Positions 1-64,000 of a stretch of DNA of 64,000 bases are shown in pieces. The stretch lies in assembly GCF_900167535.1 (NCBI RefSeq), contig NZ_FUYE01000013.1:1-64000 (forward strand), read 5' to 3'. The number at the start of each line of letters is the position of its first letter. Position 1 is the stretch's first letter. The DNA is from Prosthecobacter debontii. Its GTDB lineage: Bacteria; Verrucomicrobiota; Verrucomicrobiia; Verrucomicrobiales; Verrucomicrobiaceae. The notes under the pieces are model-generated. The model saw only the letters and a list, made by a program, of their open reading frames with translations, ran no database searches and was not told the DNA's origin. A program made the position numbers and the translations under genes.

Positions 1-182
1 TCAAGCTTTCCAGCATCAATTTGCGAGAGGTTGATAGCGGCTTGGTATGATCCTTGGGAAAAGGATACGGGGGATGGTGCCAATCGGTTGATGATCAACA
101 CGCGAGCGAAGCCAGGGGGCAGCGCGGTAACCTGGCGCTCGCGTGATTAAAAATGTCAAAGAGCAGGGAAGACGTGGGTGTT
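1..182 (-). other. Possible CRISPR leader region downstream of cas2
   Basis: This non-coding stretch follows the last cas gene and runs to the window edge. In type I-G loci the leader and array commonly sit beyond cas2, so the array may begin just left of position 1. I see no direct repeat unit inside these bases, only hairpin-forming sequence. The leader assignment is inference from position. Confidence 0.35.
101..143. repeat. Stem-loop with bulge beyond cas2
   Basis: The arms CGCGAGC + GCCAGG (101-116, with a 3-nt bulge) pair with CCTGGC + GCTCGCG (131-143), giving a 13-bp stem around a 14-nt loop. There is no T-run on either strand, so it is not a classic intrinsic terminator. It may end the cas transcript or be part of a leader. 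Confidence 0.5.
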
Positions 183-500
183 TTACACCACGTAGCAGGG
201 CGCATCAAACCGAGAATAGGGCAGGCCTAGGGATGAGATCACCCGGTCGCCGCGTCCTTCGGCTGGGCCAAGGGAGACAAACAACACCTGATCCTCGTCA
301 TGCTTGATGACCTCTTTCAAGGTTCGCTGGAGCTGAACCAGCTCACGCGGGTTCAGATCGCATTCGAACACAGAAAATTGCAGATGGGTCCCATGGTCCT
401 TGCAGATTTTGAAGACCTGCCGAAGCCTCTTGGCATGGGCCACGTCATAACACACCAGATACGTGTGGCGGGAGCTGGAGGTCGAGCTGCGGTCGGACAT
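183..500 (-). CDS. cas2: Cas2 spacer-acquisition protein
   Basis: This is a small (105 aa) Cas2, the structural partner of Cas1 in the complex that integrates new spacers into the CRISPR array. The ferredoxin-like N-terminus TYLVCYDV carries the conserved Asp (about residue 19), followed by the typical QVFKICKDHG and QFSVFECDL strands. ATG at 500 is preferred over an in-frame TTG at 518. It is the last gene of the minus-strand cas operon, about 40 bp after cas4-cas1, which fits co-transcription with the adaptation module. Confidence 0.95.
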   Translation of the reverse strand: MSDRSSTSSSRHTYLVCYDVAHAKRLRQVFKICKDHGTHLQFSVFECDLNPRELVQLQRTLKEVIKHDEDQVLFVSLGPAEGRGDRVISSLGLPYSRFDAPCYVV

Positions 501-539
501 TGGGAGGCGGGGGCTCAAGGTGAAAAGAACGACCCGCCT

Positions 540-2969
540 TCAGCGCGTCACCATGGGAATATACTCAGGGATCTCACCTGTCAGCCAGCGGGCCAGCAGC
601 CGAGCTTGCAGCTCCAGCACCCGCCGATAGCTCACTTTGTAATCGAACACCGGGTGTGTGATCAGCGAGTTCATCCGCTGCTCATAAGCATGGAAAAAAG
701 CCTTCCGACCATGTTTGGTCAGGTTCACCGACTCACCCGCGCGCACAAAGTGTCCCGGGGTCACCATGCGATTGTTAATGGCCGTCAGCACGGCACTTTC
801 CGCGATCAGCGGACGAAACTCCTCCATCAGATCCAGGGCCAACGCCGGGCGACCGTGACGCGGCTGATGATAAAAGCCCACATAGGGGTCAAACCCCACC
901 GCGAGAGCCGCAATGGTGCAATCCTTGGCTAACAAACTATACGCTAGGGATAGTAATGCATTCACAGGATCCCTCGGCGGGCGGCGATTTCGTTGGGTGA
1001 AGTCAAAGGTGAACACCTCCTTTTCCTCCACCCGCCGAGCTTCCGTGGATCGGGAGATTTCCAAGCCCGGAATCTCATCGTCCAGATCCTCCTCACCCAC
1101 CTTGATCATCCCAGCGAAGTGTTGGAAATAAAGCGCCGCTGCGGCTCCCTCATAGCCTAACAATTCATCCAACCCCCGAGCCCCCGCTACCCGACTGCCG
1201 ATCTCCTTCATTCCCGTCACCGCCGCTTGCGGGGCCTGCACATGCAGCCGCATCAGCATCGTCCGGTGATTGCGGATCTTCGCCTGCACCATCTTCTTGG
1301 CCAGGGTCAGGCATTGGAGCGGATTGGCTGCGGTGGCAAATTGGCGGATGCGCGTATGCACATTCGTCAGGATATGCCCCCGGGTCAGTCCATAAAAATA
1401 GCCTCCTTGACTGAAATAGGCCAAGGGGATCTCCTCGCGACACAGTTCCTGGATCGCCTGGGTCGTGATTTGAATATTCCCAAACAACGCCACATGCGTC
1501 ACGTCACCGAGGCGGATCTCATCGATCACACTGTCCCCGTCCTTGATGATCAGTCGCTCAGATTTGATACCTACGCGATGTCCCTGCGAGTTCAGATACA
1601 GCGCTCGTTCGTCATCGCGTGCCGCGATCAGTCGCCGGGGTGGCATCAGGCCTCGGGCTCTACGACTGGCGTCTGCGTTAGGGACAGCCTCAGCCCCGCG
1701 CTTCAGCAGTCGGGTTTCATCCGGCAAGCACACGGGCGCCAGGGAGCAGCGCACGCATTTCGGGCTGTGCACCAGCGGGGGCGGGATCACCTCCGAGGCC
1801 GCCACCTGCCGCGCTTCCACCAGCTTTTCCTCGATCCACTGTTCCAGCTCCGGCGTCATCAGCAGGGATACGCGTTGTTTCGTGCCCCGGTAATAGATCA
1901 CCCCCTCATCACAGGCATAACCATTGTCGCGCAGGATCAGGATTTGCAGCCCCAGTTGCATCTTATCCGCATCCCACAGCTCGTTGCGCTCGTCGCCGAT
2001 CCTGGGCGAGCCCGCTTTGTAATCCACCGGCGTCACCCGGTGCACCACATGCTCGTTCAGCCGCACATGCAGCAGAGCCGGGGCGTCATCGCTTGCCTTG
2101 TTCAAACCCTCGCCTTGGGGTGAAACCGACGCCGCAGGGGATGGCGTTGCGGCTTGGGGTGAATCTTGTCCTGCTGCGAGAGAGAAAAGATCCGGCCCCT
2201 CATCCCCACCGCTGCGACGGTTTTTGGTTGTCGTCTTCTTGGTTAGGTGGTCTGCGGGTCTCTCGACTTCCTGCGGAGAAGCTGCGTCGCCGCGAAGCGA
2301 ATCTCCGCGCTCCTCTCGGGCCCAGCCTTCCTGAGGGATCACCGCCATCTCCACCTCGATCACATCCATCTTCGCCACCACGCCCAGCCGTTCTGAACTC
2401 ATCATCGCAGAGCGGGAATGAATCACCTCCACCTCAGGCTCAGGAGTCGTTGTCGCCGTCGCATCCAGGGCAGGGGAGGCCTTCGTTTCGGAGGATTCCG
2501 AGCCAGCCTCACCCCCCGCCATCGCCTCCGCCTGCTCCGTGGCGGCGACCTCTTCGGCATCATCGGTCTCTGGAGTCGCCTTCTTTTTCTTCCTCGCTCG
2601 GGGCAGGGAACCGCGTCCGCGATTCACCTTCTCATGGATTGCCGATCCACGCTCCGTATCCGCATTGTCGAGGAAGACCCCCTCGACATGCTCATAATAA
2701 AACAGGCGCGGGCAATAGACGAACTCGTTCATCATCCGCGCCTTCATCGGCTCCGCCACTCTTACGGCTTCGGTCGTGCCCCGCTCCTTCCCAGCATCCG
2801 CCTCATGGCCGATCCCGCTTTCCTCATCCACCAGCCGCTGTCTGCCAAAGAGGTCCAGCTCCGGATGCTCCACCGGCAGAGGCAGCGGTTCATAGAGGTA
2901 ATCCGCCTGCCACATCTCGGGCTGATGCGGAAACAGAGCTCGGGCAGTCCGGAAGTCGAGAGCACTCAT
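540..2969 (-). CDS. cas4-cas1: Cas4-Cas1 fusion with enlarged Cas4 half
   Basis: This bifunctional adaptation protein (809 aa) joins a Cas4 nuclease, which trims prespacers, to the Cas1 integrase. The Cas4 half shows YCPRLFYYE (Cys about 86), VDYKAG (about 315-320) and the C-terminal iron-sulfur cysteines CVRC...VC (405-414). Cas1 starts near residue 450, with Glu in LLGYEG (about 607), His in GFYHQPRHG (about 701) and the DLMEEF acid near 716. Such fusions are typical of type I-G and usually run about 550-560 aa. Here Lys/Glu/Ala/Ser/Pro-rich inserts at about 125-190 and 215-300 interrupt the Cas4 fold. GTG at 2981 is an alternative start. Confidence 0.95.
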   Translation of the reverse strand: MSALDFRTARALFPHQPEMWQADYLYEPLPLPVEHPELDLFGRQRLVDEESGIGHEADAGKERGTTEAVRVAEPMKARMMNEFVYCPRLFYYEHVEGVFLDNADTERGSAIHEKVNRGRGSLPRARKKKKATPETDDAEEVAATEQAEAMAGGEAGSESSETKASPALDATATTTPEPEVEVIHSRSAMMSSERLGVVAKMDVIEVEMAVIPQEGWAREERGDSLRGDAASPQEVERPADHLTKKTTTKNRRSGGDEGPDLFSLAAGQDSPQAATPSPAASVSPQGEGLNKASDDAPALLHVRLNEHVVHRVTPVDYKAGSPRIGDERNELWDADKMQLGLQILILRDNGYACDEGVIYYRGTKQRVSLLMTPELEQWIEEKLVEARQVAASEVIPPPLVHSPKCVRCSLAPVCLPDETRLLKRGAEAVPNADASRRARGLMPPRRLIAARDDERALYLNSQGHRVGIKSERLIIKDGDSVIDEIRLGDVTHVALFGNIQITTQAIQELCREEIPLAYFSQGGYFYGLTRGHILTNVHTRIRQFATAANPLQCLTLAKKMVQAKIRNHRTMLMRLHVQAPQAAVTGMKEIGSRVAGARGLDELLGYEGAAAALYFQHFAGMIKVGEEDLDDEIPGLEISRSTEARRVEEKEVFTFDFTQRNRRPPRDPVNALLSLAYSLLAKDCTIAALAVGFDPYVGFYHQPRHGRPALALDLMEEFRPLIAESAVLTAINNRMVTPGHFVRAGESVNLTKHGRKAFFHAYEQRMNSLITHPVFDYKVSYRRVLELQARLLARWLTGEIPEYIPMVTR

Positions 2970-3042
2970 AAGGGAATCCACCAGTGAGGCCTAACCATCG
3001 CCGCTGCCGAGATTCCCGTAAAGCAAAAGATGGTTAAAGTAG

Positions 3043-3063
3043 GTCAGTTGCGCCGCAACTGAC
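3043..3063. repeat. REP-like perfect palindrome between cas4-cas1 and csb2
   Basis: GTCAGTTGCG and CGCAACTGAC form a perfect 10-bp inverted repeat around one base. Closely related palindromes with the same CAGTTGCG core occur at 31937-31953 and 31992-32012, so this is a dispersed element and not a cas-specific site. Confidence 0.7.
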
Positions 3064-3076
3064 TTTCGAAAGAAGA

Positions 3077-4726
3077 TCAATCCGCAGGAACAAAAAGCCC
3101 GAGGCCGAAATGTGAGCTGTGGCCGAAGCTCGGCATGGGCAGAGTCACAGGTTCGTCAAAGGTGAGCTGCATGAAAAAACCGATACGGCGGTGACGGGCT
3201 CTGCTTGAATCGCTAGAGTTTTGATGGGTAGCGACTTCGATGGCTTGATCAAAAGGCATTGTCGAGAGGTCATCTCCTTCAGGAGCACGGACGATGTCCC
3301 AGGCTGGCATTGGCGGCAGCCTTCCTTGTGGCTCCTCAGTCAGTCCAGCCTGAAATGCGGGTAATCGTTCAATCGTCACCGGCTTGTCCAGTCCGGCTTG
3401 CCGAAGGCAGGTAACCAATTGCTGTTCAGGTGTGGCGTTCGCTTTAATCTTCGGATTACTTTTGTCTCCTCGATAGAAATGGAGCGGCGGAACAAACGGG
3501 GTTTCACTTCGCCAGATTCGGCTCATCAGTGGCGGGATTGTTTGATCGCCCACGGCCAGCTTGGCATCGGAAGGCGGTTCCATGCCCATCGCTGTGAGAA
3601 CTGGATTGACGGGGAAGCGGCCATTGCCCCAGTTCAATCGGCGGATGCGAAGAAGCACATCCACTTCTGTACGGGTGAGGCCCATTGGGCACCAAATATG
3701 AAGGTCTGTCAGTGAATGATCCTGGGACAGCGGCAGGTAGAAGGCGTGCTGATGACCTTCAGCGACATCCTTACCGAGCAGGGCCGGGCTTTTCACTCCC
3801 TGCCCATGGACCTTGCAGAGGTGGTGATTAACTGCGGCTCGGAACAGCTCCGCCAGCGTAACGGTGAACTTGGTGGCAATGGGAACGCGGCATTGCAGAG
3901 AAAAGCGCAAGTAGCGGGCAACCTTGGGGCCGTCCGAAGGCTCTGGTTTGTCCGATTTCTTTTCACTTCGAGGCGTTTTTACCACCCAATCCTGAGGCCA
4001 GCCTTTCGGCATCTCGTAGGAGATAAGGCAACCACCATCCACCTGCATGTCCGTTGTGAGCATTTGGTTTACTAGGTGAACGGGAGCGTTCTTCGACTCA
4101 GTGCCGGAGTTTCTGCGCTGCCATAGGTCGGTGAGTTGAAAGTCAAAAGGATCTGCACAGAAAACGTCACGGCATTTGGGGGCGATACGTCGCTGCGGCT
4201 TATTGTCGGCTGAGAGACAGGGTTTGCACCATCCAAAGTCCCTCGGTTCTCTCCAGTCGTCCGTCGAAAGGCTTGCTGCGCAGATGGAATCGGCCCTACC
4301 AAAGTAAGATACATGCTTTAATAAAACCGTCAGCAGGTCCCTTTTAGGAGCGTCCAAAATCAGGTCATTCCAACGGAAGCAAATTGGTTGTGTAGTGGCG
4401 GCAAAGTGGTTCTCGTGTCGTGTAGTGCCGTAAGTGGCAGTCGCTTTGTCTCTTTTTCCATAGTTTGGCTGATAGTGAACGGTTTGGGCGAAGCTGACTT
4501 TGCCGATGCCGATGAGAGGAAGGCGTTGCCCTAGTGTTTCAATCAGTGCCTTCAATTCATCGGAATGAGCAACCCCAGGATGAGAGCGAAACCAAGCCGA
4601 CGCAAGAGAACGAAGAAGTCGCCAAGGGCTAGGAGGCCATTCAGCCTCCTTCACTCGGCCTGGGTTCTGCCCCCAAGGATGTGCATGATAGCGATCCCAG
4701 TGGAGTTTGATCTGGATGGTAAGCAT
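3077..4726 (-). CDS. csb2: Csb2 (Cas5-Cas6-type subunit of type I-G Cascade)
   Basis: This 549-aa protein matches the Csb2 (GSU0054) family, which in type I-G serves as a fused Cas5/Cas6: it processes crRNA and caps its 5' handle. The N-terminus has the family signature of an aromatic, Pro-rich segment followed by EWPPSPWRLLRSL near residues 28-42. It starts 7 bp after the csb1 stop, consistent with translational coupling in the effector operon order csx17-csb1-csb2. Assignment rests on the N-terminal pattern, the length and the neighbours; I cannot verify the Cas6 active-site histidine by eye. Confidence 0.88.
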   Translation of the reverse strand: MLTIQIKLHWDRYHAHPWGQNPGRVKEAEWPPSPWRLLRSLASAWFRSHPGVAHSDELKALIETLGQRLPLIGIGKVSFAQTVHYQPNYGKRDKATATYGTTRHENHFAATTQPICFRWNDLILDAPKRDLLTVLLKHVSYFGRADSICAASLSTDDWREPRDFGWCKPCLSADNKPQRRIAPKCRDVFCADPFDFQLTDLWQRRNSGTESKNAPVHLVNQMLTTDMQVDGGCLISYEMPKGWPQDWVVKTPRSEKKSDKPEPSDGPKVARYLRFSLQCRVPIATKFTVTLAELFRAAVNHHLCKVHGQGVKSPALLGKDVAEGHQHAFYLPLSQDHSLTDLHIWCPMGLTRTEVDVLLRIRRLNWGNGRFPVNPVLTAMGMEPPSDAKLAVGDQTIPPLMSRIWRSETPFVPPLHFYRGDKSNPKIKANATPEQQLVTCLRQAGLDKPVTIERLPAFQAGLTEEPQGRLPPMPAWDIVRAPEGDDLSTMPFDQAIEVATHQNSSDSSRARHRRIGFFMQLTFDEPVTLPMPSFGHSSHFGLGLFVPAD

Positions 4727-4732
4727 GACCGC

Positions 4733-5818
4733 TTAGAACTGGAGGGTTAGCGGAGAACGGCCTTTTGGTAAACCGGCTTTGGAGATGAGACTGCTATCAT
4801 TTGCGAGAGAGGTGGCTGCGATGGCCTCGTATCCGAAGTCGCCTGTGGTAGAAGTGGCACCTTCGATTGAGTATTGTGGTGCAACCTTAGTTTCATTTCG
4901 CTTGATGCGCAGCTTGCACTCTGTCCGCAAACTCAGTTCATGTTTGAGCAGATCAAGGAAGGTGGCTACTTTCCAAAGAGAGATAGCAAGCAGTAGTTGG
5001 AGCCTGGGTGACTGATATTGGCCGGGTTTATCATCGGCTTCGAGGTGATCGAGACGTAGGGAGGCCAACAGGCCGACATCAATGGAGAATCTGGCTTCGA
5101 TCTTTTTGGCTGTGATACGGGCTTTCTGGAAAATGGCCTGACCAGAGTCACTATCGACCTGACCGACGTTAAACTTGATGCCGGGGACAGTGACACGATT
5201 GCAGTTGAATCCAACAATCGAGGCATTAAGCGCACGGGGCAGGCGAAGTCCTACAAACTTGATTTGCTCGTTGGAAATCTGAAAACCGTGGATAAGGGAC
5301 ATGGGATCGAGTCCCATGACCAAAGGGAACACGTTCGGGATGTTTGCCACAGGCATGGACTTCCCCCCATCCGTCATAGCCAGGCTTGTCTTGATGTGAT
5401 CTGCGAGAGTGGTTTCATTTCCATCCTGCGAGAACTTTGCTTTCCCTTTCGCGAGGAAGTCGGAAGCGAAACGATGACCATCAATCGTCGACGCCGTTGT
5501 AAACTCCCTATTGGTCTCTGCCTTCAAGTAAGGCAATCCATCAAAGGTGTTCTTCAAGCTACCGACGTATTTGTTATCAAAGCACACTTCCTCCAAACGG
5601 TTCGCCATGGAGGCTTCGGACTCGATGAGACAAATGAGACCATTCTTGCCGCCTGGATCGGGATACAAGACTGGGCCGAGGTCCGGAAAGCCTGTGGGTT
5701 GGATGAGGGAGCCTTCGTTGGAAGGTTCCAGTTCGGCTGTAATGAGTATGCGGCGGCAGCCTGCGGGGACGATGAAGCCTCCAAATTCAAGAAGTGTGGA
5801 TTCGGTGGGGTTAGACAT
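4733..5818 (-). CDS. csb1: Csb1 (Cas7-type backbone subunit of type I-G Cascade)
   Basis: This 361-aa protein is the Csb1 (GSU0053) family member expected to form the repeated crRNA-coating backbone. The start is placed at ATG 5818 (MSNPTES), because the upstream extension to 5902 overlaps csx17 and is unlike the family. Recognisable segments include the RILITAELEPSNEGSLIQP stretch near the N-terminus and a central GLDPMSLIHGF. It lies 29 bp after csx17 and just ahead of csb2, the standard I-G order. Confidence 0.88.
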   Translation of the reverse strand: MSNPTESTLLEFGGFIVPAGCRRILITAELEPSNEGSLIQPTGFPDLGPVLYPDPGGKNGLICLIESEASMANRLEEVCFDNKYVGSLKNTFDGLPYLKAETNREFTTASTIDGHRFASDFLAKGKAKFSQDGNETTLADHIKTSLAMTDGGKSMPVANIPNVFPLVMGLDPMSLIHGFQISNEQIKFVGLRLPRALNASIVGFNCNRVTVPGIKFNVGQVDSDSGQAIFQKARITAKKIEARFSIDVGLLASLRLDHLEADDKPGQYQSPRLQLLLAISLWKVATFLDLLKHELSLRTECKLRIKRNETKVAPQYSIEGATSTTGDFGYEAIAATSLANDSSLISKAGLPKGRSPLTLQF

Positions 5819-5847
5819 GGTGGATGTGATTATCGTTTGAGGTGAGT

Positions 5848-8625
5848 TTAGGCAGAGAAAGGCAGGGTAATAGCGCGGCGGAGCAGCCACTGGTCTTCCC
5901 AAGCAAGAGGGATACAGACAGCAGCAGCGAGGCGAGCGGGATCGACGGGTGAGTCTGTGAAGTTTAGGTCGCTTTGACCGAGACGGACGATGTAGCGCCC
6001 ACTGAGGATTTCTTTTTCCTGGCGGGATTTGGCTCCCCAGGGATTGCTAACACCCCAAATGCCAATCCAGCGCAGCGCCTCGCTGACTGCCAGGGGCAGG
6101 CTGCTGGCGGAGCGTTGGCAGAGGTGGAAAATCGGTTGCTGACTGCGGCGTTTCTTCCAACGGGCGCAGTTCTTCCTTGGCCACCCGCATTCCAGTTCAA
6201 GTAGGGTGCGCAGGGCAGCGTAAGCTAGATGAAATGCTGGTGATGCTTTTGATTGATTGTCTTCTGCAAGATCAAACGGAGCTTCGTCCGCTGCAGTTTG
6301 TGCTTCTTCGATTTCCTTTTGGGCAACCACCTCTGGCTTTTCAAAGTGCCAGCCAATGAGACTGAGCGCTTCGATCCAACTGGTGATGAGGTGATCGTCC
6401 AGCTCATGATTCAGAAAGGCCACCACATCCGCCAATCGTGCCTGATGCACCCCATGCAAGGCAGGCTGGTCGTCTTTGAGCGAATCCATGTAACGGCGCT
6501 GAAGAACCATGCTGAGGTCGTGGCACAGATCGGAACCTGTCCAGACAGCTTGGTTGCCAGTTTCATCCAACTGCCAACGGCCATAGCTATAAGTGAGCGG
6601 AAGCAAGGAACCAAGCATGGGTTGTACTTTGGAGCGCGACCCTTGATCGTGCTGGAGCATCAAGCCAGGAATGGAGGCAATTGCACGAGCAATGCGGAAC
6701 TCCGCAGCATGAGATTGATTTGGACGATCAAAGTCTGTCAAAAGCTCACGCCACTCGGCCATAGGTAACTTATCGAAGAAAGTGCCGATGCCATGGACCT
6801 TGTCGCGGAAGGATTTGGAGATGGCGAGCTGGCGGCAGGCTCTGAAGATTGACACTAGTAGCGCCATGCAATGGTAAGCCGTGGGATCAAGCGCTGCTGT
6901 CTCCATTGCTGCATTGATATCGGCTCGCACAGAGTGTGGACCATCCTTTTCGATTTCCCCAGTTTTCTTATTTCGGCTAAAATCAAACTGATCCATGAAA
7001 CGGCTCTCATCAAATGGCGAGAGGGCGCGGTTTAGCACAGTAGCGGCTTTGTTGTGACTTGCCGCGATGAATCGTCCGGTTGTAATCCAGGGGACTTTAC
7101 TGCCTTTCATTCTGAATCGGAACTCCTGCCAGCCTGCGAAGCCAGCATCCACCCCCTGAGAGTTCATTGCCCGGACGAATTCTGCGGAAAATCGGGCTTC
7201 CTTGCCTGGAAGTCGCGCTTGGGCATCGGTGATGAAACTGGCAAGTTCGTCGAATGTGGTAGGGCGATCCCAGAGCGGAAACCAGAGGGCGGAACTGGTG
7301 CCCGTTATTGTATTCTCATCATCCACCATTTCTTCGCCAGAATCGAAGACGAACGGGAAGGCCGCGAATCGCTTGGAGTTGGCCCCGAGTGTACGGGCGG
7401 CACCTCCCCGCATGGCGAAGGCTCCTTCAACAGCGAGAACGTAATCAAGCGGATAGATTGGGTAATCTGACTGGACCCACCCTGAACCAATGTTGTAGGA
7501 TTTGAATGCATCGGGGAAGAAAGGCGAAGCACCATCCCTGGGAGGAGTGTCTTCTGAGGCTAACCCAAAGAGCGAGCCTTTAACATTGTTCTCGGCAGCC
7601 ACTTTTGCAGCGAGGAAAAAGCCCCAGTAAGCTCTGAAAACTTCGCTATTTCCCGCTTTACCTCGATTCAGAAACAAGGGGCTATCTACGGGCCTTGTTG
7701 CAGCTCTTGTTGTGAAAACAGAATCGATGGCTTGTGATGCCGAGGCAGGAACTTTGTCCCTGAATTGCTCAAGTAACGCAGTTCCGTTTGTTTCATCCGC
7801 TTGGAAGTCCGCGAAACACTCGCGCCCCAAGTTAAGTGAAGTCAAAGCATCTGGGTGTGATGCTAGCTCGTTCGCCAGCAGAGCCATAACTGCCTTTTTA
7901 CCTGATTCTTTGATCTGAACGGAATACTTAGCACCCGGCATTGGGGCTAGGCTACTAAGCGCTGCCTCATCCTTGAGGTCGAACGTAAATTCGCTTTTAC
8001 CCGGAATGAACTTGCTAACGACGGAATCGGTAAATTTGATGCATCGCTCTAATATTGGGCGCTGAACTGACATAGCCTCGAAGAGCTTTGTGCAAGCTGC
8101 GTGTGACCATGAAATTTGGATCGCGGTTTTGGGCTTTTTTTGTTTCCCAACAGTGATGCTGATCTCGATGTCATCTGTTGGCTTCAATTCACACTGCGGC
8201 AGCTTTAACTCAAAAGCTTTCTCTGGCATGGCTGGCACTTCATCTCCTTCCGGTTTTGGAAAGCCGTGAGCGAGTAGTGCAGCTTTGTTTGCTTGCCAAT
8301 AATCATGCCATGGTTTGGGGGCACAGCGGAAGATGATGATTTTTTTCTCATCCATGCCTCCACCTGTATTCCAAGGTGAGAACACAGGCGTTGGCTGATA
8401 ATACTTCTCAAAGAACTCCACCAGTGCGTCCATGGTTGGATACTTTGGTGAACGAAGATAGAAGACGGCGTCATCAGAGTTCCACCAACCTTCCGCATTT
8501 GGATCGCGGTGCTCAGGAGCGGCGCATTTGGCGAGTACGCGGAGGATGCCGATGGCCTTGAGATAGTGACCGAGAATGTCGTGGCGGCACCCTGGGAGTG
8601 GAATCGAGTCGGACATGGTATTCAT
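5848..8625 (-). CDS. csx17: Csx17 (Cas8-type large subunit, type I-G)
   Basis: This 925-aa protein is the large Cascade subunit, expected to recognise the PAM and recruit Cas3. The N-terminus IPLPGCRHDILGHYLKAIG resembles Csx17/Cas8u2 proteins (PLxGC..xPLxxYLKALG), and the length fits. Its ATG overlaps the cas3 stop by 4 bp (ATGA), so it is translationally coupled to cas3. Cas8 subunits diverge strongly, so the call relies on the N-terminal motif plus position between cas3 and csb1. Confidence 0.88.
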   Translation of the reverse strand: MNTMSDSIPLPGCRHDILGHYLKAIGILRVLAKCAAPEHRDPNAEGWWNSDDAVFYLRSPKYPTMDALVEFFEKYYQPTPVFSPWNTGGGMDEKKIIIFRCAPKPWHDYWQANKAALLAHGFPKPEGDEVPAMPEKAFELKLPQCELKPTDDIEISITVGKQKKPKTAIQISWSHAACTKLFEAMSVQRPILERCIKFTDSVVSKFIPGKSEFTFDLKDEAALSSLAPMPGAKYSVQIKESGKKAVMALLANELASHPDALTSLNLGRECFADFQADETNGTALLEQFRDKVPASASQAIDSVFTTRAATRPVDSPLFLNRGKAGNSEVFRAYWGFFLAAKVAAENNVKGSLFGLASEDTPPRDGASPFFPDAFKSYNIGSGWVQSDYPIYPLDYVLAVEGAFAMRGGAARTLGANSKRFAAFPFVFDSGEEMVDDENTITGTSSALWFPLWDRPTTFDELASFITDAQARLPGKEARFSAEFVRAMNSQGVDAGFAGWQEFRFRMKGSKVPWITTGRFIAASHNKAATVLNRALSPFDESRFMDQFDFSRNKKTGEIEKDGPHSVRADINAAMETAALDPTAYHCMALLVSIFRACRQLAISKSFRDKVHGIGTFFDKLPMAEWRELLTDFDRPNQSHAAEFRIARAIASIPGLMLQHDQGSRSKVQPMLGSLLPLTYSYGRWQLDETGNQAVWTGSDLCHDLSMVLQRRYMDSLKDDQPALHGVHQARLADVVAFLNHELDDHLITSWIEALSLIGWHFEKPEVVAQKEIEEAQTAADEAPFDLAEDNQSKASPAFHLAYAALRTLLELECGWPRKNCARWKKRRSQQPIFHLCQRSASSLPLAVSEALRWIGIWGVSNPWGAKSRQEKEILSGRYIVRLGQSDLNFTDSPVDPARLAAAVCIPLAWEDQWLLRRAITLPFSA

Positions 8626-11327
8626 GCAGATGGTTTGTCCTTGGCGAGAATGGATGCGCGGATGTCTGCGGCACGGAACAAGGCCTCAAAGTAAGCTAGG
8701 CGAAATGGTCCGTAGCGTTCCAGAAGGCGGAGGACGCCACGCGTATAACTTTCATTGCCGTTTACATCCCGACGACCCATCTTGCGGCAATCAGTGAGGA
8801 GAGTGAAGGGGCCAAGCGTTTCAGAGCCGATTTCGACGGATTCGAGTACATCAGCATCTTTGATGCCTCGCACAGTCTCGGCATCTTTGGGTTCGGTGCG
8901 GTTCTTGGGCAACTCGTCGCGCAGAACTTTTCGCACATGGCCGTGGTGGGCCATGATGAGGTATTCTGCGAGGAGGCTGAGGATGTCTGCATCGCGTGAT
9001 GGACCGAGACGTTTTTGTTCCGCTTGCCGGAAGGCCAGAGCCGAGGCGACCTCATGGGCCATGCCGGGCTTAAAGCTACGGCGGAGGCGGTTGATCTCAC
9101 GTTTGAGTTCGCGACCAGTGAACTTGGGTTTTCCATCTGGGTAAACGAGATCGGGGCTATTAGACAAAGAGAACTTGGCTAGCGGGTGTGGTTTACCGGT
9201 GGTGTCGATTTTGGCGTCAGTCAGCGCTTCGAGGGCCGCGGTCTTCCATGCCGGGTGGTTCTTGCCGACATCGTGCCAACGGATGCCGCGTTCGCAGGCT
9301 TGACGTTCTTCGGACGAAAGAAAGTCTTCAGGTAGTTTACGAAGGATGGCTTCAAAGGCGGCTTGCACCTCCAGGGTGTGTTCTGCGATGCTTTGCCAGC
9401 CGTTTTCGAGGCTTGAGAGCATGTCTTCATCAGACAAGCTCGCGCGCGGCTCATAAAGGTCGCTGATAGGCTTGTCTTTATTGAAGACGCCTGTCCAACC
9501 ATCCTCCACAGAGTATCCACCTGCTTTGCACGGAAGAAGGATTGTCATGCCTGGATATACATCACTGTCCCGCACACTGATCCAGCCCGACTCTTTTCCA
9601 CGCCAAACCCAGCCTTGATTGAGGATGGCACGGGCCTCTTTAATCTTGCTGATGGAGACAGAACAGAGTTCCTGGCGCTGAAAGTCGGGGCGATAGTTGG
9701 AATCTGGCTCTGAACCATCCCATTCTTCATCGCTGCCGAGACGATTGCGCCAGAGAACCTGAAAATCCGTGTCTGCATCCGTGCCACGAACGAAAGGCGA
9801 CACATCGGTAAACCCAAGGGAAAGGTTGGAGTCTGTATCGAAAAAATCGAGCAGTTCGTGACGCTGTAGCGAGTAGGGGCAGCGCTCAATGGAGGCCTGA
9901 ACTTGCGATTGGATTTTTTCGATGTTTCGAGGAGAGGCGTCGGCTTTGAGGAGTTTTAGGGCATCGAAGGCGTCCAGAGCCTTTTCCCAAGAATACGGCA
10001 GATAAGCTGTGGTGGCTTTACCAATTGCCTCCGCAGACTCCTTTGCATTTCTCTTTGTTCCATCTCTAGGGTTAGGCGCGTCAATGCCGACCACAGTTGC
10101 TTGAGGAGTAAAGCCATGCTTTGCCGTATTGCCAAAACCGAACTCCCCGCCTCGGTTTAATCTGCCGAGCCGCTGCACTATGGAGGCCAATGGTGCGATC
10201 TCTGTCCACAGCAAGTCACTGGAGAGGTCAACACCCGCTTCAATGACTTGTGTGGCCACCACGATCTGCCCCGCTGGGCATTGAGCAAGGTGCTCTGCGT
10301 TCAGGCGTAGCACTTGTTCGCGCCGCTCATTCGGACGGAAGCGGGAGTGCATGAGCAATAAATCTTCTTTGTGGGACTCGCCGAGCACTGATTTGATGGC
10401 TGTGTAAACTTTGCTAGCACGATCCACCGTGTTGCAGATGATGAGGCTGCGCCTTGGAATAGCTGATGGGGCCTGTTGTAGCGTTTCCACCATTTCGCGG
10501 TGCTTCTGCAGAATGGTTTGAATGAGCTGTGCGTCAGGCTTTTCGCCCTTGCTGCCAAAGTTTTTGGATGGCTCAAGTTTGATGCTTTTAGTTGCCCCCA
10601 ATCGCTCCGCAACTGGGCCGCTTGTGGCGTCCTTTTCCTCTTTGAGGTCAAAGAAGAAATCCTCTTCTCGGGCTATACCCCGCCATTCGCGAGTTTGTAA
10701 GTGTTCAGCGTTACCTGTGGCCGAGGCATACCAAGTGATAGATTGCCCGCCAGGGAACGATCCAAAAAAACCATCATCATTTTTTCGAAAAGCCTCAAGC
10801 TGACATGCTGTGCTGAGTCCCGGCCCCATCAACTGCGTCTCATCCAGCACCCAAAGGCAGTCATTGTTCAGCAGCCCAAAGTGCATGGGCCAGCGGTAGC
10901 GGCTCATGCCGTAGCCACGATTCAAAGCGCGGCTGAGCAGCATGTCTTGAGTGCCGATGAGGATGGCGTCTTTCTCGGGGTAGAGGTCCCAATCTTCGGT
11001 GTCTTCACCCCCCATGAGAATGTGCAAACCGACTTGACCCGTTAGGCCAAGGTTCGTCAGCCACTTTTGGGCTTCATCGCGGGTTTGCTCCACCAGCGTG
11101 CGCATGGGCAGGCAATAGACGAGGCGGCGGGGCCAGCTTGGGTTTTTGTTGTGAACGCGATTCCAAAGCCAAGCCAATATGACGGCGGCGGTTTTGCCTA
11201 AACCCGTGGGGACGGAGATCAGGCGGGATTCGCAGGGCAGGGAAGCGAGGCACTCTTGGTAATCGTAGCGCTGACGATCAACGCCGCTCGCTCTGGAGAA
11301 AAAGGTGGAGAAGGTTTCTGGCATCAT
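8622..11327 (-). CDS. cas3: Cas3 helicase-nuclease, helicase first and HD domain last
   Basis: Cas3 unwinds and degrades target DNA after Cascade binding. The helicase half shows Walker A PTGLGKT, a DEAD-type box DETQ and motif III SATG, spread over about residues 40-205. The HD nuclease motif WHDVGKNHPAWK lies near residue 685, followed by a second histidine pair at MAHHGH. The helicase-HD order is the reverse of most Cas3 proteins and is characteristic of type I-G. ATG at 11327 has a GAGGG Shine-Dalgarno about 8 nt upstream and is preferred over TTG at 11351. It is the first gene of the cas operon. Confidence 0.93.
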   Translation of the reverse strand: MMPETFSTFFSRASGVDRQRYDYQECLASLPCESRLISVPTGLGKTAAVILAWLWNRVHNKNPSWPRRLVYCLPMRTLVEQTRDEAQKWLTNLGLTGQVGLHILMGGEDTEDWDLYPEKDAILIGTQDMLLSRALNRGYGMSRYRWPMHFGLLNNDCLWVLDETQLMGPGLSTACQLEAFRKNDDGFFGSFPGGQSITWYASATGNAEHLQTREWRGIAREEDFFFDLKEEKDATSGPVAERLGATKSIKLEPSKNFGSKGEKPDAQLIQTILQKHREMVETLQQAPSAIPRRSLIICNTVDRASKVYTAIKSVLGESHKEDLLLMHSRFRPNERREQVLRLNAEHLAQCPAGQIVVATQVIEAGVDLSSDLLWTEIAPLASIVQRLGRLNRGGEFGFGNTAKHGFTPQATVVGIDAPNPRDGTKRNAKESAEAIGKATTAYLPYSWEKALDAFDALKLLKADASPRNIEKIQSQVQASIERCPYSLQRHELLDFFDTDSNLSLGFTDVSPFVRGTDADTDFQVLWRNRLGSDEEWDGSEPDSNYRPDFQRQELCSVSISKIKEARAILNQGWVWRGKESGWISVRDSDVYPGMTILLPCKAGGYSVEDGWTGVFNKDKPISDLYEPRASLSDEDMLSSLENGWQSIAEHTLEVQAAFEAILRKLPEDFLSSEERQACERGIRWHDVGKNHPAWKTAALEALTDAKIDTTGKPHPLAKFSLSNSPDLVYPDGKPKFTGRELKREINRLRRSFKPGMAHEVASALAFRQAEQKRLGPSRDADILSLLAEYLIMAHHGHVRKVLRDELPKNRTEPKDAETVRGIKDADVLESVEIGSETLGPFTLLTDCRKMGRRDVNGNESYTRGVLRLLERYGPFRLAYFEALFRAADIRASILAKDKPSA

Positions 11328-11374
11328 CCGGTGTCCCTCTTGAAATGGCAATTTGCAGTGTTTGCTTGCAAAGT

Positions 11375-11396
11375 GTTCAAAAGAACGTTCTTGAAC
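11375..11396. promoter_or_regulatory. Palindromic GTTC/GAAC cluster upstream of cas3
   Basis: About 50 bp before cas3, the sequence contains the perfect palindrome AAGAACGTTCTT (11381-11392) flanked by GTTCAA and TTGAAC. It has the appearance of an operator for a dimeric repressor controlling the cas operon. No regulator gene lies beside it. The -35/-10 elements of the promoter are not clear to me. Confidence 0.4.
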
Positions 11397-11959
11397 TCAA
11401 GTATTTTTTCACATCCTTTTCCATAAGGTTTTTCATTCTTGATAGGAAAAGCACGGGGATTGCCTGAGAAGATTGGGGCTTAGCTGTTTTTTGAGGCGTT
11501 TGGGGGCCCGTGGGGTAGGGTCTTGTTCATCTGCGAGGAATTTGATTTCTCGGGTCGAAGATGAGGGGGAAATCGAAAAATGAGCGGATGTGATCTGTCT
11601 TAGGAGGGGGATGGGGGGAGATCGGGGCGCTCTGCTGGCACCTTCACCAGGGGGGCTGGTGAGCGGGGGATAGGGGTGTTTGTGCGCTTCGAGCGGGTTT
11701 CTCAAAGAGCTCACGCTCAAGCAGTTAAGCAGGTCTGTGAGCCAAGAAGACGGAAAATGAAAAACATCACAGAACTCAACAAGACGATACCAAAGAGCGG
11801 GTGGAGTGAAGTGTCGGTGATGGGGGGCGTCTGGAGATGGCTAAACTTGGAGGGGCTTTTGAAACCCCCTTGCATAATGATGCTAGAGATGGTTTCTCTT
11901 GGCTTCAGAAGATCCGTTTTGTAAGAAGGGGGAAGAGTTTAGGCCATTCCTTTCAAAAA
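11397..11959. other. Intergenic region between cas operon and tRNA
   Basis: About 560 bp separates the cas3 upstream site from the tRNA gene. Small open frames here lack start signals and protein-like composition. The stretch contains G-rich runs (near 11605-11620 and 11650-11670) but no repeat or RNA structure that I can support. Confidence 0.5.
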
Positions 11960-12035
<76 letters not shown>

Positions 12036-12105
12036 AACAAAAGGAGGGCTTCTAAGGAAAGCGGATGCTGGAAAGGCGAGGATTATGCGTCATAATCTCC
12101 GCTGA

Positions 12106-13707
12106 ATGGTCAATGGTGTCGTTAGTCTGCGCTGCCCGGCATGTAGCCGCCCCTTCATCTCGCTGCCGCAGCGGGCTGAGGCGCTGGTGACGTGCCCGCA
12201 TTGTGCGCGGAGCGCTCCGATGGTGACGTATGCGCCTGCTGCAGGCCCTCCGGGGCGGTCTGCGGCCAGTGTGCCCATTCAAAAACGAGTCATTCCCGCG
12301 AAGCCGACATTTCCTGCGCCGTCCGCAGGCCCTGGCATGGGAATTGCCGATCCGCCCAAGGCTTGGCCACCTGCGCCCGAGCAGCCGCCCCAATTTTCTC
12401 CGCAGACGCATCCTCTGTATCCACCGGCACCGGTGGCGCCCATCTGGCCTACAGCTCCGACCCTGCTTGTGCCGTCGTCTTTTGGTGTGGGAGCCTCGGA
12501 GACAGGGCCGATCTCTGCGCCTGCGGCTCACTGGATTCCTGGGGCGGTCGTTCCTGCTCCGGCGAGTCTGGCTCCGATGCCTGAGCATGCGCCTTGGCCG
12601 ACTCCGGTGGAGCAACCTCATCCTTTGGCGGCTCTGCGCCAGGGGGCGACTCAGGTGCCTGGAAGCCGTCCCGAAGCATTGGTCTCGCCCCCCGGCGGGC
12701 ACGATGGTAATCCGATGGCCTCCGAGCGTTTTGACTCTGAGGAATCGGGGTGGAGCCCGGCACGAGATGAGCGGAATGTGCCCTTGGGGTTATTTTTGCT
12801 GCTGGTAATGGCGGGCTTGGGTTGGCTGGCATGGCAGATGGCTCGTCCGGGAATGGTGGCCGAGTTTGCGGCACCTCGACCTCCGGCTTTGCAGGGAGCG
12901 GCTCTGCCTGCGGTGACACCTGACACACCCACCGCAGGAAAGTATGAGGTAGAACCCCCAACGGCTTTGAGTGCGCCGAATCCCCCTCAGCAATCGGAGG
13001 AGGCCAAAGCGGAGACGAGATCTACTGCTCCGGTGCTGGATCTTGTGGCGGCCAAGAGCGCTGCGGCGGAGCTTTTAGAAAAGCTTTTTCGTGCAGGAAC
13101 TCTCGATGAGCGTCTCAAGCGGGTGGCGGAGGGTGAGGATCACCGTGCGCAAATCGCCGAATTTTTTCAGGGGCGTTCGGTGACTTTGAAGTCTCTGGGG
13201 CCGGCGGCGGTGGTGCCACGTTCATTGCCTGGACAAGAGCTGGTGCCGCTGATGGATGTGAAAACGAACCTGAATGCTGAATCAGGGGCGCGGTTGCAAC
13301 TCGTGGCTCAGACGGACGGCTCTTTTCTATTGGGCTGGACGCTGTTTGAGGAAACGCATGAGAAGGGCTTCGAGAAATTTTTAGCCTCCAGGTCAGACGA
13401 ACCCGTGTGGCTGTCAGTACTGGTGAAAAGGACGCATGGGGTGGAATTGACTGAAGCGGTCCGACAGGAACACTTCTGTGTCGCTCTCGAAGGAAGTGAA
13501 GCGGACGCGAGCCGTTGCCTCGCGGTGGTGCCCCTCGAGACTCCGCTGGCGCGGTTCTTTGAGAGGGAGGTGGAATGGGGGGAGGTGTATGTCTCGCGCC
13601 TATTATTGCAACACAGGGAGGTTGTGGGGAAAAGGGAAGTCGTGATTCTGGATTGCGAAGGAGCGGTGACGGGAGCGATTTTTCCCAGCGGACCTGCACG
13701 CCCGTAA
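12106..13707 (+). CDS. Zinc-ribbon, proline-rich single-pass membrane protein of unknown function
   Basis: The 533-aa protein begins with a zinc ribbon (CPAC...CPHC, about residues 10-34). A Pro/Ala-rich low-complexity linker follows to about residue 220. One membrane helix (GLFLLLVMAGLGWLAWQM, about 226-245) comes next, then a second linker and a folded C-terminal domain from about 320. The layout suggests a cytoplasmic zinc finger and an extracytoplasmic domain. I do not recognise the C-terminal family. It lies between the tRNA and rpoN on the same strand, but the 130-bp gap to rpoN gives no strong sign of an operon. Confidence 0.75.
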   Translation: MVNGVVSLRCPACSRPFISLPQRAEALVTCPHCARSAPMVTYAPAAGPPGRSAASVPIQKRVIPAKPTFPAPSAGPGMGIADPPKAWPPAPEQPPQFSPQTHPLYPPAPVAPIWPTAPTLLVPSSFGVGASETGPISAPAAHWIPGAVVPAPASLAPMPEHAPWPTPVEQPHPLAALRQGATQVPGSRPEALVSPPGGHDGNPMASERFDSEESGWSPARDERNVPLGLFLLLVMAGLGWLAWQMARPGMVAEFAAPRPPALQGAALPAVTPDTPTAGKYEVEPPTALSAPNPPQQSEEAKAETRSTAPVLDLVAAKSAAAELLEKLFRAGTLDERLKRVAEGEDHRAQIAEFFQGRSVTLKSLGPAAVVPRSLPGQELVPLMDVKTNLNAESGARLQLVAQTDGSFLLGWTLFEETHEKGFEKFLASRSDEPVWLSVLVKRTHGVELTEAVRQEHFCVALEGSEADASRCLAVVPLETPLARFFEREVEWGEVYVSRLLLQHREVVGKREVVILDCEGAVTGAIFPSGPARP

Positions 13708-13837
13708 TCCTCCTGCTTTCTGCAAGATAGCGTGCCATTTTCTTTTTTTGTTCGGGTTTGGGTGAGAAAATGAGCGTTTGGCCTGATATCTGCTTGATAG
13801 TGTGGTGCGCCAATGAAAGGGGTGCCGCCAACCAACC

Positions 13838-15262
13838 ATGGCTGATCAAGGACTTTACCAAACTCAAACGCAGAAGCTCGCTATCGGGCCTCAGATGCAG
13901 CAGAGCCTGCAGATTCTTCAGGCTCCCACGCTTGAGCTTCGGCAGATCATCCAGCAAGAGATCGAGATTAACCCCGTCTTAGAGCTTGAGGCTCCCGAGG
14001 TCTCTCTGGAGGATGCCGTGCCGGATGATCCTGACGATCGCGATTCAGGGGATCGTGATGAGTTGGATGCGCTGTCTCAGATGGATGAGGAGTGGCGTGA
14101 GTATTGGGCGCAAAGCCGGATGCAGACGGCCAATCGCAGCGCCGATGATCAAGAACGTTGGCAGTTCCTGATGGACTCGATCGTGGCTCCTACGACCTTG
14201 CAGGAGCATCTGGTTTCACAACTGCGCACGGCTGAGATTGAAGATCCGCTTCTGGTCAAGAATGTGGAGTTCTTGATCGGCAGCCTCGATGACCGCGGTT
14301 TCTTAAATTCATCGGTCGAAGACATGAGCCTCATGCATGGTGTGCCGATTGACGATCTGCATGCGGCCAAGGCCGTGTTGATGTCGTTTGACCCTGTGGG
14401 GGTCGGCTCGGATGATTTGCGGGAGTGTCTCCTGGTTCAGCTCGAAAGATTGGGCAAAAAGCACAGCTTGGCACATCGCCTCGTGGATCAGTATCTGGAG
14501 GATCTGGCCAACAAACGCTATCCGATCTTGGCAAGGAAACTCGGGGTGCCGCTCGAGCAGGTCTCACGTGCAGCCGATTTCATCAGCACACTGGACCCGC
14601 GTCCGGCCTCAAGGTTTAATCCCAGCAGCAACAATTACGTCAGCCCTGACATCATCGTCGAGCGCCAGGGCAGCGAGTGGGTGCCGGTCATGAACAACGA
14701 TGACCTGCCGAGCCTGCGTCTGAGCAATGCTTACAAGGACCTTCTCGGGCAAGCGAGCAGCAGCGGTGAGGTGCGAAACTACATCCGCGATAAGATTCGC
14801 AGTGGTAAATTCCTGATTCGCTCCATCCATCAGCGTCAGCAGACGATCCATAAGATTGCGACACAGATTCTCGCCCATCAGCGTGAGTTTTTGGAGAAGG
14901 GGACAAGCTTTCTCCGCCCTCTCAACATGGCTCAAGTGGCCGATGAGGTCGGCGTGCATGAGACCACGGTCAGTCGTGCGATTTCAGGCAAATACATGGC
15001 GACGCCGCACGGTGTGTATGAGCTGAAGTTTTTCTTCAGCCATGGGGTGAAGACGGAGTCGGGTGAGGACCTTAGCAACACGAGTGTGAAAAATGCGATC
15101 GCTGATCTGATCAAGACCGAAGCTAAGGCGAAACCGCTGAGCGATGACAAGCTGGCCAAGCTGTTAGACAAGCAGGGGATCAAGGTGGCGCGCCGCACGG
15201 TGGCGAAATACCGTGAGGCGTTGGGCATCCTGCCCAGCCACCTGCGCAAGTCGTTCTCCTGA
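13838..15262 (+). CDS. rpoN: RNA polymerase sigma-54 factor
   Basis: This 474-aa protein is sigma-54, which recruits RNA polymerase to -24/-12 promoters and needs an AAA+ activator. The glutamine-rich activator-interaction region I (IGPQMQQSLQILQAPTLEL) is at residues 15-35, followed by the acidic region II. The core-binding domain and the HTH with HETTVSRA are also present. The diagnostic RpoN box ARRTVAKYRE lies near residue 455. Length and domain order are standard, and the final residues LPSHLRK match the family. Confidence 0.97.
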   Translation: MADQGLYQTQTQKLAIGPQMQQSLQILQAPTLELRQIIQQEIEINPVLELEAPEVSLEDAVPDDPDDRDSGDRDELDALSQMDEEWREYWAQSRMQTANRSADDQERWQFLMDSIVAPTTLQEHLVSQLRTAEIEDPLLVKNVEFLIGSLDDRGFLNSSVEDMSLMHGVPIDDLHAAKAVLMSFDPVGVGSDDLRECLLVQLERLGKKHSLAHRLVDQYLEDLANKRYPILARKLGVPLEQVSRAADFISTLDPRPASRFNPSSNNYVSPDIIVERQGSEWVPVMNNDDLPSLRLSNAYKDLLGQASSSGEVRNYIRDKIRSGKFLIRSIHQRQQTIHKIATQILAHQREFLEKGTSFLRPLNMAQVADEVGVHETTVSRAISGKYMATPHGVYELKFFFSHGVKTESGEDLSNTSVKNAIADLIKTEAKAKPLSDDKLAKLLDKQGIKVARRTVAKYREALGILPSHLRKSFS

Positions 15263-15283
15263 GGAGTCTTCGTGCGGTTTAGA

Positions 15284-16546
15284 CTACGGATAGAGGCCGC
15301 GTGTTTGCTTGGCCTCCCACACGCGTTTGATCCCCAGGCTAAGCGCGGCGAAGCGCATGGAGACGCCGCGTTTTTTATGGAGTTGGAAGGTCTGGCCAAA
15401 GGCCTGCTCCAGAATGCGGAAGAGTTTGTCCAGCACCTCTCCCTCACCCCAGAAGAAGCTCTGGAGATCCTGCACCCATTCGAAGTAAGAGACGATGACG
15501 CCCCCGCTGTTGCAGAGAATGTCGGGAATGATGAAGATGTCAGGGCGTTGGCTGAGGATGACATCCGCTTCAGGCGTGGTGGGGCCGTTGGCACCTTCAG
15601 CCAGAATTCGGCATTGGATCCTAGCGGCATTTTCACCTGTGATTTGGCGCTCCAAAGCTGCGGGGATGAGAATGTCGCAGGGCAGCAGCAGTAGCTCGGC
15701 ATTACTGACGGAAGTGGCCTCAGGGAACCCGACGACCGTTTTGTTTTTCGCCACATACTCATTGAGCGCCATCAGATCGAGCCCTTGTGGATTGTGAATG
15801 CCGCCGAAGGCATCGCTGACCGCAGTGATCTTGACGCCTTGCTTAGCCAGGGAGATGGCGGCAACAGAGCCCACATTTCCATAACCTTGAATCACGGCAG
15901 TCGCCCCGTCGGCAGGTATGCCGAGGGTGTCCATGGCGCGTGAGACGAGATAAGCGACACCTCGGCCGGTGGACTCGCGTCGGCCAAGGGAGCCGCCAAG
16001 TCCGACGGGCTTACCGGTGACTATACCAGGCACACAGTGACCCACCTGGAGCGAGTAGGTGTCCATGATCCAGGCCATGACTTGCTCATTGGTGCCCATA
16101 TCCGGCGCAGGCACATCCAGTTGAGGGCCGATGAAGGGGATCAACTCCTGTGTATAACGGCGGGTGAGCCTTTCCAGCTCGCCTACGGAGAGTTTGCCTG
16201 GATCACAGCACACGCCGCCTTTAGCTCCACCATAGGGCAAACCGGTGAGGGCACATTTCCAACTCATCCACATGGAGAGGGCCGCGACTTCACCCAGGGT
16301 GACATCAGGATGAAAACGTATGCCGCCTTTGGTTGGGCCAAGCGTGAGGTGATGCTGCACGCGATAGCCCGTGAAAACTTGAGTGCTGCCATCGTCCATG
16401 CGGACGGGGATGGAAACGGTGAGGGCGCGTCGTGGGAGTTTGAGGCGATCTCGTAGATTGTCAGGGATGTCTAGAAAGTCAGCAACCAGATCAAATTGCT
16501 GGCAGGCCATGTGGAAAACGGGCGAATCGTAAACTGAGGGTATCAT
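15284..16546 (-). CDS. Glu/Leu/Phe/Val dehydrogenase family, probably glutamate dehydrogenase
   Basis: This 420-aa enzyme of the GDH superfamily oxidatively deaminates an amino acid, most likely glutamate, using NAD(P). The substrate domain has GPTKGGIRFHPDV and the catalytic-lysine motif GGAKGGV. The cofactor domain has the Rossmann motif GYGNVGS. About 420 aa matches the short hexameric GDH class. The substrate cannot be fixed from motifs alone. It is convergent with rpoN, 21 bp apart. Confidence 0.93.
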   Translation of the reverse strand: MIPSVYDSPVFHMACQQFDLVADFLDIPDNLRDRLKLPRRALTVSIPVRMDDGSTQVFTGYRVQHHLTLGPTKGGIRFHPDVTLGEVAALSMWMSWKCALTGLPYGGAKGGVCCDPGKLSVGELERLTRRYTQELIPFIGPQLDVPAPDMGTNEQVMAWIMDTYSLQVGHCVPGIVTGKPVGLGGSLGRRESTGRGVAYLVSRAMDTLGIPADGATAVIQGYGNVGSVAAISLAKQGVKITAVSDAFGGIHNPQGLDLMALNEYVAKNKTVVGFPEATSVSNAELLLLPCDILIPAALERQITGENAARIQCRILAEGANGPTTPEADVILSQRPDIFIIPDILCNSGGVIVSYFEWVQDLQSFFWGEGEVLDKLFRILEQAFGQTFQLHKKRGVSMRFAALSLGIKRVWEAKQTRGLYP

Positions 16547-16652
16547 GACGTTATCATTTAACTAACGACTGTGCCCGTTGCCAAGGTCATTGATGGATGG
16601 CTTCGAGTGACTGGCAGTATGCAAAAAGTGAAAGAGCTCGATTAAAGGACAA

Positions 16653-16686
16653 AAAAAATGCGGGACTTTTCAGGCCCGCATTTTTT
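16653..16686 (-). terminator. Intrinsic terminator (bidirectional in form)
   Basis: AAAAAATGCGGG and CCCGCATTTTTT form a perfect 12-bp stem around a 10-nt loop, with T-runs reading out on both strands. It lies 26 bp past the stop of the minus-strand gene that follows, so it most likely ends that transcript before the GDH gene. Confidence 0.9.
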
Positions 16687-16711
16687 AAATACCTAGGATC
16701 AATAGGAATGA

Positions 16712-18022
16712 CTATTCCGGCATGGATTGAGGAGAAGGCTCCGTCGTATCCGGCGGGTCATCATCGTTGTTATTTCCGCCCGGCCCAGCGAGACCCGCTC
16801 CGCTAGCACTCGGGGCACCGATCGTGACTCCATTGATGGTGGCGCCTTCGCCCTCGGCATTGTCGCCATTCACTTCGACGGTGGTACCGTTAGCACCTGG
16901 GCCAGCGCCTTCACCAGTGACGGTGACATTGCCGTTGGCATCCACGGAGATGACGAGGTTGGTTTGGCCATCGGACTCGACGGTGTAAACGGTGTTGCCG
17001 TTAGCATCCTTGGTGCTGGTCACGGTGACGCCACCGCCGCTGAAGGTGACCGATGCAGCACCTGTGATGGAAACGGAGTAGGCACTGAAACCTGGAGGGT
17101 TGAAGTCTGGCTCCCAGCGCAGAGCGATGTAACGGGACTTCACTGCTTTGCTAGGCTTGGCTTTCAGGAAACCAGAACCGGAGGAGTCTTCAGCACGTGC
17201 AACAGGCTCGCTGCTATCGAACACGGTGGGGTCGAAAGCAAGGCGTCCGCGCCAGTCTTCCTTCTCAGGCAGTGAGTCGAAAGCATACACGCTAAAACGC
17301 ACCGGACGAGGGGAGTGAACGGAACCAAACTCATTCAGCGTGCGGACCTGACCCAGGTCATAAACGGCTGTGCGGTATTTCTCGTCGGACTCAGGGAATT
17401 CGAGCAGGTTGTTCTTCACGGCCTCGTTATTGGAGCCGAAAAGTTCGGGGCTGATGTAAAGCAAACGACCGCCACCGATGCCTGCAGCAAAGTTGACGGG
17501 AGCACCGGTGCCGTCCGAGTTTTGACTGACGGTGTAATTGGCGTCCGTGGTCGAACCGATGGCCTGGAAGCTGCGGATGACACCGCCGCGAACCAAGTCG
17601 AACTGCATGCGGAGATAACGGCCTTGAGCAGCACCGCCACTGAGCTTGATCATACGATCAGAGGCCGAAAACACAGCGTTATCGACAGGACTCCAGGCAT
17701 TGCCATCGGTGCTGGTGGAGAGGGCTACTTTACCTTCGATGCCATCGCTGACGAAAGAGACGTCTTTGACCACGGACTGCTTGGCGAACTTCAAGACGGC
17801 TTCGCTCTTGCCCGCAGGAAGGTTCACAGGCTTGACGGGGTCACTCAGCAACAGGGCGTTGGCTGGATTCAGGCCTTTGGAATCATAGACGGTCGTTCCA
17901 GAAAGAAGGCCTGCCATGCTGACGGGCTTTTCATCCACAGAGGGCAGCCGGCTCCATTTGGCATGGCTCTGCAACGTCAAGGAAGCTAGTGCAACCAGAG
18001 TGAATAAGTGAGTTTGTCTCAT
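16712..18022 (-). CDS. Secreted protein with discoidin-like region and Gly/Asn-rich tail
   Basis: ATG 18022 opens an N-terminal signal peptide (MRQTHLFTLVALASLTLQSHA), so the product is exported. Residues about 30-160 resemble a discoidin/F5-8C-like beta-sandwich (...GRYLRMQFDL...). The tail from about residue 340 is Gly/Thr/Asn/Val-rich, with repeated GNxTVTVxGxG patterns reminiscent of cell-surface low-complexity stalks. The family is unknown to me. A strong terminator sits just downstream. Confidence 0.7.
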   Translation of the reverse strand: MRQTHLFTLVALASLTLQSHAKWSRLPSVDEKPVSMAGLLSGTTVYDSKGLNPANALLLSDPVKPVNLPAGKSEAVLKFAKQSVVKDVSFVSDGIEGKVALSTSTDGNAWSPVDNAVFSASDRMIKLSGGAAQGRYLRMQFDLVRGGVIRSFQAIGSTTDANYTVSQNSDGTGAPVNFAAGIGGGRLLYISPELFGSNNEAVKNNLLEFPESDEKYRTAVYDLGQVRTLNEFGSVHSPRPVRFSVYAFDSLPEKEDWRGRLAFDPTVFDSSEPVARAEDSSGSGFLKAKPSKAVKSRYIALRWEPDFNPPGFSAYSVSITGAASVTFSGGGVTVTSTKDANGNTVYTVESDGQTNLVISVDANGNVTVTGEGAGPGANGTTVEVNGDNAEGEGATINGVTIGAPSASGAGLAGPGGNNNDDDPPDTTEPSPQSMPE

Positions 18023-18198
18023 GATAAGCAACGCTAAAGGTGGGGGGGTCAATAAAGCTTAACGCATTTATCGGACCAGAATATCAAACGATTTGAACCA
18101 CAGTGGCGGAAGGGTGTAAACACTTTTTTCGTAAACAGATCGATTCAAGGGTCCAAGAATTGGATTGTCATCCTTGAATTTTAGTGTTTATTAAAAAT

Positions 18199-18852
18199 AT
18201 GAATTGTCCTCATTGCTCAGCCGTTTTGGCGTCTGATGCGGGCGAATGCCGAAACTGTGGTTTTAGCGTTCGGAGCATTCGTGCTTTGCTGGGGGCGGAA
18301 TGGGTCCGGCTGGAGCGCCTGACGGATAATGGTAACTGCCTCAGCCTTAAAGAGCAGCGCCATCTGGAAATCATTCTCGACGAATTTGAGCGCACTTTTC
18401 CGCAGTGCTTCTTTGCCGTTTACCTTGGCGCTCTGCCACCCACGATCTCGGCTCGTGATCTGGGCTTCTGGCTGATCAATCACGGGGCCTTTCACACGCG
18501 TGAGATGGCCAAGAGGAATGACTTCGGCTGCGCCTTGGTTATTGACGATAGTCGTGAAACCTTGGCTTTGACGGTCGGATACGCTCTGGAAGGACATTTG
18601 AGCGAGGCTGAGCTTCAACGCATCCTTAAACAGTCCTGCATGCTTTTGGAAGGCCGTCATTTTGGCGCGGCGATTGAGCGTGTGGTCGAGCTGACTCAGC
18701 AAACGTTGAGCAAGGCGGCTCAACCGCGCCCTGAAACGGCGCCCAACAATTTAGGGCGGGTCAATGCGGATCTCGGGGAGATTGGCTTGCAGCCTCTACG
18801 GGCGGCGCATCGTCCTGCGCGCCAGGACGTCTCGCGAGGGCATCCGTCATGA
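18199..18852 (+). CDS. Zinc-ribbon plus TPM-like domain protein
   Basis: The 217-aa product starts with a zinc ribbon (Cys 3, 6, 17, 20: MNCPHC...CRNCG). A domain of about 130 residues follows that resembles TPM (YgcG-type) proteins: LEIILDEFERTFPQ, a hydrophobic FFAVYLGALP strand, GCALVIDDSRETLALTVGY, and a distal helix. TPM domains are linked to photosystem repair in plants and to poorly defined membrane roles in bacteria. GTG at 18184 is an alternative start. It overlaps the next gene by 4 bp (ATGA), so the two are co-translated and probably act together. Confidence 0.65.
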   Translation: MNCPHCSAVLASDAGECRNCGFSVRSIRALLGAEWVRLERLTDNGNCLSLKEQRHLEIILDEFERTFPQCFFAVYLGALPPTISARDLGFWLINHGAFHTREMAKRNDFGCALVIDDSRETLALTVGYALEGHLSEAELQRILKQSCMLLEGRHFGAAIERVVELTQQTLSKAAQPRPETAPNNLGRVNADLGEIGLQPLRAAHRPARQDVSRGHPS

Positions 18853-19985
18853 ATTCGATCCTCCAACGCACAAAGCTGCTGCCAATCTTCGTGATGGCAT
18901 GCGTCTGCAGGGTCGGGGCGGATGAAGAGCCGCCTCTGCCGACCTGGGATTTTCCGCTTCGTGCGGATCAACCGCAGGAGGCGGGGCGGAATTTTTCGAA
19001 CCTTCTTCCTGAAGGCTCAGAGTTGGAGTCTTCCAGTGAGTTTTATCTGGGCATGCCGGGAGCGCTGAAGTCACCGCCTCTACTGCTGGAGGATTCTGAG
19101 TTCAGTTCCAACGACCTCAATCTATTTCTCCATGGGGGCTTGCTCAATGTGCCAAGCGCGCCGAGCCAAGCCACAACCACACCGACGTCGCATCTGGCGT
19201 TACGTGAGATCCCCGAGGGCATGTTGGCTGCGTTGAAGTCGGGACCGCGCAATGAGTACTTTGTGGATCCGCAATCGTTGGTGACCGAGGTGCCTGCGGA
19301 AGATGTGCGCAGGCTTCTGGAGTTTCATGCATCTGAGGCGCGCATCATTTTGTATGTGGTGGCCATGGATCATCACCAGCAAGTCACCGACATTCGGCCT
19401 TTTCAGGAATGGATGGGGCGGTTGCGGCAGGATGCTCAGCATGAGGTTTGCTTGGCCCTTTACCCTGTGGGAGAACCTTGGCGGACTCGGTTCTTGGTCA
19501 CTCAGGCGGTGAGTGATCACGCCTCTTTGAATGGTCTGACGGAGATGGCCGAGGATTGCATTGAAGATGCTCTCCGGGTGCAAGACCCTGATGCCCAACT
19601 TCAGCGCTTTGTGGTGCGTTTATCCACGCGCCTTTTTTGGTTGGAGAAGGGGCTTCCCGTTTTGGTATCAAATTCCGTCGATCAGGAAAAGACCGAGGTG
19701 CAGGAAGTGGGGAGAGCGGTGCCGTTACCCGCTCCCGCTGCGGATCTAGGCGATTTCAAATCCACGCTACAGAGTTTAAACTTGCCTTCCCAAAATGTGA
19801 TGGGGCTTGGCGGAGTCGGTCTTCTTGCCGTTATGGGATTGTGGATGGCTCGGAAGCGTGCCCGACGTAAGCTCCCCCGAAAGGTGGTGTGGATGCTGCC
19901 CGAAGTGGAAGTGACCCCGCGACTTGGCGGAGCGTTTTCAGGCGGTGCCGGAGCGGCTGTGCAATACCGTCGATCCAGGAACTGA
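18849..19985 (+). CDS. Exported protein with C-terminal membrane anchor, partner of the TPM-like gene
   Basis: The 378-aa product has an N-terminal signal-like segment (LLPIFVMACVCRVGA) and a long extracytoplasmic region. A C-terminal membrane helix (VMGLGGVGLLAVMGLWM, about 316-333) follows, then a strongly basic RKRARRKLPRK stretch. That predicts an anchor with a cytoplasmic tail. The central part (about 125-260) could be a second TPM-like fold (ARIILYVVAMDHHQQV), but this is uncertain. It is translationally coupled to the upstream zinc-ribbon gene. Confidence 0.55.
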   Translation: MNSILQRTKLLPIFVMACVCRVGADEEPPLPTWDFPLRADQPQEAGRNFSNLLPEGSELESSSEFYLGMPGALKSPPLLLEDSEFSSNDLNLFLHGGLLNVPSAPSQATTTPTSHLALREIPEGMLAALKSGPRNEYFVDPQSLVTEVPAEDVRRLLEFHASEARIILYVVAMDHHQQVTDIRPFQEWMGRLRQDAQHEVCLALYPVGEPWRTRFLVTQAVSDHASLNGLTEMAEDCIEDALRVQDPDAQLQRFVVRLSTRLFWLEKGLPVLVSNSVDQEKTEVQEVGRAVPLPAPAADLGDFKSTLQSLNLPSQNVMGLGGVGLLAVMGLWMARKRARRKLPRKVVWMLPEVEVTPRLGGAFSGGAGAAVQYRRSRN

Positions 19986-20003
19986 GTTGTGGGCAAAGCC
20001 GAT

Positions 20004-20645
20004 TTACTTCAGCCAGCGGCGCGAGAGGGACCAAAGCAGCACGGGCAGAAGAGCGCTCAGGGCAATGGCCGCTCCAGGGCTGGCGTGACCGAGATGACCG
20101 ATGGCCGCAAAAGCAAACCCGAGGGGAAGTGAGCCGCAGGCCAGCGATAGAACAAAAACGCTCCAGCGCATTTTCACCAGTCCCGCAAGACAAGAGATCG
20201 CTTCAGGTAAAACGGGCATCCAACGCGAGACCGTGACGACGATGCCGCCCCGGCGGGCAAAAAACGCGGCACCGCGCTCAAGTGCGTCCTCTCCTGCGAT
20301 TTTCAAAGCGGCCGACCGCCCAAGCCAGCGGCAGAGGCCGTAGGCGACGATGCCTGAGGCAAAGGAACCTGCTGCCGCGATGAGGCCTCCCAGCAGCCAG
20401 CCATACATCCACCCGAGGGCGGACATGACCACCGTGCTGGGAATGGGGAGCGCGATGTCAGCGATCAGGAGGCCGATACCAGCCAGCCACGCCCAGGGGC
20501 CAAAGCTCTCCATCCACTGGCGAGCCCCTTCAAGGGTCAGCACCGCATCGAACTTCTCGCCCCAGATCATGAAAGGCACGATGATGCCTGCCAGGAGGAG
20601 ACTGAGAAGCCCGATGAAAGCCCAGGTGCTGCGTCGTGAGGCCAT
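20004..20645 (-). CDS. DedA/VTT-family membrane protein
   Basis: This is a 213-aa integral membrane protein of the SNARE-associated/VTT (DedA) family, now linked to lipid scrambling and flipping of carrier lipids. Helices flank the conserved core GWMYGWLLGGLIAAAGSFASG, followed by RWLGR and FFARRGGIVVTVSRWMPVLPE. The R-x(3)-P-type motif near residues 140-147 is the family signature. It starts 6 bp after the fabG stop on the same strand. Confidence 0.85.
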   Translation of the reverse strand: MASRRSTWAFIGLLSLLLAGIIVPFMIWGEKFDAVLTLEGARQWMESFGPWAWLAGIGLLIADIALPIPSTVVMSALGWMYGWLLGGLIAAAGSFASGIVAYGLCRWLGRSAALKIAGEDALERGAAFFARRGGIVVTVSRWMPVLPEAISCLAGLVKMRWSVFVLSLACGSLPLGFAFAAIGHLGHASPGAAIALSALLPVLLWSLSRRWLK

Positions 20646-20651
20646 GCGTGA

Positions 20652-21398
20652 TTACATCACCATACCGCCATCCACGGCGAGGACCTGTCCCGTGATGTAG
20701 CGGGCTTCACCGCTGGCCAGGAAGGTCGCTGCGGCAGCGATGTCGTCGGCTTGGCCGAAGTCTCCGAGCGGGATTTTTTCCAGCACCGCCGTCTTCACTT
20801 TTTCATCCAAGACGCCGGTCATATCGGTCGTGATGAAACCGGGGGCGATGACGTTGGCGGTGACACCGCGGCCTGCAAATTCACGGGCGAGGGACTTGGT
20901 GAAGCCGATCAGGCCGGCTTTCGAAGCGGCGTAGTTGGCTTGGCCTGCATTGCCGATGAGCCCGATCACGGAGGCGACGTTGATGATACGCGCGCCTTTC
21001 TGCTTCAGCAGGCTGCGCTGGAAGGCTTTCACCATGTTGAAGGCCCCTTTGAGGTTGGTATCCACCACGAAGTCCCAATCCTCTTCACTCATGCGCAGGA
21101 GCAAGCCATCTTTGGTCACACCCGCGTTGTTCACCAGGATGTCCACGTGGTCGAAGTCGGCCAAGATCGTCTTGCCCAGTTCAGCAGTGGCGGTGCCATT
21201 GGCCACATCCACCGCGTAGCCCTTAGCGGCACCCGGGAATTGGGCGTTGATGGCTTCAGCGGCGGCTTGAGAATTCGCTTCGGTGCGGCTGATGATGGCG
21301 ACCTTAGCGCCTTCGGAGGCGAATTTTTCAGCGATGGCTTTGCCGATGCCACGTCCGGCACCGGTGACGACTGCGACTTTGTCTTGGAGTTTACCCAT
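20652..21398 (-). CDS. fabG: 3-oxoacyl-ACP reductase
   Basis: This SDR enzyme (248 aa) reduces 3-ketoacyl-ACP in fatty-acid elongation. It has the NADPH motif TGAGRGIGKAIA (about 11-22), NNAGVTKDG, the catalytic Ser in NVASVIG, the YxxxK pair YAASKAG and the C-terminal TGQVLAVDGGMVM. ATG 21398 gives the family N-terminus MGKLQDKVAVVTG; the longer frame to 21491 overlaps the next gene and lacks homology-like character. The close fit of NNAGVTKDG(L)LLRM to FabG supports this over a generic SDR. Confidence 0.92.
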   Translation of the reverse strand: MGKLQDKVAVVTGAGRGIGKAIAEKFASEGAKVAIISRTEANSQAAAEAINAQFPGAAKGYAVDVANGTATAELGKTILADFDHVDILVNNAGVTKDGLLLRMSEEDWDFVVDTNLKGAFNMVKAFQRSLLKQKGARIINVASVIGLIGNAGQANYAASKAGLIGFTKSLAREFAGRGVTANVIAPGFITTDMTGVLDEKVKTAVLEKIPLGDFGQADDIAAAATFLASGEARYITGQVLAVDGGMVM

Positions 21399-21456
21399 GG
21401 CGGCATCATGCCGAAGGCGGGCTTTCTGGCAAGGGCGGACCTGATCCTGATCTTCG

Positions 21457-21840
21457 CTACACGCCATCGAAGATGCTGCCGATGACTGCACCCATGCCTT
21501 CCAGGGCCGCCTCCATCAGTTCGGCCGTGGAGGTGGCATCCAGACCTTTGACGATCTCGGCCAGCGTGCGGCGCACCCCCACGACGGCAAAGAAAAAGAA
21601 GAGAACCGCCAAGGTGGCTAAGCCCCAGCCAACAGCGGACTCCGATGGGTCAAAACTCAGATAACTGCCGTAGGCCGCAGCGGCTGAAAAACCGCCTAAA
21701 GTCCAGCGCCAGAGGGCAGGCAAGAGTTGGACCTTCACTTTGAGCAATTCTTCCTCCCCCAGAGGATGGCCTGCTTTCAAGGCGGCTTTGATGCCTGCTT
21801 TTTCAATGCGGGGAAGAAGCTTTTCGGCCTTGGGTGTCAT
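21457..21840 (-). CDS. Small membrane protein of unknown function
   Basis: The 127-aa protein has two hydrophobic segments (about 44-60 and 73-92: GLATLAVLFFFFAVVGV) flanked by an N-terminal basic helix and a C-terminal amphipathic region. No known family is recognised. It sits 58 bp upstream of fabG on the same strand and may be co-transcribed. Confidence 0.6.
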   Translation of the reverse strand: MTPKAEKLLPRIEKAGIKAALKAGHPLGEEELLKVKVQLLPALWRWTLGGFSAAAAYGSYLSFDPSESAVGWGLATLAVLFFFFAVVGVRRTLAEIVKGLDATSTAELMEAALEGMGAVIGSIFDGV

Positions 21841-21970
21841 GCGCAGGATTCAACCCACAAGTCTGGAGGCTGCCCATTCCAAAATCAGGTGCTCGTTTCC
21901 AACCGTGAGTTGGATTCAACATGAGATCAGCATTCCCTCTCGGAATCATCCACGCTAGAAAACGAACACC

Positions 21971-23074
21971 ATGAATACCCGCCGCCACTTTCTCGCAGGA
22001 CTCACCACGGCTGCTGCCGCCACTTTCACGGAGACTTTGCGTGCGGCACCGGATCCGAAGAAGGATGTCGTGATCGGGCACGGTCAGCATCGCTATCGCG
22101 TGATCAAAGACTGGGTGGCGCCGGGGCAGGGCAGGCATCATCCCATTTTAAACTGCCATGAAATGGTGCAGGTGAAGGACGGGCGCTTGTTCATGATCGG
22201 TGATCACTGGGACAATCAGATGCTGGTCTTCAAGCCCGATGGCACCATCGTGGAATCTTGGGGCAGTGTCTGGCCGGGAGGCCATGGGTTGACGCTGAGC
22301 CGAGAGAACGGAGAGGAGTTTTTGTTCGTGACCGACAGCGGTTTGTGGAAAAGTGGGGGTGGTGGTTATCGGCAGACGGGGCGGGTCTGTAAGATCGACC
22401 TCGCGGGGCGCGAAATCTTTAGCATCAGCCATCCCATGAGCGTGGGGGCCTATGAGCCCGACATGTTCTTTAACCCCACCGAAACGGCTGTCGCACCGAA
22501 TGGCGATATCTATGTGGTGGATGGTTACGGGTCTAACTATGTGTTGCGTTATGATCGAAATGGTAAGTTCATCTCCCGCTTTGGTGGGAAGGATGGCGTC
22601 CCAGAGCAAGAGCGACTCAACAACGCGCATGGCATCGAGATCGATACTCGCAAAGGGGCTGATCAAGCGACGGTGCTGGTGACCTCGCGTGCGGATCATT
22701 GCTTCCGCCGTTTCACGCTGGAAGGGAAGTATCTGGAGACGTTGCCAGTGCCTGGTTGCAAGGTGTGTCGCCCTGTCATTTCAGGACAAGAACTCTATGC
22801 AGGGGTGTGCTGGTCGCTCGATCCGGTGCGCAGCAAGCTCCCGCAGAACCCTTCGGGTTTTACCGTGATTCTTGATCTGGATGGGAAGGTCATCAGTGCT
22901 CCAGGTGGAACCGAGCCTGTGTATGAAGCGGGGCAACTCAAAGCACTCACTCAGGCTCAGCCTGTGATCGATCACGGGCATGATGTCTGCGTGCTGGAAA
23001 ACGGTGACCTGATCGTCTGCCAGTGGAACGCGTTTCAGACCTACCCGATCAAGCTGGAACGCATTGCCAGTTAG
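21971..23074 (+). CDS. Secreted NHL-repeat/six-bladed beta-propeller protein
   Basis: The 367-aa protein begins with a twin-arginine-like signal (NTRRHFLAGLTTAAAATF), suggesting Tat export. The body is made of NHL-type blades: repeated segments such as GRLFMIGDHWDNQMLVFKPD, NGDIYVVDGYG and a later NGDLIVCQWN, with intervening aromatic residues. Similar proteins are abundant in Planctomycetes and Verrucomicrobia and are usually uncharacterised. It converges with the downstream esterase with a 6-bp gap. Confidence 0.8.
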   Translation: MNTRRHFLAGLTTAAAATFTETLRAAPDPKKDVVIGHGQHRYRVIKDWVAPGQGRHHPILNCHEMVQVKDGRLFMIGDHWDNQMLVFKPDGTIVESWGSVWPGGHGLTLSRENGEEFLFVTDSGLWKSGGGGYRQTGRVCKIDLAGREIFSISHPMSVGAYEPDMFFNPTETAVAPNGDIYVVDGYGSNYVLRYDRNGKFISRFGGKDGVPEQERLNNAHGIEIDTRKGADQATVLVTSRADHCFRRFTLEGKYLETLPVPGCKVCRPVISGQELYAGVCWSLDPVRSKLPQNPSGFTVILDLDGKVISAPGGTEPVYEAGQLKALTQAQPVIDHGHDVCVLENGDLIVCQWNAFQTYPIKLERIAS

Positions 23075-23080
23075 GTGGAC

Positions 23081-24040
23081 TCAGCGGGAAGCGGACATTT
23101 TGATCTGCTTCACGTAGTCCAGCACATTCTCCTGGGTCAGGGTCGGTGGGCCGCTGATCCAGCCCAGAGAGGCGAGAAACTTCTCCATCTCCCTGACGGT
23201 ATCGAAAAAGCGCTCTCGGGATTTGTTCAGACCAAAAAAGCCGTGGCCTTCACCTGGATAGATCACGGCCTCCATGCGCACACCGACGGCGTGGCACATG
23301 TCCTGGAATTCCTTGACCTTGTCGGGTTTCAAAATGCCGTCTTCGGAGCCGACCAGGATGAGGCCAGGCGGATCATCTGGGGTAGCCGCTTTCCATGGCG
23401 AGATCGGAGCTAGCTTAGCCCTGATTTCAGGGGTGAGTGTTGCGCGTTCTTGGCCATGCAGCAGCGCTGGATTGAAGAGCAGGAGTGCATTGGGCTTCGG
23501 AGATACTTTGAGGTCGTCTGATGGGTCATCAGCACCGTCCACCATCCCGACATAGGCGGCTAAGTGACCTCCCGCCGAGCCTCCTCCGGCGGCGATGCGA
23601 TTCGGATCAATCCCCAGCTCACTCGCATGCGCGCGCACCCAGCGCATGGCCGAGCGCGCATCTGCGGCGGCTTTCAGCGGAATCTCTCCATCTTGCTGGA
23701 TCAGCCGGTATTGCACCTGCACCACCACCATCCCACGGGTGGTCAGATGATGACCCTGATAATTGAATTGGGAAGCATTGCCCGCTTTCCATCCTCCGCC
23801 GTGGAAAAAGACGGCGGCGGGGCGTTTGTCTGAAGCCTGCCAATCCTGAGGCTTCATCACATAGAGGTGGAGATCTTTGCCTTCGATCGTTTTGTAAATC
23901 AACGACTCTCCCAGTGGCTGCTGCGGGCCCTTGCTGGCTGCGGCTGCCTTACGCTTGGGTTTCACATTCGAACTATCCTGTGCGGTGAGCCACGGTATCG
24001 CGCAGGCCAGCATCGCAAGGCAGAGAAAGGGGCGTTTCAT
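23081..24040 (-). CDS. Secreted alpha/beta hydrolase (BD-FAE/esterase-lipase type)
   Basis: A signal peptide (MKRPFLCLAMLACAIPWLTA) precedes an alpha/beta hydrolase fold of about 270 aa. The oxyanion-hole motif HGGGWKAGN, nucleophile elbow GGSAGGH, an Asp in GSEDGIL and the catalytic His in GEGHGFF are all visible in order. This resembles hormone-sensitive-lipase/BD-FAE-type carboxylesterases that deacetylate or de-esterify polysaccharides. Substrate cannot be inferred further. Confidence 0.88.
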   Translation of the reverse strand: MKRPFLCLAMLACAIPWLTAQDSSNVKPKRKAAAASKGPQQPLGESLIYKTIEGKDLHLYVMKPQDWQASDKRPAAVFFHGGGWKAGNASQFNYQGHHLTTRGMVVVQVQYRLIQQDGEIPLKAAADARSAMRWVRAHASELGIDPNRIAAGGGSAGGHLAAYVGMVDGADDPSDDLKVSPKPNALLLFNPALLHGQERATLTPEIRAKLAPISPWKAATPDDPPGLILVGSEDGILKPDKVKEFQDMCHAVGVRMEAVIYPGEGHGFFGLNKSRERFFDTVREMEKFLASLGWISGPPTLTQENVLDYVKQIKMSASR

Positions 24041-24151
24041 GGTTGGAATGACTGTGAGTGACGGCAGCTGATGCCGTGTATGATAGGGAACGCGATTTTT
24101 TAGATCGAATTTCTTCGATTGGGGCAGCTCGTTTGGGAGGGTATCGAGCCG

Positions 24152-24190
24152 ACAAAAACAAGCCTCGTGGTGCGAACCCCACGTGGTTTG
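24152..24190 (-). terminator. Terminator-like hairpin after the duplicated gene fragment
   Basis: CCTCGTGG and CCACGTGG pair (7 of 8) around an 8-nt loop. On the minus strand the stem is followed by CTTGTTTTTGT. It lies about 25 bp beyond the stop of the duplicated oxidoreductase 3' end. Two comparable hairpins lie at 25241-25275 and 25381-25413. Confidence 0.6.
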
Positions 24191-24212
24191 GTGAAACGCT
24201 TCTCGTTAGCGA

Positions 24213-24350
24213 TTAGTCCAGCTCAGCAATCGTCACCGGTTTGCCGCCCAGTTCAGTGCTCTTGTCGGAGGCGAAGATGACTTCAAAGCTGCGCAGGGAT
24301 TCATTAAAGCTGGTGAGAGGCATGTCTTTGCCTCGGTCTAACGCGCCAAA
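24213..24350 (-). pseudogene. Duplicated 3' end of a Gfo/Idh/MocA oxidoreductase gene
   Basis: The last 33 or so codons match, at about 90% identity, the C-terminus of the intact oxidoreductase gene at 25452-26489, including FNESLRSFEVIFASDKS and the final ELGGKPVTIAELD. Upstream of about 24350 the similarity stops abruptly and the frame runs into unrelated REP-containing DNA. It is therefore a detached fragment, not a functional gene. It lies on the far side of the RAYT element from the parent gene. Confidence 0.85.
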
Positions 24351-24440
24351 GTAAGATGGCCAATTTGAGAGGGTATCCTCCTCGCATGCAGTCTGCGGCT
24401 TGTTTTGTGACGCGTTTGTTAGCTGGAACGATACGCCAAA

Positions 24441-24540
24441 GCCGCAGAGCGGCGACCGTGTCTTAGCCCGGCCTTTTAAGGCCGGGATGTGGTGCGTATC
24501 CTCTTGCCTTCTCGTGCATGTCGCAGAGCGACATCCGAAC
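24441..24540. repeat. Left REP cluster of the RAYT element
   Basis: Three short palindromes follow one another: GCCGCAGAGCGGC, CCCGGCCTTTTAAGGCCGGG and ATGTCGCAGAGCGACAT. The same series appears inverted at 25115-25216, with the shared connector GTGTCTTAGCCCGGCC. REP clusters flanking a RAYT gene are a known mobile-repeat arrangement. Confidence 0.85.
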
Positions 24541-24608
24541 CGGCCGTTGTTTAAGGTGAACGCCATTGCACTCTCGCGAAAGTCAGGATAAGGCTCCAGC
24601 CGCATCCT

Positions 24609-25064
24609 ATGGCCGATTCATTTCACAGCCTGACGTATCATCTGATCTGGAGCACCAAGAATCGGACGGCTTGTTTATCAGAGATGCTGCAACCTCGTCT
24701 GTGGGAATACCTCGCTGGAATCGCCCATCAGAAGAAAATGCAACCGCTGTGCGTTGGTGGTTGGTTCGATCATGTCCATGCGCTGGTTCGCTTGCCGCCC
24801 AATTTGGATGTGAGTAAGGCGATTCAATGGCTCAAAGGCCCTTCTTCCAAGTGGCTTCATGAAACCTTTCCACACGAGCTGGGTGCCTTTGAATGGCAAG
24901 ATGGTTATGGCGCTTTTTCTGTCAGCCAATCGCAGGTTGGAGAGGTGTTCGAGTATATCAAGAACCAGAGACAGCATCATCGAACCAAAACCTTTCAAGA
25001 AGAGTTCGTCGCGTTTTTGGAACGTCATGGGATCGAGTGGAAGCCTGAGTATATTTGGGGGTAA
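24609..25064 (+). CDS. REP-associated tyrosine transposase (RAYT, IS200/IS605 TnpA-like)
   Basis: The 151-aa protein is a Y1 HUH transposase of the RAYT branch, which mobilises REP palindromes as single-stranded DNA. It shows YHLIWSTKNR near the N-terminus, the HUH motif HVH (residues 55-57 in GGWFDHVHALVRLP) and the catalytic Tyr near 116 in GEVFEYIKNQ. It is flanked by inverted REP clusters at 24441-24540 and 25115-25216. The reading frame is intact. Adjacent duplication of an oxidoreductase 3' end suggests past rearrangement here. Confidence 0.9.
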   Translation: MADSFHSLTYHLIWSTKNRTACLSEMLQPRLWEYLAGIAHQKKMQPLCVGGWFDHVHALVRLPPNLDVSKAIQWLKGPSSKWLHETFPHELGAFEWQDGYGAFSVSQSQVGEVFEYIKNQRQHHRTKTFQEEFVAFLERHGIEWKPEYIWG

Positions 25065-25114
25065 CAGGGACCTGATCCAGAGGGTGAGATCGTTGATTGG
25101 AGATATGGCGAGGG

Positions 25115-25216
25115 GTTCGGATGTCGCTCTGCGACATGACGAGGAAAACACGATTTCGTGTGCACAGACCCGGCCTTGAAAGGCCGGGCTAAGACACGGG
25201 TTGCCGCTCTGCGGCG
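25115..25216. repeat. Right REP cluster of the RAYT element (inverted copy)
   Basis: This is an inverted counterpart of 24441-24540: GGATGTCGCTCTGCGACAT, then CCCGGCCTTGAAAGGCCGGG, then GCCGCTCTGCGGC. The two clusters bracket the transposase gene symmetrically. Confidence 0.85.
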
Positions 25217-25240
25217 CGGTCGATCGACAACCGAGACAAG

Positions 25241-25275
25241 AAAGAAAAACCCTCGTGAAGCGAACCTCACGAAGG
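25241..25275 (-). terminator. Terminator-like hairpin
   Basis: CCTCGTGAAG and CCTCACGAAGG form a stem around a tetraloop-sized CGAA. On the minus strand it is followed by a T-rich tract (TTTTTCTTTCTT). It resembles the neighbouring hairpins at 24152 and 25381 in layout and may be a duplicated terminator. Confidence 0.55.
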
Positions 25276-25330
25276 CTTTGAGGATAGGGTGAACGAAGCC
25301 AGGCAGCGTTCGGGTCGTAACCCAGCTCGG

Positions 25331-25355
25331 ATACGGGTTGCCGCTCTGCGGCGCC
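25331..25355. repeat. Isolated third REP palindrome
   Basis: GGGTTGCCGCTCTGCGGCG repeats the end of the right-hand REP cluster (25198-25216), alone and in the same orientation. It lies between the two terminator-like hairpins. Confidence 0.7.
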
Positions 25356-25380
25356 GCTTACGCACAACCCCATACGCAGA

Positions 25381-25413
25381 AAAGCCCCATGAGATCAGCG
25401 TCTCATGAGGCCT
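25381..25413 (-). terminator. Intrinsic terminator of the Gfo/Idh/MocA gene
   Basis: CCCATGAGA and TCTCATGAGG pair around a 6-nt loop, with AAAA at the left, so the minus-strand RNA ends in a stem followed by UUUU. It is 39 bp beyond the oxidoreductase stop codon. Confidence 0.75.
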
Positions 25414-25451
25414 GCGGGAATCGAGTCGGAGCTCGTTCCTGAATTTTCTGT

Positions 25452-26489
25452 TTAGTCCAGCTCAGCAATCGTCACCGGTTTGCCACCGAGCTCAGCGCTC
25501 TTATCGGAGGCGAAGATGACTTCAAAGCTGCGCAGGGATTCATTGAAGCTGGTGAGAGGCATGTCCTTGCCCTGGTCAAGAGCGTCGAAGAAGGCTTGGA
25601 ACTGGTTCTGATAGGGGTGATCATTCACGTCTCCAGAATCGAGCATGTGCATGGACAGGCTGCCCCAGGCTTTTTTGTCGGACTTCAGCTTGTTGGAATG
25701 GATCTTATTGTCCAGCAGGCTGCCCTGACTGCCCACGAGATGAGTGTGGAAGTAGTAGGGCTGCAGGCAGTCCACCACGGCGGCGGTTTTACCCACAGCC
25801 CCGTTTTTGAACTTCACCAGAGTGACGCTGGTGGTGTCATACTCATAGGGGGCGAAGATCTCGCTCTTGGACTTCGTGCTGAAGCTGGTGACGCTTTCCA
25901 CTTCACCGGGCATGACCATGAGCAGGGCATCCAGAGCATGGCAGCCGGCGGTGAGAAGGGCGCTGCCGCCGTCTTTCTTACCGATGTTCCAGCGGAACTG
26001 ACCATACCAAGGGCCGATGCCGTGGTAGTAGTCCACTTCGCCATAGTGAAGATCACCGAGCAGGCCTTGATCGAGGATGGCTTTGGTGGATTGGAATTGG
26101 CCCGAGAAGCGGCACTCGAAGCACACGCAGCCCTTCACGCCATTGGCGTTGGCCGCGGCGACGATCTCCCGCACTTCTTGCAGGGAGTTGGCCATGGGTT
26201 TTTCCAGGATGATGTGTTTTTTGGCATTCGCCGCAGCCACGGCCTGGTTGCGGTGCTGGCTGGGGTAGCTGGTGATGTCCACCACATGGATGTCAGGGTC
26301 AGACATCATGGCATCCAGGTTCTGGTAAGCTTTGATTTCACCCCCATGCTTGGCGCTGAGTTCTGCGCTGTCCAGCGGACGAGAGGAGTAGATGGCGGTG
26401 ACCTGGGCCTGCTGGGTTGCATTGATCGCGTCAATGTGCGCAGTGGCTGCCCAGCCGTATCCGATGATGCCGACGTTGTATTTTTTCAT
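25452..26489 (-). CDS. Gfo/Idh/MocA-family oxidoreductase
   Basis: This 345-aa NAD(P)-dependent sugar or polyol dehydrogenase has an N-terminal Rossmann motif (VGIIGYGWAATAHIDAI), the EKPMANS motif with the conserved Lys near 95, and a central GGSALLTAGCHALDALLMV helix. The family covers glucose-fructose oxidoreductases, inositol dehydrogenases and many uncharacterised enzymes; the substrate is not evident. Its 3' end has a second, truncated copy at 24213-24350 on the other side of the RAYT element. Confidence 0.9.
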   Translation of the reverse strand: MKKYNVGIIGYGWAATAHIDAINATQQAQVTAIYSSRPLDSAELSAKHGGEIKAYQNLDAMMSDPDIHVVDITSYPSQHRNQAVAAANAKKHIILEKPMANSLQEVREIVAAANANGVKGCVCFECRFSGQFQSTKAILDQGLLGDLHYGEVDYYHGIGPWYGQFRWNIGKKDGGSALLTAGCHALDALLMVMPGEVESVTSFSTKSKSEIFAPYEYDTTSVTLVKFKNGAVGKTAAVVDCLQPYYFHTHLVGSQGSLLDNKIHSNKLKSDKKAWGSLSMHMLDSGDVNDHPYQNQFQAFFDALDQGKDMPLTSFNESLRSFEVIFASDKSAELGGKPVTIAELD

Positions 26490-26637
26490 GAGAGGGGGAA
26501 TTGCACTCGGAAGTGCGGGGTGAAGTCAATCAATACCCATGCCATAGCCCCAGACTTTCACGCGTGATTCATCACGGGTGCCGGGAATTGATACTTCTGT
26601 GAGAAAGCCGGGGATTGGCGGTGAAAAAATCGGCGGA

Positions 26638-27435
26638 CTACTGAGTGGCAAATTTGGTCAGCAGGCCACGCTTCCGGGTCAGGCGCAGGATCCAGAGGAA
26701 AAGACCACCAGCTGCGGCTAGGTAGACCAAATTCAGCGTAAAGGCCTGGACTAGCAGGGTTAGGTTCATTGTGCCAGTCCACATCACCTCGCGCATGCCC
26801 TCAAAAATGTAAGTGGCCGGGAATGCCCAAGCAATGGGTTGAGACCATGTGGGCATATCGGCCACGGGATAAAACACGGCCACCGCTGGCTGAATGAAAA
26901 ACGGCACGGCCCAGGCCAGGGATTCGGCGGCCTGTCCCCAGCGCAGAATGAGGGCGGTAGAGATCATACCAAGTGCCCAGCCAAAGAGCATGAGGTTGAG
27001 GAAGAACGGCACCAACCACCATTCCAGCACAAAGACATTGAAGGCATAACCAAACCAGGCAATGGATCCCAACACGACACCGGTGACCAAAATACGCAGC
27101 ACGCCTACGGCAAAGGTCGCCGCAAGATACTCCGAGGTGCGCACTGGGGCGACGAATACGTTGAGAAGATTGCGTGTCCAGACGTCCTCCAGAAAGGAGA
27201 TGGCGACCCCTTGTTGAGCACGGAACATGATGTCCCATAGGATCATTGCGCCTAACAAGAAAAGGATATCATTGCCAAACTGATGGCTGCTGTTGCGCTG
27301 AAGGAATAGGGTTAAATTTCCCCAGACGAGTAGATCCACGACAGGCCAGAAGACCATCTCCACGAGACGCACGGGGTTGCGCGTGTAGAGAAAAATGTAG
27401 CGGAGCACCAAGGCCCAAATAACTCTCAAGTTCAT
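26638..27435 (-). CDS. ABC-2 type transporter permease
   Basis: The 265-aa integral membrane protein has about six helices and the ABC-2 layout: an amphipathic N-terminal helix (VIWALVLRYIFLYTRN) and later FPATYIFEGMREVMW, the conserved ABC-2 segment ahead of the final helices. It lies 53 bp downstream of the ATPase gene on the same strand, forming a two-gene exporter. The gap holds a degenerate TTAATCCTGAAAATC repeat also found near argD. Confidence 0.87.
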   Translation of the reverse strand: MNLRVIWALVLRYIFLYTRNPVRLVEMVFWPVVDLLVWGNLTLFLQRNSSHQFGNDILFLLGAMILWDIMFRAQQGVAISFLEDVWTRNLLNVFVAPVRTSEYLAATFAVGVLRILVTGVVLGSIAWFGYAFNVFVLEWWLVPFFLNLMLFGWALGMISTALILRWGQAAESLAWAVPFFIQPAVAVFYPVADMPTWSQPIAWAFPATYIFEGMREVMWTGTMNLTLLVQAFTLNLVYLAAAGGLFLWILRLTRKRGLLTKFATQ

Positions 27436-27488
27436 ATCGATTCAGCTTCCTGTTAATCCTGAAAATCTTGCCGTGTGGTCTGATGTGG

Positions 27489-28244
27489 TCACGCCTCCAG
27501 ATCCCCACTGCGGGCGATCTTGATGAAGACATCCTCCAGCGATGTTTCGGAGAACTTCTGCACGATCTGATCGGGTGTGCCTTCGGCGACGATCTTGCCT
27601 TTGTGCAGGAAGATCACGCGGTCACAGACTTCCTCGATGTCGCGCATGTTGTGGCTGGTGTAGAGGATGCCGATGTCGCGGTCACTCTGCACCTTGCGCA
27701 CGACCTTGCGCACCTTGTCGGCGATGTCCGGGTCCAGGCTTGCTGTGGGTTCATCCAGCATCAGCAATTCGGGATCGTTGAGGAAAGCCTTGCACAAATT
27801 CACACGGGTGGATTCACCGGCGGAAAGCTGGCCTGTGACGCGGTTTCTCAGATGACTGACTTCCAGCATCTCCAGCAGATCATTGATTTTCTGCTTGGGG
27901 TTCTTCACGCCGTAGATCTGGGCAAAGACGATGAGATTTTGCCAGACTTTGAGGTTTCCAGGCAGCGCGACATAAGCCGAGGAAAAGTTGGTCTTCTTGA
28001 GAATCTCGATGCGATGCTTTTGCAGAGGCTTGCCGAAGGCAAACAAATCACCGGAGGTGGGAAGGGTGAGGCCCAGCAGGCAATTCATGGCCGTGGTCTT
28101 GCCCGCGCCATTGGCTCCCAGCAGGCCTAGGATCTCTCCCCGGTGCAGCTTGAAGGAAAAACGGTCCAGGGCCTTCACTCCGTCGAATTCACGGGTGAGA
28201 TCGCGGGCTTCCAAAATGACTTCGCGCGTGTCGGTGGCTGACAT
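27489..28244 (-). CDS. ABC transporter ATP-binding protein
   Basis: The 251-aa ATPase has Walker A LLGANGAGKTT, the signature LSAGESTRVNL, Walker B ELLMLDEPTASLDPD, an H-loop (LYTSHNM) and FDGVKALDRFSFKLHRGE near the N-terminus. ATG 28244 (MSATDTREV) is chosen over a longer frame to 28310. Signature and partner fit an ABC-2 exporter such as those moving polysaccharides, lipids or drugs; no substrate clue is present. Confidence 0.93.
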   Translation of the reverse strand: MSATDTREVILEARDLTREFDGVKALDRFSFKLHRGEILGLLGANGAGKTTAMNCLLGLTLPTSGDLFAFGKPLQKHRIEILKKTNFSSAYVALPGNLKVWQNLIVFAQIYGVKNPKQKINDLLEMLEVSHLRNRVTGQLSAGESTRVNLCKAFLNDPELLMLDEPTASLDPDIADKVRKVVRKVQSDRDIGILYTSHNMRDIEEVCDRVIFLHKGKIVAEGTPDQIVQKFSETSLEDVFIKIARSGDLEA

Positions 28245-28398
28245 GGGGCGCGCAGATTGGCGGAGAAAGTGGGAAATGCAAGGGCTGGCCCTGACCTGTG
28301 AGGGTGACAAAGGAACTCCCGCTCTTTTATTTTGTCCAAAACCTGTCGCCCGTGGCCTTATGGCCCAACAACCTCATTCCTGACCCAACCGACCCACC

Positions 28399-30450
28399 AT
28401 GAAAAGACTCTGGCTCCTTCTCGCCGCCTTCGTGGCGCCTTTACACGCCGCCACGGAATCCGATGTCATCGTTTATGGCGCGACACCTGGGGGCTTCTGT
28501 GCTGCGATTGCAGCGGCTCGTGAAGGGGCATCCGTGATTTTGCTGGAGCCGACGGATCATGTCGGGGGCGTTAATACCGGTGGTTTGAGCTTCAGCGACT
28601 CCAATCAGACGGTGCGCAGCACGGTGATGGGCCTCTTTGATGAATGGCATAGCCGGGTCGAAAAGGACTATCAAGCACGAGGGATCGAGCTGCCGTATAA
28701 GGTCAGCGTCAAAGATCAGAGCAAGTGGACCTATGAACCCAGCGTGGCCATGCGCATCACGCAGCAAATGCTGGATGAAGCCAAGGTGCAGGTGCTGACC
28801 CAGCGAGTGCTGAAGAGCACCGTGAAGGAAGGCGCACGCATCACCTCGGTGCAGACGACGAATGGCGAGTTCAAGGCGCGGGTGTTTGTCGATGCCACCT
28901 ATGAAGGGGACCTGATGGCGGCTGCCGGGGTGAGCTGGACCATAGGACGCGAGGGGAAAAAAGCGTATGGGGAGTCCTACGCTGGGAAACAGTATCCCAA
29001 GACAAAGATGCCTATCAACGGCTTCGATGCCGAGGGTAAGCTGCTGCCTTTGCTGACCACCGATGATGCGGGCCCTGAAGAGGATGGCGATCAAAACGTC
29101 ATGGTTTACAGCTTCCGTCTCTGCGTGACCAAGGAGGCAGCTAACCGTGTGCCTTTCCCTCAGCCTGCGAACTATGATCCCGCTCGTTTCGAGGCGGTGC
29201 GTCGTTATTTTGCTGTTGAAAAGCGCCCGCACATCCTTTGGGACCTTTACGAACTGCCTAACAAAAAATTTGATGCGAATAATGGCATCGGTAAACAGTT
29301 CTCCATGGGCTTGGTCGGTGCCTGCAACGGCTGGAGTGAGGCCGATGAAGCCGGACGTGCGAAGATCTGGGAGGAGCACAAACAATACACGCTGGAACTC
29401 TACCACTTCCTGACCACCGATCCTGCGGTGCCGGAGCATCTGCGCCAGGAGCTGGGCGAGTATGGTTTGTGCAAAGATGAGTTCCCCGCCTATGACCACT
29501 GGTCCCCGCAGCTTTATGTGCGTGAAGGTCGCCGTATGAAGGGCCTGTATGTGCTGTCTCAGAGAGACATCTTGGAGCAGCCGGAAAAGGAGGATCCGAT
29601 TGTGATTTCTTCCTTCCCGATCGATTCCCACGACTGCCAGCGTGTGGCGTTGAAAGACGGCGGGGTGATCAATGAGGGCACCATCATGCCCGTGCGTATT
29701 CCTGGTCGCCGACATGGTTATGCCTATCAGGTGCCGTATCGCAGCATCCTGCCTGAGGCCAAGGAATGTGATAACCTGCTGGTGCCTGTGGCGCTCTCCT
29801 GCACGCATGTGGCCATCTCCTCCATTCGTGTGGAGCCGACCTGGATGATTCTGGGCCAGAGTGCAGGCATCGCGGCCGCTCTTGCCGCCAAGCAAGACAC
29901 CACTGTGCAGGCTCTGCCTTATCCAGCGCTCAAGGAGCGTTTGTTGGCTCAGAAGCAGGTGCTGGATCTCCCGATGCTGCCTGAACTGCCACCGGAGCCG
30001 AAAGGTCCGGTGAGCATCGCTCCAGCCTCTTTGCCCGGGCTTGTTTTGGATGATGCCCAAGCCGAGTTGGTGGGAAGCTGGAGCAGCTCATCAGGCTTTA
30101 AGCCCTACATCGGCACGGGTTACATGCATGATAACCAAGTGGGCAATGGACGATCGAAAGCGATCTTCCGCTTCAAGGCACCTCAAGCGGGCGACTATGA
30201 AGTGCGCATGGCTTACTCAGCCCACGCGACACGGGCTCAAAAAGTGCCTGTTCTCATTGTGAGTGGTGGCAAAGAAACGACACTGCTGGCGGATCAAACG
30301 CAGCCGCTGCCCAGTGGTGAAGCCTTCCGCAGCATCGGACGCGTGACTCTTTCCCAGGAAGGGGAGAGTACGATTACGGTGAGCAATGCAGGCACGGAGG
30401 GATTTGTGATCATGGATGCTCTGCAACTGCTACCTGTGCTGAAGCCCTAA
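28399..30450 (+). CDS. Exported FAD-dependent oxidoreductase with golvesin-like C-terminal domain
   Basis: The 683-aa protein carries a signal peptide (MKRLWLLLAAFVAPLHAAT), then a dinucleotide-binding motif VIVYGATPGGFCAAIAAARE with EPTDHVGGVNTGGLS, typical of the FAD_oxidored family common in Planctomycetes and Verrucomicrobia. The last 130 or so residues (DDAQAELVGSWSSSSGFKPY...) resemble the golvesin/xanthan-lyase C-terminal carbohydrate-associated domain. A periplasmic redox role on polysaccharide-derived substrates is an inference. Confidence 0.85.
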   Translation: MKRLWLLLAAFVAPLHAATESDVIVYGATPGGFCAAIAAAREGASVILLEPTDHVGGVNTGGLSFSDSNQTVRSTVMGLFDEWHSRVEKDYQARGIELPYKVSVKDQSKWTYEPSVAMRITQQMLDEAKVQVLTQRVLKSTVKEGARITSVQTTNGEFKARVFVDATYEGDLMAAAGVSWTIGREGKKAYGESYAGKQYPKTKMPINGFDAEGKLLPLLTTDDAGPEEDGDQNVMVYSFRLCVTKEAANRVPFPQPANYDPARFEAVRRYFAVEKRPHILWDLYELPNKKFDANNGIGKQFSMGLVGACNGWSEADEAGRAKIWEEHKQYTLELYHFLTTDPAVPEHLRQELGEYGLCKDEFPAYDHWSPQLYVREGRRMKGLYVLSQRDILEQPEKEDPIVISSFPIDSHDCQRVALKDGGVINEGTIMPVRIPGRRHGYAYQVPYRSILPEAKECDNLLVPVALSCTHVAISSIRVEPTWMILGQSAGIAAALAAKQDTTVQALPYPALKERLLAQKQVLDLPMLPELPPEPKGPVSIAPASLPGLVLDDAQAELVGSWSSSSGFKPYIGTGYMHDNQVGNGRSKAIFRFKAPQAGDYEVRMAYSAHATRAQKVPVLIVSGGKETTLLADQTQPLPSGEAFRSIGRVTLSQEGESTITVSNAGTEGFVIMDALQLLPVLKP

Positions 30451-30474
30451 GGTGAGGCTGGCAGGAAGCTCTCA

Positions 30475-30628
30475 GAGGCTGTCTGAAAAGTCCCACGCAA
30501 GGAGCGTGACTTGCCAAAGTCACGGCTTAGGAAATGTCACGTTCTTCCTTTACACCGCGTCCCACGGCACTTGGCAAGTGCCGCTCCTTGAAATTGGACG
30601 TGCTGTCAGACTATTTTCAGACAGCCTC
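30475..30628. mobile_element. MITE-like element, 154 bp
   Basis: Perfect 15-bp terminal inverted repeats (GAGGCTGTCTGAAAA at 30475-30489 and its complement at 30614-30628) bound a non-coding insert. Further inside, CAAGGAGCG...ACTTGCCAA occurs in both orientations, so the whole element can fold into a long hairpin. A 3-bp duplication TCA flanks it (30472-30474 and 30629-30631). The right-hand TCA is the stop codon of the Rieske gene. Confidence 0.8.
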
Positions 30629-31441
30629 TCAGTAAACCTGCACGAGCAACTCCACGAGGTAAAACCCACGTTTCGCTGTCGAGGCCACCCACAAATGACG
30701 GGTGGCATCGGCACTTTGAATCACTTGAGACGTATTGATGGCGCCATTGGCTGTCGTGGAGAACATCACGGATGTGGGAGCGGTCTTCAGATCAGGAGTG
30801 TAGCTGAGTTTATAAATGCCTCCTTTTCGTGCAGGGAAGCTGAGGCGGAGACGCTTGTTGTTACCGCTGAATGACGCCAGTGTGACTTGGTTGACCTTGA
30901 GGTTTAAATTCGGAATCTCAATGTGCAGGTCCCCGTTTGCATACGTTGTGTTGTAGGTCGGCAGGTCTTCTTGGTTATCCATGGCGCCGGTAATGACTCG
31001 GCCTTGGATGTCATAAACGGACCCGTGGCAAAGGCATTCAATGGAGGGGACGCTGGCATTGGGATTGTAAGCTTCCACCGTGCAGCCTTCGTGAGTGCAA
31101 TGCGCACTGACGACATGAAAAACATTCCCCGGAGCCCGGGTGACGAGGATCACCCCATCGGGCACACTCTCCCCAAAAATCGAGAAGCGCATGGAGCCAT
31201 AGCTGTTTTGCAGCGCCGCATAGCTGCCGATCTTGAGCGTGATGATATTGCTGGAGGCTGTGGTTGGCGAGATATCCGCCAAGAGCTGGCCCTTCCATGC
31301 CGACCCGAGAGCCACGGCAGACCCTAAGGCAAAGCGTTTGACCCATTCACGCCGAGACAACAATTCCAGCGATGGGGGTGAACGCTCAGGCTTGGTCGCG
31401 TTGCAGGGCCGGAGGCAGGTGCGGCAGGGGGAAGATGACAT
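30629..31441 (-). CDS. Tat-exported Rieske [2Fe-2S] protein
   Basis: The 270-aa product has a twin-arginine-like leader (SRREWVKRFALGSAVALG, about 29-46). A Rieske domain follows with the two ligand boxes CTHEGC and CLCHGS about 18 residues apart, then FDV-type VYDIQGRVITGA. The final 100 or so residues form a beta-rich region of unknown role. It is probably a periplasmic electron-transfer protein. The stop codon coincides with the target duplication of an adjacent MITE-like element, so the last residues may have been altered by its insertion. Confidence 0.85.
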   Translation of the reverse strand: MSSSPCRTCLRPCNATKPERSPPSLELLSRREWVKRFALGSAVALGSAWKGQLLADISPTTASSNIITLKIGSYAALQNSYGSMRFSIFGESVPDGVILVTRAPGNVFHVVSAHCTHEGCTVEAYNPNASVPSIECLCHGSVYDIQGRVITGAMDNQEDLPTYNTTYANGDLHIEIPNLNLKVNQVTLASFSGNNKRLRLSFPARKGGIYKLSYTPDLKTAPTSVMFSTTANGAINTSQVIQSADATRHLWVASTAKRGFYLVELLVQVY

Positions 31442-31471
31442 TCACCCTGGATCATGCCGAAAGCGCAGCGC

Positions 31472-31921
31472 TTAGTCGAGCTTTAACAACTCTGGCGGAG
31501 CGACACTGATGCGCTGGCGAATGCGTTCGGGGATGGGCACCGCTTTCAGTTTGCCATGCTCATCTCGGCGGACGCTGGCAGCGACGAGTTGACCCACGGC
31601 GCTCAGCTCGCCGTTCTGTTTCCAGAAGCGGATGAGATAACGAATCGTCTTGCTGCGAATCTCCACCACGAGAAGCTCCATGGTGAATTCTTCTTCAAAG
31701 ACCAGCGGGGCTTTGAAATCGCAGGAGACATGCACACGAGGCCAGCCGACACGCTCCTCGACGGGGATCTCGGCGGCTTTGTCCCAGATGGACATGCCTA
31801 AGGCCCGGAAGAAGTCATGCTCCACCCGCTCCATGTAGCGGAAGAAGTTGGAGAAATGAACGATGCCCGCCATGTCCGTATCGGCGAACTGAACTCGGTC
31901 GGTAAAGGTATGGCGGTGCAT
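31472..31921 (-). CDS. Acyl-CoA thioesterase (4HBT/YbgC type)
   Basis: This 149-aa hotdog-fold thioesterase has the YbgC/4-hydroxybenzoyl-CoA thioesterase signature QFADTDMAGIVHFSNFFRYM, with catalytic Asp near residue 16. It hydrolyses acyl-CoA thioesters; the exact acyl chain is unknown. It lies 30 bp upstream of the Rieske gene and 100 bp downstream of argF on the same strand, with two REP-like palindromes in the latter gap. Confidence 0.88.
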   Translation of the reverse strand: MHRHTFTDRVQFADTDMAGIVHFSNFFRYMERVEHDFFRALGMSIWDKAAEIPVEERVGWPRVHVSCDFKAPLVFEEEFTMELLVVEIRSKTIRYLIRFWKQNGELSAVGQLVAASVRRDEHGKLKAVPIPERIRQRISVAPPELLKLD

Positions 31922-31936
31922 GAAATGAAAGTAGCC

Positions 31937-32012
31937 CAGTTGCGCTGCAACTGTTCGATGGAGAGGAGTGACGCAGAATGATGAAATGAAAGCCAGTTGC
32001 GGCGCAACTGGC
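31937..32012. repeat. Pair of REP-like palindromes between argF and the thioesterase gene
   Basis: CAGTTGCGCTGCAACTG (31937-31953) and GCCAGTTGCG/CGCAACTGGC (31992-32012) share the core found at 3043-3063. Each is preceded by AAATGAAAG, so the two units look like tandem copies. Confidence 0.75.
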
Positions 32013-32019
32013 CTACAAT

Positions 32020-32919
32020 TTACGCTTCAGCCACGGCCACCAGCACGGCTTTCTGGGCATGCAGGCGGTTCTCGGCTTGGTCGAAGATGACAGGAGCCTG
32101 AAACTCGAGCACTTCTTCGGTGATCTCCTTGCCGCGATAGGCAGGCAGGCAGTGCATGACGATGGCCTCTGGCTTGGCGTGCTTCATCAGCTCGGCATTG
32201 ATCTGCCAGGGGCGCAGGGTTTCGATGCGGCCAGCGGCTTCTTCTTCCTTGCCCATGCTCACCCAGACATCGGTGTAGATGGCGTCAATGCCTTCCACCG
32301 AGACCTTGGGATCATCCGTGATGGTCACGGTGTTGCCAGGGATCTTGGCCATGAAATCCGCCGCAGGCTGGAACTCTTTTGGTGCCCCGATGACCAGCTC
32401 AAAACCCAGTCGGGCACTGGCCCAGATCCAGGAGCGAGCGACGTTGCAGTCGCCATCGCCGAGGAAGCTGACGCGCTTGCCTTTCCAGCTTCCAAAACGC
32501 TCGTTGATCGTCTGGAGGTCGGCCAGGATCTGGCAAGGATGCTCATCGTCGGTCAGGGCGTTGATGGTGGGGATGCCGCTGTATTCGGCAAAGTCCACGA
32601 CATCCTGCTGAGCGAAGGTGCGGATGATGGCTCCATCAATCATGCGGCCCAGCACACGCGCGGTGTCCTTGATCGGCTCTCCACGGCCTAACTGAATGTC
32701 GGCACTGGAGAGGAACATGACCTGACCACCGAGCTCGCGCACACCGACCTCGAAGCTCACCCGAGTGCGGGTGGAAGACTTGGAGAAAATCAGGGCCCAT
32801 TGCTGTCCGGCTAACACCTGAGGAGACGATTTGCGGTTCTTCTTCAGGACGGCGGCTTGTTCGAGCAAATGTTCGATTTCGGCTCCACTGAGCTGCTCGA
32901 TGGAAAGGAGATGTTTCAT
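32020..32919 (-). CDS. argF: Ornithine carbamoyltransferase
   Basis: The 299-aa enzyme makes citrulline from ornithine and carbamoyl phosphate in arginine synthesis. The carbamoyl-phosphate loop SSTRTRVSFEVG (about 48-59), HPCQ box (DDEHPCQILADLQT) and HCLPAYRG ornithine-loop motif near 255 are all present. It is downstream of argD and argB on the same strand, the order of a compact arginine block. Confidence 0.96.
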   Translation of the reverse strand: MKHLLSIEQLSGAEIEHLLEQAAVLKKNRKSSPQVLAGQQWALIFSKSSTRTRVSFEVGVRELGGQVMFLSSADIQLGRGEPIKDTARVLGRMIDGAIIRTFAQQDVVDFAEYSGIPTINALTDDEHPCQILADLQTINERFGSWKGKRVSFLGDGDCNVARSWIWASARLGFELVIGAPKEFQPAADFMAKIPGNTVTITDDPKVSVEGIDAIYTDVWVSMGKEEEAAGRIETLRPWQINAELMKHAKPEAIVMHCLPAYRGKEITEEVLEFQAPVIFDQAENRLHAQKAVLVAVAEA

Positions 32920-32937
32920 GGGGAAAGGGGAGTTTCT

Positions 32938-33037
32938 TTGAACAGAATTAACAAGATGACAGGATTAACAGGAAGTTCAGATTAGGATGATCGGATGTTG
33001 GAAAATCCCGTGAATCCTGAAATCGTGTCAATCCTGT
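32938..33037. repeat. Degenerate intergenic repeat (AACAGGATTAAC family)
   Basis: The argD-argF gap is built of variants of ACAGGATTAACAGGA and GTGAATCCTGAAATC, in both orientations. Matching short copies lie at 27447-27471 and 34339-34362 (TTAATCCTGAAAA). It is a dispersed intergenic repeat, with no sign of coding. Confidence 0.6.
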
Positions 33038-34330
33038 CTAACCAAGGGTTGTCAGCTGATCGAGGGTCGTTTGGAAGATGCCGAGGGCTTCGGTGGCGTG
33101 GGCTTCCGTGAGGTTCATCGGCGGCAGCCAGCGCACGACTTTCGGCCCGGCAGGCACGACGAGGAGACCGGCATCCAGCATGGCTTTGGCCACATAGATG
33201 GAGGCGATCTTGCCAGAGTCTTTGACGGCTGCCTTCTGCATGAGGGCCTCCTCATTCAGCTCAAAGCCGATCATCATGCCAAAGGCGCGGATGTCCGTGA
33301 TGAGGGGATGCTTCCAGGAAGCGACTTCACCGGCGATCTGCCTGCCCAGCTTGGCCGAGCGGGCCGGGAGGTCGTCCCGCAGGATGACATTCAGCGTGGC
33401 CAGACCCGCCGCGCAGGCCAGGGGACTGCCGCCGTAGGTGGTGCCATGGGTGCCTGGGCCGAGGAGGTCGCAGAGCTTACGGGCGTCATGTTCCGCCAGG
33501 GCCCGATCTTGGATCCAGAAGGAACCGAGCGGGTAACCGCTGCCGATGGATTTAGCCCAACTGATGGCATCGGGCTTGATCTCATCCCCAGGGACGATGG
33601 AGCGCCAGCCGCAGGTTTCCCCCGTTCTGCCAAAGCCGCACTGCACTTCATCCAGCAGCATCAGCAGGTCATGCTGTTGGCAGAGGGAGTTGACCGTGCG
33701 CAGGAAATCCGGCGTCACGGGATTGACGCCGCTCTCGCCTTGCACAGGCTCAAACAGGATGGCCACGGTTTTATCCGTGATGGCCTTCTTCAGCGCTTCA
33801 GCATCGTTGAAGGGCACATAGACAAAGCCCGGCACGATGGGGCCGAAGCCGCCATGAATCTTCTCCTGAGCCGTCGCGCTCATCGCGCCGAAGGTGCGGC
33901 CATGGAAGCTGCCGGTAAAGGTGATGATCTCATAGCGTGGGCTACCATCCGCCAGGGGCTTGGTGACGCCGTATTTACGGGCCAGCTTGATCATGCCTTC
34001 ATTGGCCTCGGCGCCGCTGTTGCAGAAGAAGCACTTGCCGGGGATCTTCACCATCTCCTCCACGATCACGCGGGCCAGCTGAGCTTGGCCCTTGATGCAA
34101 TACCAGTTGGAGACATGGATGAGGGTCTTCGCCTGTTCAGCGATGGCCTCCGCCACTTCCGGGTGGGAGTGTCCCAGGGGGCACACCGCCACACCGCCTG
34201 CAAAGTCGAGATACTTCTTACCTTCCGTGTCCCACAGGTAAGGTCCCTCTCCGCGCACCGGCCACACGGGAAACCGCCCGTAGTTAGGCATCACATACTG
34301 GTCCAGCCACGCGGGCTCAAAGTCATTCAT
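33038..34330 (-). CDS. argD: Acetylornithine aminotransferase
   Basis: The 430-aa class-III aminotransferase converts N-acetylglutamate semialdehyde to N-acetylornithine. It has NSGAEANEGMIKLARKYG, FHGRTFGAMSAT, the PLP aspartate motif LLDEVQCGFGRTG and the Schiff-base lysine in WAKSIGSGYPLGSF. ATG 34330 (MNDFEPAW) is preferred to the ATG three codons upstream. Position between argB and argF supports ArgD over other class-III transaminases. Confidence 0.93.
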   Translation of the reverse strand: MNDFEPAWLDQYVMPNYGRFPVWPVRGEGPYLWDTEGKKYLDFAGGVAVCPLGHSHPEVAEAIAEQAKTLIHVSNWYCIKGQAQLARVIVEEMVKIPGKCFFCNSGAEANEGMIKLARKYGVTKPLADGSPRYEIITFTGSFHGRTFGAMSATAQEKIHGGFGPIVPGFVYVPFNDAEALKKAITDKTVAILFEPVQGESGVNPVTPDFLRTVNSLCQQHDLLMLLDEVQCGFGRTGETCGWRSIVPGDEIKPDAISWAKSIGSGYPLGSFWIQDRALAEHDARKLCDLLGPGTHGTTYGGSPLACAAGLATLNVILRDDLPARSAKLGRQIAGEVASWKHPLITDIRAFGMMIGFELNEEALMQKAAVKDSGKIASIYVAKAMLDAGLLVVPAGPKVVRWLPPMNLTEAHATEALGIFQTTLDQLTTLG

Positions 34331-34392
34331 TCTATCCATCTTGTTAATCCTGAAAAAAGTTGTCTTGGGTCACCCGTGTCGGATCGGCACGA

Positions 34393-35244
34393 TCACAGGT
34401 GGATTTCGGTTCCGATCCCCACATCCGTGAAGATCTCCAGAATCAGTGCGTGAGGAATGCGACCGTCGATCAGGTGCACTTTCCCCACGCCACCTCGGAG
34501 GGATTCCAGGGAGGAGTCCACTTTCGGGATCATGCCTCCACTGATGATGCCTTCCTTTTTCAGGCCTTCGATCGCCGCCGGGTCCAGGCTGGGGATCAGG
34601 GTTTCGTTGTCCTTCGGATCGCGCATCACGCCGCGCACATCGCTCAGGAAAATCAGTTTGGTCGCCTTCATCCGTGTGGCCAGGGCACAGGCGGCGAGGT
34701 CAGCATTCACGTTCAGCGTCCTGCCACTCACTTGCTCACGGGCGACGGGGGAGACGACCGGGACGAATTCACCGGCCACCGCCGCTTGGATCAGACCGAG
34801 CTTGCAGTCATTCACCTCGCCCACCCAGCCGAGATCGCCCTTCATCTTTTCACCAGTGAAGACCTCCGTGCCGGGCACGCCCACGGCCTTGCCGCCAAAG
34901 GCATTGATCTTGTTCACGATCTCGGGGTTGATCACCCGGGCCAGGGTTTCTTCCACGATCTTGATCGTCTCCTCATCGGTGACGCGCATGCCATTGATGA
35001 ACTTGGCTTCCAGACCGCTGTCCTTCATGGCCTTCGAGATGGCCTTGCCACCGCCGTGCACGATCACAGGATTGATGCCCACGGCTTCCAGGAAAACCAC
35101 GTCCTTCAGGAAGGTATCCACCACCGCAGGGTCCTCCATGGCGCTGCCGCCGACCTTGATCAGAAAGGTACAGCCTCGGAATCCCTGCATGTAGGGCAAG
35201 GCTTCGAGGAGGACATCAGCTTTCTGGATCGGGTTGTCGTTCAT
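34393..35244 (-). CDS. argB: Acetylglutamate kinase
   Basis: The 283-aa kinase phosphorylates N-acetylglutamate, the second step of arginine synthesis. It has TFLIKVGGSAMED, PVIVHGGGKAISKAM and the C-terminal NVNADLAACALA and KLIFLSDVRGVM motifs of the amino-acid kinase fold. ATG 35244 (MNDNPIQ) is chosen over a longer frame to 35277. It is the first gene of the argB-argD-argF series. Confidence 0.96.
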   Translation of the reverse strand: MNDNPIQKADVLLEALPYMQGFRGCTFLIKVGGSAMEDPAVVDTFLKDVVFLEAVGINPVIVHGGGKAISKAMKDSGLEAKFINGMRVTDEETIKIVEETLARVINPEIVNKINAFGGKAVGVPGTEVFTGEKMKGDLGWVGEVNDCKLGLIQAAVAGEFVPVVSPVAREQVSGRTLNVNADLAACALATRMKATKLIFLSDVRGVMRDPKDNETLIPSLDPAAIEGLKKEGIISGGMIPKVDSSLESLRGGVGKVHLIDGRIPHALILEIFTDVGIGTEIHL

Positions 35245-35395
35245 TGGCAAAGGGGGAAAGGTGGGAAGGATAGGCACCCACGCGCAGCGTCAAGCACTTC
35301 CAGGGAAAATTCCTGAAAAGAATCCGGCTGATTTCGCAATCCTGAGCCGTTGTTTTTCACTCGTCATGCATTCCGCCTTCTGATTGACTGCCACC

Positions 35396-35641
35396 ATGCT
35401 CCTGAAAGCTGGCCTCTTTTTGCTCTGCCTCCTCTGGGCGCTGCTCTGCCTGCGCTTCTACACGCTCATCTCGCGTGACAATGTCTGGCAGCGTCGCTTC
35501 ATCGCGCTTGGAGCGGGGTTGGGCGCGGGACTGATTTACATCCTTGGCAGCATGATCCTCACCCTCCTGCGGACACCCTCTCCCGCAGAAATGGAACGCG
35601 AGGTGCAGCAGGTGGAGGATGTCCGCGTGCAGGGGCGGTGA
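35396..35641 (+). CDS. Small two-helix membrane protein
   Basis: The 81-aa product has two predicted membrane helices (LLKAGLFLLCLLWALLCLRF and IALGAGLGAGLIYILGSMIL), then an acidic tail (AEMEREVQQVEDV). No family is recognised. It is divergent from argB. Confidence 0.55.
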   Translation: MLLKAGLFLLCLLWALLCLRFYTLISRDNVWQRRFIALGAGLGAGLIYILGSMILTLLRTPSPAEMEREVQQVEDVRVQGR

Positions 35642-35666
35642 AAGATGGTAAACTATTCTCTCCAAA

Positions 35667-36251
35667 ATGAATCCAGCACATCGGACATGGAACGGCGGTG
35701 AATCAGATGACGCAGAGTTGTTAGCGGCGTTACCAGCAGGGCTTAGAGTGATGATCGCTCATCCAGCCGGGTTCATTCTCCGCTATGGAGCGATTCATTT
35801 CCGTGGATGCGTTGATCAGCCAGATTGGCACTCGCTTCGGAAGGCTTGGTATGGTGATCATTCATTTCATCGCCTTTATCCCTCCGTTTTCGAGACCGAC
35901 ATTCCTTTCGCGCAGGATCAGATGGGCGACCAGTATTTGCTCCGCAGCGAAGAGGTATTTCGGTTGGACGCTGAGACTGGCAAAGTTGATCGATTTGCTT
36001 CGGATCTCGAATCGTTTATGGCTGGCATCGATGGGGATATCGCCGCCTACCTGAACGTGGGTTTGGATCATCAGCTTGAGCCCGGATTCCTGCTCCTTGC
36101 CTACCCGCCCTTTTGTATGGCCGAGTCTAGCGGGGGCGCTTCCTTGCGACCGGTGCCCTCAGGCGAGTTGATCCTCTTTCATGCAGACCTCGCGGCCCAG
36201 ATTCGCGATGTGCCAGACGGCGGCAAGGTCATCATCACCGCCACAGAATGA
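35667..36251 (+). CDS. SMI1/KNR4 (SUKH) family protein
   Basis: The 194-aa protein fits the SUKH superfamily, which includes immunity proteins that neutralise contact-dependent toxins as well as housekeeping members. FETDIPFAQDQMGDQYLLR with the later acidic FASDLESFMAGI and EPGFLLLAYPPFC are the recognisable segments. It directly precedes the cassette-like array on the same strand, but I see no attC-like repeat in front of it, so it is probably outside the array. No partner toxin is visible nearby. Confidence 0.7.
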   Translation: MNPAHRTWNGGESDDAELLAALPAGLRVMIAHPAGFILRYGAIHFRGCVDQPDWHSLRKAWYGDHSFHRLYPSVFETDIPFAQDQMGDQYLLRSEEVFRLDAETGKVDRFASDLESFMAGIDGDIAAYLNVGLDHQLEPGFLLLAYPPFCMAESSGGASLRPVPSGELILFHADLAAQIRDVPDGGKVIITATE

Positions 36252-36335
36252 AAATGGGAGAACAAGGCGTGGATGGCAACCCACTACGCTGCCCCAAACC
36301 TTTCCACCCTTGATTTGACGGGCCTTCCGGCTCAT

Positions 36336-36406
36336 TCATAACTAGGAAATGAACTGCTGCTTATTCTTTTAAACTGATATGCAGCATACTCATTCCACTG
36401 TTCGAC
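36336..36406 (+). repeat. attC-like site 1
   Basis: TCATAAC (36336-36342) and GTTCGAC (36400-36406) are the candidate cores; GCTGC (36356-36360) and GCAGC (36381-36385) pair inside. It is closely related to the site at 49004-49075 and leads into the SLATT cassette. Upstream bases 36252-36335 hold no gene. Confidence 0.65.
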
Positions 36407-36430
36407 CAACAAACAGAAATCATTGCTAGT

Positions 36431-37111
36431 ATGCCAAAAAGTAGCGATCATTCTACGCAGCTTGTACCCACGGACTCCAAGCAGGTTCTAGCAAGCTACT
36501 TGCAGGAGAACGACTGGAGCAAGGAACTGAACTACAAGCTATGGGTTACGAAGGGCTCACGATTTTGTGCCGCTCAGCGCCTTGAGAAGATCTCAGACGC
36601 ATCCACGACAGCGATCACGTTTCTGACAGCTTATCTGATCATCATTGGTCTCGTTCCTGTATTCATGCCGAGTGTGAACGAGAAGGTTCCTCCTTCGTTG
36701 CTTGGGCTTAGCTCCGTCGGTATCTCCATTCTCGTTTTGGCATACAGTCTCCTAGAGTCATCTCGTCGTTATGCATTACGATCCTATCTTTACCACGATT
36801 GCGCCATTCAAGTCGGGAAGCTCTATGATGCTCTCCGGCAGGCAAAGGAACTCGAAGAGGACAGCACCAAGAGGGCCTCAGCTATTCGACAGATCACTCA
36901 GGATTATGAGCGAACACTTGATCGCTACGAGAACCACACTCCGATTGACTACGACATCTTTAAGACTCAGAAACCTGATTACTTTAAGTTGAGCTTCAGA
37001 GAGCGCTGGGGGACGTACTTGCGAGCGTATTACCAGACCACCTTCAAATACCATCTTCTTATCGTCCTACCACCCATCACCGTGGTAGCGCTCTACTGGC
37101 TACTTGAATGA
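36431..37111 (+). CDS. SLATT-domain membrane protein, possible defence effector
   Basis: The 226-aa product resembles the SLATT family (predicted two-helix pore-forming effectors linked to nucleotide-signalling and other conflict systems). KLWVTKGSRFCAAQRLEK precedes two membrane helices (about 57-79 and 90-108), and a third helix closes the protein (YHLLIVLPPITVVALYWLL). In known systems a sensor or nucleotide synthase sits beside the SLATT gene; none is present here, so it may act alone or with trans partners. It is the first clear gene of the cassette array. Confidence 0.7.
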   Translation: MPKSSDHSTQLVPTDSKQVLASYLQENDWSKELNYKLWVTKGSRFCAAQRLEKISDASTTAITFLTAYLIIIGLVPVFMPSVNEKVPPSLLGLSSVGISILVLAYSLLESSRRYALRSYLYHDCAIQVGKLYDALRQAKELEEDSTKRASAIRQITQDYERTLDRYENHTPIDYDIFKTQKPDYFKLSFRERWGTYLRAYYQTTFKYHLLIVLPPITVVALYWLLE

Positions 37112-37130
37112 GAACCCACGCACAACGAAG

Positions 37131-37221
37131 GCCGAACAAAACGCTTGAGGCAACGGCTCGTAGCAGTCGGTCACTTGAGCGGAGTCTTGCGCTCGCCGTC
37201 GCTTGATCCGAGAGGTTCGCC
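37131..37221 (+). repeat. attC-like site 2
   Basis: GCCGAAC (37131-37137) begins 20 bp after a stop codon and GTTCGCC (37215-37221) ends 22 bp before the next start. The interior (GCAACGGCTCGTAGCAGTCGG...GAGTCTTGCG) is shared with sites at 43985, 49563 and 49895. Confidence 0.75.
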
Positions 37222-37242
37222 CAACGCAGCGCGCTACCCGCT

Positions 37243-37806
37243 ATGATACGATTCCTTGCTATCGCCCTGTTTTTTGCATTGGGTGCTGTCACAACGAGCG
37301 GGGGAGACAAAGCTGCTCCTGAGCCGAAGACCGCTTGGACACCTCCCGCTTATGCCAAGGTCGTAGGATACCGATTTCGTATTCCGAGCGAGGACTCCAA
37401 GCGGCCTATCCCGAGTGGCTTCACCCTGCTACGCAGCGGGCGGCTTGATTCCGCTTTGCTCGAGAGGCAGAAGACGAAGGCCGCCGACTTGAAGCCGGAA
37501 GACATTCATACGCTCACTTCGGCTATCAACGCTAAAGAGGTTGTTTCGCCAACTGCTTGCTACGACCCACACCACATCTTTGTTTTCTACTCAGATACGG
37601 GTGTGGTGGTTGCCGCTATCGAGGTGTGTTTCGGCTGCACTGGCGTTTCGGCGTTGCCCGACGTCGCCGAGCCACGTTGGTATTGTCACGATTTCATCGC
37701 ACTCGCCAAGCTCACAAGCAGGCTTGGTCTGTGGGATGAGTCTCGCACACTCCAACAGTGGATTGAGCATCACACCGAGAAAGAGTCCGCGCCCAAGAAG
37801 CCATGA
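37243..37806 (+). CDS. Exported protein of unknown function (cassette)
   Basis: The 187-aa product has a signal peptide (MIRFLAIALFFALGAVTTSGG). The mature part contains an FVFYSD strand and a VCFGC cysteine pair in the middle (about 126-130). It also has a short YDPHHIF motif. A short Lys-rich end (KESAPKKP) follows. I recognise no family. The gene is bounded by attC-like repeats on both sides. Confidence 0.6.
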   Translation: MIRFLAIALFFALGAVTTSGGDKAAPEPKTAWTPPAYAKVVGYRFRIPSEDSKRPIPSGFTLLRSGRLDSALLERQKTKAADLKPEDIHTLTSAINAKEVVSPTACYDPHHIFVFYSDTGVVVAAIEVCFGCTGVSALPDVAEPRWYCHDFIALAKLTSRLGLWDESRTLQQWIEHHTEKESAPKKP

Positions 37807-37910
37807 ATAGCAGCCGACACATAACCAAGGGGCGGATAAACACGAAGCGAACGAGCCAGAGTAGAAAGCCCTCACCCGCCATGATTCGAAAGCGTCATGA
37901 TGATTCCACC

Positions 37911-37969
37911 CTTAACCCACAGTCGAAGCCGCGCCCTCGGTCAGGTGTGAGAGGACTTCGACGTTCCAC
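37911..37969 (+). repeat. attC-like site 3
   Basis: CTTAACC (37911-37917) and GTTCCAC (37963-37969) flank a perfect 7-bp stem, GTCGAAG (37922-37928) with CTTCGAC (37956-37962). Related interiors occur at 44775-44835 and 47840-47899. A longer version might start at ACATAACC (37818). Confidence 0.7.
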
Positions 37970-37978
37970 TAAGAATTG

Positions 37979-38467
37979 ATGCACAAGATCGGAGTCATAG
38001 GATTCGTTGCGTTTGGCGCTCTGGCGATCGTTCTTGCGATCGCTCATGAATATACGTGGTGGAAGAGACGAGGCTGGCGGAGGCGCCGCGGAAGGATCAT
38101 CGGTTTCACGGAGGATCGTGACAACGATGGGGTTACTTACAATCCCAAGATTCAATTTGAAGATGCGCTTGGGCTCACCACTTTCGTGTCTAAATACGGA
38201 TCAGGAAAGCAGCCTATTATCGGAGAAGAGGTGGATATTCTCATCGACGAAAGCGGTGATGCCGGTGAGCAAATCACACCATCCAACAGAATCCTCTTTA
38301 CCCTCATGCCGATGATCTTTGGTTTGCTTTTCATCATGGTCGGAGTCACCCTTGAGCCGTTAAAGTTGACGGAACAAGGCAGCGCAGGACAACCCGTTAC
38401 CCGATCCGAATCGGATTCGACGGGTGGCGACAAACCTCAACCAGAATCGGAGGCGCACTCCCGTTAG
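37979..38467 (+). CDS. DUF3592-like membrane protein (cassette)
   Basis: The 162-aa protein has an N-terminal helix (VIGFVAFGALAIVLAIAHEY) and a basic patch (KRRGWRRRRG). A beta-rich domain follows (GRIIGFTEDRDNDGVTYNPKIQFED, VDILIDESG), then a second helix (LMPMIFGLLFIMVGVTL). This layout is that of DUF3592 proteins, whose role is unknown. A TTG lies directly before the ATG, but ATG is preferred. Confidence 0.65.
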   Translation: MHKIGVIGFVAFGALAIVLAIAHEYTWWKRRGWRRRRGRIIGFTEDRDNDGVTYNPKIQFEDALGLTTFVSKYGSGKQPIIGEEVDILIDESGDAGEQITPSNRILFTLMPMIFGLLFIMVGVTLEPLKLTEQGSAGQPVTRSESDSTGGDKPQPESEAHSR

Positions 38468-38508
38468 CGGGTGCCAGGCCTTCGACGTCCGGCCAACAAA
38501 CAGAGTCT

Positions 38509-38685
38509 ATGGCAGATGCGATCACTGTAAGCACCGATGAGTGGAGAATTGAGTTCCCCTCGGATTGGCAGCACAAGAGTTCAAGGCAGGGCTCGGATTA
38601 CTTCGAGACGACCGACGGAAGCAACGGCTCGGTTGCACTCAGTCCTTATCAGCGGGGTCTTGTGTTTACCATCTCCACCGATTAG
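38509..38685 (+). pseudogene. Truncated cassette ORF fused to the 3' half of an attC-like repeat
   Basis: A 58-codon frame starts MADAITVSTDEWRIEFPSDW and ends at TAG (38683-38685). Its 5' half reads like the start of a soluble protein. From about 38630 the DNA instead follows the interior of the other attC-like repeats (GCAACGGCTCGG..., then GCGGGGTCTTG and TTAGACGTTCGAC). The gene therefore appears to have lost its distal part and run into repeat DNA. The parent family is not certain. Confidence 0.45.
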
Positions 38686-38694
38686 ACGTTCGAC
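38630..38694 (+). repeat. Partial attC-like site (3' half)
   Basis: Interior similarity to the sites at 37131 and 49563, ending in TTAGACGTTCGAC with GTTCGAC at 38688-38694. The expected 5' core GCCGAAC is missing, so the site looks truncated by the event that shortened the preceding ORF. Confidence 0.5.
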
Positions 38695-38715
38695 TAAGAG
38701 GAGAAGCATATCGTT

Positions 38716-39042
38716 ATGAAGCTCACAGCCTTGCGCCTTTCAGGGATCATTGCTGCGCTTTATGGGGCCGCATTTTTCGGGCTTGGAAACCTGCGCACTC
38801 GCACATCGTCGTGGTGTCATGTCCGTCTTGAAACCGACACATCGTCATTTGAGCATCGCTTTCACACGTTCGTTGTTCCGGTCGCGATCATTCCCTTCAA
38901 GCCCTATCTCTGGATACGCGACTCATTGGAGGTAGGTTTGGGGCCTTGGGATTACCTTTTTGCGCCCATGTCTTTGGGCCTTCTCCTGTGGTTTCCACTT
39001 TGGGGGCTTCCACAGATTGTGGCGTCATTGGCAGCGGACTGA
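38716..39042 (+). CDS. Membrane protein of unknown function (cassette)
   Basis: The 108-aa protein has an N-terminal helix (LSGIIAALYGAAFFGLGNL) and a C-terminal hydrophobic half (YLFAPMSLGLLLWFPLWGLPQIVASL). A strong Shine-Dalgarno (GAGGAGAA) lies 12 bp before the ATG, unusually clear for this window. No known family. Confidence 0.6.
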   Translation: MKLTALRLSGIIAALYGAAFFGLGNLRTRTSSWCHVRLETDTSSFEHRFHTFVVPVAIIPFKPYLWIRDSLEVGLGPWDYLFAPMSLGLLLWFPLWGLPQIVASLAAD

Positions 39043-39114
39043 AGGGCCAGCTGTCAAACCTTATCCCTAGCCTAGCTTCAACCCTCAATGATAGCTTGCG
39101 ACATAACAACCAGG

Positions 39115-39196
39115 GCCGAACAAAATGTTGAGGGCAACGGCAACCAGCCTTCAAGTAGATGCTTGACACCACCGTCCCACCTCTCTGACGTTCGTC
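39115..39196 (+). repeat. attC-like site 4
   Basis: GCCGAAC (39115-39121) followed by AAAATGTTGAGGGCAACGG, matching the start of site 2, and ending with GTTCGTC (39190-39196) 21 bp before the next ATG. Confidence 0.7.
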
Positions 39197-39217
39197 AAAT
39201 CAACCGGATCGTGCACC

Positions 39218-39760
39218 ATGAAAACTCAGATCGCCGCCATTCTTATTCTCCTCGGTTTATGCTCTTTGAGTTTTGCAGCGAATGATCGGATTTCGTGCCT
39301 GGACCTTGGAGATGGCCTTGCTGCACAGGTCGGCTACGATGGTGGGTGCAAGTTCTTCTATCTTCCCGGCCGTGAGCTTCCGATCTCCATCCCCTACGCG
39401 ACTTGGATTTACGACGCGAGGGTTTCACCGGACCGGCTTGCGGTGATGCTGGTGCTATGTGTCGAGCGCTATAATATTGGATCAGACTATCTTTGCTGTT
39501 TGTATTGCAAGCGATCTGATACCTCAGCCACAGCCACTTGGACTGCCAAGTTTGTTCTCCATGCGACCAATCTAGACCTCATGTTTGATCGTTGGACAAA
39601 GGTTGATAGCATCGAGGCGCTGGCTAGTGATGGAACGGCTACTTTGAGGATAGCCAGAGGGGTGGCTCGAGTTCCACCCTACCTCATCGCTCGAAGTTCC
39701 GAGGTCTGGAATGTGCTTGAAGAAAAGCGCACTGCGCAACTCGGTAAGGAAGAGCGATAA
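39218..39760 (+). CDS. Exported cysteine-containing protein of unknown function (cassette)
   Basis: The 180-aa product has a signal peptide (MKTQIAAILILLGLCSLSFA), so it is secreted or periplasmic. The mature part contains Cys at SCLDLGDG and a LCCLYCK cluster near residue 92, plus a DARVSPDRLAVMLVLC strand. The family is unknown. Confidence 0.6.
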   Translation: MKTQIAAILILLGLCSLSFAANDRISCLDLGDGLAAQVGYDGGCKFFYLPGRELPISIPYATWIYDARVSPDRLAVMLVLCVERYNIGSDYLCCLYCKRSDTSATATWTAKFVLHATNLDLMFDRWTKVDSIEALASDGTATLRIARGVARVPPYLIARSSEVWNVLEEKRTAQLGKEER

Positions 39761-39834
39761 AGAAATGACCCAGGACCAAGAGAGGACGGTTTCATCCCTC
39801 CAGGAGAGAATGTGTTTCTCTTCGATTTCCCACA

Positions 39835-39891
39835 GATTCAGAAAGGCCCGCCGATTGACCCAAACCCAAAATCTGCTGGCTTCCCTGAATC
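39835..39891. repeat. Hairpin repeat GATTCAG/CTGAATC, copy A
   Basis: GATTCAG (39835-39841) pairs with CTGAATC (39885-39891), enclosing ...TCTGCTGGC.TCCC. A second copy with the same arms and interior lies at 40626-40674. The two flank a cluster of other palindromes. Confidence 0.65.
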
Positions 39892-40004
39892 GGTTGGAGA
39901 TTCCTCCCTCCAAGATGGTCCATCTCAGGACCCGACGAGCCCTGGCTCATGAAACTCCAGCGGAGGCCAAAAGCGTCGAGCGCCAAGGGCGAGGGATTCC
40001 TTAG

Positions 40005-40205
40005 CCCAGGGTGCAGCCCTGGGAATAACCCGCCCCGAATCTTGGGGAATGAGGTTGAGCCCTGTAAGGGCGACGCTCGACACCGCATCCCGATCCAGAG
40101 TCGAGTCCCGCCCCTTCAGGGCTTCATGTGAAACTGAACGGCACGTGTTTGCCGAGTTCCTGGGGTTGCACCCCAGGCTGAGGGATGTCGCACCTTTGGT
40201 GCTCA
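40005..40205. repeat. Cluster of short REP-like palindromes
   Basis: In succession: CCCAGGGTGCAGCCCTGGG (40005-40023), GCCCTGTAAGGGC (40059-40071), CCCCTTCAGGG (near 40111) and CTGGGGTTGCACCCCAG (40160-40176). Such CCCAGG/CCCTG palindromes look like dispersed intergenic repeats. Confidence 0.65.
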
Positions 40206-40436
40206 AGCCGCTCACGCGGCTGCAGATTTCATCATGTAGACGATGTGCTTGTGGAGCAGTCTCGCTCGTTCGCCCCCCAGTCGCACCGCCTGAGCTTGAG
40301 TCTGAACGCCCCGCTTTCTTCAACAAGGGCGTGAGGCCATCCTGGCTTCGTGATGACGGCAAGATCACCGCAGTCGCGGGACAGCTGACGCCATCGCACC
40401 TTGGTAGGGAACCGCTGCGCTGGGTCCCTGTTCTGC

Positions 40437-40511
40437 GGGCGAAGGAGGCGGGACAACCATGGACATCGTTTGGCCTTTCAATACCGCTTGGGCTCCGCCC
40501 CTCCTTCGCCC
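40437..40511. repeat. GGGCGAAGG inverted-repeat element, copy 1
   Basis: GGGCGAAGGAGG (40437-40448) and CCTCCTTCGCCC (40500-40511) bound a 51-bp loop containing ATGGACATCG and TTGGCCTTTC. A second copy with the same loop lies at 45769-45843, so it is a small non-coding hairpin element. Confidence 0.7.
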
Positions 40512-40625
40512 ATAAGCTTCGGACGCGACGCAGCGCTTCCCTACCGATGAACGCGACGAGCCATCTGCCTGCCTCCAATGTCGCACGGCCAAGGCACCAG
40601 TAACCCACCTCTCCGATCTTCCACA

Positions 40626-40674
40626 GATTCAGAAACGCCCACTCAAATCCCCATTCTGCTGGCCTCCCTGAATC
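40626..40674. repeat. Hairpin repeat GATTCAG/CTGAATC, copy B
   Basis: Same arms and interior as 39835-39891, about 790 bp apart in direct orientation. Confidence 0.65.
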
Positions 40675-41034
40675 GGCTGGAAACTTCCCCCCTCGCCCCA
40701 AGCCCCCACCTCCGCCAAATCCCCACCCAAGCCCCCGATCGGAGGCCAGCAAGAGCATCGGATCATAGCGCAGGCGTTCATCGAAGGTGACCGAGTTGAA
40801 TCAGTGGAAAATGCAGAACAGGTTTTGAATAGCCTGTCATAAGCCGTGGGTGAAACCAGGGTAATGCCCGAAATGTGAATAAAAAACCTAAGACAAATTT
40901 GAAATCGAAGGAACCACCCATGAGCCCAGCATCGAGCCGCCCCATCAAACCCATCGCAGCGATGCCACTATCCATTCTCCCCCATCCCTGACAACTCCTT
41001 CCATGCAATTTTTAGTCCTGCCTTCATAAAAGGT

Positions 41035-41062
41035 TTGGTAAAATCTCCAGGATCGATATTTT
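41035..41062 (+). promoter_or_regulatory. Promoter-like module 1 of the cassette array
   Basis: TTGGTA (41035-41040) and TATTTT (41057-41062) are 16 bp apart, embedded in TTTAGTCCTGCCTTC...GATCGATATTTTGC. Near-identical modules occur at 46200, 47212 and 48945, each upstream of a cassette gene. Here it lies about 120 bp ahead of the FRG gene. Confidence 0.5.
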
Positions 41063-41091
41063 GCACGGAGTATGGATGGCTTTCTGGCTCA

Positions 41092-41161
41092 GCCATGATC
41101 TGGAAATGGGAACCGCTTCTTGTCAGATGAAAATAGTAGCGCGCTAATTGAACTGTTCTGC
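41092..41161 (+). repeat. Degenerate attC-like site 5
   Basis: Aligns with site 1 (CTCAGCCATGATCTGGAAATG against CTCATTCATAACTAGGAAATG) and ends in GTTCTGC. The cores are more degenerate than elsewhere, so this may be a decayed site. Confidence 0.4.
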
Positions 41162-41180
41162 AAAAAATATCCGTTACGGT

Positions 41181-41996
41181 ATGATTGAAGAAATTACGAT
41201 TGATTCTTGGGAATCCCTAAATCTAGCCTTGTTCGCGGACACTGAGAATAAGCGGACTCATCGGTTCAGGTCTAACTTCGCTTATCGAGGTGTGTCTAAT
41301 AAGGACTACTCTCTAAAGCCAGGAATTGCTCGGCTTACTCCTCCTTACCCTGGGATGGAGGAAAATTTGCTAAAGCAGTTTAAAAAGTATGCGGCTCGTG
41401 ACGTCGTTGAGCGAGACACCGACTGGCATTGGTTGACAGTTGCCCAGCATCACGGCTTGCCGACCCGTCTTCTTGATTGGTCATATTCTCCCTTGATTGC
41501 GACTCACTTTGCTACGGCAAATCTCGTTTCGCGAACCACTCCCGATGCAGCAATTTGGAAGGTCAATTTTGCCCAAGTGCATGAACTTCTTCAGGCAAAG
41601 GAAACAAAGGTGTTGAGGGAGTATGGCTCGAAGATTTTCTCAATCGATGCGCTATGTGTAGGAATTCCTAGCATCGAAGCACTGAACGGACATTCTTCAT
41701 CGTCGAACGAAGTGGCTGTGTTTTTCGAACCACCATCAATTGATGACCGAGTAATCAACCAATTCGCATATTTTTCGGCGTTAAGTGACCCCTTTCTGGC
41801 ATTTGATGATTGGTTAAAGCATCCGACCGTAAGCGCCAAGGTCGATGCGAAGAAAATCATTATTCCATCGGCGCTCAAATGGGAGTTCCGAGACAAGCTC
41901 GATCAGTGCAATATCAATGAAAGAGTGTTAATGCCGGGTCTTGATGGGCTTTGCGCGTGGTTGAAGCGCCATTACACTCCCTTATCAAAGCCGTAG
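41181..41996 (+). CDS. FRG-domain protein (cassette)
   Basis: The 271-aa protein is an FRG-domain member: RFRSNFAYRGVSNKDYSLKPG has the YRG variant of the Phe-Arg-Gly motif near residue 35. WLTVAQHHGLPTRLLDWSYSPLIATHFA follows, the second conserved block. FRG proteins often occur in defence-associated and mobile regions, but their activity is not established. ATG 41181 is chosen; the track-long frame from TTG 41148 lies in the repeat. Composition is more AT-rich than the flanking core genome, consistent with acquisition. Confidence 0.82.
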   Translation: MIEEITIDSWESLNLALFADTENKRTHRFRSNFAYRGVSNKDYSLKPGIARLTPPYPGMEENLLKQFKKYAARDVVERDTDWHWLTVAQHHGLPTRLLDWSYSPLIATHFATANLVSRTTPDAAIWKVNFAQVHELLQAKETKVLREYGSKIFSIDALCVGIPSIEALNGHSSSSNEVAVFFEPPSIDDRVINQFAYFSALSDPFLAFDDWLKHPTVSAKVDAKKIIIPSALKWEFRDKLDQCNINERVLMPGLDGLCAWLKRHYTPLSKP

Positions 41997-42008
41997 GAAA
42001 GCAAGGCT

Positions 42009-42209
42009 TTGCTCTCAACAATACATGCCCTAGCGAAGGAAGCTGGCGCCGCTGGAGTTGAGTTCAGTGATGGGGTCGATTCGAGTCTCAAGTATGCTAA
42101 ATCACTGAATTACACGGCCTCAGATCTTCTTAATGCTACCTTCAGAAATGTGTTTTTTCATATTGCTGCCGAGCAAGGAGAAGAATTCTGGCGCGGCATC
42201 ATCGACTAA
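42009..42209 (+). CDS. Possible small protein or gene remnant (cassette)
   Basis: A 66-codon frame without an ATG (TTG start at 42009) follows the FRG gene by 12 bp. The end (RNVFFHIAAEQGEEFWRGIID) is protein-like, but there is no Shine-Dalgarno and the family is unknown. It may be the 3' remnant of a lost gene. Confidence 0.3.
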   Translation: MLSTIHALAKEAGAAGVEFSDGVDSSLKYAKSLNYTASDLLNATFRNVFFHIAAEQGEEFWRGIID

Positions 42210-42272
42210 AAAAACAAAAAAGAACAAACCACATCGTCATAACCACTATGCCTAACTTCGAAGCCTAGTACC

Positions 42273-42959
42273 ATGACCATCTTTCAGCGAGTATTGTCGT
42301 TCTTTGGAGGCCGTTCACAACCTGAACCGAAGGGGCAGTTTGATGATGCAACGGCAGAAGAGCTGCTTTCCACGGCGGAACGATTGATGTTAGATTCCGT
42401 CAGATCGTATAAGCCTCAGAGGGCGGACAGATCGTCGAGATTTGCACAGGCTGAGTATGCACCATTCATGTTCTTCTGGGTGCAGCACTGGCATGATCAG
42501 CAGCCTGAACCAATCAGGGGCTACGACGTTCTTCTCAAGCTGCTCATATCGAAAGCTCAGGATGGAGCGTTAGCGATTCGGAGCTACCACAGCCTCAACT
42601 TTAACAGAGGTTGGGATCCCGACCTCTGGTTCGATGATCGCCTTCGCATTTATCGCAGTATTATAGCCGCGGAGTCACAGAAGACTGCTGGAACTGGGCC
42701 GCCGAGTATCTTCAAGGCTTGCTACATGCTCGCGACTCTGTCTGCACGTTCGAACAGCCTTGAGATTCTCCCGAGTGTGAAGAGTTCTGGAGATTTGCTC
42801 GATTTATGTTTGTCACAGCACATTTTTCCGGACGCATTGGAGCAATTCGACCTTTACAGCCACGCCACAGCTTCTCTTGGCACAACAATCCCTTTACTCG
42901 TTGAGGTCGTGTCAGAGATTCACCTCCGGAGATTAGCGAACCTCCATTCCAAGAAATGA
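42273..42959 (+). CDS. Soluble protein of unknown function (cassette)
   Basis: The 228-aa product has no signal peptide or clear membrane helix apart from a short N-terminal hydrophobic patch (FQRVLSFFGG). The middle is Trp/Tyr/Asp-rich (FFWVQHWHDQQ, NRGWDPDLWFDD). No family is recognised. GCCTAAC at 42250-42256 precedes the start but no complete attC-like site is visible there. It overlaps the next (broken) frame by 4 bp. Confidence 0.55.
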   Translation: MTIFQRVLSFFGGRSQPEPKGQFDDATAEELLSTAERLMLDSVRSYKPQRADRSSRFAQAEYAPFMFFWVQHWHDQQPEPIRGYDVLLKLLISKAQDGALAIRSYHSLNFNRGWDPDLWFDDRLRIYRSIIAAESQKTAGTGPPSIFKACYMLATLSARSNSLEILPSVKSSGDLLDLCLSQHIFPDALEQFDLYSHATASLGTTIPLLVEVVSEIHLRRLANLHSKK

Positions 42960-43308
42960 AGAAGATCGGAACCACCACAACTGGCAGCGTGATTGTTGAG
43001 ATGACGCCGCAGGAATAGGATGCGCTGCAGCAACTCCAGGCCGGAGGCTCTCCGCCTCCGGCGAAGGTGGCGAGCGATCCGGAGGTCGCCCCACGAATGA
43101 ATCATGCCGAGAGGTCGCTTACTTGGCGGAGCGATTGAAGAAACTCAGCCCGAAGAAGAGGGAGGGAGTCGTTCGGTCCATCGAGGCGATGTTTCAGTTC
43201 AGTGGCGGCATCGAGTCCGCCGAGGTGGAGAAGATCATCGCCACGCTCCAGAAGCAGACGTTTTTCTCCATGGCTCCCGAGGGGCGCGTCAGCTATGCCC
43301 AGGCCTAA
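42956..43308 (+). pseudogene. Broken cassette gene: in-frame TAG plus frameshift
   Basis: The frame starts MKKIGTTTTGSVIVEMTPQE and stops at TAG (43016-43018) after 20 codons. It continues in the same frame as DALQQLQAGG. A shift near 43100 leads into EVAYLAERLKKLSPKKREG, VVRSIEAMFQFSGG, IATLQKQTFF and the end SYAQA, with its TAA inside GCCTAAC. Together the pieces form one plausible protein of about 115 aa. Both lesions make it look inactivated, unless a sequencing error or recoding is involved. Confidence 0.6.
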
Positions 43309-43441
43309 CAAGCCGTGGCTGGGCACTTCCCACGGGCCCTTCTGTTCCCGATGTTTCCACGCCACGACCACCGCAACCCCGCGTCCGACGCTGGCTCCCG
43401 GTCGTGGGGTTGCTCACACTCAATCCTTCGCCTAACTAGAC
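43303..43441 (+). repeat. attC-like site 6
   Basis: GCCTAAC (43303-43309) contains the TAA stop of the preceding frame. Inside, CCACGACC (43362-43369) pairs with GGTCGTGG (43400-43407), or alternatively CAACCCC with GGGGTTG (43374-43412). The 3' core is degenerate (AACTAGAC near 43434). The interior is shared with the site at 45378. Confidence 0.65.
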
Positions 43442-43447
43442 GCTACG

Positions 43448-44017
43448 ATGACACTTCAATGTAACCGAGACCAACTCATGAAAGGCCTCAAGGCAGCAGC
43501 GGTAGTTGACGCTTTATTGGCCAAAGAGGATTGGCTAAGGAGGTATCACTACGTTCAAGATTTCCAGCCAGGTATTGATCTTGCGACATTCAGCAATGGC
43601 GGCGGGGATGATATGCACATTGTGTTCTCTCAAAGTGGTGTGCTTATCAAAGGCTTTGATCACGAATCCAGTGTCAGCCCCTATTGCAGAGATGATCATT
43701 CGCCGTGGCCCGGCATTTTTGATGGGGTCCCTCCGGAACTCCTTCACCTTCTCGACGATCCCGCCATTCGAAAGGATGACATTACGTTTCTCTTTTGGCT
43801 TCCGTCTTCCGAACGCAAATGGTCCAGAGGGCCCGTGGACTTTCCCGAAGGGGAAAATGATGGGTCTGAGTGGCTTCTTACTTTTCTTCCCACAAGTGCG
43901 GAGAATTACATTGCTGGTGCGAGAGACTATTTCGGGAAGGACTTTCAGAAGATTGATCCTTTGCTCATTGGCCAATACTTTAAGGCCGAACAAAACGCTG
44001 GTGGTAACGGCTCGTAG
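43448..44017 (+). CDS. Soluble protein of unknown function (cassette)
   Basis: The 189-aa protein is rich in acidic residues and aromatic pairs (DMHIVFSQSGVLIKGFDHES, PWPGIFDGVPPELLHLL, DDITFLFWLPSSERKW). No family is recognised. Its last 10 or so codons run into the next attC-like repeat (GCCGAAC at 43985), so the ancestral C-terminus may have been slightly extended. Confidence 0.6.
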   Translation: MTLQCNRDQLMKGLKAAAVVDALLAKEDWLRRYHYVQDFQPGIDLATFSNGGGDDMHIVFSQSGVLIKGFDHESSVSPYCRDDHSPWPGIFDGVPPELLHLLDDPAIRKDDITFLFWLPSSERKWSRGPVDFPEGENDGSEWLLTFLPTSAENYIAGARDYFGKDFQKIDPLLIGQYFKAEQNAGGNGS

Positions 44018-44072
44018 CCGTCGGTCGTGTCAGCAACGTCTTGCTCTTGCGGTCGCCGGATCTCAGACGTCC
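43985..44072 (+). repeat. attC-like site 7
   Basis: GCCGAAC (43985-43991) followed by AAAACGCTGGTGGTAACGG and ...GTCTTGCTCTTGCGG, closely matching sites 2 and 10. The 3' end reads CAGACGTCC, a weaker version of the expected GTTRRRY core. Confidence 0.65.
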
Positions 44073-44078
44073 CAAGAC

Positions 44079-44765
44079 ATGAATATCGCACGCCAGACCT
44101 TCTTTTGGATCTTTCTCTTTCTAGGTGGCGCGTGGATCGTCTCTGCCGTGACCTGCCGGATCAGCCTGCCGGGACCGGAGGCAGTCGGTCGTTTCTCATA
44201 TTCGTTTCGCTACACCCTTGAGTCGTATTTCCATGAAGCTCTGGATGATGAGATGATTGACGTTGTGACGATTGAAGGGAAGGCACCGGGCCGCTTCACG
44301 GTGGACGGCTGGAAAGCACCTCAATATCAGGAGGTGAGCATGAAGTGGATGATGTTCTCCGGTGCCAGCGGAGGTGAGACCGAAGGAGCGTGCTGGCTAG
44401 ATCTGAGCAACAAGCAGATCGTTCATGGGGACGAGCGCCTTCCCCTTGAGCAGAGCACCCTTCGCTCGCTCTTCGGGTTGAAAGCGAAGTCAGAGCCGAG
44501 TGATCTGTTCCTCAATGACCTTCAGGCGAAGCTTGAGGCTGCTGCGTCGGGCACCATGCCCCGTCCACAACATCACACATACTCCTTTGAGGAGCCTCCA
44601 ACACGAGGAAGACTGCAGCACTTCGCACAGGGAGTCTCTGTTCAGTTCCCAGTCTTGGTCTGGGCGGGGATTTGGCTTTTCCTCGTGCTTGCAACCGTTA
44701 TCATTAAGATGGCTCACAAGGCCTGCTATCAACACCCGCCCCGCTCCGAGTTCAATCCGTCATGA
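44079..44765 (+). CDS. Two-helix membrane protein of unknown function (cassette)
   Basis: The 228-aa product has an N-terminal helix (TFFWIFLFLGGAWIVSAV) and a C-terminal helix (FPVLVWAGIWLFLVLATVII), with an extracytoplasmic domain of about 150 aa between them. ATG 44079 is chosen because the longer frame to 43575 overlaps the preceding gene and repeat. No known family. Confidence 0.6.
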   Translation: MNIARQTFFWIFLFLGGAWIVSAVTCRISLPGPEAVGRFSYSFRYTLESYFHEALDDEMIDVVTIEGKAPGRFTVDGWKAPQYQEVSMKWMMFSGASGGETEGACWLDLSNKQIVHGDERLPLEQSTLRSLFGLKAKSEPSDLFLNDLQAKLEAAASGTMPRPQHHTYSFEEPPTRGRLQHFAQGVSVQFPVLVWAGIWLFLVLATVIIKMAHKACYQHPPRSEFNPS

Positions 44766-44774
44766 CCCTTTCAC

Positions 44775-44835
44775 CTTTAACCCAGAAGTCAGAGCGCGCC
44801 CTCGGTTAGGGGTCCTGTGTCCTTTGACGTTAGGT
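44775..44835 (+). repeat. attC-like site 8
   Basis: CTTTAACC (44775-44782) to GTTAGGT (44829-44835), 61 bp, with a short stem AGTCA/TGACG near the ends. The 3' core is a good GTTRRRY match and lies 6 bp from the next ATG. Confidence 0.75.
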
Positions 44836-44841
44836 CAGAAA

Positions 44842-45390
44842 ATGCTTTCCAAGATGACCCAAACGATTCCAGGAATCTTCCTCGGGGAGCCAGTCGCTGA
44901 GACGGAAGAGATTTATCGGACCTCTGATGGCAAGTTTAGGATTCATCTCGGACTGTTCCGAAAGCACGAGGAAGAGATTCTCTGGCTTAAGTTTATCCAC
45001 AAGTCATTCATGACGAACGCATCGTCGGGGATCGGGATCGAGGTCGATTCATTCCAGCATTTTGCAGACTCTTTGGGGGTAGCGATTAGCAGCGAAGCGC
45101 GCGGTGCCGGAACTCCAAGACGACTTCCCATCTTTCCACGGATCGTCCTGGCGATCAACGAGGGGATCTCTCAGTCTGCCTTCCTGGGTGAATACAGATC
45201 CAGAAGAGCGCCGAAAGTGGTGGTTCGATTCTTCTCGTTCAAGAATCGGCGGGCGGGGAAGCGGGTGGTCTTTGAGCACAAGACATCGGGAGATGACACC
45301 TATGAGGTCATGGATGCCGAGGTCTTATCGCTGATCCAGCGCGAGATAGAAATCCGCCAAGGCAGAACAAGCGTCCCTCCTAACGCCTGA
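44842..45390 (+). CDS. Soluble protein of unknown function (cassette)
   Basis: The 182-aa protein starts just after an attC-like core. It has no membrane helix. A basic segment (RSRRAPKVVVRFFSFKNRRAGKRVVFE) is the most notable feature and could bind nucleic acid, but this is a guess. The TAA-containing TCCTAAC of the next repeat overlaps its last codons. Family unknown. Confidence 0.6.
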   Translation: MLSKMTQTIPGIFLGEPVAETEEIYRTSDGKFRIHLGLFRKHEEEILWLKFIHKSFMTNASSGIGIEVDSFQHFADSLGVAISSEARGAGTPRRLPIFPRIVLAINEGISQSAFLGEYRSRRAPKVVVRFFSFKNRRAGKRVVFEHKTSGDDTYEVMDAEVLSLIQREIEIRQGRTSVPPNA

Positions 45391-45488
45391 CCCGCCTCCA
45401 GTTTCAGCCGCCATGACCGCTACAACCTCAACCTCGCGTCCGACGCTGGCTCCCGCTCGTGGGGTTGCTCACATTTTGAACGTTCAAC
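45378..45488 (+). repeat. attC-like site 9
   Basis: TCCTAAC (45378-45384) to GTTCAAC (45482-45488). The 3' half shares CGCGTCCGACGCTGGCTCCC and CGTGGGGTTGCTCACA with site 6, and the 5' half shares CCTAACGCCTGACCCGCC with the site at 47793. Confidence 0.65.
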
Positions 45489-45492
45489 TGAA

Positions 45493-45735
45493 ATGAGTCG
45501 TCTGACAGTAAGTCACTATCTTCATATCTATCGACGCAGAAGGAGCATGGCTGAGCGTGGTTTGACGCATCCTGCGCCGCAAGTTTTTCGCCAGGTCTGT
45601 GCGCTTGTCGAAAGATTAGAGACGTTGAGCCCGGACTCAGAAATTCGCCTCGATCATCTTGATGGGAGAGTCGATTTTATCGAAGTGAGCAGTTCCCAAG
45701 TGGTTGGGACCATCGACTGCCCCGAAAAGGAATGA
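45493..45735 (+). CDS. Small protein of unknown function (cassette)
   Basis: An 80-aa basic-to-acidic protein (MSRLTVSHYLHIYRRRR...). The segment encoding MAERGLTHPAPQ closely matches non-coding DNA at 46815-46850 (AGCATAGCTGAGCGAGGTTTAACGCATCC), so part of this frame may be repeat-derived. Coding status is therefore moderate. Confidence 0.4.
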   Translation: MSRLTVSHYLHIYRRRRSMAERGLTHPAPQVFRQVCALVERLETLSPDSEIRLDHLDGRVDFIEVSSSQVVGTIDCPEKE

Positions 45736-45768
45736 GAGGACACGCTGCGCCGCCTCCTCTTTGTCGGT

Positions 45769-45843
45769 GGGCGAAGGGGGTGGGAAGACGATGGACATCG
45801 ATTGGCCTTTCGACACCGCTTTGGCTCCGCCCCTCCTTCGCCC
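45769..45843. repeat. GGGCGAAGG inverted-repeat element, copy 2
   Basis: GGGCGAAGGGGG (45769-45780) and CCCTCCTTCGCCC (45831-45843) enclose the same loop as copy 1 at 40437-40511. Confidence 0.7.
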
Positions 45844-46231
45844 TCCAAGCTTCGGACGAGACGCAGCTCGTCCCTACCCACGTCGTAGCTAGCGAGTGTG
45901 ACTCGCCTCTTGTCTCGACGCGCGCAGTCGCCCGACCGGGGCGCGTGTAGGCTGAGCGAAGCGAGGCTACTCGCCACTAGTTGCCTACAAGGTCGCACGG
46001 CCAAGGCCCCAGCGATGTTCACGCCCCCCGCCTTTCTCAGTCTTCCTCATCCTAGGAAAGTCAGGTCAGTAGGCTCCACCCTACTCGCGCTCCGGTCCCT
46101 CGGTATGCGTCATCGCTCGAGAGGGTCATGTATTAGGGACTTAATTTCAAATATTTATACTTCCCTCCATCCTTTTTTTAGTCTTGCCTTCAAAAAGGTT
46201 TGGTGAATGCTCCAATATGGGTATTTTGCAC
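45835..46231 (+). repeat. Long direct repeat, copy 1 (upstream of the DUF4430 cassette)
   Basis: About 395 bp that recur at 46844-47240, beginning CCTTCGCCC.CCAAGC.TCGGACGAGACG and running through GCGTGTAGGCTGAGCGAAG, CATCCTAGGAAAGT, CTCGCGCTCCGGTCCCTCGG and the promoter-like module. The two copies bracket one cassette gene. No coding capacity is evident. Confidence 0.8.
46200..46227 (+). promoter_or_regulatory. Promoter-like module 2
   Basis: TTGGTG (46200-46205), 16 bp, TATTTT (46222-46227), about 170 bp upstream of the DUF4430 gene. It forms the end of direct-repeat copy 1. Confidence 0.45.
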
Positions 46232-46395
46232 GCCGTATGAATCGTCTTCCGGCTCATTGATGACCGGGAAACGAACTGATTCATATCCATTCAAAATTAT
46301 ATGGAGGAATAAGAATAACGTTTTAGGAAATTTAAGCCAGTGTCTAGTGCCAGATAAATTTTGTCCGGAGCCAAACCCAAATAGATCAAAATAAA

Positions 46396-46797
46396 ATGAA
46401 CACTGTTACAGTTACAATCATCGGTGGACCAAGCATTGCCGTTCCTTGGATCCAAAACATGAATGCGCAGCAAGCACTGGAAGGAGCATACAATCAAATC
46501 AACAACACAAGCCAATTTACGTTTTCTCTTCAATATTATGGCGCACAATTTGGCTACTTAGTCATGATGATAAATGAAACATATGATTCTTTCATTTCCT
46601 CTGCCGCACCGTTTTTTTACTGGGCATTTTACCTGAACGGAGTGACCTCTCAGACCGGAATTGACCAGACTGTGTTAAACGCAGGGGATACTATTACATT
46701 TGCCTTTGAGACGTATTCCGCCGAGACGCATCAAGCATCCACTTTGGGGATCAAGCACTCTCGCCAAATGGATGCCAGCCAAAAAAGTAATGCCTAA
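46396..46797 (+). CDS. DUF4430-like protein (cassette)
   Basis: The 133-aa product resembles DUF4430 (transcobalamin-like) domains: a beta-rich N-terminus, then FYWAFYLNGVTSQTGIDQ and the LNAGDTITFAFE strand. There is no signal peptide, which is unusual because most DUF4430 proteins are exported. The gene is distinctly more AT-rich than its neighbours. Its TAA stop lies inside GCCTAAC (46792-46798). Long direct repeats flank it on both sides. Confidence 0.65.
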   Translation: MNTVTVTIIGGPSIAVPWIQNMNAQQALEGAYNQINNTSQFTFSLQYYGAQFGYLVMMINETYDSFISSAAPFFYWAFYLNGVTSQTGIDQTVLNAGDTITFAFETYSAETHQASTLGIKHSRQMDASQKSNA

Positions 46798-46843
46798 CAA
46801 GGCAGTGGAGCCAACGAGCATAGCTGAGCGAGGTTTAACGCAT
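46792..46843 (+). repeat. attC-like 5' half (site fused to the long repeat)
   Basis: TGCCTAACAAGGCAGTGGAGC... is a typical attC-like opening directly at the stop codon. No nearby GTTRRRY partner is seen; the sequence runs into direct-repeat copy 2. GTTAGCG at 47247-47253 may be the distant 3' core. Confidence 0.55.
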
Positions 46844-47240
46844 CCTTCGCCCCCCAAGCGTCGGACGAGACGCAGCTCGTGCCTACCCACGTCGTTGCTA
46901 GCGAGTGCGACTCGCTTCTTGTCTCGACTCGCGCAGTCGCCCGACCGGAGCGCGTGTAGGCTGAGCGAAGCGAGGCTACTCACCCCTTGTTGCCTACAAC
47001 GTCGCACGGCCTAGGCCCCAGCGATATTCACGAACACCCCGCCTTTCTCGGTCTTCCCCATCCTAGGAAAGTGAGGCGAGTAGGCTCCGCCATACTCGCG
47101 CTCCGGTCCCTCGGTATGCGTCATCGCTCGACAGAGTCATGCCTCCACCGACTTAATCCCTGAGCCTGAGGGTTCCCTCCATCCTCTTTCTGGGCTCACC
47201 TTCACAAAAGGTTGAGTGAACTTTCAAGGATCGCTATTTT
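46844..47240 (+). repeat. Long direct repeat, copy 2 (downstream of the DUF4430 cassette)
   Basis: Counterpart of 45835-46231 at an offset of about 1,009 bp; the copies differ by scattered substitutions and small indels, so they are not a recent assembly duplicate. Confidence 0.8.
47212..47240 (+). promoter_or_regulatory. Promoter-like module 3
   Basis: TTGAGT (47212-47217), 17 bp, TATTTT (47235-47240), 32 bp upstream of the DUF4240 start codon. It is the closest to its gene of the four modules. Confidence 0.5.
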
Positions 47241-47271
47241 GATACTGTTAGCGGCGAAAATACCCCTGCCT

Positions 47272-47766
47272 ATGACCGAAGATGAATTCTGGAAGCTCAT
47301 TGAAAACAGCCGCAAAGAGTCGGGCGAGTGTGAGGCGCAGGCGGCAGCACTGGCTTGGTTGCTGTCGGCTCAATCAGCACAGGAGATTCAATCGTTCGAT
47401 GACATTTTCGCTGCAAAACGTGCGGAGGCCTACCGCTGGGATCTGTGGGGTGCGGCCTATCTAATCAACGGCGGGTGCTCCGACGACGGCTTCGAGTATT
47501 TCCGCTGTTGGCTCATCGGGCAGGGGCGCGATGTTTTCGAGAATGTCCTGAAGAATCCCGATTCCTTGGCAAATCTGCTGTCGGGTGATGAGGATGATGT
47601 GGAGTGCGAGGATCTTTTGTATGTCGCTGATCGAGCGTATGAGGATCTGATTGGAGATCCATTGCCACCGCGCACGTATTCAGGGCCACTTGAGCCGCAG
47701 GGTTCCGAGTGGGATGAAGATGATTTGACCGAGATGTTCCCGCAGCTAGCTGTCAAATTCTCGTAA
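47272..47766 (+). CDS. DUF4240-domain protein (cassette)
   Basis: The 164-aa protein fits DUF4240: MTEDEFWKLIENSRKESGE at the N-terminus, a central RWDLWGAAYLINGGCSDDGF block, and FRCWLIGQGRDVFENVL. The ATG at 47272 gives the family N-terminus. DUF4240 function is unknown; the family also occurs in polymorphic-toxin and mobile contexts. It is flanked upstream by a GTTAGCG core and promoter-like module 3. Confidence 0.85.
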   Translation: MTEDEFWKLIENSRKESGECEAQAAALAWLLSAQSAQEIQSFDDIFAAKRAEAYRWDLWGAAYLINGGCSDDGFEYFRCWLIGQGRDVFENVLKNPDSLANLLSGDEDDVECEDLLYVADRAYEDLIGDPLPPRTYSGPLEPQGSEWDEDDLTEMFPQLAVKFS

Positions 47767-47792
47767 ACCGCCAAGGCAGAACAAGCCGTCTC

Positions 47793-47899
47793 TCCTAACG
47801 CCTGACCCGCCTCCAGTTTCAGCCGTCATGACCGCTACAACCTCAACCCACAGTCGAAGCCTCGCCCAAGGAAAAGGGGGAGAGGATTTCGACATTCGC
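47793..47899 (+). repeat. attC-like site 10
   Basis: TCCTAAC (47793-47799) to CATTCGC (47893-47899) with the internal stem GTCGAA (47853-47858) / TTCGAC (47888-47893). The 5' part matches site 9 and the 3' part matches site 3, so it looks like a hybrid. Confidence 0.6.
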
Positions 47900-47906
47900 T
47901 GAAGAA

Positions 47907-48341
47907 ATGAAGCCGTTCCCCGAGCTTGAGGCGCTTCTCGAAGATAAGTTCGATGGAATCGTCACCATGGTTTTCGAGCCGCGTGCTTGCGACGGGAAGA
48001 CTTGGGATGTCGTCGATTCGTTCGTCTCAGCGCATGGCTTTAGGCCCCTGCATAATCGCTGGAATCTAATTGATGAGGCAACCGCAATCGCGATGATTTC
48101 TGAGATGCTCCACCGCAGTCTGGCCTACCGCGTGGAAATGATGAGCGAGAAGACTGCGGCGCATTGTGCCGAGGCTTTTCGAGAGCTGTTTGATCGGTTC
48201 TCCATCACCTGCGTGTCCAACGGATACATTAACGCGGACGGCATGGGTTGGACACCAATTACAGATTCGACCTTTGAGATGGCTGTTGCGATTTATGATG
48301 CCAACAATATCGGGATGATCTGCGTGGAAGACGAAGACTAG
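47907..48341 (+). CDS. Soluble protein of unknown function (cassette)
   Basis: A 144-aa acidic protein without membrane helix (GIVTMVFEPRACDGKTWDVV, NGYINADGMGWTPITDSTF). The layout of alternating short strands and helices resembles small immunity-type proteins, but no family can be named. Confidence 0.55.
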   Translation: MKPFPELEALLEDKFDGIVTMVFEPRACDGKTWDVVDSFVSAHGFRPLHNRWNLIDEATAIAMISEMLHRSLAYRVEMMSEKTAAHCAEAFRELFDRFSITCVSNGYINADGMGWTPITDSTFEMAVAIYDANNIGMICVEDED

Positions 48342-48351
48342 CAACACGATA

Positions 48352-48457
48352 AAGCAAACAAGGTGCTACCGTATTCTCACCCCCTTGATTGGACGAGCCT
48401 TCTAGCTCATCCATAACCGCAAACGGATAGGGCAGCACATGGGTTGCTCTGTTAGGC
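48352..48457 (+). repeat. attC-like site 11
   Basis: The region ends with the canonical core GTTAGGC (48451-48457) 10 bp before the next ATG. AGCAAAC near 48353 or CCATAAC (48411-48417) is the candidate 5' core; GGTGCT and AGCACA can pair across it. Confidence 0.65.
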
Positions 48458-48466
48458 GGACTAGAA

Positions 48467-48733
48467 ATGAAAACAACTCGAACCATTTCCCTCCGGGTTT
48501 ACATCACGCTCTGGGGCATCGCTGCTCTGGCTCCATTTTTGCTGTTCTGTTTTTCGCCTCTCGCAGCAGCTATTCTCGGGGTGATAGTTGCGGCATTTTG
48601 GACGATGCTGATGCCGCACAGCTGTATGAACGGAGCTTTTATTTGCTTCCCTCTAAGTTTAGCTCAATTGGGCCTAGGTGCCATGTGGGGAATTCGAATC
48701 TACACCGAAATCAGGAATCTAAACGGAGCCTAA
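48467..48733 (+). CDS. Small membrane protein (cassette)
   Basis: An 88-aa protein with two or three membrane helices (LWGIAALAPFLLFCFSPLAA, AILGVIVAAFWTML, ICFPLSLAQLGLGAMWGI) and a short polar end. The TAA stop sits inside GCCTAAC (48728-48734). No family. Confidence 0.6.
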   Translation: MKTTRTISLRVYITLWGIAALAPFLLFCFSPLAAAILGVIVAAFWTMLMPHSCMNGAFICFPLSLAQLGLGAMWGIRIYTEIRNLNGA

Positions 48734-48944
48734 CCAAGCCATGGGGTGAGATGTCGTCGCCTCAGGCACTTGCAAGGGATGTTCCCCCGCCTGCGAACTG
48801 GTCTGAACAAGTCGCTTGAAGACTTTCACAGGTGGAGGTGTCGAATAACTACCTTGAACACCTCGGAGCGAAGCCACCACCGCCTTAATCCCTGATCCTG
48901 AAATTTACTTGCGTCCTCTTTTTAGTCAGGCCTTCACAAAAGGC

Positions 48945-48972
48945 TTGGTAAAACTTGAGGGATCGATATTTT
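48945..48972 (+). promoter_or_regulatory. Promoter-like module 4
   Basis: TTGGTA (48945-48950), 16 bp, TATTTT (48967-48972), about 125 bp upstream of the next cassette gene. Sequence surrounding it is nearly identical to module 1. Confidence 0.5.
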
Positions 48973-49003
48973 GCTCGGAATTTGGACGGGCTTCGCAGCT
49001 CAT

Positions 49004-49075
49004 TCATAACCCAGAAATAACCGCTGTCTATCGCTCGGATATCGATATTTCAGCACACTCATGACACTGTTCGCT
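49004..49075 (+). repeat. attC-like site 12
   Basis: TCATAAC (49004-49010) to GTTCGCT (49069-49075), 72 bp, with an internal GCTG/CAGC pairing; nearly the same length and layout as site 1. The rest of 48735-49003 holds only the promoter-like module. Confidence 0.7.
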
Positions 49076-49095
49076 CTAGAACCAATCCCTTTGCC

Positions 49096-49542
49096 ATGTC
49101 GAATTCGAAGTTATTCCCTAACGGGGAAATCACCGGACTACGTTTAGAGGCGTTCGGACTCATTCTCGTTCTCGTTGCTGCGATTTGGCAGTGCTTTTTT
49201 ACAGACTGGTTTGCGCGAAATAATCAAGAGTGGATAGCATATACGCAGGAGAGCGTTAACATCTCATCGTTGGCAGCCATCGGAAATCTCGGAGAGGCAC
49301 TGGTGATCGATTCACAGGAACAACGTGCTAAGTGGCGGGACGACATTAAAAGTATCGTCTCTAAAGGCGTTGAGGATACCATTCATGAGCGTGAGAAGAG
49401 GAACGCTCTAAAAAGTCGGCAGGAGCACTCATTTGGAATAGCTCGAGCGATACTGGCATTTGTCGGAGCTGGATTAGTGGTATGCGGGAAGTGCTTTATC
49501 GTCTCCCACAAAGCTTCTATGCTAGCCACAATTCCAGAATGA
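49096..49542 (+). CDS. Two-helix membrane protein of unknown function (cassette)
   Basis: The 148-aa product has an N-terminal helix (FGLILVLVAAIWQCFFTDWF) and a C-terminal helix (IARAILAFVGAGLVVCGKCF). Between them is a charged amphipathic segment of about 70 residues (EQRAKWRDDIKSIVSKGVED) that could be coiled. Family unknown. Confidence 0.6.
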   Translation: MSNSKLFPNGEITGLRLEAFGLILVLVAAIWQCFFTDWFARNNQEWIAYTQESVNISSLAAIGNLGEALVIDSQEQRAKWRDDIKSIVSKGVEDTIHEREKRNALKSRQEHSFGIARAILAFVGAGLVVCGKCFIVSHKASMLATIPE

Positions 49543-49562
49543 TCCAGACCATCGACCATTGA

Positions 49563-49646
49563 GCCGAACAAAGCGCTGGTGGCAACGGCCGTCTGTCGTG
49601 TCAGCAGAGTCTTGCGTTCGCCGTCGTTGCAGCTTAGACGTTAGGT
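49563..49646 (+). repeat. attC-like site 13
   Basis: GCCGAAC (49563-49569) to GTTAGGT (49640-49646), 84 bp, about 20 bp after one stop and 16 bp before the next start. This is one of the best-formed sites in the window. Confidence 0.78.
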
Positions 49647-49661
49647 GAACAAACGAGTCCC

Positions 49662-49976
49662 ATGACAGCACTTCAAACAGCCTGTGCCAAGATACTGAGC
49701 GAGCTGGAATTTGAGAAGCCGCAGGAGCACGCGTTTTATTTGCTCGTTACTGAGAAGGAGCAGACTGCGGTCTTCCGTTCTGGCTGGTTCTTCCCTGTTT
49801 GGTATCTGGCCATTGGTGCCGTTCTCGTGTTGATTGCTTTGCTTGCGGGGATTTTATCTCTTGAGCAGACTGGTAAACTATGTGGCAGTATTAGGGCGAA
49901 CAAAACCAGGGAGCAACGGCTGGTAGCAGTTGGTCGCATGAGCGGAGTCTTGCTCTCGCCTGAGCCAAAAAGATAG
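49662..49976 (+). CDS. Small membrane-anchored protein (cassette)
   Basis: The 104-aa frame has one membrane helix (PVWYLAIGAVLVLIALLAGIL, about 46-66). From about residue 79 the codons overlap the next attC-like repeat (GGCGAAC at 49895), so the last 25 residues may be repeat-derived. Function unknown. Confidence 0.5.
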   Translation: MTALQTACAKILSELEFEKPQEHAFYLLVTEKEQTAVFRSGWFFPVWYLAIGAVLVLIALLAGILSLEQTGKLCGSIRANKTREQRLVAVGRMSGVLLSPEPKR

Positions 49977-49991
49977 GCAGCAACGAACATT
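49895..49991 (+). repeat. attC-like site 14
   Basis: GGCGAAC (49895-49901) followed by the interior shared with sites 2 and 13 (AGCAACGGCTGGTAGCAGTTGG, GAGTCTTGCTCTCGC). The 3' core is unclear (ACATTCC near 49988). Confidence 0.55.
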
Positions 49992-49993
49992 CC

Positions 49994-50260
49994 GTGAGCA
50001 CCAACACACAAGAACGACAGTTTGTTTGTCCCGAGTGCGGCAGCACAGTTGCAGGTGAGCGGCTGTCAGTCTCGCCAGCATCGTCAGACACGACGCCCTG
50101 GAGGAGCGCGTTTTCTCGCACCGTTTGCTCCGCTTGCCGCCGAGTCATTCCGACAGGACTTGCCGAGTGTTGGAAGGGGGAGACCATCGAGGAGGCACGA
50201 GAGATTTGGAGACAGTTGTTTCGGCAGCACAAACTGAGTGGACCGCAGGATGACGCCTAA
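49994..50260 (+). CDS. Small zinc-ribbon protein (cassette)
   Basis: The 88-aa protein has two CxxC pairs (CPEC near 12-15 and CSAC near 46-49), which suggests a zinc-binding fold. It starts with GTG. The C-terminal EEAREIWRQLFRQHK forms a helix. The TAA stop lies inside GCCTAAC (50255-50261), the last attC-like core seen in the array; no downstream partner is found before the metallophosphatase gene. Bases 50262-50445 hold no gene. Confidence 0.6.
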   Translation: MSTNTQERQFVCPECGSTVAGERLSVSPASSDTTPWRSAFSRTVCSACRRVIPTGLAECWKGETIEEAREIWRQLFRQHKLSGPQDDA

Positions 50261-50445
50261 CCATGTGTGAGGCTGTTGATCAAAAGGAGGCAGTTGGGCC
50301 GCTCATCGGCCCGGGTATTTGCTTCGCCACCAGGGGAAGACGGCGGACAAAGTGTCCGCGCTCCTCTCGCGCCAGGTCCGCCCAGCGGCGGAGTGGCGAT
50401 ATGACGATTCAATACACTCTAACCACAGGGCGAAGATGAAAGCGG

Positions 50446-51558
50446 TCAGACGATCACCTTACCGTCCTGTTTTTTGACCAGACGATGCAGCACGCCGCCG
50501 TTGAGGGCGTGATGGGAAATCGTCAGGGAATGGGGCTCGATCTGAATGTGGGTGAAGCCATTGAGGTGATCGCCATAAGGCATCTTGCGCTCTTTATTGG
50601 TCAGTTCACGCACGCGGGCACCGCCGCCACCGGAGAGGATGAAGGAGGTGAAGAGGCCTTCCAACTCCAGGTGCTGCATGTCGTGGTCATGGCCGCAGAG
50701 GTAGGCGTGGACTTTGTGCTCCTGGAAGAGTTTTCCCCATTCTTCAATCAGGGGCTTGGTGTCGCGGTGGATGCCGTTGGAATACAGCGGATGGTGGCCG
50801 ACGACGACGGTGAAGGGGGCGCGAGGTTTGGCCAATTCCGCTTTAAGCCACTCGTTTTGCTTGGCGTGCTCCTTCTCGCTCATGTGGCTTTGGATCTTGC
50901 CCGTTTTCTTATGCTTGGTGCCGCTGATGACGGGGAAGTTGGTATCCACGGCGAGGAAGGTGACGAGGGGTTCCGGGCTGCCGAGATCGACGCGATACCA
51001 TTTCTCCGGCATGTGCCAGCGCACGCCTTCTTTCTTGGCATAGGCGAGCTGCACCTTCTCCCCGCCGATGTTGTCGTGGTAGTCGTGATTGCCCAGCACG
51101 GCCCATTGGGGACCGGGGAAGATGCTGCGGGGATACATCTCTTCGATGTCGGTCTGCCAGCGCTTGGATTTGACGCTGAAGGCATCTTTGGAGCTTTCCT
51201 TGTAGTAGCTGTCTTTCGGCTTGGCTTTGGGGCCGTCCTTTTGCTTCTCCAATTCTTTAGCCTCCTTCCACGCTTTTTCCGCACGGTCCTTGGCGGCGCG
51301 CTCGATGGTGGAGCCGTAGATGTTGTCGCCCAGCATCCAGAGACCGGCGGGTTGGATCTTTTTGCTCACGACAAACTCCCGCATGGCTTTCGCCACGGCT
51401 TTTTGATCCGAGCCTCCCGTGCCGAAGTCGCCGATGGCGAGCAGGTGAATGGCCTTACTGGCGACCTTGGCCTCGGCCTCGGACTGGAGATTGAGCGACA
51501 AGGCTGCGCTGGAGCAGAAAAGGGTCTTGAGGGCGCGTCGGCGATTCATTGAGTCCAT
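50446..51558 (-). CDS. Exported calcineurin-like metallophosphatase (purple-acid-phosphatase type)
   Basis: The 370-aa enzyme carries the metallophosphoesterase motifs in order: GDFGTGG, MLGDNIYG, VLGNHDYHDN, VVGHHPLYSNG and CGHDHDMQHLE, which bind the dinuclear metal centre. An N-terminal leader (MDSMNRRRALKTLFCSSAALSLN) with a twin-arginine look suggests Tat export. A Lys/Glu-rich insert (KAWKEAKELEKQKDGPKAK) near residues 100-125 is unusual. ATG 51558 or 51549 is chosen; the longer frame to 51813 is implausible. Confidence 0.88.
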   Translation of the reverse strand: MDSMNRRRALKTLFCSSAALSLNLQSEAEAKVASKAIHLLAIGDFGTGGSDQKAVAKAMREFVVSKKIQPAGLWMLGDNIYGSTIERAAKDRAEKAWKEAKELEKQKDGPKAKPKDSYYKESSKDAFSVKSKRWQTDIEEMYPRSIFPGPQWAVLGNHDYHDNIGGEKVQLAYAKKEGVRWHMPEKWYRVDLGSPEPLVTFLAVDTNFPVISGTKHKKTGKIQSHMSEKEHAKQNEWLKAELAKPRAPFTVVVGHHPLYSNGIHRDTKPLIEEWGKLFQEHKVHAYLCGHDHDMQHLELEGLFTSFILSGGGGARVRELTNKERKMPYGDHLNGFTHIQIEPHSLTISHHALNGGVLHRLVKKQDGKVIV

Positions 51559-51678
51559 GGAGGAGAAAAAAACGTAGGCTAAGAAGATGTCTTTCGGGCG
51601 GCTGCCCCGTGAGGAAGCATTGGACACAGACGCTCTCGTGCAGCATGTTGATTCTTCTCTTTCACGCTGTTTTTTCTG

Positions 51679-52290
51679 ATGCCCCCCATCCCCCTTCGCG
51701 CGCTCAGTTTTTGTTTCGTGGCCCTTGCCTTGGCTTCCTGCGTTTCCACCACTGGGCCCCGCGGCGGACAGACCCAGTATCTGGAGGCGTTTGATCCGAA
51801 CAGCGTCCCTCACTCAGCTCTCTACAATCAGGACATGGATTCCTATTGGGATGGTGATGGCATGGTCGGCGCTCCGAGCATCGTCATCGATATCAGTGAT
51901 CAGAAGGCTTATTTCTACAAAGGCAACTCCTTGGCAGGGGTGTCCGCCCTTTCGACCGGGGACGAAAAGCATCCCACCACTCAGGGGCGGTTTAAAATCA
52001 CCGAAAAGGATCAGTGGCATAAATCGAACCTCTATGGGGACTTCGTGGACGGCGCTGGCAATGTGGTGGTGGCGAATATTGATGTGACCAAAGACAAGGC
52101 ACCTCCGGGAACTCGTTTTGAGGGGTCTAAAATGCATCACTTCATGCGTTTCGTGGGCGGTATCGGGATGCATGAAGGGTTCCTGCCCGGGTATCCTGCT
52201 TCACACGGTTGTGTGCGTATGCCAGGGCACATGGCGGCCATTTTCTACAATAATGTGGAGAAGGGGACCCCGGTGACTGTCCGCCCTTGA
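51679..52290 (+). CDS. L,D-transpeptidase (YkuD) lipoprotein
   Basis: The 203-aa protein has a lipobox LASC with Cys at residue 21, so it is a lipoprotein. A YkuD catalytic domain follows with VIDISDQKAYFYKG and the active-site motif SHGCVRMP (Cys near 178). L,D-transpeptidases form 3-3 peptidoglycan cross-links or attach proteins to the wall. It is divergent from the metallophosphatase gene. Confidence 0.92.
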   Translation: MPPIPLRALSFCFVALALASCVSTTGPRGGQTQYLEAFDPNSVPHSALYNQDMDSYWDGDGMVGAPSIVIDISDQKAYFYKGNSLAGVSALSTGDEKHPTTQGRFKITEKDQWHKSNLYGDFVDGAGNVVVANIDVTKDKAPPGTRFEGSKMHHFMRFVGGIGMHEGFLPGYPASHGCVRMPGHMAAIFYNNVEKGTPVTVRP

Positions 52291-52324
52291 GCCTGATCCT
52301 CTGATCCTTTCGACTCTCTCCCGT

Positions 52325-52678
52325 ATGCCGTCTGCTCCATCAGATCTGCCTTTGGAAGTCAGTGTGGATGAGGTCAGTTATCTGCTGGACAGGCCCGGTG
52401 CACCGAAGCCTCGCCTTGTGGATTGTCGGGAGCTGGATGAATGGCAGATCTGCCATCTGAGCGGTGCGCAGTTGGTGCCGCTGTCGCAATTTGGTGAATT
52501 GGCCCCTCAGCGTTTCAGTCAGCCGGCTGAGCACGTCATCATTTACTGCCATCATGGCATGCGCAGCCTGCGGGCGGCGGAGTGGCTGCGTCAGCGTGGA
52601 TTCACGCAGGTGCAGTCGATGCGAGGTGGGATCGATGCATGGGCGGAACTTGTCGAACCGGAAATGCCGCGTTATTGA
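52325..52678 (+). CDS. Single-domain rhodanese-like sulfurtransferase
   Basis: The 117-aa rhodanese has LVDCRELDEWQICHLSGA at the N-terminal side and the active-site loop CHHGMRS with catalytic Cys near 75. Such small rhodaneses carry persulfide sulfur for various pathways. It lies 34 bp after the transpeptidase gene and may be co-transcribed with it. Confidence 0.9.
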   Translation: MPSAPSDLPLEVSVDEVSYLLDRPGAPKPRLVDCRELDEWQICHLSGAQLVPLSQFGELAPQRFSQPAEHVIIYCHHGMRSLRAAEWLRQRGFTQVQSMRGGIDAWAELVEPEMPRY

Positions 52679-52708
52679 GGTGGTCACGAACCCCTCAAGA
52701 CTGACATT

Positions 52709-53287
52709 TTGAAACACGATCTTCCTTCCACCGCAGTTGGCTTCAAAGAATGGGCCTACGTCTGTGAATCCCTCGTGCAGGGAGTGCAGAGTTTGATTCT
52801 CCGCAAAGGCGGCATTCATGAAGGGCGGGGGGGCTTTGAGTGGAAACACCGCCAGTTCTTTCTGTTTCCCACTTGGTTTCATACTCAGGGAGAGCGCCTC
52901 ACCTGGGTGCCTGAGAATGCCGAGAGCTTTCCCCCCGAAGACGAGCGCACGAGTGTGGAGATCGATGGCTTTGCGACCCTGGAGCAGGTGTGGAAGGTGA
53001 CGGACTGGAGCCAGATGGAAGAGATCGCCCCGCTGCATGTTTGGAAGGAAGAGATCGTCAAAGAGCGCTTTGTGTATGACGAAGAAAGCTGTCTGCATGT
53101 GGCGCTGGTGCGTGCTTATAAGCTGCCTGAGCGCTGGAGCTTTCCTTACTCGAAGAGTTACGGAGGCTGCCGCTCCTGGGTGAATCTGCCGGAGCAGGGG
53201 CTGAGCCTGCTGGAAAAGGCAGTGCCTGCGATGCCGGATGCCGAGTGGGACGCCGTGGCCCGTCAGTTGCGAGACCTGCTCAACTGA
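52709..53287 (+). CDS. DUF1802 family protein
   Basis: The 192-aa protein matches DUF1802: AVGFKEWAYVCESLVQGVQS with LILRKGGIHEGRGGFEWKH and FFLFPTWFHTQ. Function is unknown. The start is TTG at 52709; no in-frame ATG lies at a sensible distance. It is 30 bp after the rhodanese gene. Confidence 0.85.
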   Translation: MKHDLPSTAVGFKEWAYVCESLVQGVQSLILRKGGIHEGRGGFEWKHRQFFLFPTWFHTQGERLTWVPENAESFPPEDERTSVEIDGFATLEQVWKVTDWSQMEEIAPLHVWKEEIVKERFVYDEESCLHVALVRAYKLPERWSFPYSKSYGGCRSWVNLPEQGLSLLEKAVPAMPDAEWDAVARQLRDLLN

Positions 53288-53358
53288 CAAACTGGCTGAG
53301 GCCAAGCGTTAGGGCCGCATGGCTTCAGTGTCTCTGCCCTCGTTACTCGCGGGGTTGA

Positions 53359-54618
53359 TCAAGCGGCGAGTTCTTCCCGTTGCCGCCACCGCTCTTCATG
53401 TTGGGTGGCGCGTTGAAAAAAATCGTCGGCCTCCTGAGTGTTTTGGTTTGGGTCGAGCGGGAGCCGCATCGTTAGCTCCAGCCCTTGAGGTTCCAAGCGC
53501 TTGGCTTCGATGCTGCCGCCGTGGAGATGCAGCGTGACGTAGCAGGCCATCATATTGACGCCGAAGTCATCGGGCTTGCGGCTGCGGGTGAAAAACGGAT
53601 CGAAGAGATTGGCAGCTCGATCCTGAGCGCCCCAGGCCCCATTGTCGGTGAGGACCATCACGGCCTGTTCTTGTCCGGTCGCATCTCTCTGCATGGTGGC
53701 CCGGATACGCACATAATCGCCCGGGTGCAGATGGGTGATCTCCTCGATCAAAAGCAGGCGCCAGAGTTGGCGGAAGCGATCACCATGCACCAGCAACGCT
53801 GGCAGGGTCGGCGAGACATTGTATTCCACGCGAATGTTTCTCTCCTGGAAGTGGGCGAGATAGGCGCTGATGCTCTCCTCCAGTAAAGTGCCCAGATGGA
53901 TGCTATCTTTCCGTTCCAGCTTCCGGGAATGCGAAGCGTGGGCCAAATGATTCAACAGGGTCTGAATGCGCTCGATCTGGGCTTGGGCCTGATGTTGCGT
54001 TTCGACCCAAAAGTTGGCATCCCGAGGCGGTCGTCCTTCGATCTCCTCCATGAGTTTCATGGGCGCGAGGTCGATGAAGGCACGCACCACGGTGAGAGCG
54101 TTACGCAGGTGATGATTCAGCCCTTCCGCCATGATCCCCATGCCTGCCACGCGGTCGGCCATGAGGGTGCTGCGGATGTTTTCGGCATTCTCCGTGAGCA
54201 GGGTTTCACGCTCCATCAGCGTGGCGTAGTATTCCATGCCCTGTCGGAGGACTGATGCCAGTTGCTCAGGATCCAGCGGCTTATGAAGATAGCGATAGGC
54301 GCGGCCTTCATTCACGGCTTTCACTGCGGTCTGATAGTCTGTGAAGGCCGTGACTAAGATGCGCACCAGATTGGGATGCAGACGGCGTGCACGGTCCATC
54401 AATTCCACACCGCTTTCCCCCGGCATGCGCTGATCCGTGAGTAAGATGCCGATTTGATGGCCATACGCTTCCAGAATGCGATAGCCTTCCGCCGCATTGG
54501 TGGCCGTGTGGATGATGAATTCATCCTCGAACATCTGACGGAAGTAGTGGAGGGCTTTCTCCTCATCGTCCACGTAGAGCACGTGGTATTTAGGGGGTGA
54601 CGTGGGGGGCGCATTCAT
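53359..54618 (-). CDS. Receiver-histidine-kinase hybrid, PhcR/PhcQ-like
   Basis: The 419-aa protein begins with a receiver domain (VLYVDDEEKALHYF; acidic pair 17-18, phospho-acceptor Asp62 in LLTDQRMPGESG, switch Lys in YLHKPLD). A kinase-like region follows, with HHLRN near 169 and a degenerate C-terminal ATPase (VLTDNGAWG...FDPFF). A receiver with a kinase-like C-terminus is the architecture of Ralstonia PhcR. It overlaps the upstream kinase by 4 bp, so the two are translationally coupled and probably form a phosphorelay. Confidence 0.85.
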   Translation of the reverse strand: MNAPPTSPPKYHVLYVDDEEKALHYFRQMFEDEFIIHTATNAAEGYRILEAYGHQIGILLTDQRMPGESGVELMDRARRLHPNLVRILVTAFTDYQTAVKAVNEGRAYRYLHKPLDPEQLASVLRQGMEYYATLMERETLLTENAENIRSTLMADRVAGMGIMAEGLNHHLRNALTVVRAFIDLAPMKLMEEIEGRPPRDANFWVETQHQAQAQIERIQTLLNHLAHASHSRKLERKDSIHLGTLLEESISAYLAHFQERNIRVEYNVSPTLPALLVHGDRFRQLWRLLLIEEITHLHPGDYVRIRATMQRDATGQEQAVMVLTDNGAWGAQDRAANLFDPFFTRSRKPDDFGVNMMACYVTLHLHGGSIEAKRLEPQGLELTMRLPLDPNQNTQEADDFFQRATQHEERWRQREELAA

Positions 54619-56102
54619 ACGGCAGCAGGGGCGGCAGCGGGTTTGAAGCGAAGGGTAAACTCAGTGAACATGCCAGCGCGGCTGGCGGCGGTGATCGTCC
54701 CACCCATCCCCTGCATCATGCGGTAGCAGAGGCTTAAGCCGAGGCCCATGCCCTGGCCGACTTCCTTGGTGGTGAAGAATGGGTCAAAGATACGTTGGAG
54801 ATGGTCTTCCGGGATGCCCGAGCCATTGTCGCGGATGCTGAGCAGGAGGTCATCCCCATCCCGTGTCGCCCGCAGCGTGATCTCCGGAGACTCCTGGCCT
54901 TCCATGGCATCCAGGCTGTTTTGCAGCAGATTCAAGAGGATCTGGATGATGTGATTTTCATCTCCCAGCGCCACAAAATCATCGGGAATGTCGGCCTGTA
55001 AAATCGCCCCTGCATCGCCCACTTGTTTGGCCATCAGACGGGAGGCCTTGGCCTGGGCGAGGTTCAGACTCACCGGGCAGGCCCCCTTATTCTCAGGATG
55101 GGCAAAGGTGCGCAGATCCGCCACGATGGAAGCCACCCGATCCACACCCTCGCTGATGTCATGGAGAATTTCGGTCATGGAATCGACCGTCTCATCGGGA
55201 AGCCCCCGAGTTTTCTTCTTTAAGACGTAGAGGGCGGATTTGACGAAGTTCAGCGGATTGTTGATCTCGTGAACGATGCCTGCGCTCAGGCGGCCGATGG
55301 AGGCCAGCTTTTCACTTTGATTGAGCTGCGCCTCGGTTTCACGCAGGCGTTGCAGGGTGCTGGAGAGTTCTTCGTTACGCCGGGTCAGTTCCTCGCGCTG
55401 AGCTTCTACCTTGCATCGGTTGACAAACTCACGCAGACGGATCGCATGATGCTGGCGGCTGCCGCAGTAGAGGATGACGCAGGTCAGCAGGATGAAGAGG
55501 GTGTTGTTGATGAACAGACCGATGGATCGGAGGTCGCCGTCAAACTTCAAGTTAGGCACTGTGGCGGCGAGATAAAAGGCCAGCACCAAGGCGACGGTGA
55601 ATCCGATCTCGCGGAAGGTCCAATGGAAGACGAAGGACGTGCCGATCAAGCACAGCATCAGCCCGGCATAGTAGCTGGAGGCCCCATCGCCACTGAAGTA
55701 GATCATCAGGCAGATGGCCAGAGCTGGCAGCAAGGGCAGAATCACTGGATACACCCGATGAAAACGGGCCGCCCAGGGCCGATCCAGCGCTAAAAGTAGG
55801 GGAATACACAACGCGGAGCAGAACACCCGGAGGAGGAGGAAATCCCAAAACTGACTGGGATAAGCCAGCCAATCCAAGATCGCGCAGAAAGGCACGAGAA
55901 CCATCACGAACCAAGCGCCGAGCTTGGCATTTCGGAGATTGTGCTCTTGAATTTCACCTTCAAATCGGGCGGACTTTTCAGCGGCAACGAGGATTTTCGG
56001 ATCCACCTGCGGTGCTGCCTGCGGGGCCACCACCACGTGACGGCTCGCTGGCGGGAAGTGCAGCGGAGCCGTGTTCGGGGGGTTACTGGCCAGGGCGATC
56101 AC
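54615..56102 (-). CDS. Six-helix membrane histidine kinase, PhcS-like
   Basis: The 495-aa kinase has about six N-terminal helices (residues about 62-215) with no large periplasmic loop, suited to sensing a hydrophobic signal. A coiled segment ([18 protein letters not shown]) leads to HisKA with His278 in [13 protein letters not shown], then a full HATPase ([45 protein letters not shown]). The start is GTG, about 13 nt after the predicted transcription start. It lies downstream of a methyltransferase gene and is coupled to a receiver-kinase. Confidence 0.9.
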
Positions 56103-56106
56103 GATT

Positions 56107-56128
56107 GTATAATTTATGTAAATTATAC
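56107..56128. promoter_or_regulatory. Perfect palindrome overlapping the histidine-kinase promoter
   Basis: GTATAATTTA and TAAATTATAC form a perfect 10-bp inverted repeat around TG. It covers the predicted -10 (56122-56127) and transcription start, an arrangement expected for a repressor operator. Confidence 0.6.
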
Positions 56129-56149
56129 TGAGTCGAGAAAATGTGGCAA
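56122..56149 (-). promoter_or_regulatory. Sigma-70-type promoter of the kinase-receiver pair
   Basis: On the minus strand TTGCCA (56149-56144) and a consensus TATAAT (56127-56122) are separated by 16 bp. The predicted start site near 56115 leaves only about a 13-nt leader before the GTG codon. Confidence 0.65.
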
Positions 56150-56263
56150 CCCTTTCTTTTAAGGAGGCTCAATTCGTTTTCAAACTTGATAAGAACGGGC
56201 ATTTTGCATGAAAAAGGCCTCCAAGCCGCTGCCTTTAAAAAGCCTAGCCCCCCTGCAGCGTCT

Positions 56264-57223
56264 TTAGCAGCGGATGTGTAAGAAATAGTTTACCCCTTCC
56301 GCTTCCCACTGCACTTCGGTTTGATCCGGGGCTGCGCCTGCACGTTCCGCTAGAGCGAGCAGAGTTTCCTGGCTACGATGAACGAGTTGCCAGCGCCCAA
56401 GAAGCTCCATGTAATCCCGGCTGGGATTGAAGTCGGAGAAATTTCCCACCACGACTTCGCCGCCAGGTTGGGTCACGCTCATCATGGCTTTCAGCACATG
56501 AATGAAAAGCCGATCGCTCAAGTAGTCAAAGAGACCGGCGGACCAGGTCAGGTGATAACCCCGGGTCGGCACGAAACGCAGGACATTGCGGTGGTGAAAA
56601 CGCAGGCGTTCCGTCCAGGGGGCGCAGAGACGTTGGGCGTAGGCAATGGCATGGGCATCCATGTCCACACAGTCCATTTGCAGGTTTGCCTGCGGATGGT
56701 TGAGGTAAAACTCATGCACATCCCGGCTCGGGCCGCTGGCTACGTTGAGCACCTGCAGAGGTTCTGGACCGCTGTGTTGCTCCAGATGTTTCTGAAGCAG
56801 GTCCTGGAAATAACCCTTGCGATTTCTGACGGCCACCGGCGCGGCTTGGCTATGAAAGTAGAGATCCCAGAGGCGCAGGCTGGGATCGGAATGGGTCTTG
56901 CGGGTGTAGATGTGGTCGATGATCTCAAAGTCACCGCTGTAGCCATACTTCTGCGCGAGTGCCTCCGCCTGCATGGTGCCTTGCAGATGCTTCTCCGTTA
57001 CCTCCTGAATGTAGAGTGAGACTTCCTCCTGAGACAAACTGCCCCCGCGGACCGAATCTCCCAGATGACGGATTGCTCGATTGAGCACACTGTATTCCGG
57101 AGGCTGCGGCCCTCCCCGAATGATAAAATCATGCAGCAGCTCATCAAAGGAGCGAAGCAGGTGAGACTCCCGCCGATTCAAAACTGGCGATTCATCGGTG
57201 AGGATCGAGTAAGGCGGAGGCAT
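56264..57223 (-). CDS. SAM-dependent methyltransferase, PhcB-like
   Basis: The 319-aa protein has a helical N-terminal region of about 140 residues (YGYSGDFEIIDHIYTRK, AAPVAVRNRKGYFQDLL), then a class-I methyltransferase core with motif I LNVASGPSRDVHEF (about 159-172) and the acidic CVDMDAHAIAYA strand. This layout resembles the fatty-acid methyl ester synthase PhcB of Ralstonia. The co-oriented sensor kinase and receiver-kinase strengthen the link. Product and substrate remain inference. Confidence 0.65.
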   Translation of the reverse strand: MPPPYSILTDESPVLNRRESHLLRSFDELLHDFIIRGGPQPPEYSVLNRAIRHLGDSVRGGSLSQEEVSLYIQEVTEKHLQGTMQAEALAQKYGYSGDFEIIDHIYTRKTHSDPSLRLWDLYFHSQAAPVAVRNRKGYFQDLLQKHLEQHSGPEPLQVLNVASGPSRDVHEFYLNHPQANLQMDCVDMDAHAIAYAQRLCAPWTERLRFHHRNVLRFVPTRGYHLTWSAGLFDYLSDRLFIHVLKAMMSVTQPGGEVVVGNFSDFNPSRDYMELLGRWQLVHRSQETLLALAERAGAAPDQTEVQWEAEGVNYFLHIRC

Positions 57224-57249
57224 CTCGGGAGAATTTTAAAATATCACGC

Positions 57250-57267
57250 CCGCTTATTAATAAGCGG
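57250..57267. promoter_or_regulatory. Perfect palindrome upstream of the methyltransferase gene
   Basis: CCGCTTATT and AATAAGCGG form an 18-bp perfect palindrome 27 bp before the start codon. It is a plausible operator and differs from the palindrome in front of the kinase gene. It could also act as an RNA hairpin. Confidence 0.5.
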
Positions 57268-57504
57268 AGGTATTTTGTTAAAATAAACGAGATATTAAGC
57301 ATCGCAAAAGCCGAATTGGCTGGGCACGCTAACTTTGTTTCTGAAAAATTTAATTCATTCTAGTGAATCCAGAGAATGGGCTGGTTCAAACGGGGTGGAG
57401 GCGGGTGACGCGAAAAACCTTCCATTTTTGAGGCCAAACTCATTCGTGAGGGGTTGAGAAGGCGCTCATTTGAGAGTTTGTGGGAGGGGCTCTCCCGCTT
57501 GCTT

Positions 57505-59382
57505 ATGACCTCCGTATTTCTTTTCCAGGCTGTAATCTATCTTCTGGCAGCGGTGATCTCCGTGCCAATCGCCAAACGATTCGGGCTCGGGTCCGTATTG
57601 GGCTATCTGCTGGCGGGGATCGTCATCGGCCCTTCAGCCTTGCAGCTGGTCGGGGAGGTGGAAGACGTGCAGCACTTTGCGGAGTTCGGGGTGGTCATGA
57701 TGCTTTTCGTCGTCGGATTGGAACTGCGACCGAGTTTGCTCTGGCGTCTGCGGGGGCCTATCCTAGGGACGGGGAGTGCTCAGGTGCTGGGCACCGCCAC
57801 TGTGATGGCCGGAGGCGCTCTCATGTTGGGGATGGCTTGGCCGGTGGCGGTGACGATCGGTCTGATCTTGGCCATGTCATCGACAGCCATCGTTATTCAA
57901 TCGCTAGCGGAGCGGGGTATCCTGAATACTCGGGGCGGCCAGGCCTGTTTCTCCGTGCTGCTATTTCAGGACATCGCGGTGATTCCGATCCTGGCGTTCC
58001 TGCCTTGGCTCGCAGAGGTGCATGGCCATGGGGCCCCTACAGATGTCGGACATGCCTCCGGTCATGAGTCGGCGCTGGCCCATCTGCCGCAGTGGGCGCA
58101 GACGGCGGCGACCATCGGTGTGGTGGTGGGGGTCGTCTTTGCGGCGCATTACCTGTCCCGCTATGTGTTTCGCTATGTGGCCGCTTCCAAGTTGAGGGAG
58201 ATGTTCACGGTGGTGGCGCTGCTGGTGGTCGCTGGCGTGGCGTGGCTCATGCACATGGTCGGTCTCTCACCTGCGCTGGGCACTTTCATTGCCGGTGTGG
58301 TCTTAGCCGAAAGTGAATATCGGCATCAGCTCGAAGCGGATGTGGAACCCTTCAAAGGTCTGCTGCTGGGCTTATTCTTCATTGCCGTGGGCGCTGGTTT
58401 GAACCTGGGACTGGTGATGGATCAGCCTGGAAAAATCGGCTTGCTCGTTCTCGCTTTGATGGGGGGCAAGTTTTTGGTGTTACTCATTTTAGGAGGTCTG
58501 TTTCGCCTGGGGTGGGGGGCTTCCTTCATCTTCTCGGCAGCTTTGGCTCAGGGCGGGGAGTTTTGCTTTGTCCTGTTAGGCACGGCTGGAGGTCTGGGAT
58601 TGCTCAGCCCGGACTTGAGTGAGCCCCTCAATGCCGCTGTGGCGGTCAGCATGGCTTTGACCCCGCTGCTGCTGATTGCCAATGATCGCCTCATTCAGCC
58701 CAAGTTTGCCAAGCTCACGCCACCTCGAGAGCCAGATGCTGTGGAGTCTCACGATCACCCTGTGATCTTGGCTGGCTTTGGTCGTTTCGGGCACATCATC
58801 GGGCGCTTGCTCCAGGCGAATGGCTTCGGCGTCACGGTGCTGGATAACGATCCCGACCAGGTGGAGATGCTGGGACGATTTGGTCTGAAATCCTTCTATG
58901 GGGATGCATCACGTGCCGACCTCCTGGCCGCCGCAGGGGCGGAGAAAGCGAAACTCTTTGTCTGTGCGGTGGATGATGAAGAAAAATCGATGGAGATCGT
59001 GGATCTGGTTCAGCGAGAGTTTCCGCATCTGCGGATCTTAGCCCGGGCTCTCAACCGCAATCATGCTTACCGTTTGATTGATCGGGGTGTGACTGACTTT
59101 CGCCGGGATACCTTTGCCAGTGCGCTGGATCTGAGCACCGACGCCTTGCGTGCGCTGGGGTATCGAGCCCATCGGGCGCTGCGGGCCGTGGAGATCTTCC
59201 GCTGTTATGACGAAAGCAGTGTTTTTGAACTGGCCAAGCACTTCAATGAGGATGAGGCCAGCTATATCTCTGCGGCGCGGCAGCACCTGGAGAATCTGGA
59301 GTCTGTCTTCCGTCAGGATCTGCACCGCCAGCATCTGGATGCCGAGGATGCCTGGGATAGCGCAGGGCCTAACAATGGATAG
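57505..59382 (+). CDS. CPA2 cation/proton antiporter with TrkA-N domain (KefB-like)
   Basis: The 625-aa protein has 12 or so membrane helices of the Na/H-exchanger fold (VLGYLLAGIVIGPSAL, ALGTFIAGVVLAESEYRHQLEADVEPFKGLLLGLFF). A cytoplasmic NAD-binding TrkA-N domain (VILAGFGRFGHIIGRLLQ) and a C-terminal polar region follow. The family exchanges K+ for H+ and is often gated by nucleotides or glutathione adducts. ATG 57505 gives a sensible first helix. Confidence 0.92.
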   Translation: MTSVFLFQAVIYLLAAVISVPIAKRFGLGSVLGYLLAGIVIGPSALQLVGEVEDVQHFAEFGVVMMLFVVGLELRPSLLWRLRGPILGTGSAQVLGTATVMAGGALMLGMAWPVAVTIGLILAMSSTAIVIQSLAERGILNTRGGQACFSVLLFQDIAVIPILAFLPWLAEVHGHGAPTDVGHASGHESALAHLPQWAQTAATIGVVVGVVFAAHYLSRYVFRYVAASKLREMFTVVALLVVAGVAWLMHMVGLSPALGTFIAGVVLAESEYRHQLEADVEPFKGLLLGLFFIAVGAGLNLGLVMDQPGKIGLLVLALMGGKFLVLLILGGLFRLGWGASFIFSAALAQGGEFCFVLLGTAGGLGLLSPDLSEPLNAAVAVSMALTPLLLIANDRLIQPKFAKLTPPREPDAVESHDHPVILAGFGRFGHIIGRLLQANGFGVTVLDNDPDQVEMLGRFGLKSFYGDASRADLLAAAGAEKAKLFVCAVDDEEKSMEIVDLVQREFPHLRILARALNRNHAYRLIDRGVTDFRRDTFASALDLSTDALRALGYRAHRALRAVEIFRCYDESSVFELAKHFNEDEASYISAARQHLENLESVFRQDLHRQHLDAEDAWDSAGPNNG

Positions 59383-59401
59383 TTAGCCCCCCGCTGGATT
59401 C

Positions 59402-59905
59402 TCAACTCATCGGCAGTGTGACGCCCTCATGCTCCAGGAGCCACTGCTTGCGCTCCAGCCCGCCGGCATAACCGGTGAGTGAGCCGCTGCTGCCGATGAC
59501 CCGATGGCAGGGGATGATGATGGAGAGCGGGTTTCGACCGACCGCAGCGCCGATCGCACGGACAGCGGCGGGCGTCCCGAGTCGTTCCGCGAGTTGTCCG
59601 TAGGTCCAGGTTTGGCCTGCGGGGATCTCTTGCAGTGCCTGCCAGACCTGCTGCTGAAAGGCCGTTCCGGTGACCAGATCCAGTGGCAGATCGAAGTCGA
59701 GACGTTTACCCATGAAATACTTGGCCAAGGCGTGCAGAGCAGGATCGAAACGTGTCGTATCGTCTTGGCGGAGCCACAGGTGAGCATCTTTGGGCCAATG
59801 CTTTTGGCCTTCGAGATACAAGCCAGCGAGGCCCTTCTCACTGGCCACCAGGGTGATGCCGCCAAGAGGAGAGGACGTTGTGGTATAAAAGAGGGTGGGG
59901 ATCAT
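59402..59905 (-). CDS. ogt: Methylated-DNA--protein-cysteine methyltransferase
   Basis: The 167-aa suicide repair protein transfers alkyl groups from O6-alkylguanine to its own Cys133 in the IIIPCHRVIG motif. The N-terminal domain and FQQQVWQALQEIPAGQTWTYG helix-turn-helix are typical. ATG 59905 is used; a longer frame overlaps the upstream gene. It begins 13 bp after the Ada/AlkA stop, so both repair genes likely share one transcript. Confidence 0.95.
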   Translation of the reverse strand: MIPTLFYTTTSSPLGGITLVASEKGLAGLYLEGQKHWPKDAHLWLRQDDTTRFDPALHALAKYFMGKRLDFDLPLDLVTGTAFQQQVWQALQEIPAGQTWTYGQLAERLGTPAAVRAIGAAVGRNPLSIIIPCHRVIGSSGSLTGYAGGLERKQWLLEHEGVTLPMS

Positions 59906-59918
59906 GAATGAAAATTGG

Positions 59919-61349
59919 TTAGGTGAGGCTTTTCCAGAGGGCTGCGGCAGCATAGGCGCGCCAAGGACGCCAGGCTTGAGAGCGTTGTTCCACGACACGT
60001 GCCGGGGCAAGCTCACCTTGGCCGACCGCTTTCCGCAGACCCAAGTCCGCAGCCGGGAAGGCATCCGGAAAACGCAGTCCTCTCATGGCGATGTAGTGAG
60101 CTGTCCAGGGGCCGATGCCGGGTAACTGGACCAAACGAGCCACGGCTGCCTCGTGATCCAAGCCCACTGGGAAATCCAGTCCTCCCCGCAGCGCATAGGT
60201 GGTGAGATGCCGCAGCGTTTCCGCCCGTGCACGGACCAAGCCTAAACGGCAGAGATCATCGAGGGATAACCGATCCATCGCCTCGACGGTAATGGCATGA
60301 CGGTGCAAGGCGGCAAAGGGTGTTGACATAGGTTCCCCGAGTCGCTCCGCCAACCGACCGGACAGGGTCGTCGCGGCAGCGACTGTGATCTGCTGGCCCA
60401 AGACCGCACGAACGGCGAGCTCGAAAAGATCCCAGGTGCCGCCGACTCGAAGACCTGGAAAGCGGCTCAAGGTCGGGGCCAGCAGAGGATCATCGCCCAG
60501 GACTTCATGGATGCTTGCCGGGCTGGCATCGAGGTCGAACATGCGTCTCACCCGAGATTGAAGGCTGCCCAGATGACGGGAAAGGGAAGGGGAGACTTCG
60601 ACGATCAAAGCTGAGGTGGCCACCTCCGGCCAAACACGCATCCAGCCCTCGGCATGGCCGATTTTCACGGTTCGGCGGTATTCATGATCCTGGATTTCTT
60701 CGACTCCAGGCACCAACCGGCTGCGAAAGTAATCCATCAAGGCCTCCCAGGCCAAAGGGGGGCGGTAGGCCAAGCGCAAACGGATGCTGTCCACGGGCTG
60801 GCGTGTCCCTTTCCGACACGCACTGGGGGCCATGCGATAGTGTTGCTGGAAGACCGTGTTAAAGGTGCGCAGGCTGCGGAATCCCGATGCCAGGGCGATC
60901 TCGCTGATCGGTTGAGTCGTTTCTTGGAGAAGCTGTTTGGCTAAAAGCAGCCGCTGCGTCTGCACCACCTGCACCGGGCTCACGCCGAACTCGGTTTTTA
61001 ATAAACGGCGCACCTGCCGTGAACTCAGGCCGAGGTCCGCATCCAGAGCCGCCAGGCGAGAGCCCTCCACGGCACGCTCTTGCAGGCGTTTCAAGATCGC
61101 TTCCGCCAGGGAGGTGCTGCGGAATCCAGGGGCCAGTTCCGGGCGGCACCGGAGGCAGGGGCGAAACCCCGCCGCCTCGGCAGCGCTGGCGGTGCTGTAA
61201 AACTGACAGGAACGGCGAGCGGGGGTCCGTGCGGGGCAGACCGGGCGGCAATAAATGCTCGTGGTTTTGACGGCGGTGAAAAACACCCCATCGAAACGGG
61301 AGTCCCGCGCTTGCAGGGCGCTGTAGCACGTGTCGTCAGAAAGTATCAT
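59919..61349 (-). CDS. Ada-type zinc/AraC domain fused to AlkA DNA glycosylase
   Basis: The 476-aa protein joins three modules. An Ada N-terminal zinc domain (Cys34, 38, 65, 68; SIYCRPVCPARTP...CLRCRPE) senses methyl phosphotriesters, an AraC helix-turn-helix follows (PISEIALASGFRSLRTFNTVF), and a C-terminal AlkA glycosylase excises alkylated bases (HhH near LVQLPGIGPWTAHYIAMRG with catalytic Asp in FPAADLG). It can thus act as both sensor-activator and repair enzyme. ATG 61349 is chosen. It is upstream of ogt on the same strand. Confidence 0.93.
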   Translation of the reverse strand: MILSDDTCYSALQARDSRFDGVFFTAVKTTSIYCRPVCPARTPARRSCQFYSTASAAEAAGFRPCLRCRPELAPGFRSTSLAEAILKRLQERAVEGSRLAALDADLGLSSRQVRRLLKTEFGVSPVQVVQTQRLLLAKQLLQETTQPISEIALASGFRSLRTFNTVFQQHYRMAPSACRKGTRQPVDSIRLRLAYRPPLAWEALMDYFRSRLVPGVEEIQDHEYRRTVKIGHAEGWMRVWPEVATSALIVEVSPSLSRHLGSLQSRVRRMFDLDASPASIHEVLGDDPLLAPTLSRFPGLRVGGTWDLFELAVRAVLGQQITVAAATTLSGRLAERLGEPMSTPFAALHRHAITVEAMDRLSLDDLCRLGLVRARAETLRHLTTYALRGGLDFPVGLDHEAAVARLVQLPGIGPWTAHYIAMRGLRFPDAFPAADLGLRKAVGQGELAPARVVEQRSQAWRPWRAYAAAALWKSLT

Positions 61350-61498
61350 GCCCCGAGGATGGCGCAGAAAAGGAATCTCTGCTCGCCATTTTCGGACAAG
61401 GTTATGATTGGTTTCTGCGCGAGGGAATGCTCCATAAAATTGAAAGAGCATCATGCGGGCTTGAAATGCCTGGAGCGAAAGCCGTAGAATCTCGAAGC

Positions 61499-63151
61499 AT
61501 GATCAACCGCATGTTGATGTTAGGAGTCGTTGTGATAATGCTGCTGAGCTCGCGTCAAGTGCAGGCGACGTCTTGGGTTGTCCCGACTTGGGAGCAGCTG
61601 GCTCAGGAAGCAGATTTTATCGGTGTGGTGGAATGTGTGACGGCTGGAGGCATTGTGGCTCGCTATCGGGTGGAGGAGTCTTTGAAGGGGATGGCCGTCG
61701 GGACCGAGTTCTTAATGGAAGAGTTTTCGGATTCGATGGGAAATCATTATCCGGTCAGATTGTGCGGAGAACGGATGCTGGTGATGGCGGCCAAGATCAA
61801 AGCTCCAATGGAGCGCAACTCGTCAGATCTTTTTTGGACCATTCCCGCTGACTATTTTGCTTTGTTTTTTGGGACTTGGGAGCTGGAGTATCTGCCTGCT
61901 TTGAAAGCTTCTTTTGGCGACAGCGTCACTTCGGTTAAAGAGGCTGAGGAGGTAATTCAAAAGTTTCTCGAAGCATCCGAAAATGAGAAAGAACGGCAGA
62001 CTATTTTGTCGATCCTGCGGAGTGACCATCGACGGTTTTTGCACTTTGTTGAAGGAACTCGTTCCAACGAAAACGGAAGGCTTTGGGAGGACCTTGAAAT
62101 CTCTGAGGAGGATATCGCGAAGACTGCGGCAAGGCTACAGACTTTGCAAAAACACACGGATGCAAAGGCACTGATCAGGCAAATGTTGGAGATGGCTCCT
62201 CATGAAAAAGTCCTCGGACTTTGGGGGGCGTTGGAACGTGGAGGCGTTCAGGTGGCCCTCGACGAGTGTAAAAAACAGAACACCGATGCTTGGTCAGAGG
62301 ACAGCGTGATTCAGTTGAACAACGTCTGCCATGCCATCTTTAAGCGGTTGAATCGAGAAAATCAGTCTGAGGAAGTCGTGGCACAGGAAAAAGTAAATAA
62401 AGTTAGGCCGAATGAAGATGAACTGTTGAAATATCGCCAGAGGGTCAGCGAGTTAGGATCTGATGATAGCCGTCTGGGAGGGAATCCTTTTGTGATTGTT
62501 GATCCAGAATCTTCGAAAGCCTGGAATGCTGCAGTGGAAAACCTTGTTGCGTATGATCCTGATTTTTTGGTGGCCATGTTGATCGCTTGGCCTCGGAGTG
62601 ATGATGCAGCTGCTTGCAAGCATGTGCTGATCCGGCTGTGCTTCGCTGCGCAGGGAGATCGGGCAGAGCTATTCATGCGATTGCAAGAGGCCCGTGATCC
62701 ACTTATTCAGGTCATGGCAGCCATTTACCTCTGTTTTGAGAATCAAGACGAAGGGCTGAAGCGTCTGCGACAGCATAGCCAGCTGCCTGGTGTTGCAGGA
62801 GCTTGGGCGGCATTGACTTTGGCCAGACGCGGGGAAAAAGGGGCCATGCCGCGGGTGCTGGAGGTTTTCGCTCCCTTGGATGAGGGGGCGAAAAATCTGA
62901 TTTTCGATCCAGATCAACTCAGGTTCATTCTTCAGCAGAGGCTGCTGGTCCTTTTGTCAAACTCAGCCAAGAACAGCAATGTCCCAAGATTCTTCTTTGA
63001 GAACTACACCACCTTCTATCCTGAATTTGGCGAAGGCGGAGTTCGAGAGCGGCAACTCAAGGCTCTCAAAAAATGGTGGGCAGAGCATGCCGATGCCATT
63101 GAACTTCATGACCCATGGAGAGGTGTTTTAGAGCAAGAAAAAAAGGACTGA
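61499..63151 (+). CDS. Exported protein of unknown function
   Basis: The 550-aa product has a signal peptide (MLGVVVIMLLSSRQVQATSW). An N-terminal region of about 100 residues follows (VVPTWEQLAQEADFIGVVEC, KGMAVGTEFL), reminiscent of tissue-inhibitor-like OB folds in other Verrucomicrobia proteins. A long helical part resembling HEAT-type repeats continues to the C-terminus. It is divergent from the Ada/AlkA gene. I do not recognise a named family. Confidence 0.65.
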   Translation: MINRMLMLGVVVIMLLSSRQVQATSWVVPTWEQLAQEADFIGVVECVTAGGIVARYRVEESLKGMAVGTEFLMEEFSDSMGNHYPVRLCGERMLVMAAKIKAPMERNSSDLFWTIPADYFALFFGTWELEYLPALKASFGDSVTSVKEAEEVIQKFLEASENEKERQTILSILRSDHRRFLHFVEGTRSNENGRLWEDLEISEEDIAKTAARLQTLQKHTDAKALIRQMLEMAPHEKVLGLWGALERGGVQVALDECKKQNTDAWSEDSVIQLNNVCHAIFKRLNRENQSEEVVAQEKVNKVRPNEDELLKYRQRVSELGSDDSRLGGNPFVIVDPESSKAWNAAVENLVAYDPDFLVAMLIAWPRSDDAAACKHVLIRLCFAAQGDRAELFMRLQEARDPLIQVMAAIYLCFENQDEGLKRLRQHSQLPGVAGAWAALTLARRGEKGAMPRVLEVFAPLDEGAKNLIFDPDQLRFILQQRLLVLLSNSAKNSNVPRFFFENYTTFYPEFGEGGVRERQLKALKKWWAEHADAIELHDPWRGVLEQEKKD

Positions 63152-63173
63152 TATGGATCTCGCGGCATGAGAG

Positions 63174-64000
63174 CTAGGCAGAGGGCGCTGCTGCTTTGAG
63201 CGGCTTCTTGGTCAGCATGATCTGCGCGATCCGGCGGATGACGGTCTGCACGTTGGTGCCTGAGCAGGTGCTGCCTTCGACGGCACTCTTTTGCCAGTAG
63301 CCGGGCGTTCCCAGGATACCTTCTTCGACACAGGTCATCACGGCTTCATCGGCGGGGCGTTGCGGTTGGAGACTGCGCGCGGTGTTTTTCAAAAGGATGC
63401 CGACGTTCTTGCCCGAGCAGGTGGAGTTTTCCGTGGCGTGGGCGATCCAGTAGTCAAACGAGCTGATGAGCTTGTGGTCGATCAAGACACGCAGGTCCGC
63501 GGCGAGTTGCGGAGAGATTTCGGCGAGGTCAATCGGCGTGGGCGTGCGTGGGGCGGGCCAAGCGAAGGTTTGCGGGGTCTGGGTTTGACGAGCTTGGGCG
63601 AGTTTGACAAGGCCCTGAGCCATCAAGTCGGCGGCTTCGCGTCGTGTCATCGCCTGGCTTGTTTTCGCGAGGTTATCCAGTCCCGTCAGGGTGACTTGAT
63701 GCTCAGCCAGGGCCTTTTTCAGCTTCTCCGCAAACACGGTCGGAGTGACCGGGGTGGGAAACTTCACGGCTTGGTCAAAGGCGCACTTGAAGATCTGGGC
63801 GGCGGCCTCGGGAGTGAGCGGTTGGTCAGGCAGAAACTTGCCTTCTTTCAAACTCATCAGCCCCCGCACCGTCACCATCTGCGCCGGCTGCCATTCCCAG
63901 CTTGTTTTGGCGATGTCCTTCAAGGGGGTGATCTGGAGCGTGTCACCGGTTTTGAGAAGCGTGTCTTGGACGAGGATCGGGTCGAGCTGACGAGGCTGGA
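63174..64000 (-). CDS. Partial gene, possible SLH-like or repeat-containing protein (5' end outside window)
   Basis: The frame stays open to the window edge beyond the TTG at 63923, so only the C-terminal 275 or so residues are seen. It contains two similar segments ending in STCSGKNVGILLKNTARSL and STCSGTNVQTVIRRIAQIM, about 60 residues apart, plus an SLH-like PLTPEAAAQIFKCAF. The whole protein and its role cannot be judged. A stop at 63174 converges with the preceding gene. Confidence 0.5.
   Translation of the reverse strand, partial: QPRQLDPILVQDTLLKTGDTLQITPLKDIAKTSWEWQPAQMVTVRGLMSLKEGKFLPDQPLTPEAAAQIFKCAFDQAVKFPTPVTPTVFAEKLKKALAEHQVTLTGLDNLAKTSQAMTRREAADLMAQGLVKLAQARQTQTPQTFAWPAPRTPTPIDLAEISPQLAADLRVLIDHKLISSFDYWIAHATENSTCSGKNVGILLKNTARSLQPQRPADEAVMTCVEEGILGTPGYWQKSAVEGSTCSGTNVQTVIRRIAQIMLTKKPLKAAAPSA

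Follow-up and report, generated by a model that had tools for sequence, protein, structure and literature searches.

A PhcS-type histidine kinase (HK) and a PhcR-type response regulator (RR) encoded in the window, i.e. the whole stretch of 64,000 nucleotides that was analysed, are best read as a second receptor module in a genome that carries a separate Phc-like gene set on a contig here called C8. We give this reading a probability of roughly 0.5. The initial annotation had combined HK and RR with the neighbouring methyltransferase (MT) into one ester-type quorum-sensing cluster modelled on the phc genes of Ralstonia. Ester-type signalling in Verrucomicrobiota is plausible, with a wiring other than the one proposed there, and it is the C8 set, rather than the window trio, that lends support to ester-type quorum sensing in this phylum.

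The three genes lie on the minus strand as first described, and their open reading frames, Pfam matches and helix count agree with a methyltransferase, a six-helix kinase and a receiver protein with a kinase-like C-terminus (Table 1). MT matched Methyltransf_25 above its cut-off, HK matched HisKA and HATPase_c, and RR matched Response_reg together with weak HisKA and HATPase_c. The reading frames of HK and RR share 4 bp, and 161 bp separate MT from HK. Orthologues of MT, HK and RR were found in the same order in four further species (73-88% identity), and the three are thus genes and not chance open reading frames. The nearest named relatives of the host are Prosthecobacter and Brevifollis (Verrucomicrobiaceae). 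No aminotransferase-like synthase of the LqsA/CqsA kind was found among the flanking genes examined.

Table 1. Genes and putative regulatory elements of the locus (positions in the window).
Feature	Position	Strand	Description
MT	57223-56264	-	319 aa; short-form class I SAM-dependent methyltransferase of a clade related to, but separate from, PhcB
HK	56102-54615	-	495 aa; sensor histidine kinase of the PhcS type with six membrane helices; HisKA (His278) and HATPase_c
RR	54618-53359	-	419 aa; response regulator of the PhcR type; receiver (Asp62, Lys113) and kinase-like C-terminus
Promoter-like site of HK-RR	56122..56149	-	TTGCCA-N16-TATAAT, between MT and HK; 11/12 consensus
Palindrome	56108..56127	.	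TATAATTTA-CA-TAAATTATA; overlaps the -10 box of the HK-RR promoter-like site
Conserved element upstream of MT	57234..57285	-	TATTTTAAYAAA-N28-ATATTTTAAAA; fixed spacing, seen in close relatives

To obtain reference sequences for PhcB, PhcS and PhcR, 300 Burkholderiales genomes were searched with the MT family alignment. Full-length matches (E = 1e-131 to 1e-144) came from seven of these genomes, and after each of them lie genes for a kinase, for a receiver-kinase and for a receiver protein, i.e. in phcBSRQ order. The matches were compared with the published landmarks PhcB Arg22 and PhcS His230 of Ralstonia (PMC6989110, PMC11960443). Arg22 was found at the exact position in five of the seven operons, the open reading frames of the other two being longer at the N-terminus, and the phospho-histidine of PhcS lies at position 231 in three reference operons (230 in Ralstonia). 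An operon of this kind is also present on a plasmid of a named species, Paraburkholderia graminis (PhcB 66.5% identical). The reference thus consists of the seven Burkholderiales operons and the P. graminis operon, none of which is claimed to be that of Ralstonia itself. No PhcB-specific curated family surfaced in Pfam or NCBIfam. Of the six-helix quorum kinases PhcS, LqsS and CqsS, the comparison covered PhcS; Enterovibrio kinases considered as a CqsS reference were dropped, as they are not CqsS-like.

Searching the whole genome with the PhcS profile ranked HK first among 55 matches (290 bits; columns 5-437 of 442), while the hybrid kinase of contig C8 scored 191 bits with its core and 106 bits with its sensor. 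Like the kinases of phcBSRQ operons in Ralstonia and other Burkholderiales, HK carries six hydrophobic helices (residues 61-77, 88-104, 120-136, 143-159, 166-182 and 194-210), after which the phospho-site HEINNP follows at His278. The sensor was then compared in isolation on the open reading frames of about 115 loci: a sensor-only HMM of the window type found PhcS (E = 3e-14 to 3e-20), the PhcS sensor HMM found the window type (E = 5e-24 to 2e-16), and both found the hybrid kinases. The sensors of HK and PhcS, each with six helices, further share a sub-threshold hint of Pfam MASE8 and invariant residues that include L76-D77, Y81-P82, R92, M133, S142 and G147-L148. Judged by its best match over the full length, the reciprocal sensor matches and the six helices, HK is a PhcS-type protein, as had been proposed, with a sensor homologous in sequence to that of PhcS. 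HK and PhcS are just 31-35% identical, and the ligand of HK could therefore differ.

Against the PhcR profile, RR ranks second in the genome (118 bits, after 141 bits for the corresponding C8 protein and before 92 bits for the HK core), which bears out its earlier assignment to the PhcR type. Its receiver keeps Asp62 and Lys113, and a DNA-binding domain is absent, as in PhcR; PhcR and PhcQ have likewise been described as being without a DNA-binding site (PMC8578825). By domain content RR is thus a PhcR-type protein, composed of a receiver and a kinase domain. It differs from PhcR in the N-box, where an alignment of the kinase boxes places LLLIEEITHL opposite a sequence in which PhcR carries Asn-Ala, so that the N-box Asn kept in PhcR is lost. 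With the N-box lost, the C-terminal domain would act as a protein-binding output and not as a kinase, and since a DNA-binding domain is missing as well, RR probably exerts its output by protein contact. In Phc systems the output runs through the LysR regulator PhcA, and LysR proteins are too numerous for a family profile to single out a PhcA counterpart.

The same searches that upheld HK and RR as PhcS- and PhcR-type proteins did not uphold MT as the counterpart of PhcB, the maker of the signal. The PhcB profile matched the C8 methyltransferase with 443 bits over columns 10-460 and the window MT with 66 bits over columns 218-437 only, a preference of 377 bits for the former. In a tree of 61 catalytic domains, PhcB and the long Verrucomicrobial methyltransferases formed one clade (99/97), whereas the window MT fell among short methyltransferases of Bacteroidota, Desulfobacterota, Nitrospirota and others in a separate, deep sister clade (100/99; branch 2.67). 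It is about 40% identical to these short methyltransferases and has the same motifs. With the window MT constrained to group with PhcB, the tree was worse by 175 log units and was rejected by the AU test (p = 5e-7). The N-terminal domain of PhcB, which forms six strands in the model of a long-form methyltransferase, is missing from the window MT. The weak profile match, the separate clade and the AU test rule out that the window MT is PhcB by descent, and the true counterpart is encoded on contig C8. Although MT thus groups outside the PhcB clade, it is still a homologue of PhcB: a profile alignment of window-type and PhcB-type methyltransferases extends over 277 columns (probability 100), the motifs GYxGD, NR, GLFDYL, NP and GVNxF are common to both, and on this basis the short and the long clades are homologous. 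The AlphaFold model of the window MT (pLDDT 92) has as its nearest PDB entry 3ocj (Z 20.8, rmsd 4.5, 250 residues aligned), a Bordetella parapertussis protein of unknown function with the same fold and 18% identity. Some short methyltransferases, from Desulfobacterota, Chlorobiota and Rhodothermota, adjoin histidine kinases, and a single one carries a fused PAS-GGDEF part, which ties the short clade loosely to signalling; most of its members in other phyla differ from the window MT in having no PhcS-type kinase nearby.

The better Phc candidate of the host genome is the C8 set rather than the window trio. Contig C8 encodes a methyltransferase of 483 aa, a hybrid kinase of 923 aa and a receiver-kinase of 421 aa in tandem, with intergenic gaps of 1 and 25 bp, and this order is repeated in the family relatives inspected. 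The methyltransferase is of the PhcB type, includes the N-terminal domain and is about 40% identical to PhcB over its length. The kinase is likewise of the PhcS type, but differs from that of phcBSRQ operons in that a kinase-receiver block is inserted, which makes it a hybrid. The receiver-kinase is of the PhcR type. Compared with the C8 set, the window kinase is non-hybrid and has a paralogous core (46% identity), RR is 36% identical over its full length, and for MT the identity is 27-29% and confined to the catalytic domain. A further difference from phcBSRQ is that PhcQ, the receiver-only protein, is missing at both loci, no additional receiver gene being found after RR in the window or after the C8 set. 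Extra receiver proteins are present at three loci of other families (L014-L016). Of 68 family genomes, 38 have a full-length PhcB-type gene (39 if one split over contigs is counted), and there are five longer variants in addition. Across the phylum, 17 of 288 sampled genomes carry a PhcB-type gene; one of them lies outside the class, and the others belong to several families within it. In six relatives, the gene for a FadL-family outer-membrane transporter (Toluene_X) lies directly upstream of the PhcB-type gene; because FadL imports long-chain AHL signals in rhizobia (PMC9938287), such a neighbour would suit a long-chain hydrophobic signal.

The distribution of the window genes was evaluated in the same 68 family genomes, of which 46 contain HK, 41 the short MT and 38 both. 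MT and HK are adjacent in only five of these 38 (the window genome, G471, G474, G504 and G496, locus L019), with MT co-directional with HK-RR at a spacing of 139-285 bp. In G475, MT lies beside the same antiporter gene, and HK-RR, with its promoter-like site, on a different contig. Across the family, HK and RR are conserved as a pair, and their promoter-like site, about 20 bp ahead of the HK gene, is kept at 10-11/12 in L188, L189 and L190 as well as in L192, where HK does not adjoin MT; it is weaker in L019 (9/12). An own promoter-like site sets HK-RR apart from phcBSRQ operons. A conserved three-gene operon, as implied by the supposed phc arrangement, is thus ruled out, the genes being together only in five close species. 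Co-occurrence was counted in family genomes at least 90% complete, with p-values that ignore shared descent: the short MT was present in 32 of 35 genomes with HK versus 1 of 15 without (Fisher p = 1e-8), and PhcB in 30 of 35 versus 3 of 15 (p = 2e-5), a somewhat tighter association for the short MT. HK occurs without MT in 8 of its 46 genomes. Of the 38 genomes that have both HK and the short MT, six are without the PhcB type of C8, and HK therefore does not depend on the PhcB-type enzyme everywhere. We read these data as a functional association of HK-RR with the short MT that does not involve an operon.

The analysis establishes homology, domain content, gene order, conservation, co-occurrence and a conserved promoter-like site; for the reading of HK-RR as a second receptor module, we infer the substrate of the enzyme, the ligand, the transfer of phosphate, the output and a quorum response, if there is one, as follows. 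The product of the PhcB-type enzyme of C8 would most likely be the methyl ester of a long-chain 3-hydroxy fatty acid, or a closely similar compound, and such esters would be read by both HK and the hybrid kinase of C8 via their homologous six-helix sensors. HK would sense a hydrophobic ligand in the membrane, the likeliest candidates being the ester made by the C8 enzyme or a similar compound from the short MT, and would autophosphorylate at His278 and pass the phosphate to Asp62 of RR, which would act on a partner protein. The short MT would be a separately transcribed, functionally associated enzyme and might supply this receptor with a second ester related to the first.

Under a different reading, the trio would form a self-contained second system in which HK-RR senses, independently of C8, a methyl ester or other methylated acid supplied by the short MT itself. 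We regard this as possible but unlikely. The co-directional adjacency of MT and HK-RR in five species, the closer tracking of HK with the short MT than with PhcB, the six genomes with HK and MT but no PhcB, the PhcB-family motifs kept in MT, and the kinase neighbours and PAS-GGDEF fusion seen in other phyla all speak for it; the promoter-like site of HK-RR, conserved even where MT is elsewhere, the adjacency in just 5 of 38 genomes, the eight genomes with HK and no MT, and the scarcity of PhcS-type kinases near short methyltransferases of other phyla speak against it. We consider it doubtful that HK-RR senses something unrelated, such as membrane state, an Lqs/Cqs-type ketone or a lipid, and lies near MT by accident. 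Multi-helix membrane sensors serve many different ligands, the MT-HK spacing varies and the two genes are mostly unlinked in the family, but the homology of the HK sensor to PhcS is specific, down to common invariant residues, and a Phc-like set is present in most of the same genomes. That the trio is a true phcBSR operon, with MT as PhcB, HK as PhcS and RR as PhcR, is very improbable: gene order, the architecture of the three proteins and the PhcS/PhcR type of HK and RR would fit, but the PhcB profile favours C8, MT is without the PhcB N-terminal domain, the AU test argues against its grouping with PhcB, HK-RR has a separate promoter-like site, the set is dispersed in relatives, and phcQ is absent.

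A survey within Proteobacteria alone found the phc cluster restricted to Betaproteobacteria (PMC10653808), and the open literature searched contained no report of Phc or ester signalling in Verrucomicrobiota, including Prosthecobacter and relatives. The presence of PhcB-type methyltransferases with PhcS/PhcR-type partners in several Verrucomicrobiota families and at least one more class would extend this signalling chemistry to another phylum. It provides a quorum-sensing candidate in Prosthecobacter and relatives that can be tested directly. It is conceivable, though we hold it only tentatively, that Verrucomicrobiota possess a two-branch ester network in which the C8 set, complete in itself, operates beside a second receptor pair fed by a second methyl-ester signal from the separate clade of short methyltransferases; if true, this would mean Phc-type signalling outside Proteobacteria and a second family of signal synthases. 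In such a network, the C8 branch would include a PhcS of the hybrid kind and, among relatives, a transporter of the FadL family.

Two further elements were noted in the non-coding DNA of the locus. The conserved element upstream of MT was considered as an RNA element and rejected: single sequences fold well, but neither a consensus fold nor an Rfam match was obtained. For the palindrome at the -10 box of the HK-RR promoter-like site, no other copy with fewer than three mismatches was found in the genome that would point to a regulon. Its two arms of 9 bp are perfect and show few changes among close relatives, and the palindrome is a possible operator of HK-RR.

The better candidate for a Phc quorum-sensing system in this genome is a separate Phc-like set on another contig (C8), rather than the window trio of short-form methyltransferase, PhcS-type kinase (HK) and PhcR-type regulator (RR). 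In six relatives (L129, L131, L132, L134, L135, L136) the PhcB-type gene is immediately preceded by a gene for a FadL/TodX-family outer-membrane transporter, itself preceded in four of the six loci by a LuxR-type response regulator gene. Longer PhcB-type variants, with open frames of 686-696 aa, were seen in two other genera of Verrucomicrobiaceae (G520, G521, G522, G523, G525).

Within the window, the fixed-spacing element upstream of the short-form methyltransferase gene is also found 5' of this gene in nine close relatives, one of which carries a variant box. The boxes flank a variable hairpin; nothing in Rfam matched the element, and its copies do not share a consensus RNA fold. The palindrome at the HK-RR promoter-like site is kept in close relatives and has no further copy in the rest of the genome, where the closest sites differ by three mismatches. 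It may be an autoregulatory operator of HK-RR.

Methyltransferases of the window family also occur in other settings. In the adjoining pair of genome G015, the first gene is apparently frameshifted close to its end, and the locus region examined contained no matching kinase. The methyltransferase domain within the polyketide synthase of Enterobacter ludwigii shares 29% identity with the window methyltransferase.

Locations of the features described
Feature	Location	Strand	Remark
TATTTTAAYAAA-N28-ATATTTTAAAA	window 57234-57285	(-)	
TATAATTTA-CA-TAAATTATA	window 56108-56127		covers -10 box
PhcB-type methyltransferase, hybrid PhcS-type kinase, PhcR-type gene	L018:4724-10239 = C8 178723-184238		tightly packed
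Methyltransferase pair	L013:8399-10263		
Methyltransferase domain in type I polyketide synthase	E. ludwigii plasmid NZ_CP134637.1 46740-47450		
PAS-PAS-GGDEF/short-form methyltransferase fusion	L079:5964-8924		Syntrophaceae, 987 aa
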